Origin: Neptunicoccus cionae | GTDB taxonomy: Bacteria; Pseudomonadota; Alphaproteobacteria; Rhodobacterales; Rhodobacteraceae | Length of the DNA: 64,000 nt | Assembly (NCBI RefSeq): GCF_002860325.1 | Contig: NZ_PKOJ01000002.1 | Location: forward strand, 62,001-126,000 | Direction: 5' to 3' | Part shown: positions 1 through 64,000 of the stretch, piece after piece | How the letters are laid out: each line of letters opens with the position of its first letter | How positions within the stretch are numbered: the first letter of the stretch is position 1 | Made by a program: the position numbers and the translations under genes | Notes under the pieces: generated by a model | The model's database searches: none | Told to the model about the DNA's origin: nothing | The model's input: the letters and a program-made list of their open reading frames with translations, nothing else

Positions 1-7
1 TTCTCGC

Positions 8-1045
8 ATGACCAGCCTTACCATCCGCCGCCCCGACGACTGGCACCTGCATTTACGCGACGGGGATATGTTGCGCGGCGTTCTGCCCGAAACCGCGCGC
101 GATTTTGCCCGTGCGATCGTCATGCCGAATCTGGTGCCCCCTGTGGTCACCGCAAAAGACGCCGCTGCCTATAAGGAGCGCATCCTTAGCGCCCTGCCTG
201 CAGGCAGCGACTTCCAGCCGCTGATGACGTTGTATCTGACAGAAACCACCGATCCAAATGATGTGGCTGCCGCCTTTGCAGACGGTCTGATCCACGCGGT
301 CAAACTATACCCCGCCGGTGCCACCACAAATTCGGCCTCCGGTGTGAAAGACATCAACAAGGCGATGCCGGTGCTGGAAAAAATGGCCGAGATCGGCGTG
401 CCCATGTGTGTTCACGGCGAAGTCACCGATGCGGATGTGGATATTTTCGACCGCGAGGCTGTGTTCATCGACACGAAACTTGATCCTCTGCGCCGCCGCC
501 TGCCGGAACTGCGGGTGGTGATGGAGCATGTGACCACCAGTGACGGGATTGATTACATCAGCGAGGCAGAAGAAAATCTGGCCGGTACCATCACCACTCA
601 TCACCTGATCATCAACCGGAACCACCTGCTGGTGGGGGGCATCAAACCCCATTACTACTGCTTGCCCGTGGCCAAACGCGAAGAACACCGCCTTGCCCTG
701 CGCCGCGCTGCTACCTCCGGCGACGAACGGTTCTTCCTTGGTACTGATTCCGCCCCTCACACCGACCCGAACAAACTCTGCGATTGCGGCTGTGCAGGCG
801 TGTTTTCTGCCACCAACACGATGGCCTGCCTTGCCCATGTGTTCGAAGAAGAAAACCGGCTCGATAATCTGGAGGCTTTTGCCTCACTCAACGGTCCGGC
901 CTATTACAAACTGCCGGTGAACGAGGCGACGTTGACTTTGACCAAGCAGGACTCTCCGGTCAGCTATCCCAAAACCATCGAAACCGGTGAAGGCCCTGTC
1001 ACCCTGTTTGATCCGGGTTTTCCGCTTTACTGGTCCGCATCCTGA
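8..1045 (+). CDS. pyrC: Dihydroorotase (pyrimidine biosynthesis)
   Basis: This enzyme cyclises N-carbamoyl-L-aspartate to dihydroorotate, the third step of de novo pyrimidine synthesis, in the cytoplasm. The 345-residue product matches the usual length of the short, E. coli-like class of dihydroorotases. The N-terminal metal-binding signature HLHLRDG is at residues 13-19 and is followed by the substrate-contacting segment PNLVPPVVT. An internal Lys in VKLYPAG is the expected carboxylated metal ligand, and HGEVTD and the downstream THHL segment supply further ligands. A late GTDSAPH motif holds the catalytic Asp. The ATG at position 8 gives the family-typical [15 protein letters not shown] start. 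A ribosome site cannot be judged because the window begins 7 bases upstream. No pyrE lies next to it here; dnaB is the next gene. Confidence 0.97.
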
Positions 1046-1054
1046 GCCTGACAC

Positions 1055-1082
1055 AAAAAACCCGGCTGCCAAAGCAGCCGGG
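1055..1082 (-). terminator. Intrinsic terminator read on the minus strand
   Basis: A perfect 9-bp stem, CCCGGCTGC (1061-1069) and GCAGCCGGG (1074-1082), closes a 4-base loop. On the minus strand it is followed by six T residues (complement of 1055-1060). On the plus strand the 3' side has no T tract. It therefore looks like a terminator for a minus-strand transcript, although pyrC ends 10 bases away on the plus strand and could also use the hairpin. Confidence 0.7.
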
Positions 1083-1190
1083 TAAGTGCACCTGATGAAT
1101 GACCGCCGACCTCGGAGGGAAGGACAGTCATGAGGCAGTTAAGAGAACGACAGTCCGAGTCTAACCGAAATTAGCAATGTTGGGTGGCCG
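1055..1190 (-). ncRNA. Candidate small RNA on the minus strand (5' end uncertain)
   Basis: A strong minus-strand terminator (1055-1082) has no minus-strand gene upstream of it. The preceding ~100 bases contain a direct repeat, GAAGGACAGTC at 1119-1129 and GAACGACAGTC at 1145-1155 (plus-strand sense). CTCGGA (1111-1116) pairs with TCCGAG (1154-1159) to form a second stem. In the minus-strand RNA the loop carries CCUUCCCUCC, which is complementary to a Shine-Dalgarno sequence; such pyrimidine-rich loops occur in several alphaproteobacterial trans-acting small RNAs. The 5' end is a guess. The alternative is a plus-strand leader-peptide region. Confidence 0.35.
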
Positions 1191-1405
1191 GCGCACAAAA
1201 ATCGGATCAGCTTACGCATCACCGAGACGAGGATTTGCACGCAGACAATCCACACCCGATTCGCGTCCTCACAAGAGAAACCTAGCATGAATTGTATTGA
1301 TGCAAAAGTTTTCCACTATATTTTGTGTTATACCATTTTAAACCCGAATTTTTTTCGGTTCTGAAGAACTTCGCTTAACCCTGCCGTTCCAACGGTTTTT
1401 CGGGC

Positions 1406-1425
1406 TTATCCACAGGCTGTCCACA
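1406..1425 (+). promoter_or_regulatory. DnaA box pair upstream of dnaB
   Basis: TTATCCACA at 1406-1414 is a perfect match to the DnaA box consensus TTATNCACA. CTGTCCACA at 1417-1425 is a second copy in the same orientation with two mismatches, its start 11 bp downstream. They lie about 70 bp before the dnaB start codon and next to an AT-rich block. The likely role is control of dnaB transcription by DnaA. The region lacks the box cluster and gene context expected of a chromosomal origin. Confidence 0.6.
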
Positions 1426-1492
1426 GCGTTTTGCAGATTGCCATTTGCCGCCCGATAAACCACATTACAGGCAATCAGAAAAAGAGGACGAG

Positions 1493-2995
1493 ATGAGCGG
1501 AATCGCAGCAATACCGGACCCCGGCCCGACCCCTGACTCAGGCGAAAAATCGACCCCGCTACCCCATTCAATCGAAGCGGAACAGGCGCTGCTCGGGGCG
1601 TTGCTTGTGAACAACGAAGTCTATGACCGGGTCGCTTCGCTGGTAAATGAAACCCATTTTTTCGATCCCGTGCACGGGCGCATCTTTGAGGTTATCGCGC
1701 GGCGCATCCAGAAGAACGCGCTCGCCTCCCCCGTTACGATCAAGGCATTTCTGGAAGATGATCCCGGGCTGGCCGAACTGGGTGGTCCGGCCTATCTTGT
1801 ACGCCTTGCAGGGGCATCCATGTCGATCTTTGCCGCGCGGGATTACGCGCAGATGATCTATGACATGGCCATCCGCCGTGACCTGATCGCCATTGGTGAG
1901 GAAATCAGCGCCAAAGCCACTGCCATGAGCGTTGATGACGAACCGAAAGAGCAAATCGTCGCCGCCGAGCAACGGCTTTACGCGCTTGGGGAACAAGGCA
2001 GCGTAGACAGCGGCTTCCAGTCTTTCCTGAAGGCCGTGACCGAAGCGGTGAATGTGGCCAACACAGCCTATCAGCGGGACGGCGGGCTTGCCGGGATTTC
2101 CACCGGTCTGCGCGACATGGATAGCAAGCTCGGCGGGTTGCATAAATCCGACCTTCTGATCCTTGCAGGGCGCCCTTCCATGGGGAAAACATCGCTTGCA
2201 ACAAACATCGCCTATAATATCGCCAAGGCCTACAAGAAGGGTATCCTGCCGGACGGTAAAGAAGGCGCGGTTGAAGGCGGTGTCGTCGGGTTCTACTCTC
2301 TCGAGATGTCCGCCGAACAGCTCGCGGCCCGTATTCTCTCCGAAGCATCCGAGGTGGAATCTCACAAAATCCGCGCCGGTGATATGACCGAAGAGGAATT
2401 CCGCCGGTTTGTGGAAGCTGCGAAAAGCCTTGAAAACTGCCCGCTGTTTATTGATGACACCGCCGCGCTGCCGATCTCCCAGCTTGCCGCCCGCGCCCGC
2501 CGTCTGAAACGGACCCACGGGCTGGACGTTCTGATTATCGACTATCTGCAACTTGTGCGCCCTGCCACAGCCAAGGACAGCCGCGTGAACGAGGTGTCCG
2601 AGATCACGCAGGGCATGAAAGCCATCGCCAAGGAACTGGACATCCCCGTCATTGCGCTGTCCCAGCTGTCCCGTCAGGTGGAAAGCCGCGATGATAAACG
2701 CCCCCAACTCTCGGACCTTCGGGAATCCGGCTCGATCGAGCAGGATGCGGACTGTGTTATGTTCGTGTATCGTGGCGAATACTATAAGGAACGGGAAAAA
2801 CCGGCCGAACACGAAGCCGAAAAAATGATGACATGGCAGGCCGAAATGGAAGAATTGATGGGCAAGGCCGAAGTGATCATCGGCAAACAACGTCACGGCC
2901 CCATCGGTTCGGTCGATCTGGCGTTCGAAGGTCGCTTTACCCGTTTCAGCGATCTGGCCAAACCATGGCAGGGCAACCGCGACGAAGAATACTGA
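1493..2995 (+). CDS. dnaB: Replicative DNA helicase DnaB
   Basis: DnaB is the hexameric 5'-3' helicase that unwinds DNA at the replication fork. The 500-residue protein has the N-terminal DnaB domain (HSIEAEQALLGALL near residue 25), a linker region and a RecA-like ATPase core. The Walker A motif is GRPSMGKTS, SLEMSAEQLAAR follows, and the Walker B-like strand is LIIDYLQL. The arginine-finger region QLSRQVESR and the C-terminal HGPIG motif are present. No intein interrupts the gene. The ATG at 1493 is preferred over an upstream TTG because AGAGGACG lies just before it and it gives the usual protein length. Upstream DnaA boxes suggest coupling to replication initiation, and a terminator follows at 3002. 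Confidence 0.97.
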   Translation: MSGIAAIPDPGPTPDSGEKSTPLPHSIEAEQALLGALLVNNEVYDRVASLVNETHFFDPVHGRIFEVIARRIQKNALASPVTIKAFLEDDPGLAELGGPAYLVRLAGASMSIFAARDYAQMIYDMAIRRDLIAIGEEISAKATAMSVDDEPKEQIVAAEQRLYALGEQGSVDSGFQSFLKAVTEAVNVANTAYQRDGGLAGISTGLRDMDSKLGGLHKSDLLILAGRPSMGKTSLATNIAYNIAKAYKKGILPDGKEGAVEGGVVGFYSLEMSAEQLAARILSEASEVESHKIRAGDMTEEEFRRFVEAAKSLENCPLFIDDTAALPISQLAARARRLKRTHGLDVLIIDYLQLVRPATAKDSRVNEVSEITQGMKAIAKELDIPVIALSQLSRQVESRDDKRPQLSDLRESGSIEQDADCVMFVYRGEYYKEREKPAEHEAEKMMTWQAEMEELMGKAEVIIGKQRHGPIGSVDLAFEGRFTRFSDLAKPWQGNRDEEY

Positions 2996-3001
2996 AACTG
3001 A

Positions 3002-3028
3002 GGATCGGGGCGTCCCCGATCCACTTTT
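3002..3028 (+). terminator. Intrinsic terminator after dnaB
   Basis: A 9-bp perfect stem, GGATCGGGG (3002-3010) and CCCCGATCC (3014-3022), has a 3-base loop and is followed by ACTTTT. It separates dnaB from alr, so alr probably has its own promoter in the 3029-3097 stretch. Confidence 0.75.
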
Positions 3029-3111
3029 CACCCATGTGCCTGCGCCGATAAATCCACTTGACCTCTGCAAAGCTCTGGTGTCCCTACAATTCAAGACAGA
3101 AGGAACACGTC

Positions 3112-4149
3112 ATGGCTGTAGCGACACTTACAATCGATCTGAACAATCTCGTAGAAAACTGGCGCGCACTGGACGCCTGTTCGGCAGCTTCGGTTGAAAC
3201 TGCGGCTGTGGTAAAAGCCGACGGATATGGTTTGGATGCAGGACGTGTTTCCGCTGCACTGGCCAAAGGCGGGGTAAAAACCTTTTTCGTGGCTGTGGCC
3301 GAAGAAGGGATCGCGGTTCGGAACTCTGTCGGAAAAGAGGCCGAAATCTACGTGTTTTCAGGCTGTTGCGGCGATGATGCAGCCCTACTAAAGAACTACA
3401 ATCTGATCCCGCTTCTGAACTCTCCTGAACAGGTTAAAGAGTTTCTTCCCAACGGACAGGCATTCGGCATCCAGCTTGATTCAGGGATGAACCGGCTTGG
3501 CATGGAACCTGCAGAATTTGCCAGCCTGAGAGAGCAGATCGCAACGGCGGGACCGAAACTGGTCATGTCCCATCTGGCCTGCGCCGATGAACCGGATCAT
3601 CCGCAGAACAAGGCCCAACTGGAGTGTTTTCGGGAAATGACAGAAGGATTGACCGCCCGTCGATCTCTGTCGGCAACCGGCGGCACTCTGCTTGGGGCCG
3701 ACTACCATTTCGACCTGAACCGACCAGGTGTCGGGTTGTACGGCGGCGAACCTTTCAGTGATGCCAAAGCGGTGGTCGGCCTGTCGATCCCCGTCATTCA
3801 AACCCGCAACGTTATCAAAGGCGAAACCGTAGGCTACGGCGCGAACTGGACGGCAACGCGTGACAGCAAGGTCGCCACGATTGCTTCTGGCTATGCGGAC
3901 GGGCTGATCCGCGCCATCGGCAACGGCAATCTGAACCTTTACGCCGGCGACACCCCCTGCCCGCTGATCGGCCGCGTGTCGATGGATCTGATCACCGTTG
4001 ATGTTACAGAGCTTGACACAGTTCCCGATCATCTTGACCTGTTGAACGATATCCAGACCGTGGATCATCTCGCAGATGCCGCTGGCACCATCGGCTATGA
4101 AATCCTCACCTCCCTTGGCGCGCGTTACAATCGCGTCTACAAGGGGTGA
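3112..4149 (+). CDS. alr: Alanine racemase
   Basis: This PLP enzyme interconverts L- and D-alanine and supplies D-Ala for peptidoglycan. The 345-residue protein has the PLP-binding motif VVKADGYG with the Schiff-base Lys at residue 35. The second catalytic residue is the Tyr of VGYGANW at residue 242, and ASGYADGL and GRVSMDL complete the C-terminal beta domain. The ATG at 3112 is chosen over an upstream in-frame start at 3058 because AGAAGGAA sits about 7 bases before it and it aligns with the family start. It is followed after 75 bp by mlaE, a neighbourhood that joins cell-wall and outer-membrane functions. Confidence 0.96.
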   Translation: MAVATLTIDLNNLVENWRALDACSAASVETAAVVKADGYGLDAGRVSAALAKGGVKTFFVAVAEEGIAVRNSVGKEAEIYVFSGCCGDDAALLKNYNLIPLLNSPEQVKEFLPNGQAFGIQLDSGMNRLGMEPAEFASLREQIATAGPKLVMSHLACADEPDHPQNKAQLECFREMTEGLTARRSLSATGGTLLGADYHFDLNRPGVGLYGGEPFSDAKAVVGLSIPVIQTRNVIKGETVGYGANWTATRDSKVATIASGYADGLIRAIGNGNLNLYAGDTPCPLIGRVSMDLITVDVTELDTVPDHLDLLNDIQTVDHLADAAGTIGYEILTSLGARYNRVYKG

Positions 4150-4224
4150 AACAGCGTCTCGGAATCGCGAAACCGGCTGGCTTAGCGGCCTGACTCCGGT
4201 TAACACCGCAAAAAAGGGTAGATT

Positions 4225-5019
4225 ATGCAGGCACTTACATTCCTTGACGCCTTTCTGGGCAGCATCGGGCGGTCTGTGCTCGGGCTATGCGCCGCTATTG
4301 GCCGCATTGCCCTGTTTGCCGTTCTGACCGTCAGCCACCTGCTGCGCCCGCCGTTCTATCTGGCGGAATTTGGCCGGCAGTTGTTGAATATCGGTTATTT
4401 CTCCCTGCCGGTTGTCGGGCTTACCGCCCTGTTCACCGGCGGCGCTCTGGCCTTGCAGATTTACTCGGGTGGCGCCCGTTTCAGCGCCGAGGCTGTGGTG
4501 CCTTCCGTTGTTGCAATCGCCATGGTGCGTGAACTCGGCCCCGTGCTGAGCGGCTTGATGGTTGCGGGGCGGGTCTCGTCCTCTATTGCCGCTGAACTTG
4601 GCACGATGCGTGTGACCGAACAGATCGACGCGCTGACCACTCTGTCCACCAATCCGATGAAATATCTGGTGGTGCCACGCGTGCTCGCCGCCACAATCGC
4701 CATGCCGATCCTTGCTTTCATTGGCGATGTCATCGGCATAATGGGCGGATTTCTGGTGGGCACACAGCGACTCGGTTTCAACGCCGCGACCTATATCAAC
4801 AACACCTGGAGCTTTCTGGAATTTGAAGACATTTTTTCCGGTCTGGTCAAAGCCGCTGCTTTCGGGTTCATCGTGGCGCTGATGGGCTGCTATCACGGCT
4901 ATAACTCGGGCCGCGGTGCACAGGGTGTCGGCCGCGCCACAACCAACGCCGTGGTCAGCGCCAGCGTGCTGATCCTTGCCGCCAACTACCTCCTGACAGA
5001 GATATTCTTCACCTCATGA
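4225..5019 (+). CDS. mlaE: MlaE/YrbE-type ABC permease (lipid transport)
   Basis: This is an inner-membrane permease of the MlaE (YrbE) family, which moves phospholipids between the inner and outer membrane. The 264-residue protein has several hydrophobic helices. It carries the conserved core around GGALALQIYSGG and VPSVVAIAMVRELGPVLSGLMVAGRVSS and the EQIDAL segment typical of the family. The ATG at 4225 follows an AGGG-containing site. Its stop overlaps the next start as ATGA, so it is translationally coupled to the ATPase. No MCE-domain (MlaD) gene or MlaB/MlaC gene is adjacent, so the substrate-binding partner must be encoded elsewhere or be different. Confidence 0.9.
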   Translation: MQALTFLDAFLGSIGRSVLGLCAAIGRIALFAVLTVSHLLRPPFYLAEFGRQLLNIGYFSLPVVGLTALFTGGALALQIYSGGARFSAEAVVPSVVAIAMVRELGPVLSGLMVAGRVSSSIAAELGTMRVTEQIDALTTLSTNPMKYLVVPRVLAATIAMPILAFIGDVIGIMGGFLVGTQRLGFNAATYINNTWSFLEFEDIFSGLVKAAAFGFIVALMGCYHGYNSGRGAQGVGRATTNAVVSASVLILAANYLLTEIFFTS

Positions 5020-5762
5020 TACAGCTTATCAACGTCAAAAAATCCTTTGGAAACAACCATGTCCTGCGCGGTGTTAACCTCACCATAGAACAGGGCGAAA
5101 GCATGGTGATCATCGGCGGATCGGGCACAGGAAAATCGGTTGCGCTGAAATCCGTGCTTGGTCTGGTGCAACCGGACAGCGGCCAGATCCTTGTGAATGG
5201 CGCAGATACAACCGAGGGCGACCGCGATGCGTTTCTGGCCCAGTTCGGCATGTTGTTTCAGGGCGGTGCGCTGTTTGACAGCCTTTCGGTCTGGCAGAAC
5301 GTCGCCTTCCGCCTGCTGCGCGGCAAGGGCAAGCTGTCAAAGAAGGACGCGCGCGATGTGGCCATCGAAAAACTGCGCCGTGTCGGGCTGAAACCCGAAG
5401 TGGCAGACCAGTTTCCTGCCGAACTTTCGGGCGGCATGCAAAAACGCGTGGGTCTGGCCCGCGCGATTGCAGCGGAACCCGATATTATTTTCTTTGACGA
5501 ACCCACCACCGGACTCGACCCGATCATGTCCGGCGTAATTAACGAGCTGATCCGCGAGATCGTCGTGGAAATGGGCGCAACCGCCATGACCATCACCCAT
5601 GATATGTCCTCGGTCCGCGCCATCGCAGATAAAGTCGCCATGCTCCACGAAGGGGTGGTTCAGTGGACCGGCCCCGTGGCCGATATGGACAACAGCGGCG
5701 ATCCCTATCTCGACCAGTTCATCAACGCCCGCGCCGAAGGCCCGATAGAGGCCGTGCGCTAA
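5016..5762 (+). CDS. mlaF: MlaF-type ABC transporter ATPase
   Basis: This 248-residue ATP-binding subunit pairs with the MlaE-type permease encoded just before it. Visible motifs are Walker A GGSGTGKS (about residue 35), the Q-loop region FGMLFQGGALFDSLSVWQNV, the signature LSGGMQKRVGLARAI, and Walker B IIFFDEPTTGLDP followed by the switch His in TMTITHDMSS. The FQ-GALFDS and SGGM-KR variants are characteristic of the MlaF/Ttg2A family rather than of amino-acid importers. The start overlaps the mlaE stop by 4 bases. The role is inferred from family membership; the direction of lipid movement cannot be read from sequence. Confidence 0.92.
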   Translation: MIQLINVKKSFGNNHVLRGVNLTIEQGESMVIIGGSGTGKSVALKSVLGLVQPDSGQILVNGADTTEGDRDAFLAQFGMLFQGGALFDSLSVWQNVAFRLLRGKGKLSKKDARDVAIEKLRRVGLKPEVADQFPAELSGGMQKRVGLARAIAAEPDIIFFDEPTTGLDPIMSGVINELIREIVVEMGATAMTITHDMSSVRAIADKVAMLHEGVVQWTGPVADMDNSGDPYLDQFINARAEGPIEAVR

Positions 5763-5815
5763 ACCGCTTCAATGTTCCTAAAATACTCACCCTTTCCCAG
5801 CCCCCTGTGGCCCCG

Positions 5816-6259
5816 ATGCTCAAAGCCGCCAACCTCTGCCTTCTGATCCTCTTCCCCGTCGCATGGTTTGCACCGCTGCTGAGGGCGGGATTGCTGCCGT
5901 TCTTTGCGCTTGATGAAATCAGTGTCATTTCCGGTCTTCAGGCGCTTTGGGAAAAGGACGTGTTCATCGCGCTTCTGGTCACTTTCCTCGCGCTCGTAGC
6001 GCCGCTGGCCAAGGTGATCGGGACCGCCTTGATCCAGTTCAACCTGATGTCGCGCCGCCTCAAACCTGTCCTGACAACGCTTGGCCGTCTGGCCATGGCT
6101 GATGTTTTCCTGATCGCAATCTATATCGTTGCCGCGAAAGGAATTGGCGTTGGCCGTCTGGAAACGGGTTGGGGCTTGTACCTGTTCACCGCCTGCGTGC
6201 TCGGCTCTTACGCCATTACCCTGATCGACAAAACGCCGGTCCCCGATCAAAGAGCTTGA
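5816..6259 (+). CDS. PqiA-domain membrane protein
   Basis: This 147-residue integral membrane protein has about four hydrophobic segments: LCLLILFPVAWFAPLL, an alanine/leucine-rich helix near residues 40-60, MADVFLIAIYIVAA and LYLFTACVLGSYAITL. The arrangement and the MADVFLIA motif match one half of the paraquat-inducible protein A family, whose E. coli members work with MCE proteins in the envelope. The Cys pairs of full-length PqiA are not seen. The ATG at 5816 lies 53 bp past the mlaF stop and has no obvious ribosome site, so the start is uncertain. The open frame runs back into mlaF. Position beside mlaEF supports a shared role in envelope lipid handling. Confidence 0.75.
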   Translation: MLKAANLCLLILFPVAWFAPLLRAGLLPFFALDEISVISGLQALWEKDVFIALLVTFLALVAPLAKVIGTALIQFNLMSRRLKPVLTTLGRLAMADVFLIAIYIVAAKGIGVGRLETGWGLYLFTACVLGSYAITLIDKTPVPDQRA

Positions 6260-6290
6260 TCCTGCCACCCGCTTTGGCCTATCTGCGCCT

Positions 6291-7664
6291 ATGGCCAAAC
6301 AATCTCTCGCTTTTTCCTGCTCTGCCTGTGGTGCCTCCCATAAGAAATGGGCGGGGCGCTGTGATGCTTGCGGTGAATGGAATTCCATTCAGGAACAGGC
6401 ACCTCTGGCCGCCGGTCCGAAAGGCAAAACCATCGGCGCCACCAAAGGCCGCCGGATCGAACTTTCCGACCTTACCACCAAAGACGCCCCACTCCCCCGC
6501 GCCCATTGTGGCATAGAGGAACTGGACCGTGTGCTGGGTGGCGGGCTTGTTCCGGCCTCTGCTATTCTTGTGGGCGGCGATCCCGGGATCGGTAAGTCCA
6601 CCCTCCTGCTACAGGCCACCGCACGGTTCGCCATGACAGGCAAAAAGGCGATCTACGTCTCGGGCGAGGAAGCCGCCAGCCAGATCCGCATGCGGGCCCA
6701 AAGGCTGGGCCTGACCAAGGCGCCGGTGCAACTGGCCTCTGAAACCAACCTGCGGGATATCCTGACCACACTGGAAGCGGAAAAACCCGATCTTGTGGTG
6801 ATAGACTCGATCCAGACCATGTGGGCCGATCATATTGACAGCGCTCCTGGGTCTGTTTCGCAGGTCCGCGCTGTTGCCCATGAACTGACTACATTTGCCA
6901 AGAGCCGCGGCGTTGCGGTGATCCTTGTAGGTCATGTCACCAAAGAGGGACAGATTGCCGGTCCCCGCGTTGTGGAACATATGGTCGATACCGTCCTCTA
7001 TTTTGAAGGCGAACGGGGCCACCAGTTCCGCATCCTGCGCGCTGTAAAAAACCGCTTTGGTCCGGCAGATGAAATCGGGGTGTTCCAGATGACCGGTGCC
7101 GGTCTGGAAGAAGTCACCAACCCTTCAGCGCTGTTTCTGTCCGATCGCGAAAAACCGGCCCCCGGTTCGGTGGTGTTTGCCGGTATCGAAGGCACTCGGC
7201 CGTTGCTGGTGGAAATTCAGGCACTTGTGGCACAATCCGCTCTGGCCAATGCGCGGCGCACCGTTGTGGGCTGGGACAGTGGCCGCCTGTCGATGATTTT
7301 GGCGGTGCTGGAATCCCGCGCAGGATTGTCCTTTGCGGGGATGGACGTATATCTCAACGTGGCTGGCGGAATGCGCATCAGCGAACCAGCTGCCGATCTT
7401 GCCGTTGCAGCAGCGCTGATATCGGCCCGTCAGGACACCAGCCTTCCGGCCGATCTGGTTATTTTTGGCGAAATCAGCCTCTCGGGTGGATTGCGCCCGA
7501 TCTCTCAGGCCGAGGCCCGCCTGAAGGAAGCGGTCAAACTCGGCTTTAGTGGCGCGTTTGCGCCATCCCGCATGAAACTTGCCAGCACATCTGGCATGAC
7601 GTTAAAAAAAGTGAATGATGTGGCTACATTTATCGCCGATTGCTTTGGCGACATAGAGGCCTGA
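6291..7664 (+). CDS. radA: DNA repair protein RadA (Sms)
   Basis: RadA is a RecA-like ATPase that promotes branch migration and processing of recombination intermediates. The 457-residue protein has the N-terminal zinc finger with Cys10, Cys13, Cys24 and Cys27. This is followed by a RecA-type core with Walker A GGDPGIGKST, Walker B LVVIDSIQTMW and the RadA-specific motif KNRFGPADEIGVF. The C-terminal Lon-protease-like domain begins near the VEIQALV segment and is the non-proteolytic RadA type. The ATG at 6291 gives the canonical start. It is followed after 13 bp by cvpA, as often seen in alphaproteobacteria. Confidence 0.96.
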   Translation: MAKQSLAFSCSACGASHKKWAGRCDACGEWNSIQEQAPLAAGPKGKTIGATKGRRIELSDLTTKDAPLPRAHCGIEELDRVLGGGLVPASAILVGGDPGIGKSTLLLQATARFAMTGKKAIYVSGEEAASQIRMRAQRLGLTKAPVQLASETNLRDILTTLEAEKPDLVVIDSIQTMWADHIDSAPGSVSQVRAVAHELTTFAKSRGVAVILVGHVTKEGQIAGPRVVEHMVDTVLYFEGERGHQFRILRAVKNRFGPADEIGVFQMTGAGLEEVTNPSALFLSDREKPAPGSVVFAGIEGTRPLLVEIQALVAQSALANARRTVVGWDSGRLSMILAVLESRAGLSFAGMDVYLNVAGGMRISEPAADLAVAAALISARQDTSLPADLVIFGEISLSGGLRPISQAEARLKEAVKLGFSGAFAPSRMKLASTSGMTLKKVNDVATFIADCFGDIEA

Positions 7665-7677
7665 AGAAGAGGATACC

Positions 7678-8301
7678 ATGGAAGGTTTCACACTGGTAGA
7701 CGGCGGCGTTGCTGTTGTTGTTCTAATTTCGGCCATTCTGGCCTATTCCCGCGGCTTTGTTCGCGAAGTCCTGTCCATTGCAGGTTGGATCATCGCCGCT
7801 GTGGTGGCCTATGTCCTCACACCGCAGGTGGAACCTCTGGTTAAGGAAATTCCCGTTGTCTCCGACATTATCGGCGGATCATGTGTGCTGTCCCTGATTG
7901 TTGCCTTTGCGATCATTTTTGCAGTGGCACTGATTGTGGTGTCGATCTTTACGCCGCTGTTTTCGGGCATGGTGCAGCAGTCTGCTATCGGCGGTGTCGA
8001 TCAGGGCATCGGTTTCCTCTTTGGCGTTGCACGGGGGCTGTTGCTGGTCCTGATTGCCTTCATCCTCTATGACAATATCTTCCCAGCGGGCGACCGCCTT
8101 GAAATCGTGGAAAACAGCAAATCCCGCGCGGTGCTCTCTGACAGTCAGGCGCGTCTGGCCGAAATGCTCCCCACCGAAGTTCCAACATGGCTGCAAGACC
8201 GTTACGAAGCCTTTGTTGGCACCTGTGGTGGTGTTTCCGATGGCCCGTCCGATACCGGAATCACCACACCGCCAGCGACAGACGAAAGCTCTGAAACCTG
8301 A
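7678..8301 (+). CDS. cvpA: CvpA family membrane protein
   Basis: This 207-residue inner-membrane protein of the CvpA family (named from colicin V production in E. coli) has about four N-terminal membrane segments. The family motif YSRGFVREVLSIAGW appears near residue 22 and is followed by a hydrophilic C-terminal tail rich in Thr, Ser and Pro. The start at 7678 has a clear ribosome site, AAGAGGATACC. The exact biochemical role of the family is unsettled; links to purine genes and envelope homeostasis are known from other bacteria. Here it lies directly upstream of purF, the arrangement for which the family was first noted, although a terminator separates the two. Confidence 0.92.
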   Translation: MEGFTLVDGGVAVVVLISAILAYSRGFVREVLSIAGWIIAAVVAYVLTPQVEPLVKEIPVVSDIIGGSCVLSLIVAFAIIFAVALIVVSIFTPLFSGMVQQSAIGGVDQGIGFLFGVARGLLLVLIAFILYDNIFPAGDRLEIVENSKSRAVLSDSQARLAEMLPTEVPTWLQDRYEAFVGTCGGVSDGPSDTGITTPPATDESSET

Positions 8302-8341
8302 AAACAGGGCCGGTTTTTCCGGTTCTGACACCCAGTTTTTA

Positions 8342-8379
8342 AACGCGCGCTTTGGATATTCCGGCGCGCGTTTTCTTTT
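8342..8379 (+). terminator. Intrinsic terminator after cvpA
   Basis: AACGCGCGC (8342-8350) pairs with GCGCGCGTT (8364-8372), a 9-bp stem with a 13-base loop. It is followed by TTTTCTTTT overlapping the end of the stem. It ends the radA-cvpA unit, so purF is probably transcribed from its own promoter in 8380-8497. Confidence 0.8.
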
Positions 8380-8497
8380 GTCAGGCCGGCCGGTACTGCG
8401 ACATTAGGTATGACAATTTGATGAACACTCAGCCATAGACGTTACGCGGCTTGCAGGTTATACCCTGCCTACCTGCTGCCAATCTCGGAATCTCCCC

Positions 8498-9970
8498 ATG
8501 CTGAGTCAGACCAAGCCGTTTCTCTCCCATCCTTTTGACGACGACAAACTGAAAGAGGAGTGTGGCGTATTCGGCGTGATCGGCGTTCAAGACGCTGCTA
8601 ATTTTGTCGCCCTCGGGCTGCACGCCCTGCAACATCGCGGGCAGGAAGCTGGCGGTATCGTTGCGTACGATCCCGAACACGGCTTCAACAGCGCCCGCCG
8701 CTTCGGTTATGTGCGCGACAACTTTACCAAAGCATCCCTGATGGAAACCCTGCCCGGATCGAATTCCATCGGGCACGTGCGCTACTCCACATCCGGTTCC
8801 AAAGGCCAAACCGCGATCCGCGATGTGCAGCCCTTCTTTGGGGAGTTTTCCCTTGGCGGTTGCGCAATCGCCCATAATGGCAACCTGACCAATGCGGATT
8901 CCCTGCGCAAGGAACTGATCTCGCGCGGATCGATCTTCCAGTCCTCCTCTGACAGCGAATGTATCATCCACCTGATCGCACGCTCCTACCAATCCACGCT
9001 GCCCGAACGTCTGAAAGACGCACTGCGCCGTGTTGAAGGGGCGTTTTCGGTTATTGCACAAACCCGCACCAAACTGATCGGTGTGCGTGATGCACTGGGT
9101 GTGCGTCCGCTGGTGCTTGGAAAACTTGCAGACGGTTGGGTACTGTCGTCCGAGACCTGTGCGCTTGACATCATAGGGGCGGAATTCATCCGCGAAGTGG
9201 AACCGGGCGAAATGATCATCGCCTCTGCCAATGGCATCGAGAGTTCCTATCCTTTCGAGAAGGCCAAATCACGCCCCTGTATCTTCGAGCACGTTTATTT
9301 CTCCCGTCCTGACAGCATCCTTGGCGGCCAGTCCGTTTACGAGACCCGTCGCCGCATCGGTGTCGAACTTGCCAAGGAATCACCGGTCGAAGCCGATCTG
9401 GTCTGTCCTGTACCGGATTCCGGCACACCTGCGGCCATCGGCTATTCTCAGGAAAGCGGTATTCCCTATGCAATGGGGATCGTGCGCAACCAGTATATGG
9501 GCCGCACCTTTATTGAACCGACAGAGCAGATCCGCAATATGGGTGTACGTCTGAAGCTGAACGTGAACCGCGCCCTGATAAAGGGCAAACGGGTCATTCT
9601 GGTCGATGACTCGGTTGTTCGGGGCACCACGTCGCGCAAGATCAAGGAAATGATTCTGGATGCAGGTGCTGCCGAAGTCCACTTCCGCATTGCCTCGCCC
9701 CCTACTGCTTGGCCCTGCTTTTACGGGGTAGACACACCGCAACGGGAAAAACTGCTGGCCGCGACCATGAGCGAAGAGGAAATGCGCCATCATCTCGGCG
9801 TGGCGTCGCTGAAATTTGTCACTCTGGACGGGCTTTATCGTGCATGCGGCGTTGAAACCGGACGGGACAAGGATTCGCCGGCCTATTGCGATGCTTGTTT
9901 CAGCGGAGAGTATCCGATCAAGCCCGTAGACCAGATTGAAAACGGCTTTCTTATGAAAGCGGCGGAGTAA
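8498..9970 (+). CDS. purF: Amidophosphoribosyltransferase
   Basis: PurF catalyses the first committed step of purine synthesis, transferring glutamine-derived ammonia to PRPP. The 490-residue protein has an N-terminal Ntn-type glutaminase domain. The nucleophile is expected to be Cys22 in KEECGVFGVIG, which would be exposed by removal of a short propeptide as in the Bacillus-type enzyme. The phosphoribosyltransferase domain follows, with the PRPP loop VILVDDSVVRGTTS and the CPVPDSG segment. The Cys residues near the C terminus (CGVETGRD, YCDACFSGEY) are compatible with the iron-sulfur type. The ribosome site is weak. The SDR gene that follows begins 3 bases after the stop. Confidence 0.96.
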   Translation: MLSQTKPFLSHPFDDDKLKEECGVFGVIGVQDAANFVALGLHALQHRGQEAGGIVAYDPEHGFNSARRFGYVRDNFTKASLMETLPGSNSIGHVRYSTSGSKGQTAIRDVQPFFGEFSLGGCAIAHNGNLTNADSLRKELISRGSIFQSSSDSECIIHLIARSYQSTLPERLKDALRRVEGAFSVIAQTRTKLIGVRDALGVRPLVLGKLADGWVLSSETCALDIIGAEFIREVEPGEMIIASANGIESSYPFEKAKSRPCIFEHVYFSRPDSILGGQSVYETRRRIGVELAKESPVEADLVCPVPDSGTPAAIGYSQESGIPYAMGIVRNQYMGRTFIEPTEQIRNMGVRLKLNVNRALIKGKRVILVDDSVVRGTTSRKIKEMILDAGAAEVHFRIASPPTAWPCFYGVDTPQREKLLAATMSEEEMRHHLGVASLKFVTLDGLYRACGVETGRDKDSPAYCDACFSGEYPIKPVDQIENGFLMKAAE

Positions 9971-9973
9971 GAC

Positions 9974-10618
9974 GTGACCCAAGCTATTTCTCTTGTTACC
10001 GGCGCATCGCGCGGGCTGGGCGCTGCTACGGCTGAAGCTCTGGCTGCGAAGGGGCACCATGTCATCGCACTGGCGCGCACCACAGGCGCGCTGGAAGAAC
10101 TGGATGATCGCATTCAGGCAAAGGGCGGCACAAGCACGCTTGTTCCTCTGGACGTGAAGGATGAAGAGGCTGTCAAACGCCTGTGTATCTCCATTCACGA
10201 ACGCTGGGCCGGTCTGGATCTCTGGGTGCATTGCATCAACCACGCGCCGCCCCTGTCGCCAGCGAACCACGCCGCGCAAAAAGACTGGGACAATACCTTC
10301 AATACCAACGTGCGAATGGCGCAGCAGCTGATCGTGAACGTTGATCCCCTGCTGGAGGCCCGCAAAGGGACCGCTGTTCATTGTGTTGATCCCCGCGCCG
10401 GAGAGAAATTTTTCGCGGCCTATGGGGCATCCAAAGCCGCACAAAAGGCCCTGTTTGACAGTTGGGCGGCCGAGGGCGCATCGCGGGGCCGCAAGGTCAT
10501 CGGTTTTGAACCTGCCCCAATGCCAACAGCCACACGGGCGCGCTTTTATCCGGGCGAAGACCGTGATGCGCTGACACCCTGCGCCACAGAAGCCGCAAGG
10601 CTCGTCAGTCTGCTCTGA
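9974..10618 (+). CDS. Short-chain dehydrogenase/reductase-like protein, atypical active site
   Basis: This 214-residue SDR-fold protein has the nucleotide-binding TGASRGLG at residues 9-16 and the active-site YGASK with Tyr150 and Lys154. The catalytic Ser normally found about 13 residues before the Tyr is replaced by Cys137 (HCVDPRAG region), so canonical alcohol or ketone chemistry is doubtful. The usual NNAG motif also appears altered (CINHAPP). The GTG start lies 3 bases after the purF stop, with GGAG overlapping that stop, so the two genes are co-transcribed and probably coupled. The substrate is unknown. A redox role or a non-enzymatic nucleotide-binding role are both possible. Confidence 0.85.
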   Translation: MTQAISLVTGASRGLGAATAEALAAKGHHVIALARTTGALEELDDRIQAKGGTSTLVPLDVKDEEAVKRLCISIHERWAGLDLWVHCINHAPPLSPANHAAQKDWDNTFNTNVRMAQQLIVNVDPLLEARKGTAVHCVDPRAGEKFFAAYGASKAAQKALFDSWAAEGASRGRKVIGFEPAPMPTATRARFYPGEDRDALTPCATEAARLVSLL

Positions 10619-10720
10619 TCCACGTCAACTGAACCGACCGGCTGCAACGCGGGGGCAAACCCTCTTCCCTTTCGAGCCGGTTTCCAGCAGACTGTGAAAA
10701 AACAGTCCGCAGGCAAGGTC

Positions 10721-12112
10721 GTGAGCACATCAAAAGTTAAAAATATCCTCTTCCTTTCGATCGAGGATTTGAACGACTGGGTAGAGCCGCTGGGCGGCCA
10801 TCCGGACACGATCACCCCGAATCTGACCCGTCTTGCCGCCCGTGCGCAGGTCTTCCAGAACGCCTATGCCGAAGCGCCTGCCTGTTCGCCCAGCCGCACC
10901 TCTACCCTGTTTGGGCGGCATCCGTGGTCTACCGGTGTCTATGCCAACAACCACAAATGGCACGACTTCTTCGAACCGGGCACGCGGAGTTCGCTTGTCG
11001 GGCGGTTCCGCGATGCCGGTTTCGAAACCCACGGCGCAGGGAAGGTTTTCCACGTAGCACCAAAGCATTTCGACCACAGCGACTGGACCAGTTACAACGA
11101 CATCCAGATTGAAGGCTTTGATCCGGTCAGCAAGACCCGGAAATCCGGTAAGGTGGGGATTTATACGGATTTCGGCCCTTTGGAAGAAGGGCACCTGCAA
11201 TATGACGACCACAACACCGACTGGCTCGTAGAACGGCTGCAACCCCAAGCAACGGGACAGTTCTGGGCGCTGGGACTGTATCGGCCGCACCTGCCGTTTC
11301 TGGTGCAGCAGAAGTATTTCGACCGCTTCCCGGAGGTTATCACCGATCCGCCGGGGTTAGGTCTGAACCGGTTTGATCCGGCCAACACCTCGCTGCACGA
11401 TCCGCTGCCGGATTCAGGCAAGATGATCGCCAATGATTCCGCCATGTTGCGCCGGATATTGGGCCGCAACAACGAGTATAAAGACCTGCTGAAAGCCTAT
11501 CTCGCCTCAATCAATTACGCGGATGAATTGCTGGGCAAGGTGCTTGACCGGATGGATGCCTGTAATCTGTGGGATGATACGCTGGTGGTGCTCTGGTCCG
11601 ATCACGGTTGGCAATTGGGCGAGAAACTGGCCTTCCGCAAGTTCACGCTTTGGGAGCGGGCCTTGCGCGTTCCGTTGATGTTCGCAGGGGCCGGAATTGA
11701 AGCGGGTGACGTACACGAACCCGTCTCCCTGTGTGACATCGCCCCCACCCTGTTTGCCCGCGCAGGGCTGCCCCTGCCGGAGCAGTTTGAAGGGCAGGAT
11801 CTTTCTCCTGTTATGGACCATACCAATGCAAACATGCGGGGCAATGCCGTTGCGGTCTGGGGGCGCGAGTTCAAGACCGACAGCCCGAAACTGGCGATGT
11901 CGGTGCGATCCCGCAGCCATCGCTATATCCTCTACTGGGATGGCGGAGAGGAGCTTTACGACCATCGCAGCGACCCGTTTGAGCATGTGAACCTGCTGGC
12001 CGATCCCACTGCGGCCAAGGACCCCGAACTTGCCGCTGTGCGTGAGGCCCACCAGTTGATGCTGCCCGAGGATTTTGCCATCCCCGTTTCCCAGACCGCC
12101 CATCGTGGATAA
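10721..12112 (+). CDS. Sulfatase, iduronate-2-sulfatase-like (first of a tandem pair)
   Basis: This 463-residue type I sulfatase hydrolyses a sulfate ester of unknown substrate. It has the formylglycine signature CSPSR with the modifiable Cys at residue 55, so activity would need a formylglycine-generating enzyme, which is not in this window. Early SIEDLNDW supplies one metal-binding acid pair as Glu-Asp rather than the usual Asp-Asp. WSDHGWQLGEK and the KFTLWER segment are typical of iduronate-2-sulfatase-like members. No signal peptide is seen, so it is predicted cytoplasmic. The GTG at 10721 is chosen because AAGG precedes it and its N terminus matches the next paralog; a GTG at 10694 is an alternative. 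It overlaps the next gene by 8 bases. Confidence 0.88.
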   Translation: MSTSKVKNILFLSIEDLNDWVEPLGGHPDTITPNLTRLAARAQVFQNAYAEAPACSPSRTSTLFGRHPWSTGVYANNHKWHDFFEPGTRSSLVGRFRDAGFETHGAGKVFHVAPKHFDHSDWTSYNDIQIEGFDPVSKTRKSGKVGIYTDFGPLEEGHLQYDDHNTDWLVERLQPQATGQFWALGLYRPHLPFLVQQKYFDRFPEVITDPPGLGLNRFDPANTSLHDPLPDSGKMIANDSAMLRRILGRNNEYKDLLKAYLASINYADELLGKVLDRMDACNLWDDTLVVLWSDHGWQLGEKLAFRKFTLWERALRVPLMFAGAGIEAGDVHEPVSLCDIAPTLFARAGLPLPEQFEGQDLSPVMDHTNANMRGNAVAVWGREFKTDSPKLAMSVRSRSHRYILYWDGGEELYDHRSDPFEHVNLLADPTAAKDPELAAVREAHQLMLPEDFAIPVSQTAHRG

Positions 12113-13481
12113 TCTCGTGGATAAGCCGCACCAGAATATCCTGCTGTTCTCGATCGAGGATTTGAACGACTGGATCGAACCCCTTGGCGGGCATCCGGAT
12201 GCGATAACGCCGAACCTGTCACGGCTGGCAAAACGCGCCGCCGTTTTCACTAAGGCCTATAGTCCGGCGCCTGCGTGCTCCCCCGCAAGAACCGCAGCGC
12301 TGTTCGGGCAAAACCCTTGGGAAACAGGCGTTTATGAGAATAAGCACAAGTGGCATCACCATTACCCAAAGGGCAAACGGCTCTCTTTGATCGGACGGAT
12401 GCGCACGGCGGGGTTTGAAACTCACGGGCTTGGAAAGGTATTCCATGTCAACAAACCCCAGTTCGATTATGAAGATTGGGACAGTTTCCCCCAAAGCAAT
12501 TCCGAACTCTTCCCGCCAATCAGCCGCCTTGCGAAAACCGGCAAGTTCGGCCCCTCCATAGACTTCGGGGCCATTCCCGATGGCGATGATCTGTACGACG
12601 ATGCAAACACCGGCGCGATGATTGCGCAGATGAAGCGCGGCAGCCAGGGGCAGTTCTGGGCCTTGGGGCTCTACCGCCCGCACCTGCCCTTCGTGGTGCC
12701 GCAGCGGTTTTTTGATATGTTGCCCGACACAGTGGCCAATCCACCGGGGCTGGGACAGAACAGCTTTAACCCAACGGCAGAAGCGCCCCAATCAGGACTT
12801 TCCGCCGCTGGCAAAGCCTATGCCAACAGCCGTGCGCAGTTCCGCCGCATCGTCAGCCGCACGGGTGAGTATCAGGATTTTCTTAAAGCCTATCTCGCCT
12901 CTGTCGCCTATGCGGATTACCTGCTTGGACGTGTACTGGACCATATGGACGAAACGGGTCTGTGGGAGAATACAACCCTGCTGTTGTGGTCCGATCACGG
13001 CTACCAATTGGGCGAAAAGCTGGCCTTTCACAAATTCACCCTTTGGGAGCGTGCCCTGCGGGTGCCCTTGATGATCGCCGGACCGGAGATTGCAGCAGGA
13101 CGCTACGACGAGCCGGTGTCGCTGATTGATATTGCCCCGACGCTGATGGCGGTGGCGGGGCAGCCTCCTGTGCCGCAGTTTTCCGGTCAGAACCTGCTGC
13201 CGCTGCTGAGAGGTGAAACTGCGGCGATGCGCGGGTATGCAGGGTCGGTCTGGACGCAGCAGAGCAAGGAGGGGCTGGCACAAACCGCGCTATCCCTGCG
13301 CAGCCGTACACATCGCTATATTTTCTACTGGGACGGTTCGGAAGAGCTTTACGATCACCGCAGCGATCCGTTCGAGCATGACAACCTGCTGGCCGGAGGC
13401 ACCGGAACGGCTCGTGCGCTGGCACTACGCGAAGAGTTTATGGCGCTACTGCCCGAGGACATGGCAGAGCCTGCCAACTGA
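12105..13481 (+). CDS. Sulfatase, iduronate-2-sulfatase-like (second of a tandem pair)
   Basis: This 458-residue paralog of the preceding gene is alike along most of its length (for example, ENxKW versus NNHKW after the active site). The formylglycine motif is CSPAR with Cys58. The metal-binding SIEDLNDW again has Glu-Asp. WSDHGYQLGEK and HKFTLWERALRVPL mark the second half. No signal peptide is visible. The GTG at 12105 overlaps the end of the first sulfatase; another GTG at 12117 is equally possible, and neither has a clear ribosome site, which suggests translational coupling. Tandem duplication followed by divergence is the simplest origin, perhaps giving two enzymes for related sulfate esters. 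Confidence 0.87.
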   Translation: MDNLVDKPHQNILLFSIEDLNDWIEPLGGHPDAITPNLSRLAKRAAVFTKAYSPAPACSPARTAALFGQNPWETGVYENKHKWHHHYPKGKRLSLIGRMRTAGFETHGLGKVFHVNKPQFDYEDWDSFPQSNSELFPPISRLAKTGKFGPSIDFGAIPDGDDLYDDANTGAMIAQMKRGSQGQFWALGLYRPHLPFVVPQRFFDMLPDTVANPPGLGQNSFNPTAEAPQSGLSAAGKAYANSRAQFRRIVSRTGEYQDFLKAYLASVAYADYLLGRVLDHMDETGLWENTTLLLWSDHGYQLGEKLAFHKFTLWERALRVPLMIAGPEIAAGRYDEPVSLIDIAPTLMAVAGQPPVPQFSGQNLLPLLRGETAAMRGYAGSVWTQQSKEGLAQTALSLRSRTHRYIFYWDGSEELYDHRSDPFEHDNLLAGGTGTARALALREEFMALLPEDMAEPAN

Positions 13482-13482
13482 T

Positions 13483-13519
13483 CCCGCCGGAGCCCGAGAG
13501 TTCGGAAGCCTCCGGCGGG
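13483..13519. terminator. Hairpin between the convergent sulfatase and der genes
   Basis: CCCGCCGGAG (13483-13492) pairs with CTCCGGCGGG (13510-13519), a 10-bp stem. Inside it CCGA (13494-13497) pairs with TCGG (13502-13505), lengthening the structure. It is followed by GATATTTTC. It lies just after the sulfatase stop and before the der stop on the other strand, as expected for a shared terminator. Confidence 0.65.
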
Positions 13520-13545
13520 GATATTTTCACCCAGAAGAAGCCGGT

Positions 13546-15039
13546 TTAGGACTTGGGTTTGACGCCCCGTCCAGCCTCTTTGCGATAGCGACCTTCGGTG
13601 TGCTTGTTCAGCTTGGTCACTTTCTTTTCTTTCTTGTCCCGATACGGATTCTTGTCCGACTGGCTGCGCATGAACAGACGGATGGGCGTTCCCGGCATAT
13701 TAAGATCAGCCCGCAAACCGTTGATAAGATATCGGTTATAGCTTTCAGGCACCAGATCGGGATGCGAACACATAATCACAAAGCTCGGCGGTCTGGTCTT
13801 AACCTGTGTCATGTAGCGCAGGCGGATGCGGCGACCGCCCGGTGCGGGCGGCGGATGCGCCTCTAGCATGCCAGTCAGCCAGCGGTTCAGGCGTGCAGTA
13901 CTGATCCTGCGGTTCCAAACTCTATGCGCGCTCAGGATTGCGGCGTGCAGACGATCCAGCCCCTTGCCGGTGCGTGCAGAAACCGTCACCATCGGTGCGC
14001 CGCGCAATTGGGGCAGCAGACGGGTGAAGCTTTCGCGCAGTTCCTTCAGTTTGGCCTGTTTGTCGTCTTCCAGATCCCATTTGTTCACCGCAACCACAAC
14101 AGCGCGGCCTTCCCGTTCAGCAAGATCGGCGATACGCAGGTCCTGCTGTTCAAACGGGATGTCTACATCAAGCAGAACAACCACGACTTCCGAAAATTTG
14201 ACCGCGCGCAAACCATCGGAGACGGATAGCTTTTCCAGCTTTTCCTGCACTTTGGCCCGCTTGCGCATACCAGCTGTATCCCAGATCCGGAACGGAATAC
14301 CGTCCCAGTTGGCATTGGTTGAAATCGCATCGCGGGTGATGCCCGCTTCGGGACCGGTCAGCAGTTTGTCCTGACCGAGAATTTTGTTGATCAGCGTGGA
14401 TTTACCCGCGTTCGGGCGGCCGACGACAGCGATTTGCAGGGGTTTGGAGGCGGAATAGGTGATTTCCACATCCTCATCCTCGAAATCCTCATGCTCGTCA
14501 GAGACATCCACATCGGTTTCCGGTTCGATCTGGCGGTCTTCAAATTCCTTGGCCAGCGGTTCCAGCATCCGCAGCAGATCGTCCATGCCTTCGCCGTGTT
14601 CGGCAGACAACTGCACAGGTTCGCCAAGACCAAGGGAAAACGCATCGTAATAACCGGTTTCACCGGCTTTGCCTTCGGCCTTGTTCGCCGCAAGGATCAC
14701 CCGCGCGGATTTCTTGCGCAGGATTTCGGCGAACACCTGATCCGCAGGCATAACACCAGCACGGGCATCCATCATGAACAGACAGATGTCGGCCATTTCG
14801 ACAGCCCGTTCGGTCAGCATCCGCATCCGCCCTTGCAGGCTTTCGTCGGTGGCTTCTTCCAGACCAGCAGTGTCGATCACCGTGAAGCGCAGCGGGCCAA
14901 GGCGGGCATCGCCCTCGCGCAAGTCGCGGGTGACCCCCGGCTGGTCGTCAACCAGCGCGAGTTTGCGTCCAACCAGACGGTTGAACAGGGTGGATTTACC
15001 AACGTTGGGACGCCCGACTATGGCCAGCGTAAAAGACAT
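13546..15039 (-). CDS. der: Ribosome biogenesis GTPase Der (EngA)
   Basis: Der is an essential tandem GTPase that assists 50S ribosomal subunit assembly. The 497-residue protein has two G domains in a row. The first has GRPNVGKST at residues 9-17, DTAGLEE and NKAEG; the second has [18 protein letters not shown] and [11 protein letters not shown]-like C-terminal domain follows, with a basic tail that includes PYRDKKEKK. An acidic linker rich in Asp and Glu (about residues 170-190) separates the G domains. It is the last gene of a minus-strand run yfgM-bamB-der, the same order as in enterobacteria. Confidence 0.97.
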
Positions 15040-15102
15040 AACTAGAAACCTGTGTATGGGTTGAAACCGCGCTCTAACGGATCACAACCCTCTTGGAAAG
15101 GC

Positions 15103-16449
15103 TTATTGATAGGCGTGCAACTGGCCATTGGCCGAGAAGATGTAGAATTTGCCGCCTGCAACAGCCGGTTGGGAGGCCGCACCACCGGGAATTTCTACAG
15201 TTCCGGTCAGCGCACCATCCACCGGATTGTAGCTGCGCAACAGCCCGTCGCTCCCCGCGACCCAAAGCTGTCCGCCCGCCAGAACCGGCCCGAAATAGGC
15301 ATAGGTTGCTCTCTTGCGGCGGTCCCGTTCCTGTTTGAAATCAGGGAGTTCCGCAGACCATACCTCGGTTCCGTCCGAAGCATTCAAGCGTTTGACCGCA
15401 AACCTGTCGGTAATCATGAAGATTGCGCCACCCGCTGGCCAGACCGGAGAATAGGAGCCGTCTTTTGCAGTCCAGAGCCTGTCGCCTGAGCGACGGTCAA
15501 GGGCCGCAAGACGACCGGACTGGTTTGCAACATAAAGTGTTGTGCCGTCGATCACCGGATCACCGGAAATGTCGGAAACAAGATTACGGGCCTGCCCCTT
15601 ATTGCTTCCGGTAACAGTTGCTGTCCATGCCCGCAGCCCGTTGCTGGTCACTGCGCCCACGATTTCACCCGATGCGAAGGGCAGAACCGCCAGTTTACCG
15701 GAAGCAGCAGGAGCCCCTGCCCCGGCGATGCCGGAGGTGTCGCCCGGACTGATCTGTTGCCAGAGCAGGCGCCCGTTTGAAATATCCAGTCCGATTGCCA
15801 CGTTGTTGCGTGCAACGGCCACAACCACATCGTTCACGATCAGCGGATCACTGGATATGGCGCCGGTCATTTGGTGACGCCAACGGATATCACCTGAGGT
15901 CGCATCCGCCAGAATAACTTCGCCATGGCCAGTCGTAACCGCCAGCAGACCGTTGGCATAAACCACACCACCACCGGACACTTCGCCTTTTTTCTCGTTC
16001 GGGGGGGTAAGATCGCGGGACCACAGGGGTTGGCCGGTCAGACTGAAAGCTTGTAAGGAACCGGCTGAATCCATTGTATACACGCGACCGCCGCCAACGA
16101 CAGGACTCGCCGTGATGGCATTCTTGCGGCTGTTGCCTGCGCCGATTCCGACACTCCAAACCCGCGACAGGCTACGCCCGAGAGCAGGATGGCGGATCAG
16201 ATGCTGGGCAGAGCCATTGCGATGGGTCCATTCACTGTTAACCGCTGGCGACTGTAGTGCGAGTTTGTCGACGCGCACAGTTTCGGCTTCTGCACCTTCG
16301 GGAAGGAACGGTTCACGCAGGTCAAGACGCTCCCCTGGCAGGGGTGGTTCCTGTTGGGAACAAGCCACGAGCGCGGTTCCAAGCAACAGAGATACCGTCA
16401 GGGCACGTCCGATTTTGCTTGTTGCTGTTAATTTACGACTGCTTACCAC
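15103..16449 (-). CDS. bamB: Outer membrane assembly lipoprotein BamB
   Basis: BamB is a lipoprotein subunit of the BAM complex, which folds beta-barrel proteins into the outer membrane. The 448-residue product starts with a lipoprotein signal peptide (hydrophobic VSLLLGTALVAC, lipobox Cys at residue 30). The rest is a PQQ-type beta propeller with repeated motifs such as GGRVYTMDSAGSLQAFSL, NGLLAVTTGHGEV and DGTTLYVANQSGRLAALD. The start is a GTG. It lies between a YfgM-like gene and der, which matches the conserved yfgM-bamB-der block and supports the assignment over other PQQ-repeat proteins. Confidence 0.92.
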   Translation of the reverse strand: MVSSRKLTATSKIGRALTVSLLLGTALVACSQQEPPLPGERLDLREPFLPEGAEAETVRVDKLALQSPAVNSEWTHRNGSAQHLIRHPALGRSLSRVWSVGIGAGNSRKNAITASPVVGGGRVYTMDSAGSLQAFSLTGQPLWSRDLTPPNEKKGEVSGGGVVYANGLLAVTTGHGEVILADATSGDIRWRHQMTGAISSDPLIVNDVVVAVARNNVAIGLDISNGRLLWQQISPGDTSGIAGAGAPAASGKLAVLPFASGEIVGAVTSNGLRAWTATVTGSNKGQARNLVSDISGDPVIDGTTLYVANQSGRLAALDRRSGDRLWTAKDGSYSPVWPAGGAIFMITDRFAVKRLNASDGTEVWSAELPDFKQERDRRKRATYAYFGPVLAGGQLWVAGSDGLLRSYNPVDGALTGTVEIPGGAASQPAVAGGKFYIFSANGQLHAYQ

Positions 16450-16503
16450 TTGCTCGGCCCCGATCTTTCATTGATCCTGTTGTAACTATAATTGTGCCGT
16501 TTT

Positions 16504-17175
16504 TTACTCGGAAAGCAATTGGGACAATGCCGGAATTTCCGCTCCCAAAGCCACCAGCACCTGAGATGCCCGGTTTCGCAACGCGTCTGTAGCCTCGCTA
16601 TCCTGCACCAATTCGGAATAGAGCGCGATTGCCGTGTCGTTGTCATCGGCGGCCAAAGCGGAAATTGCCTGCTGTTCCAGTGCCAGCGGACGATAGATCG
16701 CCCCCGGCGCAGCCAGTGTTTCCAGTTCGGCTGCGCGGGCTGAAGCATCCATTTCTGCACCTTGCAGGATTACGGATTTCAGCCGCGCAAGTTCGGTGTA
16801 AACCGGTCCTGCATCGCTCGTGGCAACGGCATCATAGGCGGCAACAGCCCCATCCACGTCACCGGCCTCTGCCAGTTCGGCAGCACGGCGCAACTGCACG
16901 ATGACTGCGGCCGGACCCGCTTCGTCTGTCAGCGCAGCCAGCGCATCAGCGCGCGCAGCAGGGTCTTCGGCATCCAGAGCGGCGGCGAACTGATCGCCAC
17001 GGGCCTGTGCATCAGACGCAAGGCTGGCTTTTTGCCATTCCAGAAAACCTGTCACGCCGACGGCGCCAACCACAAGCACAACGGCTATCCAGCCGTATTT
17101 GCGCACGTATTTATACAATTGGTCGCGCCGAACTTCCTCGGTGACTTCTTCAATAAAGGAATCGCTATCGCTCAC
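16504..17175 (-). CDS. YfgM-like membrane-anchored TPR protein
   Basis: This 223-residue protein has a short cytoplasmic N terminus (FIEEVTEEVRRDQLYKYVRKYG), one membrane helix (WIAVVLVVGAVGVTGFL, near residues 30-46) and a large Ala/Glu-rich helical periplasmic part with TPR character. This is the YfgM architecture; in E. coli YfgM works with PpiD at the Sec translocon as an ancillary chaperone. The GTG at 17175 is chosen because AGGAGA lies just upstream. Longer frames upstream start in unsupported sequence. It is the first gene of the yfgM-bamB-der operon and diverges from the RND efflux genes. Confidence 0.88.
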   Translation of the reverse strand: MSDSDSFIEEVTEEVRRDQLYKYVRKYGWIAVVLVVGAVGVTGFLEWQKASLASDAQARGDQFAAALDAEDPAARADALAALTDEAGPAAVIVQLRRAAELAEAGDVDGAVAAYDAVATSDAGPVYTELARLKSVILQGAEMDASARAAELETLAAPGAIYRPLALEQQAISALAADDNDTAIALYSELVQDSEATDALRNRASQVLVALGAEIPALSQLLSE

Positions 17176-17389
17176 AGTTGTCTCCTGACCCGAATTCGGG
17201 CGGACAATACTGCGAAGCATGCAAGTTTGCCAAGGCGCATTTGCAACAACAGCCCCGTCAGGACCAAGAAACAGCCGTTTGACGCACATCCTTGCCTTGT
17301 CAGCAAGGGTTACCCCGCCTATTCAGAGAGCACTGCTTATTTACGCCAATCGCTGCGCAATGGGTGCCGCGATGCAAAGAGGTTTCTAC

Positions 17390-18481
17390 ATGCGCTTTAC
17401 CCCGTTGCTGACAGCCGCGCTCGTCTGCGCCTTCACATACATGCTTATCCTGGAGCGGGATGCCTTACTGGCCTTTGCCGGTGCGGAGACAGAGCCTCCT
17501 GTCGAAGAAACTGCCGACCAGCGCATTGAGGACAAACCACCGGTCTCTGTGCTGGTATTGAAATCCGAATCCCAGCCGGTAGCCCGGGGTATCGTCTTGC
17601 GCGGGCAAACGGCTGCTTTCCGCTTGCTGGACGTAAAGGCCGAGACCAGCGGACAAGTGATTTCACCGCCCCTGCGCGCAGGAACACTTGTCGGTGAGGG
17701 AGAGCTGCTGTGCAAACTTGATCCGGGCACCCGTGAAGCAACACTTGCAGAGGCCGAAGCGCGGCTGGCCGAAGCGCAGGCCAACAACAACGTTTCCGCC
17801 AGTCTGGTACAAAAAGGCTATGCCTCGGAAACCACCGCAATTTCCCGTGTGGCGGCCCTGCAAGCAGCCCAGGCTGTGGTCGAACGAGCCAAAAAAGAAT
17901 TGGAACAACTTGAAATCCACGCGCCGTTCTCCGGCTTGCTGGAATCCGATACGGCGGAATTCGGCGCTTTGCTGCAAACCGGCGGCACCTGTGCACGGGT
18001 AATCGCGCTCAATCCTATCAAACTGGTGGGTTATGCCACCGAGCAGCAGGTGCAGCGTATTTCTGTGGGCGGCCCAGCCGGCGCACGGTTAATTGGCGGA
18101 CAAGAGGTTCAGGGCAAGCTGACCTTCATCTCCCGCAGCGCTGATCCGCTTACCCGCACCTTCCGTGTCGAAGTGACAGTCCCCAATGAAGATCTGTCGA
18201 TCCGTGACGGGTCAACTGCTGAAATCTATATTGCCCTGCACGGGGAAACCGGCCACCTGTTGCCACAATCCGCCCTGACCCTGAACGATCAGGGACAGTT
18301 AGGGGTGCGGATCGTCGACGGAGAAACGGCTGAATTTACACAGGTCACGATCCTCAACGAAAGTCCCGACGGAGTTTGGGTCGGTGGCTTGCCAGAGCAC
18401 GCTGAAGTGATCATCGTCGGACAGGAATACGTTGTGAGCGGTCGGCCCGTAACAGTGACCTATCAGAAGGACGCGTCATGA
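17390..18481 (+). CDS. RND efflux periplasmic adaptor (membrane fusion protein)
   Basis: This 363-residue adaptor of the HlyD/AcrA type links an RND pump to an outer-membrane channel. An N-terminal membrane segment (LLTAALVCAFTYMLIL) is followed by a barrel-sandwich (lipoyl-like) half KAETSGQVISPPLRAG, a short coiled hairpin rich in Ala and Glu (TREATLAEAEARLAEAQ) and the second half IHAPFSGLLESDTAEFG. The ATG at 17390 is preferred over several upstream in-frame starts because AGAGG lies 7 bases before it. The lack of a lipobox suggests an uncleaved membrane anchor. Its stop overlaps the RND gene start by 4 bases. The outer-membrane component is not encoded nearby. Confidence 0.9.
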   Translation: MRFTPLLTAALVCAFTYMLILERDALLAFAGAETEPPVEETADQRIEDKPPVSVLVLKSESQPVARGIVLRGQTAAFRLLDVKAETSGQVISPPLRAGTLVGEGELLCKLDPGTREATLAEAEARLAEAQANNNVSASLVQKGYASETTAISRVAALQAAQAVVERAKKELEQLEIHAPFSGLLESDTAEFGALLQTGGTCARVIALNPIKLVGYATEQQVQRISVGGPAGARLIGGQEVQGKLTFISRSADPLTRTFRVEVTVPNEDLSIRDGSTAEIYIALHGETGHLLPQSALTLNDQGQLGVRIVDGETAEFTQVTILNESPDGVWVGGLPEHAEVIIVGQEYVVSGRPVTVTYQKDAS

Positions 18482-21400
18482 TCGGCATCGTCGACTGGGC
18501 TTCCGCCCGCGCGCGGATGATTTTCGCGCTGATTGCACTGTCGCTTGGTGCGGGGACGTTTTCTTATGTGAACCTGCCCAAGGAAGGCGAGCCGGACATC
18601 GACATTCCGGCGTTGTTCGTTTCGGTCCAGTTTCCCGGTATCTCGGCAGAGGATAGCGAGAAACTGTTGGTCAAACCGCTAGAAAGCAAACTGCGGGATC
18701 TGGACGGTTTAAAGAAAATCTCCGGCACAGCGGCTGAAAACTACGGCGGCGTAGCGCTGGAGTTTGAATTCGGCTGGGATAAATCCGCCACCATCGCCGA
18801 TGTGCGGGACAAGGTTAATCAGGCACAGGCAGAGTTCCCCGAAGATGCGGACCAGCCCACAATTAACGAGATCAACTTCTCGGAGTTTCCGGTACTGGTG
18901 GTTTCCCTGTCAGGGGCCATTCCAGAACGAACTTTGCTGCGTGTTGTCAAAGACTTGCAGGACAAGGTTGAGGCTCTGACACCTGTATTGGAGGCAGGTC
19001 TTGCAGGGCATCGGGACGAAATGCTGGAGGTGCTGATCGACCCGCTGAAACTGGAAGCCTATAACGTCACCGCTGGCGAGTTGATTAATGTTGTCACCAA
19101 CAACAACCAGCTGATTGCTGCGGGTGAGGTCGAAACCGCAAACGGTGCATTTTCGGTCAAAATCCCCTCCGCATTTGATGAACCACAGGATGTTTACAAT
19201 CTTCCGGTTAAAGTAAACGGAGATCGGGTCATCACGCTGGGGGATCTCGCAGATATCCGTCTGACCTTTGAGGATCAGGTGGGCACAGCGCGCTATAACG
19301 GCCAAACCACCGTGGCGCTACAAGTGGTCAAACGCAAGGGCACCAACCTGATCAACGCGGTGCAACTGGTGCGTGATACCGTAAAGGCCACGCAAGACGA
19401 ATGGCCACAGGAACTGCGCGACAGCATCACCGTCAGCTACTCGATGGACGAAAGCACCAATGTTGCAGATATGGTCAGCCAGCTAGAGGCTTCGGTCCTG
19501 ACCGCTGTGGCACTGGTGATGATCGTGGTTCTGGCCGCGCTTGGCGTCCGTTCCGCTCTGCTGGTGGGCTTTGCCATTCCTACGTCCTTCTTGTTGTCTT
19601 TTGCGATTATGGCCGTGGCGGGGATCTCGATTTCCAACATCGTCATGTTCGGCCTGATCCTTGCGGTCGGGATGCTGGTAGACGGGGCTATCGTTGTTGT
19701 TGAATACGCCGACAAGGAAATAAACCGCGGTGTCGGGCCGATGCGGGCCTATACGGCGGCGGCGAAACGGATGTTCTGGCCGATTGTGTCCTCCACCGCC
19801 ACCACGCTTTGCGCATTTCTGCCCATGCTGTTCTGGCCGGGTGTTCCGGGCGAATTTATGGGTAACCTGCCTGTCACATTGATCTTTGTTCTGTCCGCTT
19901 CCCTGCTGGTGGCGCTGGTTTATCTGCCTGTTGTGGGCGGTGTTGCGGGGCGGATTTCGGCCATTCTCGGGCGGATATCCTCGTGGTTGCGGGCCAAAGT
20001 TCACTGGGCCTTTCGTTTGGTCATGATGACGCTAAGCGCGGTGATCCTGTTCAACGGCGTGCTGATGCTGTTAAGGGGCGAAATGGCCGGTGCGGTTGTT
20101 GCCGTACTGTTCGGCTGTCTGGCTCTGGCTGCGACGGGCGGATCGCTTGGCCCCCGGCAAAAGAAAAAGAAAATAAAAGCCGGCTACAAGCGCTCTGTCT
20201 TTGGCTGGGTCATAAATTTGATCGCGGGCAATCCGGTGATGCCTTTGGTCACAATCGGTGCAACCATTTTCTTTGTTATTTCTGTCTTTGGTTACTTTGG
20301 CACACACTCGAAAGGCGTTGAATTCTTTGTGGAAACCGAACCTGAACGGGCCATTGCCTATGTACGGGCACGGGGCAACCTCAGCCTTGAGGAAAAGGAC
20401 AGTCTGGTCCGTCAGGTTGAAGCCGAAATCATGCAGGTCGAAGGTGTCGAAAGCCTCTTCGCTTTCGCCGGTGAAGGTGGCCTGAACCAGAACACAGGCG
20501 GCGCGATTGCCCCGACAGACAGTATCGGACAGGTACAGATCGAACTGGTAAAATGGACAGAGCGGCCCCGTGGTTCGGGCAATGATATTCTTGACCAGAT
20601 CAACGAGCGCCTGAAAACCGTACCGGGCATTCAGGCGGAAATTTCCGAAGCCGCCATGGGCCCTGCATCCGGCAAACCGCTGAACCTGCGGGTGACGGGG
20701 GACAACTGGGAAGACTTGCAGGCGGCAGCGGATACAGTGCGGCGCAAGTTCGACAATACCGCGGGACTGATCAAAATCGAGGACACCCGCCCCCTGCCCG
20801 GTATCGACTGGCAGATCGACGTGGATGTGGAACAGGCCGGACGTTACGGCGCGGATGTGCTGTCCGTTGGCGCCATGGTCCAGCTTGTCACCCGTGGGCT
20901 GATGCTCGACACCATGCGCGTGGACAGTTCGGACGACGAAATCGAAATCCGCGTGCGGCTACCTGAAAGCGACCGGTTGCTGTCTACCATTGACACGCTG
21001 CGGGTGCGGACCGCTTCGGGGTTGATCCCGCTCAGCAATTTCATCACCCGCACGCCGGTGGACAAACTGGGACAGATCGACCGTTTTGACACCAAACGCT
21101 ACTTTGACATCAAGGCAGACGTGGAAAGCGGGTTGTTTGTGGATGCGGAAGGAGAGTTTGTACCGGCAGACACGGAAGGTGCGAAGCCGCTCAACGGCAA
21201 TGTGGCAATTGAAGCGATGACAAAATGGCTGGAGCAAGACGCCCCGCTGCCGCCAAGTGTGGAATGGTCATGGCAGGGCGACCAGCAGGATCAGGCGGAA
21301 TCCGAAGCGTTTCTTGGCAAGGCTTTCGCCGGTGCGCTCGGTCTGATGTTTGTTATTCTGCTGGCGCAGTTCAATTCGGTCTACAACTCCATTCTCGTGC

Positions 21401-22029
21401 TGTTGGCAGTAGTTCTGTCTACTGCCGGAGTGTTGATCGGGATGTTGGTGATGGACCAAACGTTCTCGATTATCATGACCGGTACAGGGATTGTGGCGCT
21501 GGCGGGGATCGTGGTGAACAACAACATTGTTCTGATCGACACCTATCAGGAATACGCCGAATACATGCCGCGCCTACAGGCGATTGTGCGCACGGCCGAG
21601 GACCGCATCCGCCCTGTTCTGCTGACCACCATCACAACGATGGCAGGTCTGGCACCGATGATGTTCGGCCTGTCCATCGACTTTTACAACGGCGGCTATT
21701 CCATAGATGCACCAACCGCGTTGTGGTGGAAGCAACTTGCCACCGCTGTGGTCTTCGGGCTTGGCATTGCGACGGTGCTGACGCTGGTGTTCACGCCTTC
21801 CATGCTAGCGCTGCGGGTCTGGTTTACGACCGGAGCCTATAGCGCCGGCGCACTGGCTGGTACGCTGCTTGGCGGACGGGGCACACGCATCGCACGGGAC
21901 CGCAGGCAGCGCAAACAGGCGCGTCACGCCAGTGCTGGGGAAATCCACTGGGATGAAGCGGTGGAAGGCCCTGCCCCTGTGACAGAGCTATCCGCCAGCC
22001 CCAAACCGCCCCTGAAAGCAGCCGAGTAA
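18478..22029 (+). CDS. RND family efflux pump, inner-membrane subunit, with extra central helices
   Basis: This 1183-residue proton-driven efflux pump of the AcrB superfamily is longer than the usual ~1040 residues. The N-terminal membrane helix is followed by porter domains with PDIDIPALFVSVQFPG. The first six-helix bundle includes the family motif GMLVDGAIVVVEYADKE with the proton-relay Asp, and the second bundle includes GIVALAGIVVNNNIVLIDTYQEY. Between the bundles, at about residues 513-555, lie two additional hydrophobic stretches (LVMMTLSAVILFNGVLMLL and AGAVVAVLFGCLALAA) and a Lys-rich loop, RQKKKKIKAG. The C terminus has a ~45-residue hydrophilic tail. The substrate is unknown. It is translationally coupled to the adaptor gene. 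Confidence 0.92.
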   Translation: MIGIVDWASARARMIFALIALSLGAGTFSYVNLPKEGEPDIDIPALFVSVQFPGISAEDSEKLLVKPLESKLRDLDGLKKISGTAAENYGGVALEFEFGWDKSATIADVRDKVNQAQAEFPEDADQPTINEINFSEFPVLVVSLSGAIPERTLLRVVKDLQDKVEALTPVLEAGLAGHRDEMLEVLIDPLKLEAYNVTAGELINVVTNNNQLIAAGEVETANGAFSVKIPSAFDEPQDVYNLPVKVNGDRVITLGDLADIRLTFEDQVGTARYNGQTTVALQVVKRKGTNLINAVQLVRDTVKATQDEWPQELRDSITVSYSMDESTNVADMVSQLEASVLTAVALVMIVVLAALGVRSALLVGFAIPTSFLLSFAIMAVAGISISNIVMFGLILAVGMLVDGAIVVVEYADKEINRGVGPMRAYTAAAKRMFWPIVSSTATTLCAFLPMLFWPGVPGEFMGNLPVTLIFVLSASLLVALVYLPVVGGVAGRISAILGRISSWLRAKVHWAFRLVMMTLSAVILFNGVLMLLRGEMAGAVVAVLFGCLALAATGGSLGPRQKKKKIKAGYKRSVFGWVINLIAGNPVMPLVTIGATIFFVISVFGYFGTHSKGVEFFVETEPERAIAYVRARGNLSLEEKDSLVRQVEAEIMQVEGVESLFAFAGEGGLNQNTGGAIAPTDSIGQVQIELVKWTERPRGSGNDILDQINERLKTVPGIQAEISEAAMGPASGKPLNLRVTGDNWEDLQAAADTVRRKFDNTAGLIKIEDTRPLPGIDWQIDVDVEQAGRYGADVLSVGAMVQLVTRGLMLDTMRVDSSDDEIEIRVRLPESDRLLSTIDTLRVRTASGLIPLSNFITRTPVDKLGQIDRFDTKRYFDIKADVESGLFVDAEGEFVPADTEGAKPLNGNVAIEAMTKWLEQDAPLPPSVEWSWQGDQQDQAESEAFLGKAFAGALGLMFVILLAQFNSVYNSILVLLAVVLSTAGVLIGMLVMDQTFSIIMTGTGIVALAGIVVNNNIVLIDTYQEYAEYMPRLQAIVRTAEDRIRPVLLTTITTMAGLAPMMFGLSIDFYNGGYSIDAPTALWWKQLATAVVFGLGIATVLTLVFTPSMLALRVWFTTGAYSAGALAGTLLGGRGTRIARDRRQRKQARHASAGEIHWDEAVEGPAPVTELSASPKPPLKAAE

Positions 22030-22048
22030 TCAGGCTTTCGCAGAAACG

Positions 22049-22093
22049 AAAAAGCCCCCGCCAGAGCATTTGCTCCTGCGGGGGCTTTTGTTT
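22049..22093. terminator. Bidirectional intrinsic terminator
   Basis: GCCCCCGC (22054-22061) pairs with GCGGGGGC (22078-22085). The stem is extended by flanking AAAA and TTTT, and an inner GAGCA/TGCTC pairing sits in the loop. T tracts occur on both strands, so it can end both the RND operon and the convergent ABC exporter gene. Confidence 0.9.
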
Positions 22094-22111
22094 GGGTCGC
22101 AATTGCTTGTC

Positions 22112-23950
22112 TTAAGCGACTGCGCTGCCTTCCTCGTCCTGTTCGGAGAGTTGGCGCTGCCACATGCTGTAGTAACGGCCCGCTTGTGCCACCAGTTCAT
22201 CGTGGGTGCCTTGCTCCACAACTTCGCCTTTCTCCAGCACCATAATCCGGTCTGCGTCCACCACAGTGGAAAGACGGTGCGCGATTGTGATCACCGAACG
22301 GCCCTGCCCCATAGCCCGCAGGCTTTCCTGAATGTCCCGCTCGGTTTCGGTATCCAGCGCCGAAGTGGCCTCATCCAGCAGCAGGATTGGCGGGTTCTTG
22401 AGCAAGGTCCGTGCGATACCGACCCTTTGTTTCTCACCGCCCGACAGCTTTAGCCCCCGTTCCCCGACCGCTGTGTCATAACCTTCGTGCAGGGATTCCA
22501 CAAAGTCATGGATTTTGGCAGCCTTGGCCGCTGCAATCACATCTTCCCGGGTGGCCCCTTCCCGCCCGTAGGCAATGTTATAGCCGATGGTATCGTTGAA
22601 CAGCACCGTATCTTGCGGCACAATTCCAAGCGCATCATGCAGGCTGTCCTGTGTCACATCCCGCAAGTCCTGTCCGTCAATCTTGATCGAACCGCCGTTC
22701 ACATCGTAAAACCGGAACAACAGCCGCCCGATGGTGGATTTGCCTGAACCGGACGGCCCGACAACCGCAACCGTCTGACCGGGTTTCACCACCAGATCGA
22801 GCGATTTGAGAATTTGCCGTTCACCGTTATAGCCGAAATCCACCCCTTCAAAGCGGATTTCACCGCCCGTGACATTCAGCTTCTTCGCGTCAGGCTTGTC
22901 TGTCACTTCCGAAGGTTGCTCCAGCAGATCGAACATCTCGCCCATATCCACCAGTGCTTGACGGATTTCACGGTAAACCGTGCCAAGGAAGTTCAGCGGC
23001 ATGGTGATCTGGATCATATAGGCGTTAACCATGACGAAATCGCCCACTGTCATCTGCCCGTTCTGCACCCCGATTGCGGCCATGACCATGACGATCACCA
23101 GTCCGGTCGAGATAAAGAAAGACTGGCCGAAGTTCAGAAAGGATAAAGAGTAGCTGGTCTTCAGCGCCGCGGACTCGTAATTCTTCATGCTTTCGTCGTA
23201 ACGGGCCGCCTCGCGCTTTTCCGCGCCGAAGTATTTCACCGTTTCGAAATTCAGCAGACTGTCGATCGCCTTCTGGTTGGCGTCTGTATCTTGATCGTTC
23301 ATTTCCTTGCGGATTTTCACCCGCCACTCGGTCACTTTGAAGGTGAACCAGATGTAAAGCCAGATCGTTACAACCACGACAGCCAGATACCAGACATCAA
23401 AGACCACAAACAGGATTGCACCGATCAGGACCAGTTCCAGTACCAGCGGACCAATGGAAAACAGTAAAAAGCGCAGCAGGAAGTCTACGCCTTTAACACC
23501 CCGTTCGATAATCCGGCTCAGCCCTCCGGTCTTGCGGGTAATGTGATAACGCAGCGAGAGCGCGTGCATGTGTTCGAAGGTTTCCAGTGCCAGCTTGCGC
23601 AGCGCCCGCTGCCCCACACGGGCAAAGATCGCATCCCGCAACTGGTTGAAACCCACAGCAAGCAGACGCAGCCCGCCATAGGCCACAGTCAAACCGACAG
23701 CGCCCATAGCCAACATCATCGCCGGTGGTGTTTCCTCGGCAACTGGCGCCAGTGCGTCCACCGCAGCCTTGTAAAAGAACGGCGTTACAACGGCGATCAA
23801 ACGAGCAATGACCAGCACCACAAGGGCAGCGATGACACGCGTCTTGATCTCCGGTTTGTCGCTCGGCCACAGGTACGGCATCACCTTACGGATCGTGCGC
23901 ATCCCGCTTTTGCGATCGATGTCAGAGGTTGTGATAGTGGATTTTCGCAT
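22112..23950 (-). CDS. Atm1/HMT-type ABC exporter
   Basis: This 612-residue half-transporter has fused membrane and ATPase domains. Six membrane helices precede the nucleotide-binding domain, which has Walker A GPSGSGKST, signature LSGGEKQRVGIA, Walker B ILLLDEATSALD and the H-loop TIAHRLSTV. The membrane domain carries the Atm1-family segments LLNFETVKYFGAEKRE and YREIRQALVDMGEMFDLL. Mitochondrial and bacterial Atm1 proteins export glutathione-linked sulfur compounds and metal-glutathione adducts; that role is inferred here from family. The ATG at 23950 is used; a second Met at residue 17 is an alternative. It is transcribed as a single gene. Confidence 0.93.
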   Translation of the reverse strand: MRKSTITTSDIDRKSGMRTIRKVMPYLWPSDKPEIKTRVIAALVVLVIARLIAVVTPFFYKAAVDALAPVAEETPPAMMLAMGAVGLTVAYGGLRLLAVGFNQLRDAIFARVGQRALRKLALETFEHMHALSLRYHITRKTGGLSRIIERGVKGVDFLLRFLLFSIGPLVLELVLIGAILFVVFDVWYLAVVVVTIWLYIWFTFKVTEWRVKIRKEMNDQDTDANQKAIDSLLNFETVKYFGAEKREAARYDESMKNYESAALKTSYSLSFLNFGQSFFISTGLVIVMVMAAIGVQNGQMTVGDFVMVNAYMIQITMPLNFLGTVYREIRQALVDMGEMFDLLEQPSEVTDKPDAKKLNVTGGEIRFEGVDFGYNGERQILKSLDLVVKPGQTVAVVGPSGSGKSTIGRLLFRFYDVNGGSIKIDGQDLRDVTQDSLHDALGIVPQDTVLFNDTIGYNIAYGREGATREDVIAAAKAAKIHDFVESLHEGYDTAVGERGLKLSGGEKQRVGIARTLLKNPPILLLDEATSALDTETERDIQESLRAMGQGRSVITIAHRLSTVVDADRIMVLEKGEVVEQGTHDELVAQAGRYYSMWQRQLSEQDEEGSAVA

Positions 23951-24017
23951 GGGGAAGCCTTCTCGTGAAGGCTTCTAGATAGTTCGCAGCGACAGAATTG
24001 ACCAGAGCAGGCGACGC

Positions 24018-25592
24018 TTAATTTGGCGCGCCCCCCTCCGGCAGGTCAAACACCTGTCCGGGATAGATCAAATCCGCGTCCCTGATCCGGTCCCGGTTGG
24101 CGCGGAAAATCTGGACGTATTTCACCCCGTCTCCGTAGCGGGTCTCGGCCAGCGCCCAAAGCGTATGGCCCGGCTGTACCACTACGGTGGATTTTTCCGG
24201 CGCGTGACGCGCGGCGGCGGCCAGCTCCGCCGGTGCCTCCCGCTTGAAGGGGCTTTCAACACGGGACAGCACATCCCCTGCCTTGCTGATCTGATCCACC
24301 CTCAACGTGTGGACACCCTCATCCACCGCAGGCAAGACCACACGCCAGTTGCCATCCTGTAACACGGGTTCAGTCTGCACAGGCTGGTTGTCAACGTAGA
24401 CGCGCACGAACTGTTCCCCGCTACCGCGCCCTGCGAGCACCACCGCGCCGCCCTGATCGTAAGAAATGGTATCAAGGCTCAGCGGATCGTCAGACAGTTC
24501 TTCGGGCACCACCGGTTGGCCCGGCTGGATCACGGCGGCCCCTTGTGTATCTGCAACGACAATGGTCGGAGAGGTTTCTGGCGTATCCGGTTGCGGGGGC
24601 ACCACTAGCACCGTTTGCGGAGAGGTGGATACCACATCCCCGTCGCGCATTTCCTCTAGCCCCATGGTCTGCGGATTGTCACCCGCTGGCAACTGTACAA
24701 TGGCCACGAAAGAGCCGCTCTGGTCCGCTCGCACGGTTTCCAGCGGGGCATTTCCCAGCGTCACCTGTACCTCTGCACCGGGGGCTGCTTGTCCCGCGAT
24801 GACGGTGGCACCGCTATTATCAACCCGCACCAGATCGAATCTCGGTGCGATAACGGTTGGATCAGGCTGCGCCGCGTCAGGTAGCACTTCAGGTACAACA
24901 CCGGGATCGGATACATTTTCTGTCACATCTGTCGAAAGCGTTTCTTCCGGTTCCGCAACATCACCTTGCAAACGGGTCTCGGTGGTGTCTTCCAGCGCTG
25001 ACGTATCGGTTTCGTCCACAGGACCAACGGCTTCACTGCCAACGGCTGTAACAGGGGTATCTTCCCCATCAGAGGTGTCGAGGTTTTCAGCCGTTTCCTG
25101 TGTCACCGGCGCAGGTTCCGTCGCTGGTAAGTCAATTACTGGTGCCTCTGCCCCCCCGCTTTCTGCTATAGCTTCAGCTTCTGACAAAGCGGGCACGCTG
25201 TCTGTTGCCGCAGGCTCCCGCGTTATGGCAGAAGCTGTATTGCTGTCTTCAGCAGCTAGGCCGGCAGTTTCGACCGCTTCCTCGACCTTGACGGTCTCCT
25301 CCCCCACAAAGCCGAAATCGGCAGGTTCTTCAGTCGCTCCGTCCATCTCTGCGCCAAGCGGCATGGCCGGTTCGGTCGCTTCGCTTTCCGCAGTGGTGCC
25401 AGAAGCAACCATTGTGTCTTGCTCTTTCGCAGGTTGGGGAGCCGTCTCTTGCGTGGCCGCTTCTTCCCGTGTGGGAACCAGTTCCGGGGGCAGCGGATCC
25501 CGAAGAAGTACCATCAAGGCCATTATTATGGCGAGCGTCACACCCGCGATGGCAATCTGGATCGGGACGGAAATGGAAGGCAGCTTGGACAT
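24018..25592 (-). CDS. Membrane-anchored LysM protein with long acidic spacer
   Basis: This 524-residue protein has a single N-terminal membrane helix (IQIAIAGVTLAIIMALMVLL). It is followed by a long low-complexity stretch rich in Glu, Ala, Thr and Pro, two Ig-like or bacterial big-domain modules (FDLVRVDNSGATVIAGQAAP and ISYDQGGAVVLAGRGSG) and a C-terminal LysM domain (VVVQPGHTLWALAETRYGDG to YPGQVFDLPEGG). The layout suggests an inner-membrane protein that reaches through the periplasm to bind peptidoglycan. The ATG at 25592 is chosen because AGAAGA lies upstream; an in-frame start at 25652 has no support. Its function is unknown. It diverges from the LOG-family gene. Confidence 0.88.
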   Translation of the reverse strand: MSKLPSISVPIQIAIAGVTLAIIMALMVLLRDPLPPELVPTREEAATQETAPQPAKEQDTMVASGTTAESEATEPAMPLGAEMDGATEEPADFGFVGEETVKVEEAVETAGLAAEDSNTASAITREPAATDSVPALSEAEAIAESGGAEAPVIDLPATEPAPVTQETAENLDTSDGEDTPVTAVGSEAVGPVDETDTSALEDTTETRLQGDVAEPEETLSTDVTENVSDPGVVPEVLPDAAQPDPTVIAPRFDLVRVDNSGATVIAGQAAPGAEVQVTLGNAPLETVRADQSGSFVAIVQLPAGDNPQTMGLEEMRDGDVVSTSPQTVLVVPPQPDTPETSPTIVVADTQGAAVIQPGQPVVPEELSDDPLSLDTISYDQGGAVVLAGRGSGEQFVRVYVDNQPVQTEPVLQDGNWRVVLPAVDEGVHTLRVDQISKAGDVLSRVESPFKREAPAELAAAARHAPEKSTVVVQPGHTLWALAETRYGDGVKYVQIFRANRDRIRDADLIYPGQVFDLPEGGAPN

Positions 25593-25695
25593 AAATCTTA
25601 GTCTTCTCGGGGCAGCGTTTTGCCGTTTAACCGGCTCAGGACCGTGATACACTATGGAAACCCAATCTCAAAATGCCAATAACAAAGAGACTCCA

Positions 25696-26259
25696 ATGCC
25701 CCTAAATACCCAAAACCTCTCTGTCTGCGTCTTCTGCGGTTCCCGTTTCGGGGCCGATCCGGCCTATAAACAGGCGGCCATCGACCTTGGCACCGGACTG
25801 GCGGAACGGAACATGCGTCTTGTTTATGGCGCTGGCGACGTCGGCCTGATGGGGGCTGTGGCCACAGCGGCACAAAAGGCGGGCGGCGAAACCTTCGGCG
25901 TCATCCCGGAACACCTGTTGAACTGGGAGGTTGGCAAACGGGATCTGTCGTCCTTTGTTGTCACAGAAACCATGCACGAACGCAAAAAGGTGATGTTCAA
26001 AAATTCTGATGCGATCGTGGTTCTGCCGGGCGGGGCCGGATCACTGGACGAGTTTTTTGAGGTACTGACCTGGGCGCAGCTGAAACTGCACGCCAAACCG
26101 ATCATTCTGGTGAACGTAGACGGTTATTGGGACCCGCTTTTGACACTGGTAGATCACACAATCGAAAAAGGCTTTGCCGACGCCAGCCTGAAACAGTTGT
26201 TTGTAGTGGACGACACGGTTGAGGCCGTCCTGAACCGTTTGTCGCCTGCTGAAGAGTGA
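25696..26259 (+). CDS. LOG family protein (TIGR00730 Rossmann fold)
   Basis: This 187-residue Rossmann-fold protein belongs to the LOG/lysine-decarboxylase-like family. Members release free bases from nucleoside 5'-monophosphates, the cytokinin-activating reaction in plants and a nucleotide-salvage reaction in bacteria. VCVFCGSRFGADPAY forms the first phosphate-binding turn, LVYGAGDVGLMG the second and MHERKKVMF the third. The signature PGGAGSLDE has Ser where the consensus PGGxGTxxE has Thr, a conservative change. The ATG at 25696 has AAAGAGA upstream; an earlier in-frame ATG at 25654 has no ribosome site. A hairpin at 26269-26294 follows. Confidence 0.92.
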   Translation: MPLNTQNLSVCVFCGSRFGADPAYKQAAIDLGTGLAERNMRLVYGAGDVGLMGAVATAAQKAGGETFGVIPEHLLNWEVGKRDLSSFVVTETMHERKKVMFKNSDAIVVLPGGAGSLDEFFEVLTWAQLKLHAKPIILVNVDGYWDPLLTLVDHTIEKGFADASLKQLFVVDDTVEAVLNRLSPAEE

Positions 26260-26268
26260 ACGCATAGA

Positions 26269-26294
26269 TACGGCGCGGGTGTCCCCGCGCCGTA
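26269..26294. terminator. Hairpin between convergent genes
   Basis: TACGGCGCGGG (26269-26279) pairs with CCCGCGCCGTA (26284-26294), an 11-bp stem with a 4-base loop. There is no T tract on the plus side (AGTCTGTTTCC), so it may be a weak or factor-assisted terminator between the LOG gene and the gene on the opposite strand. Confidence 0.6.
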
Positions 26295-26315
26295 GTCTGT
26301 TTCCGGCTACACGTG

Positions 26316-26768
26316 TCAGGCAGCCAACTCTTTCTTAACGATGTCTTCAATCTCGTCCAGTGGATGATTGGTGAGGGTTTTCGCAATTTCACCGATCACT
26401 TTGTCTGACACTTCCGAATGGATCTGGCTACGCAATTCGCCAAGGATATTGGGCGCAGCTACAAGCACAAGATGCTTGAAACGCCCCTTATGGGCCCGTT
26501 TATACAACATATCGGCCAGTTGCGCGGCGAAGCGTTCTTTTTCCAACTCGTGGAAATCTGTATCATCAAGCGCAGACCGCTGCCCATGGCCGACATCCGG
26601 CATCCGGCCCGGACGGTTGGCGGCTTGCTCGCGGTGGGGCGGGTTATCCTGTTCTTCCTTGCGCACGACCTGCAAATGGGGATCTTCACCATCTGTCTGG
26701 TTTTCCAGAAACAACGCCTTCTCACCGTCCGCGATAAGTACCCAAGTCCCGTTCTTAAGTTCAGCCAT
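26316..26768 (-). CDS. Host attachment family protein (baeRF-like)
   Basis: This 150-residue soluble protein resembles the family annotated as host attachment protein, which is related to the eRF1-like baeRF domains. The N terminus (NGTWVLIADGEKALFLEN) forms the first strand-helix unit. A basic and acidic middle includes PPHREQAANRPGRMPDVGHG, and a C-terminal helical half contains FKHLVLVAAPNILGELR. The ATG at 26768 has a strong AGGAGG ribosome site 5 bases upstream. The name comes from a plant-associated relative and is not evidence of host association here; a role in translation or stress is also possible. It sits downstream of sodB, with the sodB terminator between them. Confidence 0.75.
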   Translation of the reverse strand: MAELKNGTWVLIADGEKALFLENQTDGEDPHLQVVRKEEQDNPPHREQAANRPGRMPDVGHGQRSALDDTDFHELEKERFAAQLADMLYKRAHKGRFKHLVLVAAPNILGELRSQIHSEVSDKVIGEIAKTLTNHPLDEIEDIVKKELAA

Positions 26769-26830
26769 GTGATCCTCCTGTGTTTTGCTGGTTCTCAAAA
26801 CCAACGCGCACGGCGGCACAAGGTTGCACG

Positions 26831-26862
26831 AAAAAACCCGCCTCCGAAGAAACGGAAGCGGG
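26831..26862 (-). terminator. Intrinsic terminator after sodB
   Basis: On the minus strand CCCGCTTCCG pairs with CGGAGGCGGG (plus-strand span 26837-26862) and is followed by six T residues (complement of 26831-26836). One mismatch interrupts the upper stem. It lies 40 bases after the sodB stop. Confidence 0.85.
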
Positions 26863-26902
26863 CCTTTAAAACCTGTCATGGCGCAGGGATGCGCCCTGCT
26901 GC

Positions 26903-27502
26903 TTACATGCGGCTTGCGACGTTTTCCCAGTTTACCAGTTTGTCGAGGAAGTTCGACAGGTAAGCCGGACGTTTGTTGCGGAAGTCGATGTAGTAGGAGT
27001 GTTCCCACACGTCACAGCCCAAAAGTGCAGTCTGACCAAAGCACAGCGGGTTCACACCGTTTTCGGTTTTCGTCACCTTCAGACCGCCGTCTTTGTCCTT
27101 AACAAGCCAAGCCCAGCCGGAGCCGAACTGACCCGCACCAGCGGCAGAAAATTCTTCTTTGAATTTGTCTACAGAACCGAAGCTGTCTTTCAGGGCGGCT
27201 TCCAGTTCGGAAGGCATCTTGCTTTCGCCCGGACCCATCATTTCCCAGAACTGGTTGTGGTTCCAAAGCTGGCTGATGTTGTTGAAAATGCCGTTTTGGG
27301 CAACAGAAGACGCATCATAAGTACCGGTGATGATGTCTTCGAGGGACTTGCCCTCCCACTCGGTTCCGGCGATCAGCTTGTTGCCGTTGTCCACATAGGC
27401 TTTGTGGTGCAGGTCGTGGTGGTACTCCAGTGTTTCCTTGGACATGCCGGCGTCTGCCAGAGCATCGTGCGCATAGGGAAGATCGGGAAGTTCAAAAGCC
27501 AT
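26903..27502 (-). CDS. sodB: Superoxide dismutase, Fe/Mn family (Fe type likely)
   Basis: This cytoplasmic enzyme converts superoxide to oxygen and hydrogen peroxide. The 199-residue protein has all four metal ligands in family motifs: His28 in LEYHHDLHHKAY, the His of LWNHNQFW, and the Asp and His of DVWEHSYYIDF. FGSGWAWLV supports the SOD fold, and overall residue pattern fits the iron-type enzymes of alphaproteobacteria, although metal choice cannot be proved from sequence. The start at 27502 has AAGAGGATACC upstream; earlier in-frame starts are not supported. It is transcribed alone with its own terminator. Confidence 0.96.
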   Translation of the reverse strand: MAFELPDLPYAHDALADAGMSKETLEYHHDLHHKAYVDNGNKLIAGTEWEGKSLEDIITGTYDASSVAQNGIFNNISQLWNHNQFWEMMGPGESKMPSELEAALKDSFGSVDKFKEEFSAAGAGQFGSGWAWLVKDKDGGLKVTKTENGVNPLCFGQTALLGCDVWEHSYYIDFRNKRPAYLSNFLDKLVNWENVASRM

Positions 27503-27700
27503 GGTATCCTCTTTCTGTTTATTCATGCCAAAGCAGTCCTTCGGCGTTGGGGTAACTATATCGCGCTTCACCTGCCGGTAAAAGCCGTGTTTTGACTATC
27601 TCTAGTGCGTTGAAATTGTTTTGCAAACCAATTCCGGCATTTGCATCGCACGGCGGGTTCAAAGTTTTCAACGCGCATCTTTACGCACCTTAAAAAGGCC

Positions 27701-28159
27701 CTAGGGATCAATCAATTGCTCCAGTCGTGCGCTCGTTTCAACACAGGCGCCTTTCGCGGAAAAGAAGGTGTTCAGACCACCCGGGCTGGCGCGCAGAAGA
27801 ATCTTGTTCCCACCGCGCAACAAGGTTGCGTGGAAGGTAATTGGCAGCGCTCCGGTGCCTGCAAAATCCCTGCTGGGGCGGGCGTTGGGATTTTGGTAGC
27901 GTCCGGATTTCCATCCCAGTGATACGCGTACCGAATTAGCGGTGGCGACTTTGGCCTCGGCCAACTCTCTTTTGATCGAATAGGTGATCGGGTCGTAGGT
28001 CCGTGCCGTCTTAGCCCCTTCGACGATCTCGAACACCAGTCTATCAGGCGTCCAACCACTGTTCCTGCCATCCTTGAGCACACAGTTATACGTTTGTGCT
28101 CCGAGTGGAGAAGCCAGAAGGAACGCGGCGCAACAGGTCAGGTGTAAAACACTTTTCAT
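27701..28159 (-). CDS. Secreted protein of unknown function
   Basis: I do not recognise this 152-residue protein. It begins with a clear signal peptide (MKSVLHLTCCAAFLLASPLGAQ, cleavage expected near Ala-Gln). The mature part is about 130 residues with few hydrophobic stretches, two Cys (YNCVLKDG and KGACVE) that could form a disulfide, and a basic central region. It resembles small periplasmic proteins common in Rhodobacterales. The ATG at 28159 has only a weak ribosome site. The gene lies 49 bp downstream of the Mth938-like gene and may be the last member of the yajC-secD-secF transcription unit. Confidence 0.75.
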   Translation of the reverse strand: MKSVLHLTCCAAFLLASPLGAQTYNCVLKDGRNSGWTPDRLVFEIVEGAKTARTYDPITYSIKRELAEAKVATANSVRVSLGWKSGRYQNPNARPSRDFAGTGALPITFHATLLRGGNKILLRASPGGLNTFFSAKGACVETSARLEQLIDP

Positions 28160-28208
28160 ACCCAACAACCTAGCGCCCCGTTGTATAAAGCCAAGCCCTA
28201 TTGCAAGC

Positions 28209-28562
28209 TCAGACAGGTAAAGCTGCGATGGCCACGCGGCGGCCTTCGGACAGCAGAATATTATAGGTACGACAGGCGCTCGGGCTGGACATGACTTCTG
28301 CGGCGACACCGGCTTCTTCCAGCGTTTCTCTCAGGGTTGCCGGCAAGGGTGCAATATCCGCGCCTGTACCCACAAAAAGAATGTCGTAACTGTCTGCAAG
28401 GGCCAGCAGGGGCGCAGGGTCTTCCAGACCACCCCAGCCCGTAATTCCCTTCGCGCTCAACAAAAGGGCACCATCGCGGGGCTGGTTCTCTACCCGAAAA
28501 AAGCCCGGACCATAAGCGTCTACAGGGGGCTGTCCGTCAAAGGTAACTTCGGTAAATTTCAT
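28209..28562 (-). CDS. Mth938-like domain protein (DUF498)
   Basis: This 117-residue single-domain protein of the Mth938 family has the recognisable segments VDAYGPGFFRVENQ, LLLSAKGITGW, DILFVGTGADIAPLP and the end SEGRRVAIAALPV. Bacterial members sit beside secDF in many alphaproteobacteria. The mitochondrial relative NDUFAF3 is a complex I assembly factor, but the bacterial role is not established. The start has CAGGAGA upstream. It lies 26 bp after the TauE/SafE permease and belongs to the sec operon. Confidence 0.88.
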   Translation of the reverse strand: MKFTEVTFDGQPPVDAYGPGFFRVENQPRDGALLLSAKGITGWGGLEDPAPLLALADSYDILFVGTGADIAPLPATLRETLEEAGVAAEVMSSPSACRTYNILLSEGRRVAIAALPV

Positions 28563-28588
28563 AGACTGTCTCCTGTTTGGCGGGGGCT

Positions 28589-29338
28589 CTACCCCCAGAC
28601 CGGCAGCCCCATCAGGGCCGAAACGGTAATTACAATAAAGGCTGCTGCTCGATACAGGTTTTCGCGGGCAGGATCAAACAGGGCCGCACCGACAGCCGTT
28701 CCAGCCATATAAGGCAGCAGGGCTAGAAAGCCGATGAAGATCGCGTCCCAACCAAGCACCCCCTGCAATCCCAGCACCGGAAAAATCGCGAGGTCGGCCA
28801 AAAGAAGATACAGGATTAAATTGGCGCGCACGGTTTCGGCAGGCAAACGGCTGGCCATATACAGCACCGTGACCGGCGGCCCCGGCAATCCGGCGACGCC
28901 ACCAAGGAAGCCGCCAATCCCTCCGGTAATTGCAATCACCGGCTTGGTCAGGCGGCCTGTGTAGCGCACGCCGGACAAAAGAACGAGAACGCAGATCAGC
29001 GTGCTGATCGACACCACATAACGGTAGGTGTCCGCCTCCATCCGCACCAGAAAGTACAGGCCCACTGGCAGCATCAGAACCAACCCCACCCCCAGCAAAG
29101 CCACATCACGGGGATGCCCCTTGCGCAATGCACTTGGCACCATGGGAAGCGGACCGAAAATATCCATCGACAACAGCGAAACAAGGGCTGTCACCGGACT
29201 GACTACAGCACCGGCAAAAGGCAGATAGACCATTGCGGTGCCAAACCCGGTAAACCCGCGCACCACACCGGCAATGGCAGCCCCGAGAAGCAGCCACCAC
29301 AAACCGGGAAGCTGCACGAGCTCTGTCAGGGTTTGCAC
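28589..29338 (-). CDS. TauE/SafE family permease (sec operon copy)
   Basis: This 249-residue polytopic inner-membrane protein belongs to the TauE/SafE (DUF81) family, proposed anion transporters often linked to sulfite or organosulfonate export. About seven to eight hydrophobic helices are visible. The paired family motif appears as GVVRGFTGFGTAMVYLPF near the N terminus and GGIGGFLGGVAGLPGPPVT in the middle. The GTG start comes one base after the secF stop, so translation is probably coupled. Its presence inside yajC-secD-secF is unexplained by function. A second, different member of the family lies at 53191. Confidence 0.87.
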   Translation of the reverse strand: MQTLTELVQLPGLWWLLLGAAIAGVVRGFTGFGTAMVYLPFAGAVVSPVTALVSLLSMDIFGPLPMVPSALRKGHPRDVALLGVGLVLMLPVGLYFLVRMEADTYRYVVSISTLICVLVLLSGVRYTGRLTKPVIAITGGIGGFLGGVAGLPGPPVTVLYMASRLPAETVRANLILYLLLADLAIFPVLGLQGVLGWDAIFIGFLALLPYMAGTAVGAALFDPARENLYRAAAFIVITVSALMGLPVWG

Positions 29339-29339
29339 G

Positions 29340-30305
29340 TCAGGCGTCGATATTGGCGAACTGGTTGCCAGACGTATTATCCGGTTTGGATTTGTCCCGT
29401 GTCACACCAAGGCGAAGCAACACACTAGAGGCCACAAACACCGACGAATAAGTCCCCACCAGAACACCCCAGATCATCGCGAAAACGAAGCCTCGGATCA
29501 CATCGCCGCCCAGCACAAACAGGGAAATCAACGCAATCAGGGTGGTCACAGAAGTCATGACCGTCCGGCTGAGGGTCTCGTTGATGGACAGGTTCAGAAC
29601 CTCTTGCAGCGGCGTCGTCTTGAACTTGCGCAGGTTTTCCCGCACGCGGTCAAACACAACCACGGTATCGTTCAATGAATAGCCCACAATCGTCAGCAGC
29701 GCGGCAATAATGGCCAGATCAAACTTGATCTGAAGCAGGCTGAACACACCGATCGTCAGCGTCACGTCGTGGATCAGCGCCAGAACAGCCCCTACGGAGA
29801 ACTGCCACTCGAACCGCAGCCAGATGTAAAACAGCACGGCCAGAACCGCCAGAACCACAGCCTCGACCGCCGTCCAGACCAGCTCTCCCGAAACCTTTGG
29901 CCCGACACTTTCTACCGAAGGAAAGGTTATCGTGCTATCTGCCTCGGTCAGAGCAGCTTTGACTGCCTGAATAGTCTCGTTGGTGATCGCCTGCGCACCG
30001 TCCTGTGCCTGAATGCGGATTTGCGCCACATTCAGATCGGGGCGGGTCGGGTCTGTGACTTCGGTGATGGAAATATCACCAAGGTTCAGCGGCGTAAGCG
30101 CATCGCGGTACGCCCCTACATCTACAGTTACCTCACTATCGGTCCGGATGGTCGTACCGCCCTTGAAGTCGATGCCGTAGTTCAGCCCCATCGTCAGGAA
30201 CAGAACGACAGAAGCAACCATCGCAAGAGCGGAAAGGCCGACAGTGATGTAAGTGATACCAAAGAAGTTGATATTGGTGTTTTCGGGAACCAGTTTCAAA
30301 CGCAT
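29340..30305 (-). CDS. secF: Protein translocase subunit SecF
   Basis: SecF is an inner-membrane partner of SecD that uses the proton gradient to aid late steps of Sec-dependent export. The 321-residue protein has six predicted membrane helices and the motif GIDFKGGTTIR after the first helix. The family segments GYSLNDTVVVFDRVREN and SINETLSRTVMTSVTTL are in the second half. AAGGAGC precedes the ATG. It lies 13 bp downstream of secD, and the following TauE/SafE gene starts one base after its stop. Confidence 0.97.
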   Translation of the reverse strand: MRLKLVPENTNINFFGITYITVGLSALAMVASVVLFLTMGLNYGIDFKGGTTIRTDSEVTVDVGAYRDALTPLNLGDISITEVTDPTRPDLNVAQIRIQAQDGAQAITNETIQAVKAALTEADSTITFPSVESVGPKVSGELVWTAVEAVVLAVLAVLFYIWLRFEWQFSVGAVLALIHDVTLTIGVFSLLQIKFDLAIIAALLTIVGYSLNDTVVVFDRVRENLRKFKTTPLQEVLNLSINETLSRTVMTSVTTLIALISLFVLGGDVIRGFVFAMIWGVLVGTYSSVFVASSVLLRLGVTRDKSKPDNTSGNQFANIDA

Positions 30306-30318
30306 GTCTCTTGCTCCT

Positions 30319-31983
30319 TCAAACTTCGATTGTCTTTGGACGACGGTATTGCATCCAGGTGGAGATTAGCAGCCGCGTTACCCAGATTGCCGTGAAGACA
30401 GAGGTGACGATGCCAAAGCCAAGTGTAATCGCAAAGCCGCGCACCGGACCGGACCCCATGACGAACAGGATCACGGCGGCAATCAGTGTGGTGATATTCG
30501 CATCCACAATGGCCGAGAACGCCCGCTCATAGCCCAGTTCAATCGCACGCGCCGGACCTTTCGCTGATTTAAGTTCCTCTCGGATACGCTCAAACACCAG
30601 CACATTGGCGTCCACCGCCATACCGATGGTCAGCACGATCCCCGCGATACCGGGCAACGTCAGGGTTGCGCCAATCGCGCTCAGCAGGCCAAAGATCAAG
30701 GCCACGTTAATAATCAGCGCCACATTGGCAAACAGGCCGAAAGTGCCATAGCTTAGCCCCATGAAGATCAGAACGGCGGCAAAGGCTACGATACAGGCGA
30801 TCCGGCCCGCATCAATACTGTCCTGCCCCAGTTCCGGACCGATCGTCCGCTCTTCAAGATAGGTTACTTTGGCAGGCAAGGCCCCCGCCCGCAGCTGGAT
30901 CGCCAGCTTGGCAGTTTCTTCAACGCTGAATTGGCCGGTGATGATGCCGGAACCGCCCGGAATATGGCTGCGGATGGTTGGTGCGGAAACAACGCCGCCA
31001 TCCAGAACGATCGCAAAAGGCGTACCGATGTTATTGGCCGTGTATTCCCCGAAGATCCGCCCCCCTGACGGGTTCAAACGAAAACTCACAGCCGCCTGAT
31101 TGTTCTGGTCAAAGGCGGCTTGCGCATCCACCAGTTGTTCTCCGGTAATTACCGGAGTCTTTTCCATGATATAGTAGATGCCCGGCTCGTCTTCGGCCGG
31201 CAGCATAATCTGGCGGGATTGGACACGGGCATTCTGGTCCGAGGTCCGGCCGACCACAGCATGGAATGTCAGTTTCGCAGTTGTGCCGATCAGGTCTTTC
31301 AGTTCTTCTGCGGAACCGATGCCGGGCACCTGAATAAGAACGCGGTCTGTACCCTGACGCTGGATCGTCGGTTCGCGCGTACCGGCCTCATCCACGCGGC
31401 GGCGGATGATTTCTAGCGTTTGTTCCAGCGTACGCTGGTCGGTGGCCAGTTTTTCAGCCTCAGACAGACGCACGATAATGTCGGCCCCGTTGGAACTGAC
31501 CTCGATATCTGTTTGTCCCGCACTTGTCAGCGAAACAACAGGCTGGGCCAGAGCACGAATGGTTGTAACCGCAGAACTGATCGCTTCGGGCTTGGAAATA
31601 CGCACATGAAGCTCGTCTTCGGGGCTATCTACGCGGCGGATAGTACCGATTTCATTGCGCTTCTCACGCAAGGCATCCCGAACAGACGGCCACAGGTCGT
31701 CCATACGGGCAGCATAAACTTCGCCCAGTTGCACTTCTGCCAGCAAATGCGCCCCGCCCCGCAGGTCAAGACCCAGATTCACAAGAGAGGACGGCAGGAA
31801 AGAGGGCCACTGTTCGGCCTTGGCCGTAAGTTCCGGCGTTGCTTCGGCCCCCGCTTCCAAAGCGGCTGTGGCGTCGTTGTACTGTTCCACCTGCGTATAT
31901 TGCAGGTTCGGACTGGCCAACAGAATTCCAAGGGCACAAATGCCCCAGATCACTATCTTTTTCCAAAGGGGGAATTGAAGCAT
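30319..31983 (-). CDS. secD: Protein translocase subunit SecD
   Basis: SecD forms, with SecF, the RND-like SecDF complex that assists protein export. The 554-residue protein has one N-terminal helix, the SecD signature LGLDLRGGAHLLAEV, a large periplasmic domain and five C-terminal helices. The D4 motif region TIGMAVDANVLVFERIREE is near residue 460. The family motif VPGIGSAEELKDLIG lies in the periplasmic part. The ATG at 31983 has AAGGGCAGAG upstream. It is the second gene of yajC-secD-secF. Confidence 0.97.
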   Translation of the reverse strand: MLQFPLWKKIVIWGICALGILLASPNLQYTQVEQYNDATAALEAGAEATPELTAKAEQWPSFLPSSLVNLGLDLRGGAHLLAEVQLGEVYAARMDDLWPSVRDALREKRNEIGTIRRVDSPEDELHVRISKPEAISSAVTTIRALAQPVVSLTSAGQTDIEVSSNGADIIVRLSEAEKLATDQRTLEQTLEIIRRRVDEAGTREPTIQRQGTDRVLIQVPGIGSAEELKDLIGTTAKLTFHAVVGRTSDQNARVQSRQIMLPAEDEPGIYYIMEKTPVITGEQLVDAQAAFDQNNQAAVSFRLNPSGGRIFGEYTANNIGTPFAIVLDGGVVSAPTIRSHIPGGSGIITGQFSVEETAKLAIQLRAGALPAKVTYLEERTIGPELGQDSIDAGRIACIVAFAAVLIFMGLSYGTFGLFANVALIINVALIFGLLSAIGATLTLPGIAGIVLTIGMAVDANVLVFERIREELKSAKGPARAIELGYERAFSAIVDANITTLIAAVILFVMGSGPVRGFAITLGFGIVTSVFTAIWVTRLLISTWMQYRRPKTIEV

Positions 31984-32051
31984 GCTCTGCCCTTGTTCTT
32001 GTTATTATAGCCAAAAATGCGCACCGGAGGCCGATGCGCATTCAGGAATGT

Positions 32052-32372
32052 TTAGGTTGTCGGCTCTGTCTTGCTCAGAACGGTCTGGATGGTGGACTGA
32101 ACCACACGAACCTTGACGCCTGTGGCCAGTTCAACTTCGACTTCGTTGTCTTCTTTGACCTTGGTCACTTTGCCGATCAGGCCACCTGCGGTGACAACCT
32201 GATCACCCTTGCGCAGAGCCTCGACCATGGCGCGGTGTTCCTTCAGCTTCTTTTGCTGAGGACGGATCATCAGAAAATACATGATGCCGAAGATCAGAAT
32301 CAGTGGCACAAAGCCCCCGATTCCCCCCAAACCACCACCGGCTGCCTGTGCATAAGCAGGACTTGCAAACAT
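32052..32372 (-). CDS. yajC: Preprotein translocase subunit YajC
   Basis: YajC is a small single-helix inner-membrane protein of the SecDF-YajC complex. The 106-residue product has a Gly-rich N-terminal segment, one helix (FVPLILIFGIMYFLMI) followed by the typical RPQQKKLKEHR, and the conserved C-terminal barrel-like part GDQVVTAGGLIGKVTKV. AAAGGATAAAAAT precedes the ATG. It heads the sec operon, so the promoter should lie in the 32373-32755 gap. Confidence 0.96.
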   Translation of the reverse strand: MFASPAYAQAAGGGLGGIGGFVPLILIFGIMYFLMIRPQQKKLKEHRAMVEALRKGDQVVTAGGLIGKVTKVKEDNEVEVELATGVKVRVVQSTIQTVLSKTEPTT

Positions 32373-32755
32373 ATTTTTATCCTTTGTAGCGGGCAGCCCG
32401 TTCAGCCACCGAATTTCCGCGTGGAACCTAGAACTTCAGATGGGGGATAGCAAGGCCGCTGACAAGGGCAAATGCAGCGACAAAATGGATCGAATCGTGC
32501 AATTCGCCCTCAATCCGCTACCTGCCACGGTTTTGTGAACTTCCGGCGACATGCTCGTTTCCCCGGATCACAGAAATCCCGCGCCGCCTGCGGGCTTCGT
32601 TTCGCAAACGGAAACGATCATTGAATTTGCACCCTTGCCCGAGGGCAAGTTTGCGTCAAATAAGTTGATAACACAATAAATCCGGCGCAATCTAACCGCT
32701 ATACTACTGTAACTTTTATCCAAAACGCCTTGTGCACCTGTCGGGGGGACAGTCC
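32373..32755. other. 383-bp divergent intergenic region
   Basis: The stretch separates yajC (minus) from the pentapeptide-repeat gene (plus) and should hold both promoters. A 7-bp hairpin, CTTGCCC (32634-32640) with GGGCAAG (32643-32649), is present but has no T tract. The part from about 32655 to 32720 is AT-rich. I see no credible protein gene or RNA gene in it. Confidence 0.5.
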
Positions 32756-34102
32756 ATGGAAACAACGGAACGCGGGTTCGTGCTCGATTTACCCGCTATT
32801 ACGATTCCGACCGCGCTCACACCGGAAACGGTTCCTTGGGCCATTGCGGCGACGGTTCTTCTACTCATCCTGATCCTGCGATACAAATTGTGGCGCGGCT
32901 GGCGGCAGCGCTTTAATTTTTTTAAACGCACGGAAAAACCCCTGTTGCGCGTGATCGGATGGATGTCGATTCTGGTTTCTCCGATCTGGGTTTCGCTTAT
33001 TTTTCTGGTTTTCTTCTCGATCTGGATGCTGGCAATCTCCTTTAGTGAGGCCATCGGTGTGGAATCCATGCGCTGGCATGTGCTGGCGATTGTCGGGATG
33101 ATCGCCTCGCTTGTCGGCCTTTTGTCGATGCCGCTGTTAATCATGAATGCCTTTCACGCTGAACGGCGCACCCGTGCGAACGAAGAAAGCTATCTGACAG
33201 ACCGCATTTCCCAAGCGGTGGAAAAGCTGGGGGCCGAACGGGTGGTCTGGCGGGATAACAAACAGCAGTCCGAACCGAATTTGGAGGTCCGGATGGGGGC
33301 GCTCTACCTGCTGGAGCGGATCGGCAAGGACAGCCCGCGTGACCATATCCCCATTACTGAAACCATCTGTGCCTATATCCGGGAAAACGCAAACGCCCCC
33401 CATATTGACGCCGAAGCAACGCGCCAGAAAGAGATCGACGCAGCCCGCCGTCTGAAAATCAAACTCACCGAACTCGACGCCAGTGATAAAGCCGCCTGCC
33501 TGACCTATGCGGTGCCGCGTGCAGATATTCAGGCCGCTGCCACCATTCTGGGGCGTCGCTCTGAAGATGCGATAGCGCTGGAAGAATCCGAGAAATACGT
33601 GCTCGACCTGCGCGGGGTTCATCTGGACCGGATCGACTGGTCCAATGCGCATCTGGCCAATGCCATTATGGACGATGCAAGCCTGAACGGAGCCAGCCTT
33701 TGTGTGGCAAACCTGCGGGGCGCACGGCTGAAGAATGCTTCTCTGGAACGGGCCGATCTGTTCAAGGCAAACCTGACAGAAGCCTGGCTTTCCGGCGCCA
33801 GCCTGTCGAACGCATGGCTCGACTGGGCGATCCTGCACGGCTCGCAACTGTCGCTCGCGAAATTCCAGAACGCGAATTTTTCGGCCACAGAACTCAGCTT
33901 TGCCGCCGTGAAAAACACCGACTTTACCGATGCCAAACATCTAGACGAACAGCAACTGGCCGGCACAGTCGGCGACGGGTCCACAATATTGCCCGCCAAT
34001 ATTCTGACACCCCGTTCTGAAACCTGGACAGATAAAGTGCTCCCCTCGGAAGCGTTTTTCAGTCTCTGGCGCAATGTAAAGAAACAGGCGGGGATGACCT
34101 GA
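32756..34102 (+). CDS. Membrane-anchored pentapeptide-repeat protein
   Basis: This 448-residue protein has three hydrophobic helices in the first ~130 residues (WAIAATVLLLILILRY, ILVSPIWVSLIFLVFFSIW, VLAIVGMIASLVGLLSM). A cytoplasmic module follows (LTDRISQAVEKLGAE to LEVRMGALYLLERIGKDSPRD), which often precedes such repeats. The C-terminal third has pentapeptide repeats of the A(D/N)LXX type (SNAHLANAIMDDASLNGASLCVANLRGARLKN begins the run), expected to form a right-handed quadrilateral helix. The ATG at 32756 has GGGGGGA upstream; a GTG at 32732 is less likely. Function unknown; it may bind or scaffold a partner near the membrane. Confidence 0.87.
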   Translation: METTERGFVLDLPAITIPTALTPETVPWAIAATVLLLILILRYKLWRGWRQRFNFFKRTEKPLLRVIGWMSILVSPIWVSLIFLVFFSIWMLAISFSEAIGVESMRWHVLAIVGMIASLVGLLSMPLLIMNAFHAERRTRANEESYLTDRISQAVEKLGAERVVWRDNKQQSEPNLEVRMGALYLLERIGKDSPRDHIPITETICAYIRENANAPHIDAEATRQKEIDAARRLKIKLTELDASDKAACLTYAVPRADIQAAATILGRRSEDAIALEESEKYVLDLRGVHLDRIDWSNAHLANAIMDDASLNGASLCVANLRGARLKNASLERADLFKANLTEAWLSGASLSNAWLDWAILHGSQLSLAKFQNANFSATELSFAAVKNTDFTDAKHLDEQQLAGTVGDGSTILPANILTPRSETWTDKVLPSEAFFSLWRNVKKQAGMT

Positions 34103-34123
34103 CCCGCCTGCCCTGCAATTGCG

Positions 34124-34630
34124 TCAGTTCAAAAGCACCCTCAAGCGTTGACCGGAGCGCAGGGTTATGCGTTTGGCCACCGATCCACCTTCGGGGAAAT
34201 AGCTGTTGGGAACCATCCAGAGCACGCGCGACTGCACGTAGTAGGTGCCCGGCGCAATTCCCGTGAATTCGAAATCCCCTTCCGCATCGCATGTGGCAAC
34301 GCGCCTGTACTGAAGATATTCCGGCGGAACGCCCTTCAGCGACACCCCTTGAAACACGTTGATCCGCCCGCCCGAAACATCGCCGTATATCTTGGCAAAC
34401 CGTTCGGTTGCATATTTTGTGGCAGGGAAAAGATTCACCTCCTCCCCCGCACAAGTTACAACTCCGCCGCCGTTCTGTCGCATAAACGCCTGACCTGACA
34501 GTTTTGCAGAACCGCCGTTTTTGACGAATGCCGCTTCGCGCGGATCAAATTTGGCCGTGATCTCAAGATCGCGCCCGACGCAGGCGGACAGGTATAGGAT
34601 CAGACAGAATAGATTAATCACTCTAAACAC
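34124..34630 (-). CDS. Putative lipoprotein with carboxypeptidase-regulatory-like fold
   Basis: I do not recognise a named family with certainty. The 168-residue product has a lipoprotein signal (VINLFCLILYLSAC, lipobox Cys at residue 17). The mature part contains YRRVATCDAEGDFEFTGIAPGTYYVQSRV, which resembles the beta-sandwich of carboxypeptidase-regulatory-like or Cna-B-type domains. The GTG at 34630 is preferred because AAGGGGAAT lies upstream and it gives a standard signal peptide. An ATG at 34663 overlaps the stop of the upstream gene and is an alternative. It is the second gene of a two-lipoprotein pair on this strand. Confidence 0.7.
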   Translation of the reverse strand: MFRVINLFCLILYLSACVGRDLEITAKFDPREAAFVKNGGSAKLSGQAFMRQNGGGVVTCAGEEVNLFPATKYATERFAKIYGDVSGGRINVFQGVSLKGVPPEYLQYRRVATCDAEGDFEFTGIAPGTYYVQSRVLWMVPNSYFPEGGSVAKRITLRSGQRLRVLLN

Positions 34631-34656
34631 AGGATAATTCCCCTTAATTGGCAGGA

Positions 34657-34953
34657 TCAACATCGCAAACTGGCACGGGTTAATACCGTATCGGATTTCG
34701 GAAGCAGCGCCTTAACGGAGCATCCGGTCACGGTTTCGATCGCCGTAATGCCATCAGCCACCGCCCGCTTCAGCCCCCGCATCGACTGGTTGTTCAACCT
34801 CAGGGCCTGAGCTTCATCGTCGTTGTAATAGACTAGAAACCGGTTCTCCCCCACGTTCAGGCGGTTGCTCTGCTCATAGTCAAATCCGACCAATGGCGTA
34901 TCGCAGCCCGATAGGGCGAGCATAATTCCTACGATGTAGTAAAAGTTGCGCAT
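34657..34953 (-). CDS. Small putative lipoprotein
   Basis: I do not recognise this 98-residue protein. It has a lipoprotein-type signal (YYIVGIMLALSGC, lipobox Cys at residue 17). The mature part of about 80 residues includes RFLVYYNDDEAQALRLNN and a basic segment RGLKRAVADG, and ends SLRC with a second pair of Cys. The ATG at 34953 is chosen because longer in-frame starts lack a signal peptide at the N terminus. It is followed closely by another lipoprotein gene, and the two probably act together in the envelope. It diverges from serS. Confidence 0.7.
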   Translation of the reverse strand: MRNFYYIVGIMLALSGCDTPLVGFDYEQSNRLNVGENRFLVYYNDDEAQALRLNNQSMRGLKRAVADGITAIETVTGCSVKALLPKSDTVLTRASLRC

Positions 34954-35124
34954 GTCCCAAACTTGGCGCAAAGCGGTTAACACCCGGTTAATGAATAACA
35001 AGCTGAGTGAAAGCTGTGCCTGCAACACCGCAGCCTCACTTCCACAAACCCTCTTAACCTTGGCGCCGGTTTCCTATATCCCGCCATCATCAACGACTCC
35101 GTTACTTTGAAAGGCTTAAGGACG

Positions 35125-36417
35125 ATGCATGATATTCGACTGATCCGTGATAACCCCGAAGGGTTTGATGCCGCACTGGCGAAACGTGGATTGGCGCCGA
35201 TGTCATCCCAAATCCTCGCCATTGACGAATCCCGCCGCGCCAAGATTACAGCTGCAGAGACTGCTCTGGCGGATCGCAATGCGGCCAGCAAACAGGTCGG
35301 CGCGGCCAAAGCCAAGGGCGACGAAGCGGAATTTGAACGTCTGCGCGCGCTTGTGGCGGATAAAAAGGCTGAAATCGCGACGCTGGAAGAAGAAGCCAAG
35401 GCCGAGGACTTGCGCTTGCAGGACCTTCTTGCGACTATTCCAAACCTGCCCCATGACGATGTACCTCTTGGCGCGGATGAAAACGACAATGTGGAACTGC
35501 GCAAGTGGGGCACGCCGAAATCGTTTGATTTCAAACCGAAAGAGCATTTTGAACTGGCCGCAGTCCAGGGTGGAATGGATTTTGAAATGGCGGCAAAACT
35601 GTCCGGTTCGCGCTTTGTTGTGATGTCCGGTGCCGTAGCGCGTGTGCACCGTGCACTGGCGCAGTTCATGATCGACACCCACACCAGCGAAAACGGCCTG
35701 ACCGAAGTCAACACGCCGGTTCTGGTGCGCGACGATGCCATGATGGGCACCGGCCAGTTGCCGAAATTTGCCGAGGACAGCTATCAAACCACAAACGGCT
35801 GGTGGCTGATCCCGACATCCGAGGTCACGCTGACAAATCTTGCCGCTGGCGAGATGATGGACGAGGCATCTTTGCCCCGCCGGTATACGGCCCATTCACT
35901 GTGTTTCCGCTCCGAAGCCGGATCAGCGGGTCGGGATACGTCTGGCATGTTGCGCCAGCACCAGTTCGAAAAAGTCGAGATGGTCAGCGTCACCCGCCCC
36001 GAGGACAGCCTCTCCGAACTGGACCGGATGACCAAATGCGCTGAAGGCATTCTGGAACGTCTGGAACTGCCCTACCGCACGGTTGTGCTGTGTACGGGTG
36101 ATATCGGCTTTGGCGCCCGCAAGACCCACGACATCGAAGTCTGGCTGCCCGGTCAGGACACCTACCGCGAAATCAGCTCTTGCTCTGTCTGCGGGGATTT
36201 TCAGGCCCGCCGCATGAACGCCCGTTTCAAGCGTACAGGCGAGAAGAAACCGGAATTTGTGCACACGCTGAACGGCTCCGGTCTGGCTGTGGGCCGTTGT
36301 CTGATTGCGGTGCTTGAGAACGGCCAGCAGGAAGACGGATCTGTCAGGCTGCCAGAAGCGCTGCATCCGTGGCTGGGTGGCAAAACCATGATCACCGCCG
36401 ACGGGGTTATGGCTTAA
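35125..36417 (+). CDS. serS: Seryl-tRNA synthetase
   Basis: This class II synthetase charges tRNA-Ser (and tRNA-Sec where present). The 430-residue protein has the N-terminal antiparallel coiled coil (about residues 25-110, rich in Ala, Lys and Glu) that binds the tRNA long arm. The class II core follows: motif 1 region TEVNTPVLV, motif 2 [21 protein letters not shown], and motif 3 in [27 protein letters not shown] lies in the active site. The ATG at 35125 has TTAAGGACG upstream and gives the canonical [12 protein letters not shown] start. An intrinsic terminator follows. Confidence 0.97.
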
Positions 36418-36442
36418 CGCCGAACCTGCACAGCGGCACTCG

Positions 36443-36487
36443 AAAAACAAAACCCCGCCAGAACGGCGGGGTTTTTTATTTTTTTAC
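36443..36487. terminator. Bidirectional terminator between serS and the NlpD-like gene
   Basis: CCCCGCC (36453-36459) pairs with GGCGGGG (36465-36471) around a 5-base loop. A long T-rich run follows on the plus strand (TTTTTTATTTTTTT). On the minus strand the 3' side reads TTTTGTTTTT. Both convergent genes can use it. Confidence 0.9.
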
Positions 36488-36516
36488 AGTGCGTTAATCG
36501 CCAAATTTGAAGCGAC

Positions 36517-37683
36517 TTACAGGTAGGGTGTCGGATCAACACTTTCGGTCCCGCGACGGATTTCAAAGTGCACGAAGCCCGGAGAACCGCCGGCGACCTT
36601 ACCCAAAGACTGACCCCGGCTGACGCTCTGGCCTTTGCTGACGGACACATCCGACAGGTTGGAATAGACGGTGTAAAGGTTGTCAGGGTGCCGCACGAGA
36701 ACGATCTTCGAATTGCCACCCGCAGAAGACACTAACGCGACCTCGCCGTTCTCAGCGGCTTTCACAGCCGTGCCCTTATCGGCCGCAATATCCAGCCCCT
36801 CGTTCCCGCCCGGTTTATTGGAATACCCGCGCAGGATTTCTCCTGACACCGGCTTCAGCAACTTGCGCGACGCGCCCGCTGGGGTCCGGTCGGCGGCAAG
36901 GTTGGGGCTTTCGGGGATGACGGCTTCTTCGACAGGTTCGGGCAATGGTTCAACCGCGCTTGGCGGGATCGGAGTTACGGAACCCTGCCCCGGTGCCGGT
37001 TCCACAGCCGCAATTTCCTGTGTCTGGCGGGCAGGTGTGCCGTCTTCCACAACCGGAATTAACAGACGCTGGCCTGTGCGAACAGCAAGATCCTTGCCAA
37101 GACCGTTCCAGCTGGCCAGAGAGGATACAGACACGCGATAAAGCCGCGCAATGGAATAGGCGGTTTCGCCCTGCTCTACCACATGGCGGATCGGCTCGGG
37201 CCCCTGTTGTACTGCGGCGGTTTGCTGGTTTCCGGCACGCCCGATCGCTGTTGAGGCAATGGCTTCGATGCTGTTGGTTCCGGTGGCAACACCACTGGTG
37301 TTTGCGGAAGCAGCCGCAGTCGAGCCGACCGGAATGACAACGCCTTTGGGCAGGGCCAGAACCTCGCCCGAACGGGGCATGTAATTCGGGTCCAGACCGT
37401 TGTAACGGGCCAGTTCGGCACCGCTCATACCGATACGACTCGCAACATCGTTCATCGTGTCACCGCGTTTTGCTACGATGACCTGATAATGGGGATAGGT
37501 GATCAGCCCGCGACTGTCCGGTTTGGGGCGTGGTGCGGATTCCACCACTGCGTTACTGGCGGTCGGCTTGCGGTCCAGCCTGTCCTTCAGACTGCCCGGC
37601 CCCGTATCGCATCCCATCAGCAAAATTGCGCCGCCTGTCAGTAGAATTGCACTTTTGCGAAGTCCTGTCATACCCTTCGTCAT
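36517..37683 (-). CDS. NlpD-like LysM/M23 lipoprotein, active site degenerate
   Basis: This 388-residue outer-membrane lipoprotein candidate has a lipobox LLMGC, two LysM domains (VIVAKRGDTMNDVASRIG and HVVEQGETAYSIARLYRV) and a C-terminal M23/LytM domain. In the LytM domain the first metal-binding His of the HxGxDIA motif is Asn (GGNEGLDIAAD) and the YxHL His is lost (VYSNLSD); FVHFEIRRG remains. This matches the non-catalytic NlpD/EnvC class that activates amidases during cell division. The ATG at 37683 has GAGG 7 bases upstream. It follows surE and pcm on the same strand, the order known from enterobacteria. Confidence 0.88.
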   Translation of the reverse strand: MTKGMTGLRKSAILLTGGAILLMGCDTGPGSLKDRLDRKPTASNAVVESAPRPKPDSRGLITYPHYQVIVAKRGDTMNDVASRIGMSGAELARYNGLDPNYMPRSGEVLALPKGVVIPVGSTAAASANTSGVATGTNSIEAIASTAIGRAGNQQTAAVQQGPEPIRHVVEQGETAYSIARLYRVSVSSLASWNGLGKDLAVRTGQRLLIPVVEDGTPARQTQEIAAVEPAPGQGSVTPIPPSAVEPLPEPVEEAVIPESPNLAADRTPAGASRKLLKPVSGEILRGYSNKPGGNEGLDIAADKGTAVKAAENGEVALVSSAGGNSKIVLVRHPDNLYTVYSNLSDVSVSKGQSVSRGQSLGKVAGGSPGFVHFEIRRGTESVDPTPYL

Positions 37684-37724
37684 ACCGCTCACCTCAATCG
37701 TTTGCCCAATTTCAGGCTATTTTC

Positions 37725-38366
37725 TTAGGGATCCGGAGAGATCCCCTCTACCAGCGGCACAAATCGCACCGCTTCTAATTCCGTGTATTCAAAGCCGTTT
37801 TCCAGCTTTTCCACCTTAATCAGATGTTGAACCGCATCCGTTTGCCCGACGGGTAATACCATAATACCCCCGACACGCAATTGCGCCAAGAGGTTTGCAG
37901 GCGGGTCTTCTGCCGCGGCCGTCAGAAGGATACGGTCAAAGGGCGCCTGATCCTCCAGCCCGAGCGATCCGTCCCCTGTCATCACGATAACATTTACGAG
38001 CCGCAACTCGTCCAGAACCCGCTGCGCCCCGCGGGCAAGCCCGCGATGCCGTTCGATGGTATACACACGGCGTGCAAGATGAGAAAGGATTGCAGCCTGA
38101 TAGCCCGATCCGGTCCCGATTTCGAGCACCTTGTCCCGTGGCCCCACATCAAGCGCCTTGGTCATTTTACCAACCACCGAAGGCTGGCTGATTGTCTGGC
38201 CGCTGGCAATCGGCAGGGCCATATCCTCATAGGCGCGGGGCTGGAAGTGGCCTTGCACAAACAGATGGCGCGGCACTTTCTCCATAGCGTTCAGAATGCG
38301 CTTGTCCGTGACACCGGCTGCGCGCAGGGCGAACATATATTGCATCATGGATTGCGCATCGACCAT
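37725..38366 (-). CDS. pcm: Protein-L-isoaspartate O-methyltransferase
   Basis: This repair enzyme methylates abnormal L-isoaspartyl residues using S-adenosylmethionine. The 213-residue protein has an N-terminal helix region, then [14 protein letters not shown], the SAM-binding glycine loop [15 protein letters not shown], and [11 protein letters not shown] and [11 protein letters not shown] in the methyltransferase core. Its ATG shares one base with the surE stop (TGATG), so the two are translationally coupled. The start at 38366 gives the family length. Confidence 0.95.
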
Positions 38367-39145
38367 CAGGCAAAGACCTTTTGCAACTGCGCCATGGACT
38401 GATGGGCGGTCAGGTCGGCCCGCATTGGCGTAACCGAAACGAAGTTTTGCAGATTCGCATGCACATCGCTCCCCGGTTCGGTCGGCTGGTCCTGTGGCCC
38501 GCCTTGAATAAACAGAAAGCGGCGGTTGTTGATGGTGTGCGGGTCAATTGTGAACTCTGTATCCGCCCGCCAGCCCTGTGTCACGGCTTTGGTGCCCTGC
38601 ACCTGTGCGCCCGAACAGGGCGGAAAATTCACGTTATAGAACAGCTCGTAAGGACCGTCATGCCACGGGGCTTCTTCGTACAAACGGCGCACAACCTCTT
38701 CTCCGCTGGCCCGTGCGGCCTCAAACGGATCATCAAGATCCCGATTGTCAGGGCCGAAATACTGGGACAGTGCAATGGATTTCACCTGATGCATCGCCGC
38801 CTCGATCACAGCACCGACTGTTCCGGAATAAAGGGTATTTTCTGCCGCGTTGTTGCCGCGGTTCACCCCTGAAAGGATCAGATCGGGGGGATTGTCCTTC
38901 ATCACCTCGAACAGTCCGGCGAGCACACAATCCGCCGGTGAACCGTCCACCGCAAAGCGACGCGGGTCGAGTTCGGTCAGGAGCATTGGCTTGGTATAGG
39001 AAATACAATGGCCGACACCGGATTGTTCAAAGGCGGGGGCAACAGTCCAGACGTTTTCCTCCCCCGCGATAGCACTGGCAATTTCATGCAACGCCATCAG
39101 TCCGGGCGCGGAAATTCCGTCGTCATTGGTAATCATTATCCGCAC
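38366..39145 (-). CDS. surE: 5'/3'-nucleotidase SurE
   Basis: SurE is a metal-dependent phosphatase acting on nucleoside monophosphates and short polyphosphates. The 259-residue protein has the invariant N terminus [12 protein letters not shown] with the metal-binding Asp pair. The downstream Ser/Thr segment [12 protein letters not shown] and the motif [22 protein letters not shown]-type loop (written here only in part) complete the active site. The GTG at 39145 encodes the Met of the usual MRI start; a longer in-frame start at 39280 is unsupported. It leads the surE-pcm-nlpD unit. Confidence 0.95.
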
Positions 39146-39364
39146 GGCTGCCTGCTTTCCGTTTTGGTTGCTAAAATACTCTTTTGTGTAGCTACCCCAA
39201 GCAGCGCGGCGTGAAAAGGCGGAATTCGCGCCTGCACCTAGGGAAACCTTGACAGAACAGGGGGCAAGCGGAACACTCAACCTTGTGTTTATCGACTTTC
39301 ACCGCCCGGACTCAGGCCCTGCCTTCGTCTGCCGGCACCCCGCTTGATCTTTAGGAGCTGCTTA

Positions 39365-40939
39365 ATGTCTGCCAAACTTCTCACCACTATATCCGCCCTT
39401 GCGCTTAGCGCGTCAGCGGCGGCTGCGGATTATTCCCTTACAATCCTGCACACAAACGACTTCCACTCCCGTTTCGAGCCGATCAGCAAATACGACAGCG
39501 GTTGCTCTGCCGAAGATAACGACGAGGGCAAATGCTTTGGCGGTTCTGCCCGACTGGTCACAGCTATCGCCGATGCCCGCGCGCGGTCCAACAATTCCAT
39601 CCTTGTCGACGGCGGCGACCAGTTTCAGGGCTCGCTTTTTTACACGTACTATAAAGGCAAACTTGCCGCCGAGATGATGAATAAGCTCGGCTATGACGGG
39701 ATGACTGTTGGCAACCACGAATTTGATGACGGCCCCGAAGTGCTGCGCGGGTTCATGGATGCCGTCAATTTTCCGGTTCTGATGTCCAATGCCGATGTTT
39801 CCCGCGAGGAACTGCTGAAGGATAAACTGGCCAAATCCACCGTGATTGAGCGGGGCGGCGAAAAGCTCGGCCTGATCGGCCTGACACCCCATGACACCCA
39901 CGAACTGGCAAGCCCGGGTCCGAATATCACTTTCACCGATCCGGTGGACGCCGTGCAGGGCGAAGTCGATAAAATGACGGAAATGGGAGTGAACAAAATC
40001 ATCGTCCTGTCCCACTCCGGCTATATGGTAGACCAGAAAGTTGCCGCAGAAACCACAGGCGTGGACGTGATTGTCGGTGGCCACACCAATACATTGCTCA
40101 GCAACACAAACGAACGGGCACAAGGCCCCTACCCCACGATGGTCGGCAATACAGCGATTGTTCAGGCCTATGCCTATGGCAAGTTTCTGGGCGAATTGAA
40201 CGTCACCTTTAACGACGCAGGCGAGATTGTTTCGGCCGAGGGTGAACCCGTCATCGTTGACGGACAAGTTGCCGAAGACGCCGATACCAAGGCGCGGATT
40301 GCCGAAGCGGCCGTTCCCCTGGATGAAATCCGCAACAAGGTGGTCGCTGAAACCGCCGAATCCGTTGAAGGCAACCGCGAAGTCTGCCGGATAGAGGAAT
40401 GCCAGATGGGTAATCTGGTGGCTGATGCCATGCTTGCGCGGGTGAAGGATCAGGGAATCGACATCTCTATCGCCAATTCCGGCGGTCTGCGTGCCTCTCT
40501 TGATGCAGGTGAAGTCACCATGGGCGAAGTTCTGAGCGTGCTACCGTTCCAGAACACCCTGTCCACCTTTCAGGTCAGCGGGCAAACTGTGATCGACGCT
40601 CTTGAAAACGGGGTCAGTCAGGTGGAAGAGGTCAAAGGCCGCTTCCCGCAGGTGGCCGGTCTGAAATTCACTTGGGATCCATCCAAACCTGCGGGTGAAG
40701 GCCGGATCACCGAAGTGATGGTCGCCAAAGGCGACGGGTTCGAGCCGATTGATCCGGCTGCGACCTACGGTCTTGTATCAAACAACTACGTTCGTGGCGG
40801 TGGTGACGGGTACAGCATGTTCCGTGACGCTGAAAATGCCTACGATTACGGGCCGGATGTCGCGGATGTACTGGCAGAATATCTGGCCGAAAACGCCCCT
40901 TACAAACCTTACACAGACGGTCGCATCGTGCGGAAATAA
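39365..40939 (+). CDS. Periplasmic 5'-nucleotidase (metallophosphoesterase, UshA/NTE-like)
   Basis: This 524-residue exported nucleotidase has a signal peptide (LLTTISALALSASAAAA). The N-terminal metallophosphoesterase domain has HTNDFHSRFEP, VDGGDQFQGS, VGNHEFDDG, LSHSGYMVD and VGGHTNTLL, giving the dinuclear metal site. The C-terminal 5'-nucleotidase domain has NSGGLRASLDAGEVTMG, LPFQNTLSTFQVSG and NNYVRGGGDGYSMF for substrate binding. It probably releases phosphate and nucleosides from extracellular nucleotides. The ATG at 39365 has AGGAG 8 bases upstream; the earlier in-frame start at 39344 is weaker. TTGACA occurs at 39249 but no good -10 follows it. Confidence 0.94.
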   Translation: MSAKLLTTISALALSASAAAADYSLTILHTNDFHSRFEPISKYDSGCSAEDNDEGKCFGGSARLVTAIADARARSNNSILVDGGDQFQGSLFYTYYKGKLAAEMMNKLGYDGMTVGNHEFDDGPEVLRGFMDAVNFPVLMSNADVSREELLKDKLAKSTVIERGGEKLGLIGLTPHDTHELASPGPNITFTDPVDAVQGEVDKMTEMGVNKIIVLSHSGYMVDQKVAAETTGVDVIVGGHTNTLLSNTNERAQGPYPTMVGNTAIVQAYAYGKFLGELNVTFNDAGEIVSAEGEPVIVDGQVAEDADTKARIAEAAVPLDEIRNKVVAETAESVEGNREVCRIEECQMGNLVADAMLARVKDQGIDISIANSGGLRASLDAGEVTMGEVLSVLPFQNTLSTFQVSGQTVIDALENGVSQVEEVKGRFPQVAGLKFTWDPSKPAGEGRITEVMVAKGDGFEPIDPAATYGLVSNNYVRGGGDGYSMFRDAENAYDYGPDVADVLAEYLAENAPYKPYTDGRIVRK

Positions 40940-40978
40940 GGTGTAGGGACCAACAGGCTCCCGCCCCTAAAAACAATC

Positions 40979-41013
40979 ACCACCGGCGCAGGTAATAAAT
41001 TTGCGCCGGTGGT
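40979..41013 (+). terminator. Hairpin after the 5'-nucleotidase gene
   Basis: ACCACCGGCGCA (40979-40990) pairs perfectly with TGCGCCGGTGGT (41002-41013), a 12-bp stem with an 11-base loop. Only a weak T-rich tail follows (TATGTTAG). It lies 40 bases after the stop codon and is the likely transcript end. Confidence 0.7.
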
Positions 41014-41174
41014 TATGTTAGCCGAATAAAAGCCTGTAAACCTTACGACATCCGTCGGAACGGTTATTTCAAAAAGATTAGATCCCGGCCGTTCGACACC
41101 GGTTTTCCGGCACCGCAAAACTTGAAATGACTTGGCTGCTCCGTTACCCTCCCTGTCAAAATTCGGAGGTGACT

Positions 41175-43043
41175 ATGACCACGCATAGCTTTAACGCTTT
41201 CAGAGCAACTGACAAAAAAGACGTCCTGACACTGGTTAACAAGAATTCCAGTGTCTCCATGACTTTCAATCACATCGGGGAAACCCTGAGCTACCAGCAT
41301 TTTGACGACGACCCGAAAGGCCTGCCTGCGGTCAAACTCAAAACAGTGCCCCAGCAGGTTGTTATCGACGGTGAGATCTTCAACGGCATAGATGACTTTT
41401 ATGACATTGACGTCGGACGCCTCACCTGGGGCGACGGCAATGAATCCGACGTCATGCTGATCCACCTTTCACGGACAGAGTTTGTGTTCATCAATATTGC
41501 AGGTGATCCGGTGGAGATAGAATCCACTGCGGAACTTCGCAGTTTCGTTTCAACCCTGACCGGAGAAAGCCCGATCCTGTCCGGCGATCTTGCAGCGAAC
41601 CAGTCTTTCAGTTTCACCCGTTTCACCGATCATGTTGCCGTCACCGAAGATGATAACATTACCGGAACGGAGGGTGACGACAGCTACCGTCTTGGCGCCG
41701 GAGACGACACGGTCAACGCCCTTGGCGGTTCGGACCTGATTGACGGCGAAGATGGCAACGACACCCTTTTTGGCGGCGACGGGCAGGATTTCCTTTACGG
41801 TGGCAAAGGGGCTGACCATCTTTACGGCGGGGCGTCCGGTTATGCCACTATGTTCGGCACGGACCAGCTTTTCGGAGGAGCAGGCAAGGATTCCCTGTTT
41901 GGCGGCCCCGAACAAAGCGAGCTTTACGGCGGTGGCGGGCGCGACAAGCTTTATATTCAAGAAGGGAACGGCGTGGCCTATGGCGGCGGCGGCGGTGACA
42001 AGATCTACCTTGAAACGGAGCTGTTTGGCGGCGCATTCGAGATGCAGGCCTATGGCGGCAAAGGTAACGACAAGATTTTCGGCGGCAACGCGTCGGATTA
42101 TCTTTACGGCGACGACGGAGGCGACCTGCTGAAAGGTGGCAAGCGAGGCGATTTTCTGGACGGGCGTGCAGGTAACGACCGGTTGTTCGGTGGCAGTGGC
42201 GACGACCAGTTGAAAGGCGGAGACGGCGATGACTTGCTCTACGGACAGAACGGTGCCGATGTGTTTTACGGGGGCACCGGTGCGGACCAGTATTTTGGCG
42301 GCAAGGGCAAGGACACAGTATCGTATGAACTCAGCAAAACCGGTGTTACCGCCTCTCTTAAGGATGACGCCAAAAATGCCGGTGCCGCTGACGGAGACAG
42401 TTTCAACAACATCGAAAACCTTTCGGGAACCCATTCCCACGACCACCTGACTGGCGACGGGGGAAAGAACAGCATTGCAGGGTTTGCCGGCAATGACGAA
42501 ATCTACGGCGGGGGCGGCGCAGACCGCATGTCGGTGGATGATGGCAACAACAGTCTCTACGGCGGCAAGGGCAAGGATAATATGGAAGGCTTCGGTATAG
42601 GAGTGAACCATTATTACGGCGGCGCAGGGGATGACTTTATCTGGGATGAATCCGGCGGAGCCACAGTTTATGGCGGCGCAGGGCGTGATTACATTGAAAC
42701 TTTCGGCGCGAACGACCTGATCTTCGGTGGTGCCGGCAAGGACGACATCCACAGCGGCAAAGGCAATGACACAGTCAGCGGCGGTGGCGGCGAAGACAAT
42801 TTCTACTTTGACACGGATTTCAACGACCGCCTGACCATTACAGATTTTCAGGATGACGTTGACACGCTGTTCTTCGACCACGATCTTTACGAGGACAAGA
42901 AAGGCGACCCCACCAGCATCGCAGCCTTCATGGATAAATATGCCGATGAGGTGGATGGGGACGTGATCTTTGATTTCAACAACGGAAACAAGGTTGTTGT
43001 TATGGGCATGACCAAGATGGACCTTGTCGACGACCTCGCCTGA
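41175..43043 (+). CDS. RTX (hemolysin-type calcium-binding repeat) protein
   Basis: This 622-residue acidic protein is predicted to be secreted by a type I system. After about 160 residues of N-terminal sequence that I do not recognise (VLTLVNKNSSVSMTFNHIGE to SGDLAANQSFSFTRF) comes a run of GGxGxDxxx nonapeptide repeats to about residue 550. These form calcium-binding parallel beta rolls. No protease, lipase or adenylate-cyclase motif is visible. The C-terminal ~70 residues (NDRLTITDFQDDVDTLFFDH onward) resemble the cap and secretion region of such proteins. The ATG at 41175 has GGAGGTGACT upstream. No type I secretion genes are adjacent. Confidence 0.92.
   Translation: MTTHSFNAFRATDKKDVLTLVNKNSSVSMTFNHIGETLSYQHFDDDPKGLPAVKLKTVPQQVVIDGEIFNGIDDFYDIDVGRLTWGDGNESDVMLIHLSRTEFVFINIAGDPVEIESTAELRSFVSTLTGESPILSGDLAANQSFSFTRFTDHVAVTEDDNITGTEGDDSYRLGAGDDTVNALGGSDLIDGEDGNDTLFGGDGQDFLYGGKGADHLYGGASGYATMFGTDQLFGGAGKDSLFGGPEQSELYGGGGRDKLYIQEGNGVAYGGGGGDKIYLETELFGGAFEMQAYGGKGNDKIFGGNASDYLYGDDGGDLLKGGKRGDFLDGRAGNDRLFGGSGDDQLKGGDGDDLLYGQNGADVFYGGTGADQYFGGKGKDTVSYELSKTGVTASLKDDAKNAGAADGDSFNNIENLSGTHSHDHLTGDGGKNSIAGFAGNDEIYGGGGADRMSVDDGNNSLYGGKGKDNMEGFGIGVNHYYGGAGDDFIWDESGGATVYGGAGRDYIETFGANDLIFGGAGKDDIHSGKGNDTVSGGGGEDNFYFDTDFNDRLTITDFQDDVDTLFFDHDLYEDKKGDPTSIAAFMDKYADEVDGDVIFDFNNGNKVVVMGMTKMDLVDDLA
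41665..42830 (+). repeat. RTX nonapeptide repeat region
   Basis: This in-gene region encodes imperfect nonapeptides of the GGxGxDxLx type, for example GGDGQDFLY, GGKGADHLY, GGSGDDQLK and GGGGEDNFY. It is interrupted near 42310-42440 by a non-repeat insert (SYELSKTGVTASLKDDAKN). Repetition is at protein level, with varied codons, so it is not a DNA tandem array or a CRISPR. Confidence 0.85.
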
Positions 43044-43151
43044 TGGGGGGCTGAATCGGGATATCCGCCCTTGGAATCAAAGGTTCCGGGGGCGCTGCGC
43101 CCACGCGGCTGGCCTTCGAATCAAACAGCGCGCCAATTGCGTCCGGAGCTT

Positions 43152-43182
43152 TGTGATCACATAATTTTGACGTGTGATCACA
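43152..43182. promoter_or_regulatory. Two TGTGATCACA operators upstream of sucC
   Basis: The perfect 10-bp palindrome TGTGATCACA occurs at 43152-43161 and again at 43173-43182, starts 21 bp apart, or two helical turns. A TATAAG element at 43201-43206 could be a -10 box, which would place the second palindrome over the -35 region. The same palindrome lies just upstream of the gntR gene at the end of this cluster, so these are inferred to be binding sites for that regulator. The pairing suggests cooperative binding of two dimers on one DNA face. Confidence 0.75.
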
Positions 43183-43288
43183 AATTAGCGTATTTGCGCC
43201 TATAAGCGGAAAATTCTGCTTTTTCCCTTCAAACGCAATGCGGGATGTGCGACCAACGGGTGAATTCTTTGCCTAAGGGACAGCTCGC

Positions 43289-44482
43289 ATGAACATTCAC
43301 GAATATCAAGCCAAGCAACTTTTGAAAGAATACGGTGCTCCGGTATCTGACGGCCGCGTGGTTCTGCGCGCCGAGGATGCCAAGACCGCCGCAGGAGAGC
43401 TGGACGGCCCGCTTTGGGTGGTCAAGGCCCAGATCCACGCCGGTGGACGCGGGAAAGGTTCTTTCAAAGAAGAATCTGCCGGTGAAAAAGGCGGTGTGCG
43501 TCTGACCAAATCCGTAGAAGAAGCCGCCGAAGAAGCCCGCAAGATGCTGGGCCGCACGCTTGTGACCCATCAGACAGGTCCGGCAGGCAAGCAGGTCAAC
43601 CGCATCTATATCGAAGACGGTTCCGGCATCGAAAAAGAGCTGTACCTCGCCCTGCTGGTTGATCGCGTATCCAGCCGCGTTTCCTTTGTTGCCTCTACCG
43701 AAGGCGGCATGGACATTGAAGAAGTGGCCGCGAACACTCCTGAAAAGATCGTGACATTCTCGGTTGATCCGGCGTCCGGCCTGTCCGCATTCCACGGCCG
43801 CCGCGTGGCCTTTGCTCTGGGCCTTGAAGGCGCACAGATCAAACAATGTGTTCAACTGATCTCCACGCTTTACAAAATGTTCGTTGAGCGTGACATGGAA
43901 ATGCTCGAAATCAACCCGCTGATCGTGACCGACAAGGGCGACCTGAAATGTCTCGACGCGAAAATGGGTTTTGATGGCAACGCTCTGTACCGTCAGAAGG
44001 ATATTCTGGCATTGCGGGATGAGACCGAAGAAGACCCCAAAGAACTGGCCGCTTCCAAATTCGACCTGAACTACATCGCTCTGGACGGTGAAATCGGTTG
44101 TATGGTGAACGGTGCCGGTCTGGCGATGGCTACTATGGACATCATCAAACTCTACGGTGCAGAGCCTGCCAACTTCCTTGATGTGGGTGGCGGTGCGACA
44201 ACCGAAAAAGTGACCGAAGCCTTCAAGATCATCACTTCTGACCCGAACGTCAAAGGCATTCTCGTCAACATCTTCGGTGGCATCATGCGCTGCGATGTGA
44301 TCGCAGAGGGCGTTGTTGCTGCTGTGAAAGAAGTCGGCCTTCAGGTTCCACTGGTTGTGCGTCTGGAAGGCACGAATGTGGAAGAAGGCAAGAAGATCAT
44401 CAACGAGAGCGGCCTTGCCGTGATTGCTGCCGACGATCTGGGCGATGCTGCACAGAAGATCGTTAAAGAGGTCAAAGGCTAA
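43289..44482 (+). CDS. sucC: Succinyl-CoA synthetase beta subunit (ADP-forming)
   Basis: SucC and SucD interconvert succinyl-CoA and succinate with substrate-level phosphorylation in the TCA cycle. The 397-residue beta subunit has the ATP-grasp N terminus [19 protein letters not shown]. It also has [27 protein letters not shown] and the C-terminal CoA-ligase half with [25 protein letters not shown] precedes the ATG. It is the first gene of a nine-gene operon, downstream of the two palindromic operators. A 21-bp inverted repeat lies between it and sucD. Confidence 0.97.
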
Positions 44483-44484
44483 TG

Positions 44485-44536
44485 TAGGGCGGGGTTCACC
44501 CCGCCAGCGCTTTCCGGCGGGGTGAACCCCGCCCTA
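44485..44536. repeat. 21-bp perfect inverted repeat in the sucC-sucD gap
   Basis: The arm at 44485-44505 (starting TAGGGCGGGG, ending CCCCGCC) is exactly complementary to 44516-44536, with a 10-base spacer. Each arm is itself partly palindromic (GGCGGGG...CCCCGCC). It starts just after the sucC stop codon and leaves 26 bases before sucD. It has no T tract, so it is unlikely to be an ordinary terminator. It resembles the short repetitive extragenic palindromes scattered in many bacterial genomes, and in the transcript it would stabilise or process the sucC-sucD mRNA. Confidence 0.85.
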
Positions 44537-44562
44537 CCCTAAATTACCAAGGAACAAACACT

Positions 44563-45444
44563 ATGGCCGTACTCGTAAACAAGAACACCAAAGTTATATG
44601 TCAGGGCATTACCGGCTCTCAGGGGACTTTCCACTCCGAGCAGGCGATTGAATATGGCACGCAGATGGTTGGCGGTGTCACACCGGGCAAAGGCGGGCAA
44701 ACCCACCTGAACATGCCGGTTTTCAACTCTGTCCATGAAGCCAAAGCCAAGACCGAAGCCAATGCTTCCGTGATCTACGTACCCCCGCCCTTTGCTGCGG
44801 ATTCCATTCTGGAAGCGATTGATGCGGAAATGGAACTGATCGTCTGCATCACCGAAGGTATTCCGGTATTGGACATGATGAAGGTGAAACGGGCGCTTGA
44901 AGGCTCCAAATCCCTGCTGATCGGTCCGAACTGCCCGGGCGTTATTACACCGGGCGAATGTAAAATTGGCATCATGCCGGGCCACATCCACAAGCCGGGT
45001 TCAGTGGGCATCGTTTCCCGCTCCGGTACGCTGACATATGAGGCCGTTGGCCAGACATCTGCTGCCGGTCTCGGCCAGTCCACGGCCATCGGTATCGGTG
45101 GTGATCCGATCAAAGGCACCGAGCATATCGACTGTCTGGAAATGTTCCTTGCGGACCCTGACACCCATTCCATCATCATGCTGGGTGAAATCGGCGGTTC
45201 CGCCGAAGAAGAAGCTGCGCAATTCCTGAAAGACGAAGCCAAGAAGGGCCGTTCCAAGCCTTGCGCCGGTTTCATCGCGGGCCGCACAGCGCCTCCGGGC
45301 CGTCGCATGGGCCATGCCGGTGCGATAGTTGCAGGCGGCGTCGGTGGCGCGGAAGACAAGATCGAAGCGATGAAATCTGCTGGAATCGTTGTTGCTGACA
45401 GCCCTGCCGGACTCGGTGAAGCTGTTCTCAAGGCTATCGGCTGA
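44563..45444 (+). CDS. sucD: Succinyl-CoA synthetase alpha subunit
   Basis: The 293-residue alpha subunit binds CoA and carries the phosphorylated His. The N-terminal CoA-binding Rossmann domain has [17 protein letters not shown] and [33 protein letters not shown] and [10 protein letters not shown] follow. The active-site His is His251 in [20 protein letters not shown] precedes the ATG. Its stop shares one base with the next start (TGATG), coupling it to the unknown secreted-protein gene. Confidence 0.97.
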
Positions 45445-46151
45445 TGCCCCGCCGCCCTGAAGGTTGCGCGGAAGTTGCGCACATATTCCTGACTGGCGGC
45501 TCTAAACTGACAAGGCGCGCCTGTCGCGCCTTGTGTGCCTCGCTTTTTGCAGCATGTGCCTCTGCGGCCCATGCTTTTGACGCGGCAGCCTGCACCACCC
45601 CTGTTCAGACCATAGCCGAGCTTGAGACAGCTTTGGGGGCTGACGGCTGGAGCGTTGTGGAAAAGCAAAGCAAACCCGTGATCGAGGCGCTGGCCTGGAT
45701 CGGGATGCCGCAGTATTTTGCGGGTGACAGCGGCGGGCGTTCCCAGTCTTACGTGCTGGATCTGAAACGAAACACTGCAAAGGGCTATTTTCGCAAGAAA
45801 GACCTGCCGAATGCCCAGACCCGCATTCTGACCCGAAGGGTTGGACGCGATACCGAACTGGTGCTTGTTTCGTGGCTGAAAACGTCCTTGATGGAAATCA
45901 ACCTCACCTGCGACTTCGCCTTGAGCGAGACCACCACCGCCCCCTTGCGCAATGACCATTCGCCCCTAGCTTATTCCAAAGGGTACGCCCGCGTGCCGAC
46001 GATGAATTCCGCTGAAAACGGAGCACCCTCTTCTGTACAGATCGTCTTTCTGGACAGCGAAACACTGAAATCAGGCTTGAAAACCAATATTCCGGCCTCC
46101 GCAATCTTCTCAACCTCCCTGAGCTATCCCGCAAAGGACCACACACCATGA
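45444..46151 (+). CDS. Unknown exported protein between sucD and sucA
   Basis: I do not recognise this 235-residue protein. It has a long N-terminal region with a basic stretch and a hydrophobic core (ALCASLFAACASAAHAFDAAAC), so it is probably exported to the periplasm. The mature part has several Cys, a Trp-rich segment ALAWIGMPQYF, LVLVSWLKTSLMEI and a polar C-terminal half. The only usable start, ATG 45444, overlaps the sucD stop (TGATG), and its stop overlaps the sucA start (ATGA). It is thus translationally coupled on both sides to TCA-cycle genes. Base composition looks like its neighbours, so recent transfer is not indicated. Confidence 0.8.
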   Translation: MPRRPEGCAEVAHIFLTGGSKLTRRACRALCASLFAACASAAHAFDAAACTTPVQTIAELETALGADGWSVVEKQSKPVIEALAWIGMPQYFAGDSGGRSQSYVLDLKRNTAKGYFRKKDLPNAQTRILTRRVGRDTELVLVSWLKTSLMEINLTCDFALSETTTAPLRNDHSPLAYSKGYARVPTMNSAENGAPSSVQIVFLDSETLKSGLKTNIPASAIFSTSLSYPAKDHTP

Positions 46152-49105
46152 CCGAACTTCCTTCCAACGACCAGTTTAACGCTGAGAGTTTTTTGCAGGG
46201 ACATAACGCTGAATATATCGAACAGCTTTATGCGCGGTTTACCAAAGATCCCGCTGCGGTGGATGCAGCATGGGCCGAGTTTTTCCGTTCAATGGACGAT
46301 CCGGCCAAGGATGTGCAGGCGGAAGCCGCCGGTCCAAGCTGGGCCCGTAGCGACTGGCCTCCCCAGCCCAATGACGAGTTGACAGCAGCACTGGACGGTC
46401 AATGGGGAGTAGACCCGAGTGCGAATGCCGAGAAGAAAATCACTGAAAAAGCTGCTGAACAGGGCGTGGCTATTTCCGAGACACAAGTGCGTCAGGCAGT
46501 ACTGGATTCTGTTCGCGCACTGATGCTGATCCGCGCTTACCGGATTGTTGGCCATCTGGCGGCTGATCTTGACCCGCTAAACATGCGCAAGACCGGCGAC
46601 CTGCCCGAACTGAAGCCGGAAAACTACGGCTTTACTGAAGCAGACATGGACCGCCCGATCTTCCTTGATAACGTTCTGGGGCTTGAGACAGCCACCATGC
46701 GGGAAATCCTCGAGATTGTGAAACGCACTTATTGTGGCACTTTCGCGCTGCAATACATGCATATTTCCGATGCGGAACAGGCAAGCTGGCTGAAAGAGCG
46801 GATTGAAGGATTTGGCAAGGAAATCCATTTCACCAAAGAAGGCCGTCGTGCCATCCTGCAAAAGATGGTCGAGGCTGAAGGTTTCGAGAAATTCCTGCAT
46901 GTGAAATACACCGGCACCAAACGGTTCGGTCTGGATGGCGGCGAGAGCCTGATCCCTGCGATGGAGCAGATCATCAAACGGGGCGGTGCGCTTGGCGTTC
47001 AGGACATCATTATCGGGATGCCCCACCGTGGCCGTCTGAACGTTCTGTCCAACGTTATGCAAAAACCCTTCCGCGCGATTTTCAACGAATTTCAGGGCGG
47101 CAGCTTCAAACCCGAAAGCGTGGATGGCTCGGGCGATGTGAAATACCATCTCGGCGCGTCCTCTGACCGGGAATTCGACGGAAATTCGGTTCACTTGTCG
47201 CTGACGGCTAACCCGTCCCACCTTGAAGCGGTAAACCCTGTGGTTCTGGGCAAGGCCCGCGCCAAACAGGAACAGCTTAACGATACAGAGCGCACCAAGG
47301 TTCTCCCAATCCTGCTGCACGGCGATGCGGCCTTTGCAGGGCAAGGTGTGGTTGCGGAATGCTTCGGCCTGTCCGGTCTGAAAGGTCACAAGACCGGCGG
47401 CACGATCCATATCGTGGTGAACAACCAGATCGGCTTTACCACGGCGCCGCACAATTCGCGCTCCAGCCCCTATTGCACCGATATTGCCCTGATGGTGGAA
47501 GCGCCGATCTTCCACGTGAACGGCGACGATCCGGAAGCTGTGGTTCACGCCGCCAAAGTCGCGATCGAGTTCCGCCAGAAGTTCAACAAGGATGTGGTGA
47601 TTGACATCATCTGCTACCGTCGTTTCGGGCACAACGAGGGCGACGAGCCCATGTTCACCAACCCTGAAATGTACACCCAGATCAAGAAGCACAAAACCAC
47701 TCTGGCAGTTTACACAGAGCGTCTGGTTAAGGACGGTCTGATCCCCGAAGGCGAAATCGAAGACCAGAAGGCAGCGTTTCAGGCCTATCTGAACGAGGAG
47801 TTCGAAGCCGGTAAAACCTATAAACCCAACAAGGCCGACTGGCTGGACGGGCGCTGGTCCCATCTGGACAAACGGGGCGAGGATTACCAGCGCGGGGCCA
47901 CATCGGTGGACGAAGACTCCCTGCGCAAAGTTGGCGAGGCGCTAACCACCCTGCCCGACGGGTTCAACGTACACCGCACCGTGTCCCGTCTGCTGGAAGC
48001 CAAGAAAGAGATGTTCGCCACCGGCAAGAACATCGACTGGGCCACAGCCGAGGCGCTGGCCTTTGGCACCTTGCTGCGCGAAGGCTATCCCGTGCGACTT
48101 TCGGGGCAGGATTCTACCCGCGGCACGTTTAGCCAGCGGCACTCCGGTATCATCGACCAGAAAACCGAAGAACGGTATCTGCCGCTGAATCACATTGCGG
48201 ACAAACAGGCAAAATATGAAGTCATTGACTCCATGCTGTCGGAATACGCCGTACTCGGCTATGAATACGGCTACACCCTTGCCGAACCAAATGCCCTGAC
48301 GCTTTGGGAAGCGCAGTTCGGCGATTTCGCCAACGGCGCGCAGATCATGTTCGACCAATTCATCTCCTCGGGCGAAAGCAAATGGCTGCGGATGTCCGGT
48401 CTGGTCTGCCTCCTGCCCCACGGCTATGAGGGACAAGGACCGGAGCACTCCTCTGCCCGTCTGGAACGCTTTCTAACCATGTGTGGCGGGGACAACTGGA
48501 TTGTTGCGAACTGTACAACACCTGCGAACTACTTCCACATCCTGCGCCGCCAGATGCACAGGACTTACCGGAAGCCGCTGATTTTGATGACACCCAAATC
48601 CCTGCTACGCCACAAGCTTGCAGTCTCCACTCTGGAAGAAATGGCTGAAGGCTCCAGCTTCCACCGTGTGCTCTGGGATGATGCGCAATACGGTAATTCG
48701 GAGACGAAACTGGTAGATGACGCAAAGATCAAACGGGTCGTTCTGTGTTCCGGCAAGGTTTATTATGACCTGCTGGAAGAGCGGGACAAACGGGGCATTG
48801 ATGACATCTACCTGCTGCGTCTGGAACAGTTTTACCCGTTCCCGGCCCACTCTATGGTGACAGAGCTGCAACGCTTCCCCGATGCAGATTTTGTCTGGTG
48901 TCAGGAAGAACCCAAGAACCAGGGGGCCTGGTCCTTTGTAGAGCCGAACATCGAATGGGTTCTGACCCGCATCGAACATAAGAACACCCGCCCGTCCTAC
49001 GTGGGCCGCAACGCTTCGGCGTCTCCGGCAACAGGTCTGGCAAGCCAACATAAAGCAGAACAACAAGCGCTGGTGAATGAAGCGCTGACATTGGAAGGAC
49101 ACTGA
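46148..49105 (+). CDS. sucA: 2-oxoglutarate dehydrogenase E1 component
   Basis: The 985-residue thiamine-diphosphate enzyme decarboxylates 2-oxoglutarate and passes the succinyl group to SucB. Family features in order are the N-terminal E2-binding segment ([18 protein letters not shown]), the [16 protein letters not shown] core, and the thiamine-binding region [15 protein letters not shown] to [25 protein letters not shown] and [17 protein letters not shown] lie in the C-terminal half. The start overlaps the previous stop as ATGA. SucB begins 2 bases after its stop. Confidence 0.97.
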
Positions 49106-49107
49106 TC

Positions 49108-50649
49108 ATGGCCGAGGTAAGAGTACCGACACTAGGCGAAAGCGTAACCGAAGCGACAATCGCCACATGGTTCAAACAACCCGGTGACAGTGTTGCCGTG
49201 GATGAAATGCTGTGCGAGCTGGAAACAGATAAAGTTACCGTCGAAGTGCCTTCCCCCGTGGCTGGCACTTTGGGCGAAATCGTTGCTGCCGAAGGCGAAA
49301 CCGTTGGCGTGGACGCACTGCTTGCCGTTATCAGCGAAGGCGGCGAAGCGACAGAGGCGCCTGCCAAGGCAGACACATCTGCCGAGGCGAAAGAGAGCGC
49401 GCAACCCGCAGACAACACAGCCAAACCGGCTGAGGGCGGCGCAGAAGTTCCTGTTATGGTCCCGGCTCTTGGTGAAAGCGTAACCGAAGCCACCGTTGCC
49501 ACATGGTTCAAAGCCGAAGGCGACGAAGTCGCTGCGGATGAAATGCTCTGTGAACTGGAAACCGACAAGGTGTCTGTCGAGGTTCCGGCCCCTGCTGCCG
49601 GTATCCTGACCAAAATCTACGCCGGTGACGGTGTTACGGTTGAAGCAGGCGCAAAACTGGCGTTGATCTCGGAAGGGGCCGGAAACGGTGCGGCCAAATC
49701 CGAACCTCAAGCAGTTGCTGCAACGGCTTCTCCACAAGTGACCAGCGACGGGATGAAAAACGCGCCTTCCGCTGAAAAACTGATGGCAGAAAAAGGTCTG
49801 ACAGCGGATCAGGTCACCGGCACAGGCCGTGACGGCCGGATCATGAAAGAAGACGTGCTGAAGGCCGAAGCCTCTGGCGGTGCGTCCAAACCGGCGGCTG
49901 CTACACCCCCACGGGCTGCTGCGTCGGCTCCTGTCGCTGCGGATCAGGCCGGACGCGAGGAACGGGTGAAGATGACCCGCCTGCGCCAGACCATCGCGCG
50001 TCGTCTGAAAGACAGCCAGAACACCGCCGCCATGCTGACCACCTACAATGAGGTGGACATGACCGAGGTGATGGCCCTGCGCAATGAATACAAAGACCTG
50101 TTCCTGAAGAAACACGGTGTGAAGCTCGGCTTCATGTCCTTCTTCACCAAAGCCTGTAACCACGCGCTGAAAGAAGTGCCCGAGGTGAACGCCGAAATCG
50201 ACGGTACAGATATTGTTTACAAAAACTACGTGAACATGGGGATCGCTGCGGGCACACCAACAGGACTGGTGGTTCCGGTGGTTAAGGATGCGGACAGCAT
50301 GTCTTTCGCCGAAATCGAAAAGGAAATCGCCCGTCTGGGTGGTCTGGCCCGTGACGGCAAACTGTCTATGGCAGATATGCAGGGCGGCAGCTTCACCATC
50401 TCCAACGGTGGCGTGTACGGCTCTCTGATGTCCTCGCCCATTTTGAACCCGCCGCAATCGGGTATTCTGGGGATGCACAAAATTCAGGACCGTCCGATGG
50501 CGATCAACGGCGAAGTTGTGATCCGTCCGATGATGTATCTGGCCCTGTCCTACGATCACCGCATCGTGGATGGCAAAGGGGCTGTGACCTTCCTTGTTCG
50601 GGTTAAAGAAGCCCTTGAAGATCCCCGTCGCCTGTTGATGGATCTTTAA
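49108..50649 (+). CDS. sucB: Dihydrolipoyl succinyltransferase (E2) with two lipoyl domains
   Basis: This 513-residue E2 core of the 2-oxoglutarate dehydrogenase complex is unusual in carrying two tandem lipoyl domains. Lipoylated Lys residues are expected at Lys42 and Lys154, each in ELETDKV. Ala/Pro-rich linkers separate them from the peripheral-subunit-binding domain ([20 protein letters not shown]) and the catalytic domain, where DHRxxDG is [10 protein letters not shown] with His484 and Asp488. E. coli SucB has a single lipoyl domain. The start lies 2 bases after sucA. Confidence 0.97.
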
Positions 50650-50655
50650 CCAATT

Positions 50656-50680
50656 CGGCGGGCTGCACTGCGGCCCGCCG
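50656..50680 (+). other. Hairpin between sucB and the MAPEG gene
   Basis: CGGCGGGC (50656-50663) pairs with GCCCGCCG (50673-50680) around a 9-base loop, just after the sucB stop. It is followed by CTCTCCTC with no T tract. It may slow or partly stop transcription inside the operon, or protect the 3' end of the sucAB message. Confidence 0.5.
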
Positions 50681-50714
50681 CTCTCCTCATTGGCGCCGGT
50701 AAGGAAGATGCAAG

Positions 50715-51125
50715 ATGACCACTGAGATCACAGTCCTGACCTACGCGGCCCTGCTGCAAGTGGTGCAATTCGCGCTGATGTCGATTTCCGCCAATCTGGA
50801 TGTTGGACCGGGCAAAACCATGTCGCCGCGCGATCCGTCCCGACTGGGCAAACCTGTGCAGGAATTGCTGTCCGAAAAGCCGGGCCGCCTGTTCCGCGCC
50901 TTTAACAACCATTTCGAAGGCCTGATCCTGTTTACCATCGCCGTTGTGGTCGTTACCCTTGGCGAGCAGTCTACCGGCTTTACCGCGATTTGCGCCTGGG
51001 TCTATCTCGGCGCTCGTATTCTCTACATTCCGGCCTATTACTACGGCCTTGCGCCGGGTCGTTCGATCATCTGGTTTGTCGGGTTCCTTGCAACTGTCTT
51101 TATGCTGCTGGCTGCACTGGTATGA
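50715..51125 (+). CDS. MAPEG family membrane protein
   Basis: This 136-residue membrane protein has about four hydrophobic helices: VLTYAALLQVVQFALMSIS, EGLILFTIAVVVVTLG, FTAICAWVYLGARILYI and [20 protein letters not shown]. The conserved RAFNNHFEGLILF and YLGARILYIPAYYYGL place it in the MAPEG family (microsomal glutathione transferase-like). Glutathione-dependent activity of bacterial members is largely unproved. AAGGAAGATG lies upstream of the ATG. Its stop overlaps the next start as ATGA. Its location inside the suc-lpd operon is notable and unexplained. Confidence 0.88.
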   Translation: MTTEITVLTYAALLQVVQFALMSISANLDVGPGKTMSPRDPSRLGKPVQELLSEKPGRLFRAFNNHFEGLILFTIAVVVVTLGEQSTGFTAICAWVYLGARILYIPAYYYGLAPGRSIIWFVGFLATVFMLLAALV

Positions 51126-51775
51126 TTGCGCTCGACCATATTGCGCTGGCGGCAGCCACCCTGTCCGAAGGCGTTGACTATGTAATGGCGCGGAGCGGCG
51201 TGACAGTGCCGTTCGGCGGTGCCCATCCCGGTCGCGGCACCCATAACGCGCTGACCGCCACCGGCGGGGGTACCTATCTGGAGATCATCGCCCCTGATCC
51301 CGAACAGGATGAACCGGAAACGCCACGCCTTTTCGATCTGGACGCGACAACCACCCGCGCTGCGCTGATGGGCGGGCCGCGGGTCCAGACCTATTTGCTC
51401 CGTACTGATGATATCGAACGGGACATGGCTATCTTCCGTGAACACGGTTTTGATCTTGGCGACTCCGTTACCGCTGCACGAGGCGACCTGCGCTGGAAAA
51501 TCGCGCTGCGCCCCGATGGAAAACTGAACGCCCAAGGGGTGGTTCCGGTGCTGTTGCAATGGCCCGAAGGCCCCCATGTAAGCGAGAGCATGGACAATCA
51601 AGGCTTTGCCCTGCACCGGCTTGAAATCCGCACTCCGCTGGCGGACGAACTTACATCGCTCTACCGTGCCCTTGGCCTTGTAGACGACCGAATTAAGGTG
51701 ATCCCTGCGGCAACCCCCGCGATCATCGCAACCTATCAAACCCCGGACGGCAAACTGGCCGTATTGGGCGACTGA
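51122..51775 (+). CDS. VOC/glyoxalase-like domain protein
   Basis: This 217-residue protein starts [20 protein letters not shown], the usual entry to a vicinal-oxygen-chelate fold. [11 protein letters not shown] provides the typical metal-binding Glu on an early strand. The second half is longer than single VOC modules and fits the glyoxalase-like family with two beta-alpha units ([13 protein letters not shown]). The substrate is not known. The start overlaps the MAPEG stop by 4 bases and the gene ends 20 bp before lpdA, so it is a member of the operon. A detoxifying or dioxygenase-like role is only a family-level guess. Confidence 0.85.
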
Positions 51776-51795
51776 CACCTAAAAGGAGACCTATC

Positions 51796-53184
51796 ATGGC
51801 AGACTATGACGTAATCATCATCGGTGGTGGCCCGGGCGGCTATGTCTGTGCGATCCGCTGTGCGCAACTCGGCCTGAAAACCGCCTGTGTCGAAGGCCGT
51901 GGCGCCCTTGGCGGCACCTGTCTGAACGTGGGCTGTATCCCGTCCAAAGCCTTGCTGCACGCGTCGCACATGCTGCACGAGGCAGAGCACAACTTCGCGA
52001 AAATGGGTCTGAAAGGCAAAAGCCCTTCTGTCGATTTCAAACAGATGCTGGCCTATAAAGACGAGACCATTGCGCAAAACACCAGTGGCGTTGAGTTCCT
52101 GTTCAAGAAAAACAAGGTCGACTACCTGCGCGGCTGGGGCAAGATCACCGGCAAGGGCGAGGTATCCGTTGATGGCGAAGTGCATAAGGCGAAAAACATC
52201 GTTATTGCCACAGGTTCCGAACCGTCTGCACTGAAAGGTGTCGAGGTTGACGAGAAAGTCGTCGTGACCTCCACAGGTGCGTTGGAACTGCCCAAAGTTC
52301 CAAAAACCATGGCTGTAATCGGTGCCGGCGTGATCGGGCTGGAACTCGGCTCTGTCTACTCCCGTCTTGGTACTGAAGTGACCGTGATCGAATACCTCGA
52401 TCACATCACGCCCGGCATGGACAAGGAAACCGGCAAGGCGCTGCAACGGGTGCTGAAGAAACAGGGTCTGAACTTTGTTCTGGGGGCCGCAGTTCAGAGC
52501 GTCGAAACCACCAAGACCAAAGCCAAACTGACCTACGAGACCCGCAAAAAAGGCGAATCTGTTACGATTGATGCCGACGTGGTTCTGGTTGCCACAGGGC
52601 GCAAACCCTTCACCGACGGTCTGGGCTTTACCGAACTTGGCGGCGAGATGACCGAACGGGGCCAGATCAAAACCAACGATACCTGGGGCACCAACATTGA
52701 CGGTGTCTACGCCATTGGGGACGTTATTGAAGGTCCGATGCTCGCCCATAAAGCCGAAGACGAAGGCATGGCCGTGGCAGAACAGATCGCAGGTAAGCAC
52801 GGTCACGTGAATTACGGCGTGATTCCGGGTGTGATCTACACCACACCCGAAGTGGCTTCTGTTGGCAAAACCGAAGAGCAACTGAAAGACGAAGGCGTTG
52901 ACTACAAGGTCGGCAAATTCCCCTTCATGGGCAACGGCCGCGCCAAGGCAGTGCATCAGGGCGACGGTTTTGTAAAACTTCTGGTGGACAAAAAGACAGA
53001 CCGGATTCTGGGGTGTCACCTGATCGGCCCGTCTGCCGGTGATCTGATCCATGAAATCTGTGTGGCGATGGAATTCGGTGCCTCTGCACAGGATGTGGCG
53101 CTGACCTGCCACGCCCACCCCACCTTCTCTGAAGCGGTGCGCGAAGCTGCACTCGCCTGCGGCGACGGCGCAATCCACGCGTAA
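51796..53184 (+). CDS. lpdA: Dihydrolipoyl dehydrogenase (E3)
   Basis: This flavoprotein reoxidises the dihydrolipoyl groups of SucB with NAD. The 462-residue protein has the FAD-binding [10 protein letters not shown] near the N terminus and the redox disulfide Cys42-Cys47 in [13 protein letters not shown]. The NAD-binding [11 protein letters not shown], the FAD-contacting [13 protein letters not shown] and the C-terminal catalytic His-Glu pair in [10 protein letters not shown] are all present. AAAAGGAGA precedes the ATG. Together with sucA and sucB it completes the whole 2-oxoglutarate dehydrogenase complex in one operon. Confidence 0.97.
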
Positions 53185-53190
53185 CGGGTA

Positions 53191-53919
53191 GTGGAATTAT
53201 CTCTTCTGGCCGCCGGCGCGCTCGTCGGCGGTTTTGTGAACGGTCTGACAGGGTTCGGCTTTGCCTTGATGTCCGCCGGTTTCTGGCTGATCGTTCTTCC
53301 CCCCACAACTGTCGTGCCCCTGATGGCCACCTGCATGGCCTGTGGCCAGTTGCTGACCATGCCGCGGATCTGGCGCATGATCGAGGTAAGACGCGTGCTG
53401 CCCCTGACACTGGGCGGTCTGATCGGTGTGCCTTTCGGCATCGCCATGCTGCCCCATGTGCCGCTGCCCCAGTTCAAAGCAGGTGTGGCCCTCCTGATCT
53501 GTCTGAACCTGCTGTTTGTTCTGGTGCTGCAAAACCGCATTACCCTGCCACGACGGGGCGAACGGTTCCACTTTCCCATTGGTATTCTGTCAGGAATATT
53601 CGGGGGCATTTCTGCGCTGTCCGGTGTTGTCACGACCATCTGGGCCGGGCTGTTCGGCTGGACCAAACAGGAAAAGCGCGGGGTTTTTCAGGCTTTCAAC
53701 CTGTCGATGGCTTTGTTTTCGCTGTGCCTGTTCGGCTATTGGGGTTTTCTGGACAAACAGTTCTTTTACACCGCCCTGTTCGTAATCCCGTTAACCCTGA
53801 TCGCTGCTACAATCGGGCTGCGCGTGTTCGAGCGGATTGGCAATGCAGGGTTTACCAAAGTCATCAATCTGCTGCTGGGCCTGTCGGCATTGAACCTGCT
53901 GGTTTCAGTGTTCTTCTAG
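53191..53919 (+). CDS. TauE/SafE family permease (suc operon copy)
   Basis: This 242-residue polytopic membrane protein has the duplicated TauE/SafE motif GGFVNGLTGFGFALMSAGFW at the N terminus and GILSGIFGGISALSGVVTTIW in the second half, with about eight helices. Family members are proposed to move sulfite, sulfonates or other small anions. The GTG start is 6 bases after lpdA, so it is the last gene of the operon. It ends 3 bases before the convergent gntR. It is divergent from the family member at 28589 and is not a recent duplicate. Confidence 0.87.
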   Translation: MELSLLAAGALVGGFVNGLTGFGFALMSAGFWLIVLPPTTVVPLMATCMACGQLLTMPRIWRMIEVRRVLPLTLGGLIGVPFGIAMLPHVPLPQFKAGVALLICLNLLFVLVLQNRITLPRRGERFHFPIGILSGIFGGISALSGVVTTIWAGLFGWTKQEKRGVFQAFNLSMALFSLCLFGYWGFLDKQFFYTALFVIPLTLIAATIGLRVFERIGNAGFTKVINLLLGLSALNLLVSVFF

Positions 53920-53922
53920 GCG

Positions 53923-54573
53923 TCAGCTGCCCAACATCCGCAGACCTTGGGTCACATCGGCCCGAATAGCCAGCTTCAGCCCCGGTTCATCTCCTGCCCG
54001 CAATGCTGCGATCGCAGTGCGATGGTGTCCGGCGGCGTTGGGTCTCTGCAAACGGGCGTAAAGGGCGCTCATTGTCGGGCCGAGCTGCAACCAGACCGTC
54101 TCTACCATCGCCAGCATCGCCGGAGCCTGCGCCCGCAGATAAAGTGTGCGGTGAAATTCCAGATTGCTGCGGATATAACCCACCGCGTCTTTCTTGACGA
54201 TCATCTGTTCGATGGTTGTGTTGATGTTCTGAAGCCGTTCAATCAACGCCAGATGCGCCCGTGGCTGCGCACGCGCGGCCAGTTCCGGTTCCAACAACGC
54301 GCGGATGGATGCCAGCTCTTCGATCCGTTCGGTGCTGAGTTGAGGCGCCGAAACGCGGCCGGTCTTGGACAGGGACAATGCGCCTTCGGCAGTCAGACGG
54401 CGCACCGCCTCCCGCGCGGGGGTCATGGAAACACCATAGGTTTCAGCGATACCCCGAATGGTGATCGCCTGCCCCGGCGTGATCTCTCCGTGCATAATTT
54501 CGCTGCGCAAGGCGCGGAACACCCGCTCGTGAGTCGGGGTTGTTATTTCGGTGGGGCGATCTGATTTGCTCAT
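53923..54573 (-). CDS. GntR family regulator, FadR (FCD) subgroup
   Basis: This 216-residue regulator has an N-terminal winged helix (HERVFRALRSEIMHGEITPGQ, ETYGVSMTPAREAVRRL, GRVSAPQLS) and a C-terminal FCD ligand-binding domain. The FCD metal-site pattern is seen in SIRALLEPELAARA, SNLEFHRTLYLRA and GHHRTAIAALRAGD. FCD regulators sense organic acids. The palindrome TGTGATCACA ends 9 bp before its start codon and recurs twice upstream of sucC, so it probably represses itself and controls the suc-lpd operon. Little room is left for a leader, and no Shine-Dalgarno is visible. It is convergent with the TauE/SafE gene. Confidence 0.93.
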   Translation of the reverse strand: MSKSDRPTEITTPTHERVFRALRSEIMHGEITPGQAITIRGIAETYGVSMTPAREAVRRLTAEGALSLSKTGRVSAPQLSTERIEELASIRALLEPELAARAQPRAHLALIERLQNINTTIEQMIVKKDAVGYIRSNLEFHRTLYLRAQAPAMLAMVETVWLQLGPTMSALYARLQRPNAAGHHRTAIAALRAGDEPGLKLAIRADVTQGLRMLGS

Positions 54574-54581
54574 GCGGATTT

Positions 54582-54591
54582 TGTGATCACA
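54582..54591. promoter_or_regulatory. TGTGATCACA operator upstream of gntR
   Basis: A perfect copy of the palindrome found twice upstream of sucC lies here, with a shared TTTGTGATCACA core when the copies are aligned. On the minus strand it ends 9 bp before the gntR start codon, so binding would block transcription or initiation. It supports negative autoregulation. Confidence 0.75.
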
Positions 54592-54698
54592 TTTCCGGCG
54601 ATTGTCAATGACCGAACAGCCTGAGGCGCGGAACCTTTGAGGCCTGATTTTAGCGGCCGCGAATAAGCCTTGTTACCGAAAAAACAGTTGTCCGCCCG

Positions 54699-55385
54699 TT
54701 ACAGAACAACACGGTGCAACTGTGCCCCGTTGTCCCTCAGCCATTGTCTCTGGGCCTGATAGTCCGGAAATATGGCTGCCACATGCGCCCAATAGGCCGC
54801 CGAATGGTTCATCTCCAGCAAATGGCACACTTCATGGGCCGCCACGTAATCCTGAACCGCACGCGGAGCCATGATCAGCCGCCACGAATACATAAGATTG
54901 CCATCACTGGTGCACGACCCCCATCGCGATCGGGTATCCCGCAGGGTGATCCGGGAAATCTTGCGCCCGACCTGTGCAGCGTAGCGTTCCGAGGCATGTG
55001 TCAGCCGGTCCCGTGCCAGAGCCTTGAGATAGGCGCGCAACTTGCCCGCCAATTGCTCTTGCGACCCGGGGACCACCAAGCCCTCTTTAGTAAACTCCAC
55101 GCGGCGCCCCTGCCCGTGCAGCAAAACGACAGGCACCCCGTCGATCAGGATCGTCCCGCCAAACACCGGCGTGATCCGGTCGGGCTGCTTGTCGAGATGC
55201 TTGCGCATCCAGCCTTCTTGCGCCGCCGCGAAGGCCAGCGCGTCCCGCTTCGCCGCGCGCTTTGGCATGGTCAGGCTGACCGTTCCGTCCACGTTGGAAA
55301 TGCGCAGCGAAAACCGCCGCGCCCGCGCGGATTTCTTCAACACTACAGCAATGGGCGGCGCCCCGATTTCAAAACTCTCCGGCAT
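54699..55385 (-). CDS. YgjP-like M48-type metallopeptidase (DUF45)
   Basis: This 228-residue protein has the zinc-binding motif HEVCHLLEMNHS (HExxH plus a downstream Asn-His) preceded by RDTRSRWGSCTSDGNL, the hallmark of the YgjP/SprT-like family. An N-terminal beta-rich region (ARRFSLRISNVDGTVSLTMP) precedes it. The ATG at 55385 has AAGGATA upstream; the longer frame from 55463 is unsupported. No signal peptide is seen, so it acts in the cytoplasm. Its cellular substrate is not known. Confidence 0.92.
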   Translation of the reverse strand: MPESFEIGAPPIAVVLKKSARARRFSLRISNVDGTVSLTMPKRAAKRDALAFAAAQEGWMRKHLDKQPDRITPVFGGTILIDGVPVVLLHGQGRRVEFTKEGLVVPGSQEQLAGKLRAYLKALARDRLTHASERYAAQVGRKISRITLRDTRSRWGSCTSDGNLMYSWRLIMAPRAVQDYVAAHEVCHLLEMNHSAAYWAHVAAIFPDYQAQRQWLRDNGAQLHRVVL

Positions 55386-55540
55386 GGGGGTATCCTTAGC
55401 GGCACCGGTGCCAGAGGCAATCCAAAAGCGGGGCCAAAAGCGCTGGCTTCGCAAAAATCCCATTCAGCCTTTGACAACCCTCTTGCTCTATGGCAGTTGG
55501 CTGCGATACTCGCATAAACAGTGTACCAAGGGGTTATCCA

Positions 55541-55879
55541 ATGGCAAAAGAAGAATGGGGAGTGAAACGCGTTTGCCCTGAAACCGGCAAGCGTTTCTAC
55601 GATCTCGGCAAAGACCCGGTCGTCAGCCCCTATACCGGGAAAGAATATCCTCTGTCCCACTTTGAGTCCGACAAGTCGAAAACGACTATGGCTGACAAAG
55701 AAGACAAGTCCGCAATCAAGAAAGCCACCGAGGCTGATGATTCTGATGATCTCGACGTACTCGACGATGACGACGACGTGGATGTGGATCTGGGCGATGA
55801 CGTGCTCGAAGATGACGACGACGAGACCGTTCCGCTGGAAGAAATTGCGGATGTTGCATCTTCGGATGACGATAGCTGA
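55541..55879 (+). CDS. TIGR02300-type acid-rich protein
   Basis: This 112-residue protein has a small N-terminal domain (WGVKRVCPETGKRFYDLGKDPVVSPYTG) with two Cys-Pro and Cys-like turns, followed by a low-complexity tail of Asp and Glu (about 40 acidic residues). It matches the FYDLN-acid family found in alphaproteobacteria next to tRNA genes. Function is unknown; a highly acidic tail suggests binding to a basic partner such as a ribosomal or DNA-binding protein. AAGGGG lies upstream of the ATG. An intrinsic terminator and tRNA-Ala follow. Confidence 0.93.
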   Translation: MAKEEWGVKRVCPETGKRFYDLGKDPVVSPYTGKEYPLSHFESDKSKTTMADKEDKSAIKKATEADDSDDLDVLDDDDDVDVDLGDDVLEDDDDETVPLEEIADVASSDDDS

Positions 55880-55894
55880 AAAAAAATGGATTTT

Positions 55895-55919
55895 CCGCTT
55901 GCACCTGCAAGCGGGTTTT
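55895..55919 (+). terminator. Intrinsic terminator after the acid-rich protein gene
   Basis: CCGCTTGC (55895-55902) pairs with GCAAGCGG (55907-55914) around a 4-base loop and is followed by GTTTTC. It lies 15 bases after the stop codon and separates the gene from tRNA-Ala. Confidence 0.85.
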
Positions 55920-55954
55920 CCTAAACACCACAGGCGCACTGAAGAGTACGCATC

Positions 55955-56030
55955 GGGGCCTTAGCTCAGCTGGGAGAGCGCTTCGCTGGCAGCGAAGAGG
56001 TCAGGAGTTCGATCCTCCTAGGCTCCACCA
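55955..56030 (+). tRNA. tRNA-Ala (anticodon GGC)
   Basis: The 76-base cloverleaf has acceptor arms GGGGCCT and AGGCTCC (one G-U pair), D arm GCTC/GAGC and anticodon stem CTTCG/CGAAG. The anticodon loop CTGGCAG gives anticodon GGC. The T arm is AGGAG/CTCCT with TTCGATC, and an encoded 3' ACCA completes it. It reads the GCC and GCU Ala codons. Confidence 0.97.
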
Positions 56031-56324
56031 AAACCTTCTTACAAATGTTAGCGTTTTGAGTGGCTTACGGGTAAAACCGACCCGTTCCCTTATTGTCTAC
56101 CTGATGGCGGACTATCTGCTATTTTTCTTAAACAATCTTATGATTTTAAGGCATACCAGCGGCGCGACCGCCACCGCAACGCCATCCAGTTCCGCCAGAC
56201 ACATCAACACCGGCACCGCGCCATTGTCGTGACGTTTCCGATTCGATCCGCAGCGACGCCTTTGTGGATTCCCTTGCACAATCTTCTGCCCGCACACGCG
56301 CTGTGGCGGAACCTCGTCGCCGAA
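56031..56324. other. 294-bp stretch after the tRNA with no gene seen
   Basis: The first ~125 bases are AT-richer than the surroundings (for example TATTTTTCTTAAACAATCTTATGATTTTAAGG); the rest is GC-rich. Short open frames of about 60 codons on the minus strand (56112-56328) have no ribosome site or recognisable motif. No repeat of the tRNA 3' end (a candidate attachment site) was found in this stretch. It may be a degraded remnant of an element inserted at the tRNA, but this is not shown. Confidence 0.4.
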
Positions 56325-57182
56325 TCAAACCGGAATCATGGCACCTTCCCCTTGCTCCAGTATCCAGTCTCGAAACATCCTAGCCGTTGGATTATGTTCG
56401 TCTGCCCGCAGGAAATAACCTTCCTGCGAAGGGGCCACACGGGAATGGGCCAGAACCAGTGCGCCCGACGCAAGTGCCGGATAGGACAACACTTCGCTAA
56501 CCAGCGCCACCCCGTTGCCATGCGCCGCCATATTCAGCGCCGCCCCGAAGGAATCCACATAGATTTGCGGGACCAGTTCGGCCATGTCCGGTGTCTGCCA
56601 GTTTTTCCAACCCGAAGAGGTTCCCACAGCTTCGATCAGGGGAAGATCTTCCAATTCGCCAGCCAGTTCCGGAGATTTCATTGCCACCAGACCGCTCGGC
56701 TCCAGCAAAACCGCGCCCTGCCCAAACTGTTTGTGCGATCCGAACGGAATTTCCACATCGGCGCGAATGGTGTTGAAATCATCCGGCCAGATCGTGCTGA
56801 GAAACCGGAACCGGATTTCGGGGTGACGTGCGGTGAAACTGGCCAGCCGTGGGGCGATAAACCATTGCGCGACTGTTACAGAACTCGCAATGGTCAGCAG
56901 GTTCTGCGTCGATCCGGTTTCAAAAGACCGCGCAGCAGCCCCCAGAGTCTCTAGCGCAGATGTCACCTGCGGCATCAGCTTTCGACCGTCATCAGTGATC
57001 ATCAGCCCCCGCGCCTGCCGGATGAACAATGCAACGCCAAGCCTGCTTTCCAGTGATTTCACCTGCTGGCTGACAGCGGATTGGGTCATGCCGATTTCTT
57101 CGGCAGCAGCGGTAAAGCTCAGATGTCGGGCGGCCGCTTCAAAGGCACGAAACCACGTGAGCGGCGGCAGGGATTTAGCCAT
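56325..57182 (-). CDS. LysR family regulator, GcvA-like
   Basis: This 285-residue regulator starts MAKSLPPLTWFRAFEAAARHLSFTAAAEEIGMTQSAVSQ-type sequence (shown only in part in the label), an LysR winged helix whose wording is closest to the GcvA group. A periplasmic-binding-like effector domain follows, with ASSVTVAQWFIAPRLASF and IRFRFLSTIWPDDF. The ATG at 57182 matches the usual GcvA-type N terminus; a Met 15 bases upstream (57197) lies inside the ATTAG/CTAAT operator. It diverges from the flavin monooxygenase operon, which it probably controls, with an effector that is likely a pathway compound. Confidence 0.88.
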   Translation of the reverse strand: MAKSLPPLTWFRAFEAAARHLSFTAAAEEIGMTQSAVSQQVKSLESRLGVALFIRQARGLMITDDGRKLMPQVTSALETLGAAARSFETGSTQNLLTIASSVTVAQWFIAPRLASFTARHPEIRFRFLSTIWPDDFNTIRADVEIPFGSHKQFGQGAVLLEPSGLVAMKSPELAGELEDLPLIEAVGTSSGWKNWQTPDMAELVPQIYVDSFGAALNMAAHGNGVALVSEVLSYPALASGALVLAHSRVAPSQEGYFLRADEHNPTARMFRDWILEQGEGAMIPV

Positions 57183-57195
57183 GGTCAATCTATCC

Positions 57196-57210
57196 ATTAG
57201 TAAGACTAAT
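57196..57210. promoter_or_regulatory. LysR-type operator (ATTAGT-N3-ACTAAT)
   Basis: ATTAGT (57196-57201) and ACTAAT (57205-57210) form a perfect inverted repeat that fits the T-N11-A LysR box. Its half-site CTAAT is the motif known for E. coli GcvA. It lies between the regulator gene and the divergent operon starting at 57290, so it can serve autoregulation and activation of the operon. Confidence 0.65.
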
Positions 57211-57289
57211 ACCTAAGCCTGCAAATCCTTCGTTTGTCAAATTTTCCTGTCCGGACAATGATCTGTGCAACGCTGTGAAGGAATACACC

Positions 57290-57889
57290 ATGCAACCGGA
57301 AATCCGAAAGATCGTCACATTTGATGAAGAAGTCCTGATTGAAGGCTTCAAACCCGCCAAGACCCCGTGGCGCATGTTCGCTGTGGCGGCTGTTGTGAAA
57401 AACCCCTGGGCGGGACGCTATGTCGAAGATCTCAAGCCCGAGATCATGGCCTACGGGCCTGTTCTGGGCGAATTGATGACGGAGCGGATGATCGCGCTGG
57501 CAGGGTCCGGAGAGAATATCGAAGCTTATGGCAAAGCGGCAGTTGTCGGTCTGAACGGCGAGATCGAACACGCCTCCGGCCTGATCCACACTTTGCGGTT
57601 CGGTAACCACTACCGCGAGGCCGTTGGTGCAAAATCCTATCTGGCTTTCACCAACACCCGTGGCGGGGCCAATGCGCCAATTACGGTGCCGCTGATGGAC
57701 AAGAACGACGCGGGCCGCCGGTCCCACTACCTGACCATCCAGTTCGCCATTCCCGATGCCCCGCGCGACGATGAAATCGTTGTGGTGCTGGGGGCGGCCA
57801 TGAACGGGCGACCGCATCACCGGATCGGTGATCGCTATCAGGATCTGAAGGATTTGGGACATGATCTGGACAATCCGGCCGCGGTCTAA
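57290..57889 (+). CDS. Amino acid synthesis family protein (DUF1185, PF06684)
   Basis: This 199-residue protein belongs to the family called amino acid synthesis (DUF1185). Recognisable segments are WRMFAVAAVVKNPWAGRYV, GLNGEIEHASGLIHTLRFG, and PLMDKNDAGRRSHYLTIQF. Solved members have a fold like Bacillus chorismate mutase; their biochemical role is not established. GAAGGAAT lies upstream of the ATG at 57290; a GTG at 57275 is less likely. It is the first gene of the operon and overlaps the hydrolase gene by 29 bases. Confidence 0.88.
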   Translation: MQPEIRKIVTFDEEVLIEGFKPAKTPWRMFAVAAVVKNPWAGRYVEDLKPEIMAYGPVLGELMTERMIALAGSGENIEAYGKAAVVGLNGEIEHASGLIHTLRFGNHYREAVGAKSYLAFTNTRGGANAPITVPLMDKNDAGRRSHYLTIQFAIPDAPRDDEIVVVLGAAMNGRPHHRIGDRYQDLKDLGHDLDNPAAV

Positions 57890-58637
57890 AACAGGCGCTC
57901 TGGCGGCGGTCACTGCGGGAAACGGACCACTTGTGGTTCTGATCCACGGCGTGGGCCTGCGGGCAGAGGCCTGGAGCGCACAAATTGACGCGCTGGCAAA
58001 AGATTACCGCGTTGTGGCGGTGGATATGCCCGGACATGGCGAGAGCCAGCCCTTTACCTCCCCGCCCGCGCTTGCGGCCTATTCCGAGCGGATTGCAGAG
58101 GTTATCGATGAACCGGCCATAGTGATCGGCCATTCCTTCGGCGCGATGATCGCGCTTGATCTGGCGATCCGGCATCGTGCGAAAATTTCGGGGGTCGCTG
58201 CGCTCAACGGGATTTACCGCCGTAGCCCGAACGCCCGCGCTGCGGTCCTTGCTCGCGCGGACAGTCTGGACGGTGTTAACATTGCCGACCCTGCTGCACC
58301 GCTTGACCGCTGGTTCGGTCCTGCACCTTCAGAGGAACGCAGCGCTTGTGAAAACTGGCTGCGCAGCGCCGATCCGCGAGGTTACCAAGATGCCTACCGC
58401 GTCTTTGCACAGGAAGACGGGCCACAGGATAGCGATCTGCAAACCCTGCACTGCCCCGCCTTGTTCCTGACGGGCGGGCGAGAGCCGAATTCGACCCCCG
58501 CCATGTCTGAACAGATGGCGGCACTTGCACCGCAAGGACGGGCCGAAATCCTGACCGACGCGGCCCATATGGCCCCAATGACCCACGGGCCGGAAGTGAA
58601 CCGGATCTTAACCGGATTTTTGAAGGAGACCTGCTGA
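57861..58637 (+). CDS. Alpha/beta hydrolase
   Basis: This 258-residue enzyme of the alpha/beta hydrolase fold has the oxyanion region IHGVGLRAEAW and the nucleophile elbow GHSFGA with Ser92. The catalytic His is His236 in AAHMAPMTH, and the acid is expected shortly before it. Size and motifs resemble small esterases and the RutD type. The ATG at 57861 overlaps the DUF1185 gene by 29 bases and its stop overlaps the flavin reductase start (TGATG), so the operon is tightly coupled. It probably hydrolyses an intermediate released by the oxygenase step. Confidence 0.9.
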   Translation: MIWTIRPRSKTGALAAVTAGNGPLVVLIHGVGLRAEAWSAQIDALAKDYRVVAVDMPGHGESQPFTSPPALAAYSERIAEVIDEPAIVIGHSFGAMIALDLAIRHRAKISGVAALNGIYRRSPNARAAVLARADSLDGVNIADPAAPLDRWFGPAPSEERSACENWLRSADPRGYQDAYRVFAQEDGPQDSDLQTLHCPALFLTGGREPNSTPAMSEQMAALAPQGRAEILTDAAHMAPMTHGPEVNRILTGFLKETC

Positions 58638-59131
58638 TGCACACCATCGACCCCAAAGAACTACGCGTGGCTTTTGGCAGTTATCCGACCGGCGTCACGG
58701 TGGTGACGGCGCGGCGGGCCGACGGAACACCCGTGGGGTTCACCGCAAACTCTTTCTCCTCTGTATCGCTCGACCCGCCGCTGTTGCTGGTCTGTCCGGG
58801 CAAGTTTCTGTCAAACTATGCAACGTTCGCGGATTGCACCCATTTCGCGGTTAACGTGCTGGCACAGGGGCAGGATGACATCGCGGATATTTTTGCCCGC
58901 TACAAGGGAGACCGCTTTGCGCAGGTCGACCACACCGTTGATAAACACGGTCTGCCTCTGATCGAAAACGCCGCTGCGCAGTTTTCCTGCCAAACCCACC
59001 AGTCGATCCCGATGGGCGACCACAGCATTCTGATTGGTCAGGTGCTGGCATTCAGCCAGAGCGATACGCTTGGCCTTGGCTATGGCGGGGGCCGCTATCT
59101 CAACTTCGCACCACAAATCGCCGCGCAATAA
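58637..59131 (+). CDS. Flavin reductase
   Basis: This 164-residue flavin reductase-like protein supplies reduced FMN or FAD to a partner oxygenase. The N terminus (RVAFGSYPTGVTVVTARRADG) and SFSSVSLDPPLLLVC are the signature of the family, including the RutF/HpaC group. FAVNVLAQGQDDIA and the C-terminal LGYGGGRYLNF complete the fold. The ATG overlaps the hydrolase stop by one base. It lies 24 bp before the monooxygenase gene, the expected partner. Confidence 0.93.
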   Translation: MHTIDPKELRVAFGSYPTGVTVVTARRADGTPVGFTANSFSSVSLDPPLLLVCPGKFLSNYATFADCTHFAVNVLAQGQDDIADIFARYKGDRFAQVDHTVDKHGLPLIENAAAQFSCQTHQSIPMGDHSILIGQVLAFSQSDTLGLGYGGGRYLNFAPQIAAQ

Positions 59132-59155
59132 GCCGCTACGCAAAGGACACATCCG

Positions 59156-60190
59156 ATGGAATTTTCACTGTTTGCCCATATGGAACGGATCACACCGGAG
59201 CAGAGCCACCGCAGCCTGCGGGACGAATTGATCTCGCTGGCCAAAATGGCCGATGACGGCGGCATGCGGGCGATCTGGACGGGCGAGCATCACGGCATGG
59301 ATTTCACCATCGCACCCAACCCCTTCCTGACCCTTGTTGACCTGAGCCATCACACCAAGAACCTTCGTCTTGGCACCGGTACCGTGGTTGCCCCCTTCTG
59401 GCATCCGATCAAACTGGCCGGAGAGGCCGCCGCCGCCGATCTGATTACCGACGGTCGTATAGAACTTGGAATCGCGCGCGGAGCTTATTCCTATGAATAC
59501 GAAAGGCTTCACCCCGGGCTGGACGCTTGGGAAGCCGGACAGAGAATGCGCGAAACCGCGCCCCTGCTGCGCCCGCTCTGGGAGGGGGATTGCGCCCATG
59601 AAGGAGAGTATTACCGGTTCCCGTCCACCACCTCTGCCCCGAAACCGCTTCAGGAAAACGGACCGCCGATCTGGATCGCGGCGCGGGATATTAACAGCCA
59701 CAGTTTCGGCGTGGAAAACGGCTTTAACATTCAAGTCACGCCGCTCTGGCAGGGCATTGGCGAAATCGAAAGCCTGATGGAAAAGTTTAACGAAGCCTGT
59801 AGCGCTTATGATGGTCGCCGCCCAAAGATCATGCTGCTGCATCACACTTATGTAGCCGCCGATGACACCGACACCGCGCTTGCCGCGAAAGAGCTGTCCC
59901 GGTTTTACAATTACTTCGGTGCATGGTTCAAAAACCAGCGCCCCGTGCATCAGGGGTTGATCGAAACCCTGTCAGAGGATGAAATGGCCGCGAATGCCAT
60001 GATGTCCCCTGAAAACATGCGCCGTGACCTGACCATCGGCACTGCGCAGGAAGTGATCGACCGGATCAAACGCTATGAGGATCTGGGCTATGACGAATAC
60101 GCCTTCTGGGTGGACAGCGGCATGGACTTCAGCCGCAAGCGGGACTCGCTCGCACGGTTTATCGACGATGTAATGCCCGCTTTTGTCTGA
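59156..60190 (+). CDS. Luciferase-like (LLM) flavin-dependent monooxygenase
   Basis: This 344-residue TIM-barrel monooxygenase of the bacterial luciferase-like superfamily uses reduced flavin. The N terminus (EFSLFAHMERITPEQ), MRAIWTGEHHG, LGTGTVVAPFWHP and DGRIELGIARGAYSYEYERL are typical of the family. IWIAARDINSHSFGVENG lines the flavin phosphate site. The start at 59156 is well placed 24 bp after the reductase. The substrate is not predictable from the motifs, but context suggests attack on an organic ring or carbonyl compound that ends as an aldehyde. Confidence 0.93.
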   Translation: MEFSLFAHMERITPEQSHRSLRDELISLAKMADDGGMRAIWTGEHHGMDFTIAPNPFLTLVDLSHHTKNLRLGTGTVVAPFWHPIKLAGEAAAADLITDGRIELGIARGAYSYEYERLHPGLDAWEAGQRMRETAPLLRPLWEGDCAHEGEYYRFPSTTSAPKPLQENGPPIWIAARDINSHSFGVENGFNIQVTPLWQGIGEIESLMEKFNEACSAYDGRRPKIMLLHHTYVAADDTDTALAAKELSRFYNYFGAWFKNQRPVHQGLIETLSEDEMAANAMMSPENMRRDLTIGTAQEVIDRIKRYEDLGYDEYAFWVDSGMDFSRKRDSLARFIDDVMPAFV

Positions 60191-60198
60191 GGATTAAA

Positions 60199-61677
60199 AT
60201 GACTGATCTCCCCCACTTCCAGCTTTATATTGATGGCGCCTTTTGCGAAGGACATGACGGGCAGGTTCTGCGCTCTGCCAACCCCGCCACCGGAGAGGAC
60301 TGGTCCAGCTTTGCCTGCGCCGCACCGCAGGATGTGGACCGCGCGATCAAGGCCGCCCGCCGTGTGCTGGACGATCCTGCGTGGCGCGACATGACCCAGA
60401 CCCAAAGGGGCAAACTGCTGCACCGGCTGGCGGATCTGATCGAACAGAACGCAGAAAAACTGGGGCGGATCGAAACCACCGACAGTGGCAAGCTGCTGGC
60501 CGAAACCGCCAGCCAGACCGGCTATGTCGGGGATTACTATCGCTATTACGGGGGGCTGGCGGATAAGATCGAGGGCGCGGTTCTGCCCATCGACAAGCCC
60601 GATATGCACGTCTTTACCCGCCGTGAACCCATCGGTGTGGTGGTGGCCGTGGTGCCGTGGAATGCGCAGATGTTTCTAACCGCAACGAAACTTGGTCCCG
60701 CATTGGCGGCGGGCTGTTCGGTGGTGCTGAAAGCCTCGGAAATCGCGCCGGCGCCGATGCTGGAATTTGCCAAACTGGTGGATCAGGCCGGTTTTCCGGC
60801 AGGTGTGGTATCCGTGATTACCGGAGACGCAGAAAACTGCGCCATTCCGCTGACCCGTCATCCGGATGTGGACCGGATCGCCTTTACTGGCGGGCCTGAT
60901 ACCGCACGCCATGTGGTGCGCAACTCTGCTGAAAATTTTGCTGTAACCTCTCTCGAACTGGGCGGCAAATCCCCGATCCTTGTGTTTGAGGATGCGGATC
61001 TCGACAGTGCCGCAAACGGGTTGATCGCGGGGAATTTCGGCGCCTCGGGGCAAAGCTGTGTTGCCGGATCGCGGGGGCTGATACAGAGGTCTGTGCTGGA
61101 TGATCTGATCGAGCGCATCGCAACAGCCAGCGCTGGCATAACAGTCGGTGATCCGCTGGAGCCTGCCACACATGTGGGGCCGTTATGCACCCATTCCCAG
61201 ATCGAGCGGATCGTCTCGACGCTCGCCAAGGCGCGGGAACAGGGGGCGAAAATCCACTTTGGCGGCGCACCGCTAGCGCGTGCTGGCAACTATATGGCAC
61301 CGACGCTGGTGGAATGCGCGGATCACAGCATCGCCACGCTCAACACCGAACTTTTCGGCCCTGTCATGTCGCTGTTGCCCTTTGATACCGAAGAGGAAGC
61401 CATTGCGCTGGCCAACAGCACCCCCTACGGGCTGGGTTCGGGGGTGTTCACCCGCAGTCTCGCCCGCGCGCACAGGGTGTCGGACAGATTGAAAGCAGGG
61501 ATTTGCTGGGTCAACACCTACCGCGCCGTGTCCCCCATTGCGCCCTTTGGCGGATACAACCATTCAGGCTATGGACGCGAAGCAGGCGTGGATGCGATCC
61601 ATGATTACACCCGCACCAAAACCACTTGGATCAACACCTCTGATGCGCCAATGGCGAACCCTTTTGTGATGCGGTAA
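60199..61677 (+). CDS. Aldehyde dehydrogenase
   Basis: This 492-residue NAD(P)-dependent enzyme oxidises an aldehyde to an acid. Substrate-site motifs are VVPWNAQMFLTATKLGPAL, the general base Glu253 in SLELGGKSP, and the nucleophile Cys287 in GASGQSCVAGS. NTELFGPVMSLLPF and PFGGYNHSGYGREAG follow. The FTGGPDTARHV segment is the NAD-binding turn. It begins 8 bp after the monooxygenase gene, so it is the last gene of the operon and may oxidise the aldehyde made by the upstream steps. Confidence 0.95.
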   Translation: MTDLPHFQLYIDGAFCEGHDGQVLRSANPATGEDWSSFACAAPQDVDRAIKAARRVLDDPAWRDMTQTQRGKLLHRLADLIEQNAEKLGRIETTDSGKLLAETASQTGYVGDYYRYYGGLADKIEGAVLPIDKPDMHVFTRREPIGVVVAVVPWNAQMFLTATKLGPALAAGCSVVLKASEIAPAPMLEFAKLVDQAGFPAGVVSVITGDAENCAIPLTRHPDVDRIAFTGGPDTARHVVRNSAENFAVTSLELGGKSPILVFEDADLDSAANGLIAGNFGASGQSCVAGSRGLIQRSVLDDLIERIATASAGITVGDPLEPATHVGPLCTHSQIERIVSTLAKAREQGAKIHFGGAPLARAGNYMAPTLVECADHSIATLNTELFGPVMSLLPFDTEEEAIALANSTPYGLGSGVFTRSLARAHRVSDRLKAGICWVNTYRAVSPIAPFGGYNHSGYGREAGVDAIHDYTRTKTTWINTSDAPMANPFVMR

Positions 61678-61695
61678 GGCGTGTGGGAGGAATTA

Positions 61696-62898
61696 CTATT
61701 CCTCCTGCTGAACCTCGGACAACCGGCTTCCGACTAACACCGCCGTACCACTCAACACTGCCATTATCCCCAGTACCAGTTGCGGTCCGGCGGCGTCTGC
61801 GATGACGCCGAAAATTCCGCCTGCCAGCAGCAGCATGCCGATCATCGTGTTGGACAGCGCGGTGTAAACCGGCTTGCGGTCGTGGCTGTCCATATCCGTC
61901 AGATGGGTTTTGCGCCCCGCCCTTGCCCCTTGATAGGCGATCTGGGCGAAGAAAACATAAACCGCAATCAACCAGCCGCCGCCTGCCCCGAACGCTCCCC
62001 CGACTGCTGCCAGCGCAAAGATCACAGCGGACACGCCGCCTGCAACCATCAAGGTCTTTCGGCTGGAGTAATCTGCGAATGTGCTCCACAGATAAGAGGA
62101 CACGATAGACGCAATAGACGATGCGAGGATCAACAGGCCAAGATTGCCAAAACCGTTCTCGCTCTCGCCGCCGCCGAGCATGATCAGGAATGGCGGCGCG
62201 AGCGCGGTTGAAATCAGCAGTGCGCGGGTGGCGATATAGGTGCGGAACTCGCCGTCTTCGCGCAGCGGTTTGGACAGCCCCTTCAATGACTGTTCTGCAT
62301 CGTCTGACGTTTCGGCCTCCGGTTCGTCAAGCGTGGTAAAGATAAACGAGGCCAGCAGCCACAATATTCCGGCCAGCGCAATGGCAATGGCGATCACAAC
62401 GGGGTCCCGTGGCAGGATGTTAAAGCTGAGCAAAAGGGCAAAGAGCAGCACCACCACCGCCGACAGGGTTCCCGCCAGTCCAGACACCCTGCCCCGACGC
62501 CCCTTTTCCACAGTGCGGGCGAGAATATCCTTAAAGCTGGCCGAACAGACAGACCGCGCCACGGCCAAGACCGCAAGGCAGAGCAGGATCGTCCACCCCG
62601 CCGCTGCGCCGTCCAGAAACGCGGCTGCGGCCGCCATTCCAAAGGCTGCGATTCCCTGAACCGCAGCCCCGCCTGCCCAGAAATACTTGCGCTGGCTCCG
62701 CCGCTCCAGCATGCGCGCGAACAGCAGTTGTGGAAACAACGAGCCGGATTCCCGTACCGGAACCAGAAACCCGATCAGATAGCCGGGTGCGCCAAGGGCG
62801 TTCAGCAACCACGCGAGTACCAGTTTCGGATTGATCAACCCGTCAGCGGCTTTGGTCAGGGCCAAGGCGCTGACATGGGTCATAAATTCTTTGTTCAT
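61696..62898 (-). CDS. MFS transporter
   Basis: This 400-residue major facilitator superfamily transporter has about twelve hydrophobic helices, including ALGAPGYLIGFLVPVRESG, WTILLCLAVLAVARSVCSA and LNVI-like stretches later in the protein. A central loop (EAETSDDAEQSLKGLSKPLRED) lies between the two halves. The start at 62898 is a best guess; the next in-frame Met is at 62883, and no strong ribosome site precedes either. The gene converges on the aldehyde dehydrogenase gene 18 bp away but is not co-transcribed with it. The substrate is unknown. Confidence 0.85.
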   Translation of the reverse strand: MNKEFMTHVSALALTKAADGLINPKLVLAWLLNALGAPGYLIGFLVPVRESGSLFPQLLFARMLERRSQRKYFWAGGAAVQGIAAFGMAAAAAFLDGAAAGWTILLCLAVLAVARSVCSASFKDILARTVEKGRRGRVSGLAGTLSAVVVLLFALLLSFNILPRDPVVIAIAIALAGILWLLASFIFTTLDEPEAETSDDAEQSLKGLSKPLREDGEFRTYIATRALLISTALAPPFLIMLGGGESENGFGNLGLLILASSIASIVSSYLWSTFADYSSRKTLMVAGGVSAVIFALAAVGGAFGAGGGWLIAVYVFFAQIAYQGARAGRKTHLTDMDSHDRKPVYTALSNTMIGMLLLAGGIFGVIADAAGPQLVLGIMAVLSGTAVLVGSRLSEVQQEE

Positions 62899-62951
62899 GT
62901 AGCGGATATATGCCGGCCCGCGCCGCAAGCCAGTAAAAACCGCAGGCAAAG

Positions 62952-62984
62952 AAAAACCGCCCGAAGTTTTACCACGGGCGGTTT
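62952..62984 (-). terminator. Intrinsic terminator after the isocitrate dehydrogenase gene
   Basis: On the minus strand AAACCGCCCG pairs with CGGGCGGTTT (plus-strand arms 62954-62963 and 62975-62984) around an 11-base loop and is followed by further T residues (complement of 62952-62956). It lies 24 bases after the gene end and separates it from the MFS gene. Confidence 0.88.
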
Positions 62985-63008
62985 GAAGGTCTACAGCTTA
63001 CGGGCGTT

Positions 63009-64000
63009 TCAGCCGATGATGCTGTTCAGCGTTTCGGACGGGCGCATCACAGCAGCGGTTTTTGCGTCATCTGTGTGGAAATACCCACCCAGATCAACGG
63101 CTTTCCCCTGTGCCGCAGCCAGTTCGGACACGATCTTCTCTTCGTTTTCCGCCAGCGCTTCTGCGATCGGTGCAAAATGGGAGGCCAGCTCTGCATCGTC
63201 CCCTTGTGCCGCCAGTGCTTCGGCCCAGTAACGGGCAAACCAATAGTGGCTGTCGCGGTTGTCAGGCTCACCCACTTTGCGCGAAGGCGACCGGTCGTTG
63301 TCCAGAATTCCTTGGGTCGCTGCATCGACGGCTTCACCCAGAACACGCGCTTTCGCGTTGTCCCGTGCATCCGCAAGGAAGGTCAGGCTTTCGCCCAAGG
63401 CACAGAATTCGCCCAAGGAATCCCAGCGCAGGTGGTTTTCTTCCATCAACTGTTGCACGTGTTTCGGGGCAGAACCACCAGCGCCCGTTTCAAACAGACC
63501 GCCGCCGTTCATCAGCTTTACGATGGACAGCATCTTGGCCGAAGTCGCCAGTTCAAGGATCGGGAACAGGTCTGTCAGATAGTCCCGCAGCACGTTGCCG
63601 GTGATGGCAATCGTGTTTTCACCCTTAGTGATGGTTTCAAGGCTGGCGCGGGTCGCTTCGCGCGGAGCCATGATTTCGAACTTGTCGGCAACGCCTTTGG
63701 CTTCAAGGATCGGCTTCACATAAGCGATCAGTTCAGCGTCATGGGCGCGGTTTTCATCAAGCCAGAAAATCGCGCGGCAACCCTCGGCCTTCTGACGGTC
63801 GATTGCCAGATTGACCCAGTCTTCGATCGGGGCCTTGCGCGCAGAGGCAGAGCGCCAGATGTCACCGGCCTCAACCTTGTGGCTGTGCAGAACGGTGCCA
63901 TCGTCAAGGATCATCTTCACTGTTCCGGACTCGGCCAGCTCAAATGTGGTCGGGTGGGAACCGTATTCTTCTGCTTTTTGTGCCATCAGACCGATGTTTT
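63009..64000 (-). CDS. icd: NADP isocitrate dehydrogenase, monomeric type (partial)
   Basis: Only the C-terminal ~330 residues of a ~740-residue protein are in the window; the open frame continues past 64000 (reading [19 protein letters not shown]). The segments [35 protein letters not shown] and [17 protein letters not shown] identify the monomeric isocitrate dehydrogenase class, distinct from the common dimeric enzyme. It oxidises isocitrate to 2-oxoglutarate, the substrate of the sucA-encoded enzyme nearby. A terminator follows at 62952-62984. Confidence 0.95.

Follow-up and report, generated by a model that had tools for sequence, protein, structure and literature searches.

A conserved palindrome points to a probable AkgR-type GntR regulator of the suc-odh-lpd and sdh operons in Rhodobacteraceae

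The palindrome TGTGATCACA, which recurs around the suc-odh-lpd operon of Neptunicoccus cionae and the GntR gene convergent to it, is very probably, as far as the sequence can tell, the recognition site of AkgR, which is known from a related bacterium to regulate Krebs-cycle genes. Since this site matches the described AkgR and is widely kept in the family, we regard the finding as real but mostly known. It is highly likely that the GntR protein is an AkgR ortholog and a candidate activator at suc-odh-lpd and sdhC which limits its own level. Orthology to the R. sphaeroides protein, binding by this protein, activation of suc and sdh, the promoter positions and autorepression are the parts of the explanation that we infer.

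Results

Palindromes in the window and in the genome

The window, i.e., the whole stretch of 64,000 nucleotides that was analysed, contains exactly three perfect matches to TGTGATCACA (Table 1), at the very positions given in the preliminary description, while dinucleotide shuffles of the window yielded a mean of 0.06 copies and reached three in 0 of 100 cases. All three are intergenic as had been claimed: two lie, with a start-to-start distance of 21 bp, between an ORF end at 43043 and the start of sucC at 43289, and the third separates the start of gntR (54573, minus strand) from the neighbouring ORF on that strand (stop at 54699). The whole genome (4.29 Mb) holds 8 copies of TGTGATCACA and 124 copies of the GTGATCAC core; the 10-mer alone is thus not rare genome-wide, and the evidence resides in position, tandem spacing and conservation rather than in the count. 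Four of the eight copies belong to suc (2), gntR (1) and sdhC (1), the latter being located on another contig than suc and preceded, 20 bp before, by a partner with one mismatch. Two others fall within ORFs (a pyrE-like phosphoribosyltransferase and an ABC permease), one is found ahead of the ORF for an EamA transporter, and one separates the ORF of an HpcH/HpaI (mcl-like) lyase from a divergent ORF.

Table 1. Features of the suc-lpd/gntR locus, in window positions
Feature	Position	Strand	Remark
Candidate operator site 1, tandem pair upstream of sucC	43152..43161		TGTGATCACA, pair conserved
Candidate operator site 2 of tandem pair	43173..43182		Begins 116 bp before sucC start codon
sucC, succinyl-CoA synthetase beta subunit	43289..44482	+	Pfam ATP-grasp_2, Ligase_CoA
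sucD, succinyl-CoA synthetase alpha subunit	44563..45444	+	Pfam CoA_binding, Ligase_CoA
235-aa ORF within operon	45444..46151	+	Pfam: no match
sucA (odhA), 2-oxoglutarate dehydrogenase E1	46148..49105	+	Pfam E1_dh, OxoGdeHyase_C
sucB (odhB), dihydrolipoamide acyltransferase E2	49108..50649	+	Pfam 2-oxoacid_dh, Biotin_lipoyl, E3_binding
MAPEG family membrane protein ORF, sucB-lpd gap	50715..51125	+	Pfam MAPEG
lpd, dihydrolipoamide dehydrogenase E3	51796..53184	+	Pfam Pyr_redox_2, Pyr_redox_dim
TauE/SafE-type permease ORF, final gene ahead of convergent regulator	53191..53919	+	Pfam TauE
gntR, probable akgR ortholog, GntR winged helix-turn-helix and six-helix FCD	53923..54573	-	Pfam GntR, FCD
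Candidate operator at regulator gene	54582..54591		Ends 8 bp before gntR start codon
Candidate -35 TTGACA, regulator promoter	54603..54608	-	TTGAC conserved in relatives; position in window
Candidate -10 CACAAA, overlaps operator	54580..54585	-	17 bp after -35 (spacing); weak consensus match

Regulator protein

The assignment of the window regulator to the GntR proteins with an FCD domain is borne out by Pfam, which recovers both domains over the cutoff (GntR 5e-14, FCD 1.5e-17). A six-helix FCD domain is the criterion of the VanR-type subfamily, and the predicted structure model (pLDDT 85.8) displays this feature, with FCD helices at residues 81-101, 108-126, 130-148, 151-174, 182-193 and 196-214. 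Asn137, His141, His184 and Asp206 are invariant in 25 aligned regulator sequences; they are the positions that would correspond to the Asp-His-His-His ligands of metal-binding FCD proteins, a match made through the motif and not by structure superposition. By sequence and fold together, the closest PDB entry is McbR/YncC of E. coli (4p9f; E 3e-19, TM-score 0.84), which has a like fold but a mere 26% identity and another regulon, that of McbR being the biofilm gene mcbA.

Conservation of the paired sites

Among 89 sampled regulator-positive family genomes (best-matching sucC loci), 88 carry two GTGATCAC cores 20-22 bp apart upstream of sucC, with a spacing of 21 bp in 79, 20 bp in 8 and 22 bp in one. 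These 89 regions comprise 29 of the 30 best sucC loci and 60 from the top of the sucC matches listed, so that divergent genomes are under-sampled. In the single exception (G177), the pair stands upstream of sucA instead because sucC is separated there from the odh genes. A pair also precedes sdhC in 31 of 34 genomes and in three of three in a further check (44 of the 50 loci of this set were parsed, five of the other six were checked separately and L214 was left out); G120, which is placed in the genus of the window genome, has no pair upstream of sdhC. One relative bears an additional tandem pair upstream of fumC and two genomes have triple arrays. In none of 20 suc-sdh intervals do the 400 bp in front of mdh or of mcl contain a core site, which led us to reject regulation of these genes as a rule and indicates that the copy next to the mcl-like ORF in N. 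cionae is not conserved; outside this set of intervals, a single core precedes mdh by about 150 bp in G120.

Co-occurrence of regulator and sites

Conservation of the motif along with the regulator across relatives, the check proposed in the preliminary description, is what we observe: genome-wide, a GTGATCAC pair occurs in 172 of 178 regulator-positive versus three of 20 regulator-negative genomes, and a reversed-pattern control pair in none of the 198. Both tables of presence were tallied by hand, and the cut-off for a regulator-positive genome (best E <= 1e-50) was chosen after seeing the results of the regulator search, two genomes being barely positive (G054, 2.7e-51; G033, 5e-54). Presence of the pair and of the regulator is concordant in 189 of 198 genomes, an association (Fisher 7e-17) that is overstated because lineages are related. 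A tree-based paired test found 3 independent pairs on well-supported branches, too few to reach significance; over 200 pairings, the differing pairs all pointed in the same direction in almost every pairing. Most genomes with an absent or broken regulator have a pair that is likewise lost or decayed. In G109, all that is left is a defective copy of the regulator gene and a single decayed site, and G157, whose best regulator match (40%) is interrupted by several in-frame stops, has a likewise decayed site. Three genomes (G019, G096, G114) harbor pairs although no regulator was found, while G054 has its regulator match without a pair.

Promoters and site layout

Upstream of the regulator gene, a core site is present in 71 of 80 loci, which together with the sucC pairs and their co-occurrence with the regulator strongly supports the proposed link between the convergent GntR gene and suc-lpd. 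In 66 of these 80 loci TTGAC is found 11-16 bp before the site (exactly 12 bp before in 52), and the first ATG follows the site by 7-8 bp in 55. As 23 of the 66 read GATTGAC, TTGAC may owe part of its conservation to the stop codon of the ORF before it. The site is missing at nine of the 80 loci and at eight of 26 further ones (26 of 30 parsed), thus autoregulation is not universal. A consensus promoter scan of the window did not list the candidate regulator promoter (-35 TTGACA / -10 CACAAA).

Pooled upstream regions, which include pairs from two regulator-negative genomes for suc and from one for sdh, exhibit a sigma-70-like signal at +56/57 after site 2 for suc (z 10.7, 10.0) and at +67/68 for sdh (z 8.9, 9.6), with weaker side peaks at +21/22 (z 4.8) and +57 (z 4.4), respectively; the best promoter falls within the peak in only 24 of the 90 sequences for suc and 16 of the 32 for sdh. 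The suc upstream region of the window gave no sigma-70-like promoter, and an EM motif search at suc returned a T-rich block around +19 and a purine-rich one close to the start codon and no sigma-70 motif, so that the geometry of activation rests on the pooled relatives. A search between site 2 and sucC yielded no conserved inverted repeat (arms 4.24 versus 3.66 in shuffles, position not fixed). The window itself has a terminator-like hairpin at 43204-43221, downstream of suc site 2.

Discussion

We take AkgR of Rhodobacter sphaeroides (Imam et al. 2015) to be RSP_0981, a GntR protein. AkgR is cited as an activator of transcription whose sites include GTGATCAC (PMC6365646), and the predicted targets of RSP_0981 are sucCD, sdh and the genes for 2-oxoglutarate dehydrogenase (PMC4344238), i.e., the operons that carry candidate sites here. 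The window gntR product is therefore a probable AkgR ortholog, likened to it by domains (both belong to the GntR family), by GTGATCAC-type sites and by regulon; the window genome differs in having suc and sdh on separate contigs and a regulator gene that runs towards the suc operon. In R. sphaeroides, genes of central carbon metabolism and the Krebs cycle are also controlled by CceR of alphaproteobacteria (PMC4344238 for RSP_1663; PMC11323563), which shares this role with the AkgR type but is a LacI-family protein with a different predicted motif, [A/G/T]GTT-N6-8-AAC (PMC4344238). Our literature search beyond AkgR found nothing closer.

Most likely, the VanR-like GntR/FCD protein encoded by the window gene, presumably a dimer, recognises TGTGATCACA. 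Two dimers would occupy the tandem operator at suc-odh-lpd and sdhC, where a period of 20-21 bp, equal to two helical turns, would place them on one face of the helix; the -35 of the promoter would follow about 56-68 bp downstream. From there, as the AkgR literature suggests, they would switch on this segment of the Krebs cycle. The lone operator in front of the regulator gene overlaps what we predict to be the -10 of a promoter that is probably leaderless, and hence RNA polymerase should be blocked there. Self-repression of the regulator gene, read from this promoter layout, is plausible, and the net outcome would be an activator that keeps its own amount in check, presumably in response to a ligand.

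The preliminary description had favoured a local, self-repressing switch, in which the GntR protein represses both suc-odh-lpd and itself until an organic acid releases it. FCD proteins are often repressors, several structural neighbours of the window regulator carry repressor titles in PDB, and tandem sites at suc with a single one at gntR agree with such a scheme, as does the possibility of reading the operator pair itself as -35/-10 (offset -22, top mean score), which would favour occlusion, a score that derives from the operator letters themselves. We consider this explanation unlikely. The regulon extends beyond the locus, since the pair is also found in front of sdhC, on another contig, which rules out a local switch, and in front of fumC in one relative; in the pooled sequences the promoter signal falls outside the sites, 56-68 bp downstream of site 2; and AkgR is cited as an activator (PMC6365646). 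Of the original claim, self-repression fits the regulator's own promoter, whereas repression of suc and sdh does not fit this citation.

Family genomes encode many GntR relatives (in N. cionae, 15 matches were scored as candidates, of 35), and GTGATCAC is also proposed as the motif of a GntR protein from Pseudomonas that shares 32% identity with AkgR (PMC6365646); accordingly, the sites could belong to a paralog or to a different factor, the convergent gntR being linked to them by chance. That this should be so seems very improbable given the concordance of the pair with this very regulator, the loss or decay of the pair in most genomes deprived of an intact copy, and the site at the regulator's own promoter. 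Chance palindromes would suit the eight genomic copies of the 10-mer and probably do explain the two inside ORFs, but as an explanation of the whole they have next to no credit: for the suc, sdh and gntR sites a chance origin is refuted by the shuffles, by the pairs with 20-22 bp spacing kept at sucC and sdhC across the family, and by the control without a single occurrence.

Extending the AkgR reading to the family, we give an even chance to a scheme in which one 10-bp operator would be used in two geometries across Rhodobacteraceae: a phased tandem (20-22 bp, sometimes triple) that activates, and a single copy on the -10 that shuts the regulator gene. The distances from the tandem to the suc and to the sdh promoter would differ by about one turn of the helix. 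Under this scheme AkgR would act as a self-limiting activator of the segment from 2-oxoglutarate to fumarate, its operators would decay after loss of the regulator, and fumC could be recruited.

What began as a guess on a single genome has become a family-wide, testable regulatory layout of a central pathway in Rhodobacteraceae, with both sign and scope corrected, from a local repressor switch to a Krebs-cycle regulon that is probably activated. To the picture of AkgR, this would add the 21-bp tandem, an operator placed on a promoter that is probably leaderless, and the disappearance of the sites together with the regulator. Natural experiments on this regulation are offered by genomes in which the regulator has been lost or broken and the sites have decayed, by the two triple arrays, and by the sucA and fumC pairs.

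Probable operators at suc and sdh

The preliminary description had claimed three intergenic copies of the perfect palindrome TGTGATCACA, and the window holds exactly three, all of them between genes, where shuffled sequences lead one to expect 0.06. Two begin 137 and 116 bp 5' of the sucC start codon, hence at a spacing of 21 bp, while 8 bp separate the end of the third from the start codon of gntR, which is on the minus strand. The palindrome count alone says little, because the 4.29-Mb genome contains eight copies of the 10-mer and 124 of its core, GTGATCAC. According to Pfam, sucC, sucD, sucA, sucB, a MAPEG protein, lpd and a TauE-type permease are encoded in the same direction, and the GntR/FCD gene lies convergent at the end of this suc-odh-lpd run. 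A 235-aa ORF inside the run has no Pfam match. Upstream of sucC, a 638-aa ORF matches the RTX calcium-binding nonapeptide repeats (Pfam HemolysinCabind) in 11 stretches, and a terminator-like hairpin with T residues lies between the operators and sucC.

Coordinates of operators and neighboring features (L numbers, examined loci; G numbers, sampled genomes, G000 being the window's own)
Feature	Locus	Position
638-aa ORF	window	41127-43043
Operator site 1, sucC	window	43152-43161
Operator site 2, sucC	window	43173-43182
Terminator-like hairpin	window	43204-43221
235-aa ORF	window	45444-46151
MAPEG membrane protein	window	50715-51125
GntR/FCD regulator gene, protein P0001 (minus strand)	window	53923-54573
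Operator site, gntR	window	54582-54591
mdh	L362 (G000, contig C1)	1755-2714
mcl-like	L362 (G000, contig C1)	3513-4523
maoC-like	L362 (G000, contig C1)	5313-6344
sdhC	L362 (G000, contig C1)	6661-7044
Single perfect 10-mer	L004	1501-1510
Tandem pair, fumC	L309 (G042)	1500-1530
Triple array, sucC	L367	14318-14369
Triple array, sucC	L369	12609-12660

Two cores precede sucC in 88 of the 89 sampled Rhodobacteraceae genomes that carry the regulator (own genome counted), with a spacing of 21 bp in 79, 20 in eight and 22 in one; in the exception, G177, the pair stands directly upstream of sucA, adjoining mdh, and sucC is found elsewhere on the contig. Twelve additional genomes reached through named regulator loci, some of which may duplicate species already sampled, gave the pair in 11 cases (7 + 4) and a single site in one (L336). 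Triple arrays in 21-bp steps occur upstream of sucC in two genomes, G135 and G191.

The same two-site layout is found on another contig of the window's genome, where a perfect copy upstream of sdhC has, 20 bp ahead of it, a partner with one mismatch (SdhC and SdhD being assigned by Pfam). Such a pair precedes sdhC in 31 of 34 parsed regulator-positive regions and in 3/3 further ones, and in one of 12 regulator-negative regions (G114). The local switch for 2-oxoglutarate dehydrogenase and succinyl-CoA synthetase proposed earlier is therefore borne out in part: the operators are kept with the regulator at suc, but sdhC on another contig shares their layout. In 20 relatives picked for the closeness of suc and sdhC, a single cluster of 6.6-11.1 kb holds suc, mdh, an mcl-like lyase gene, a mesaconyl-CoA hydratase-like gene and sdhC; none of the 20 shows a core in the 400 bp preceding mcl. 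The window's genome has suc on one contig and mdh-mcl-maoC-sdhC on another, and both tandem operators are still there. The single 10-mer of L004 has an HpcH/HpaI (mcl-like) lyase ORF on one side and a small divergent ORF on the other, and one genome, G042, has an extra pair upstream of fumC, a Krebs-cycle gene.

Co-occurrence with the regulator

When whole genomes were searched for two cores separated by 12-14 bases, 175 of 198 contained the pair (two pairs in 134, one in 38, three in three), and none of the 198 contained the reversed control pattern. With the regulator called present at a best E of 1e-50 or better, the conservation across relatives that the preliminary description had asked about is upheld: the pair tracks the regulator, occurring in 172/178 positive versus 3/20 negative genomes (Fisher 7e-17, the lineages not being independent). 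Six positive genomes gave no pair in this search: three are 71-76% complete (G122, G147, G166), G155 has no detected sucC, G040 carries a slightly degenerate pair at sucC, and the sixth is G054. The negative genomes with a pair are G096, which is 77% complete, G019, assembled in 210 contigs, and G114, with 320 contigs and an estimated completeness of 100%; in the latter two the regulator gene may sit in an assembly gap.

At sucC itself, the core is wholly absent from 14 of 16 regulator-negative genomes, the other two being G096 and G114; of two extra negative regions, that of G195 lacks a core and that of G019 retains the pair intact. Mapped on a 52-row sucC tree, the regulator label requires eight changes, at least three forced by well-supported branches, although such counts do not distinguish gain from loss and the formal pair test is of low power. 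Broken copies suggest that absence reflects loss. G109 retains the regulator only as fragments, with a stop and frame changes interrupting them, and at sucC a single decayed site, TGTGATCAAA; in G157, which likewise has one decayed site there, TGTGATAACA, the best match contains several in-frame stops, and its identity of 40% leaves open that it could be a paralog.

Candidate promoter architecture

Sigma-70-like promoters were scored against local shuffles. A -35 peak appeared at +56/57 from the start of site 2 in 90 suc sequences (z 10.7, 10.0) and at +67/68 in 32 sdh sequences (z 8.9, 9.6), about one helical turn apart; the fumC pair of G042 is followed at +67 by TTGCAT, 17 bp and TATCAC. 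Because these pooled peaks would place the operators around -88/-109 (suc) and -98/-119 (sdh), their positions would fit activation better than occlusion. The single best promoter falls within the peak in only 24/90 suc and 16/32 sdh sequences, and weaker side peaks are also present. No such promoter was seen in the window's own suc region, nor was a sigma-70 promoter recovered at suc by EM motif discovery.

The regulator gene presents another arrangement. Among the best 80 of 444 confirmed matches, many of which share genera, the upstream region contains the core in 71 and the perfect 10-mer in 62; at 66 loci TTGAC precedes the site by 11-16 bp (by exactly 12 bp at 52), and 55 have their first ATG 7-8 bp beyond the site. 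TTGAC may be kept partly as a stop codon of the upstream ORF, since GATTGAC, which fits one, occurs in 23 of those 66. Among the nine core-less loci of these 80 are those of Jannaschia rubra, Roseovarius nubinhibens and two Rhodobacter MAGs; in seven of the nine, TTGAC lies no more than 75 bp ahead of the match. Of 26 regulator loci parsed in the family set, 18 carry the site and 17 show the complete layout. Upstream of the regulator gene in the window stand TTGACA, 17 bp and CACAAA, with the operator overlapping part of the candidate -10 and the start codon lying about where transcription should begin. This layout of site, -35 and ATG suggests a leaderless regulator mRNA and autorepression by occlusion.

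Relation to AkgR

The structure model of the regulator (pLDDT 85.8) combines a winged helix domain with a six-helix FCD domain, and its nearest solved relative, by sequence and by fold, is McbR/YncC. Residues 137, 141, 184 and 206 of P0001 (Asn, His, His, Asp) occupy what we take to be the positions of the usual FCD metal ligands and are invariant across 25 aligned sequences. We take RSP_0981 of R. sphaeroides to be AkgR, a name reportedly given in mBio in 2015 by Imam et al., who are said to have described direct activation of Krebs-cycle genes. In one paper, RSP_0981 is a GntR protein whose predicted targets are sucCD, sdh and the genes for 2-oxoglutarate dehydrogenase (PMC4344238); another describes AkgR of R. 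sphaeroides as an activator of transcription and lists GTGATCAC as one of its sites (PMC6365646). Since motif, regulon and family agree, the window's regulator gene is probably the ortholog of AkgR. The literature searched was open-licence only, and we make no claim that the details added here are unpublished; the regulator and its sites belong to a known regulatory system, to which the conserved operator layout and the probable autoregulation add detail.
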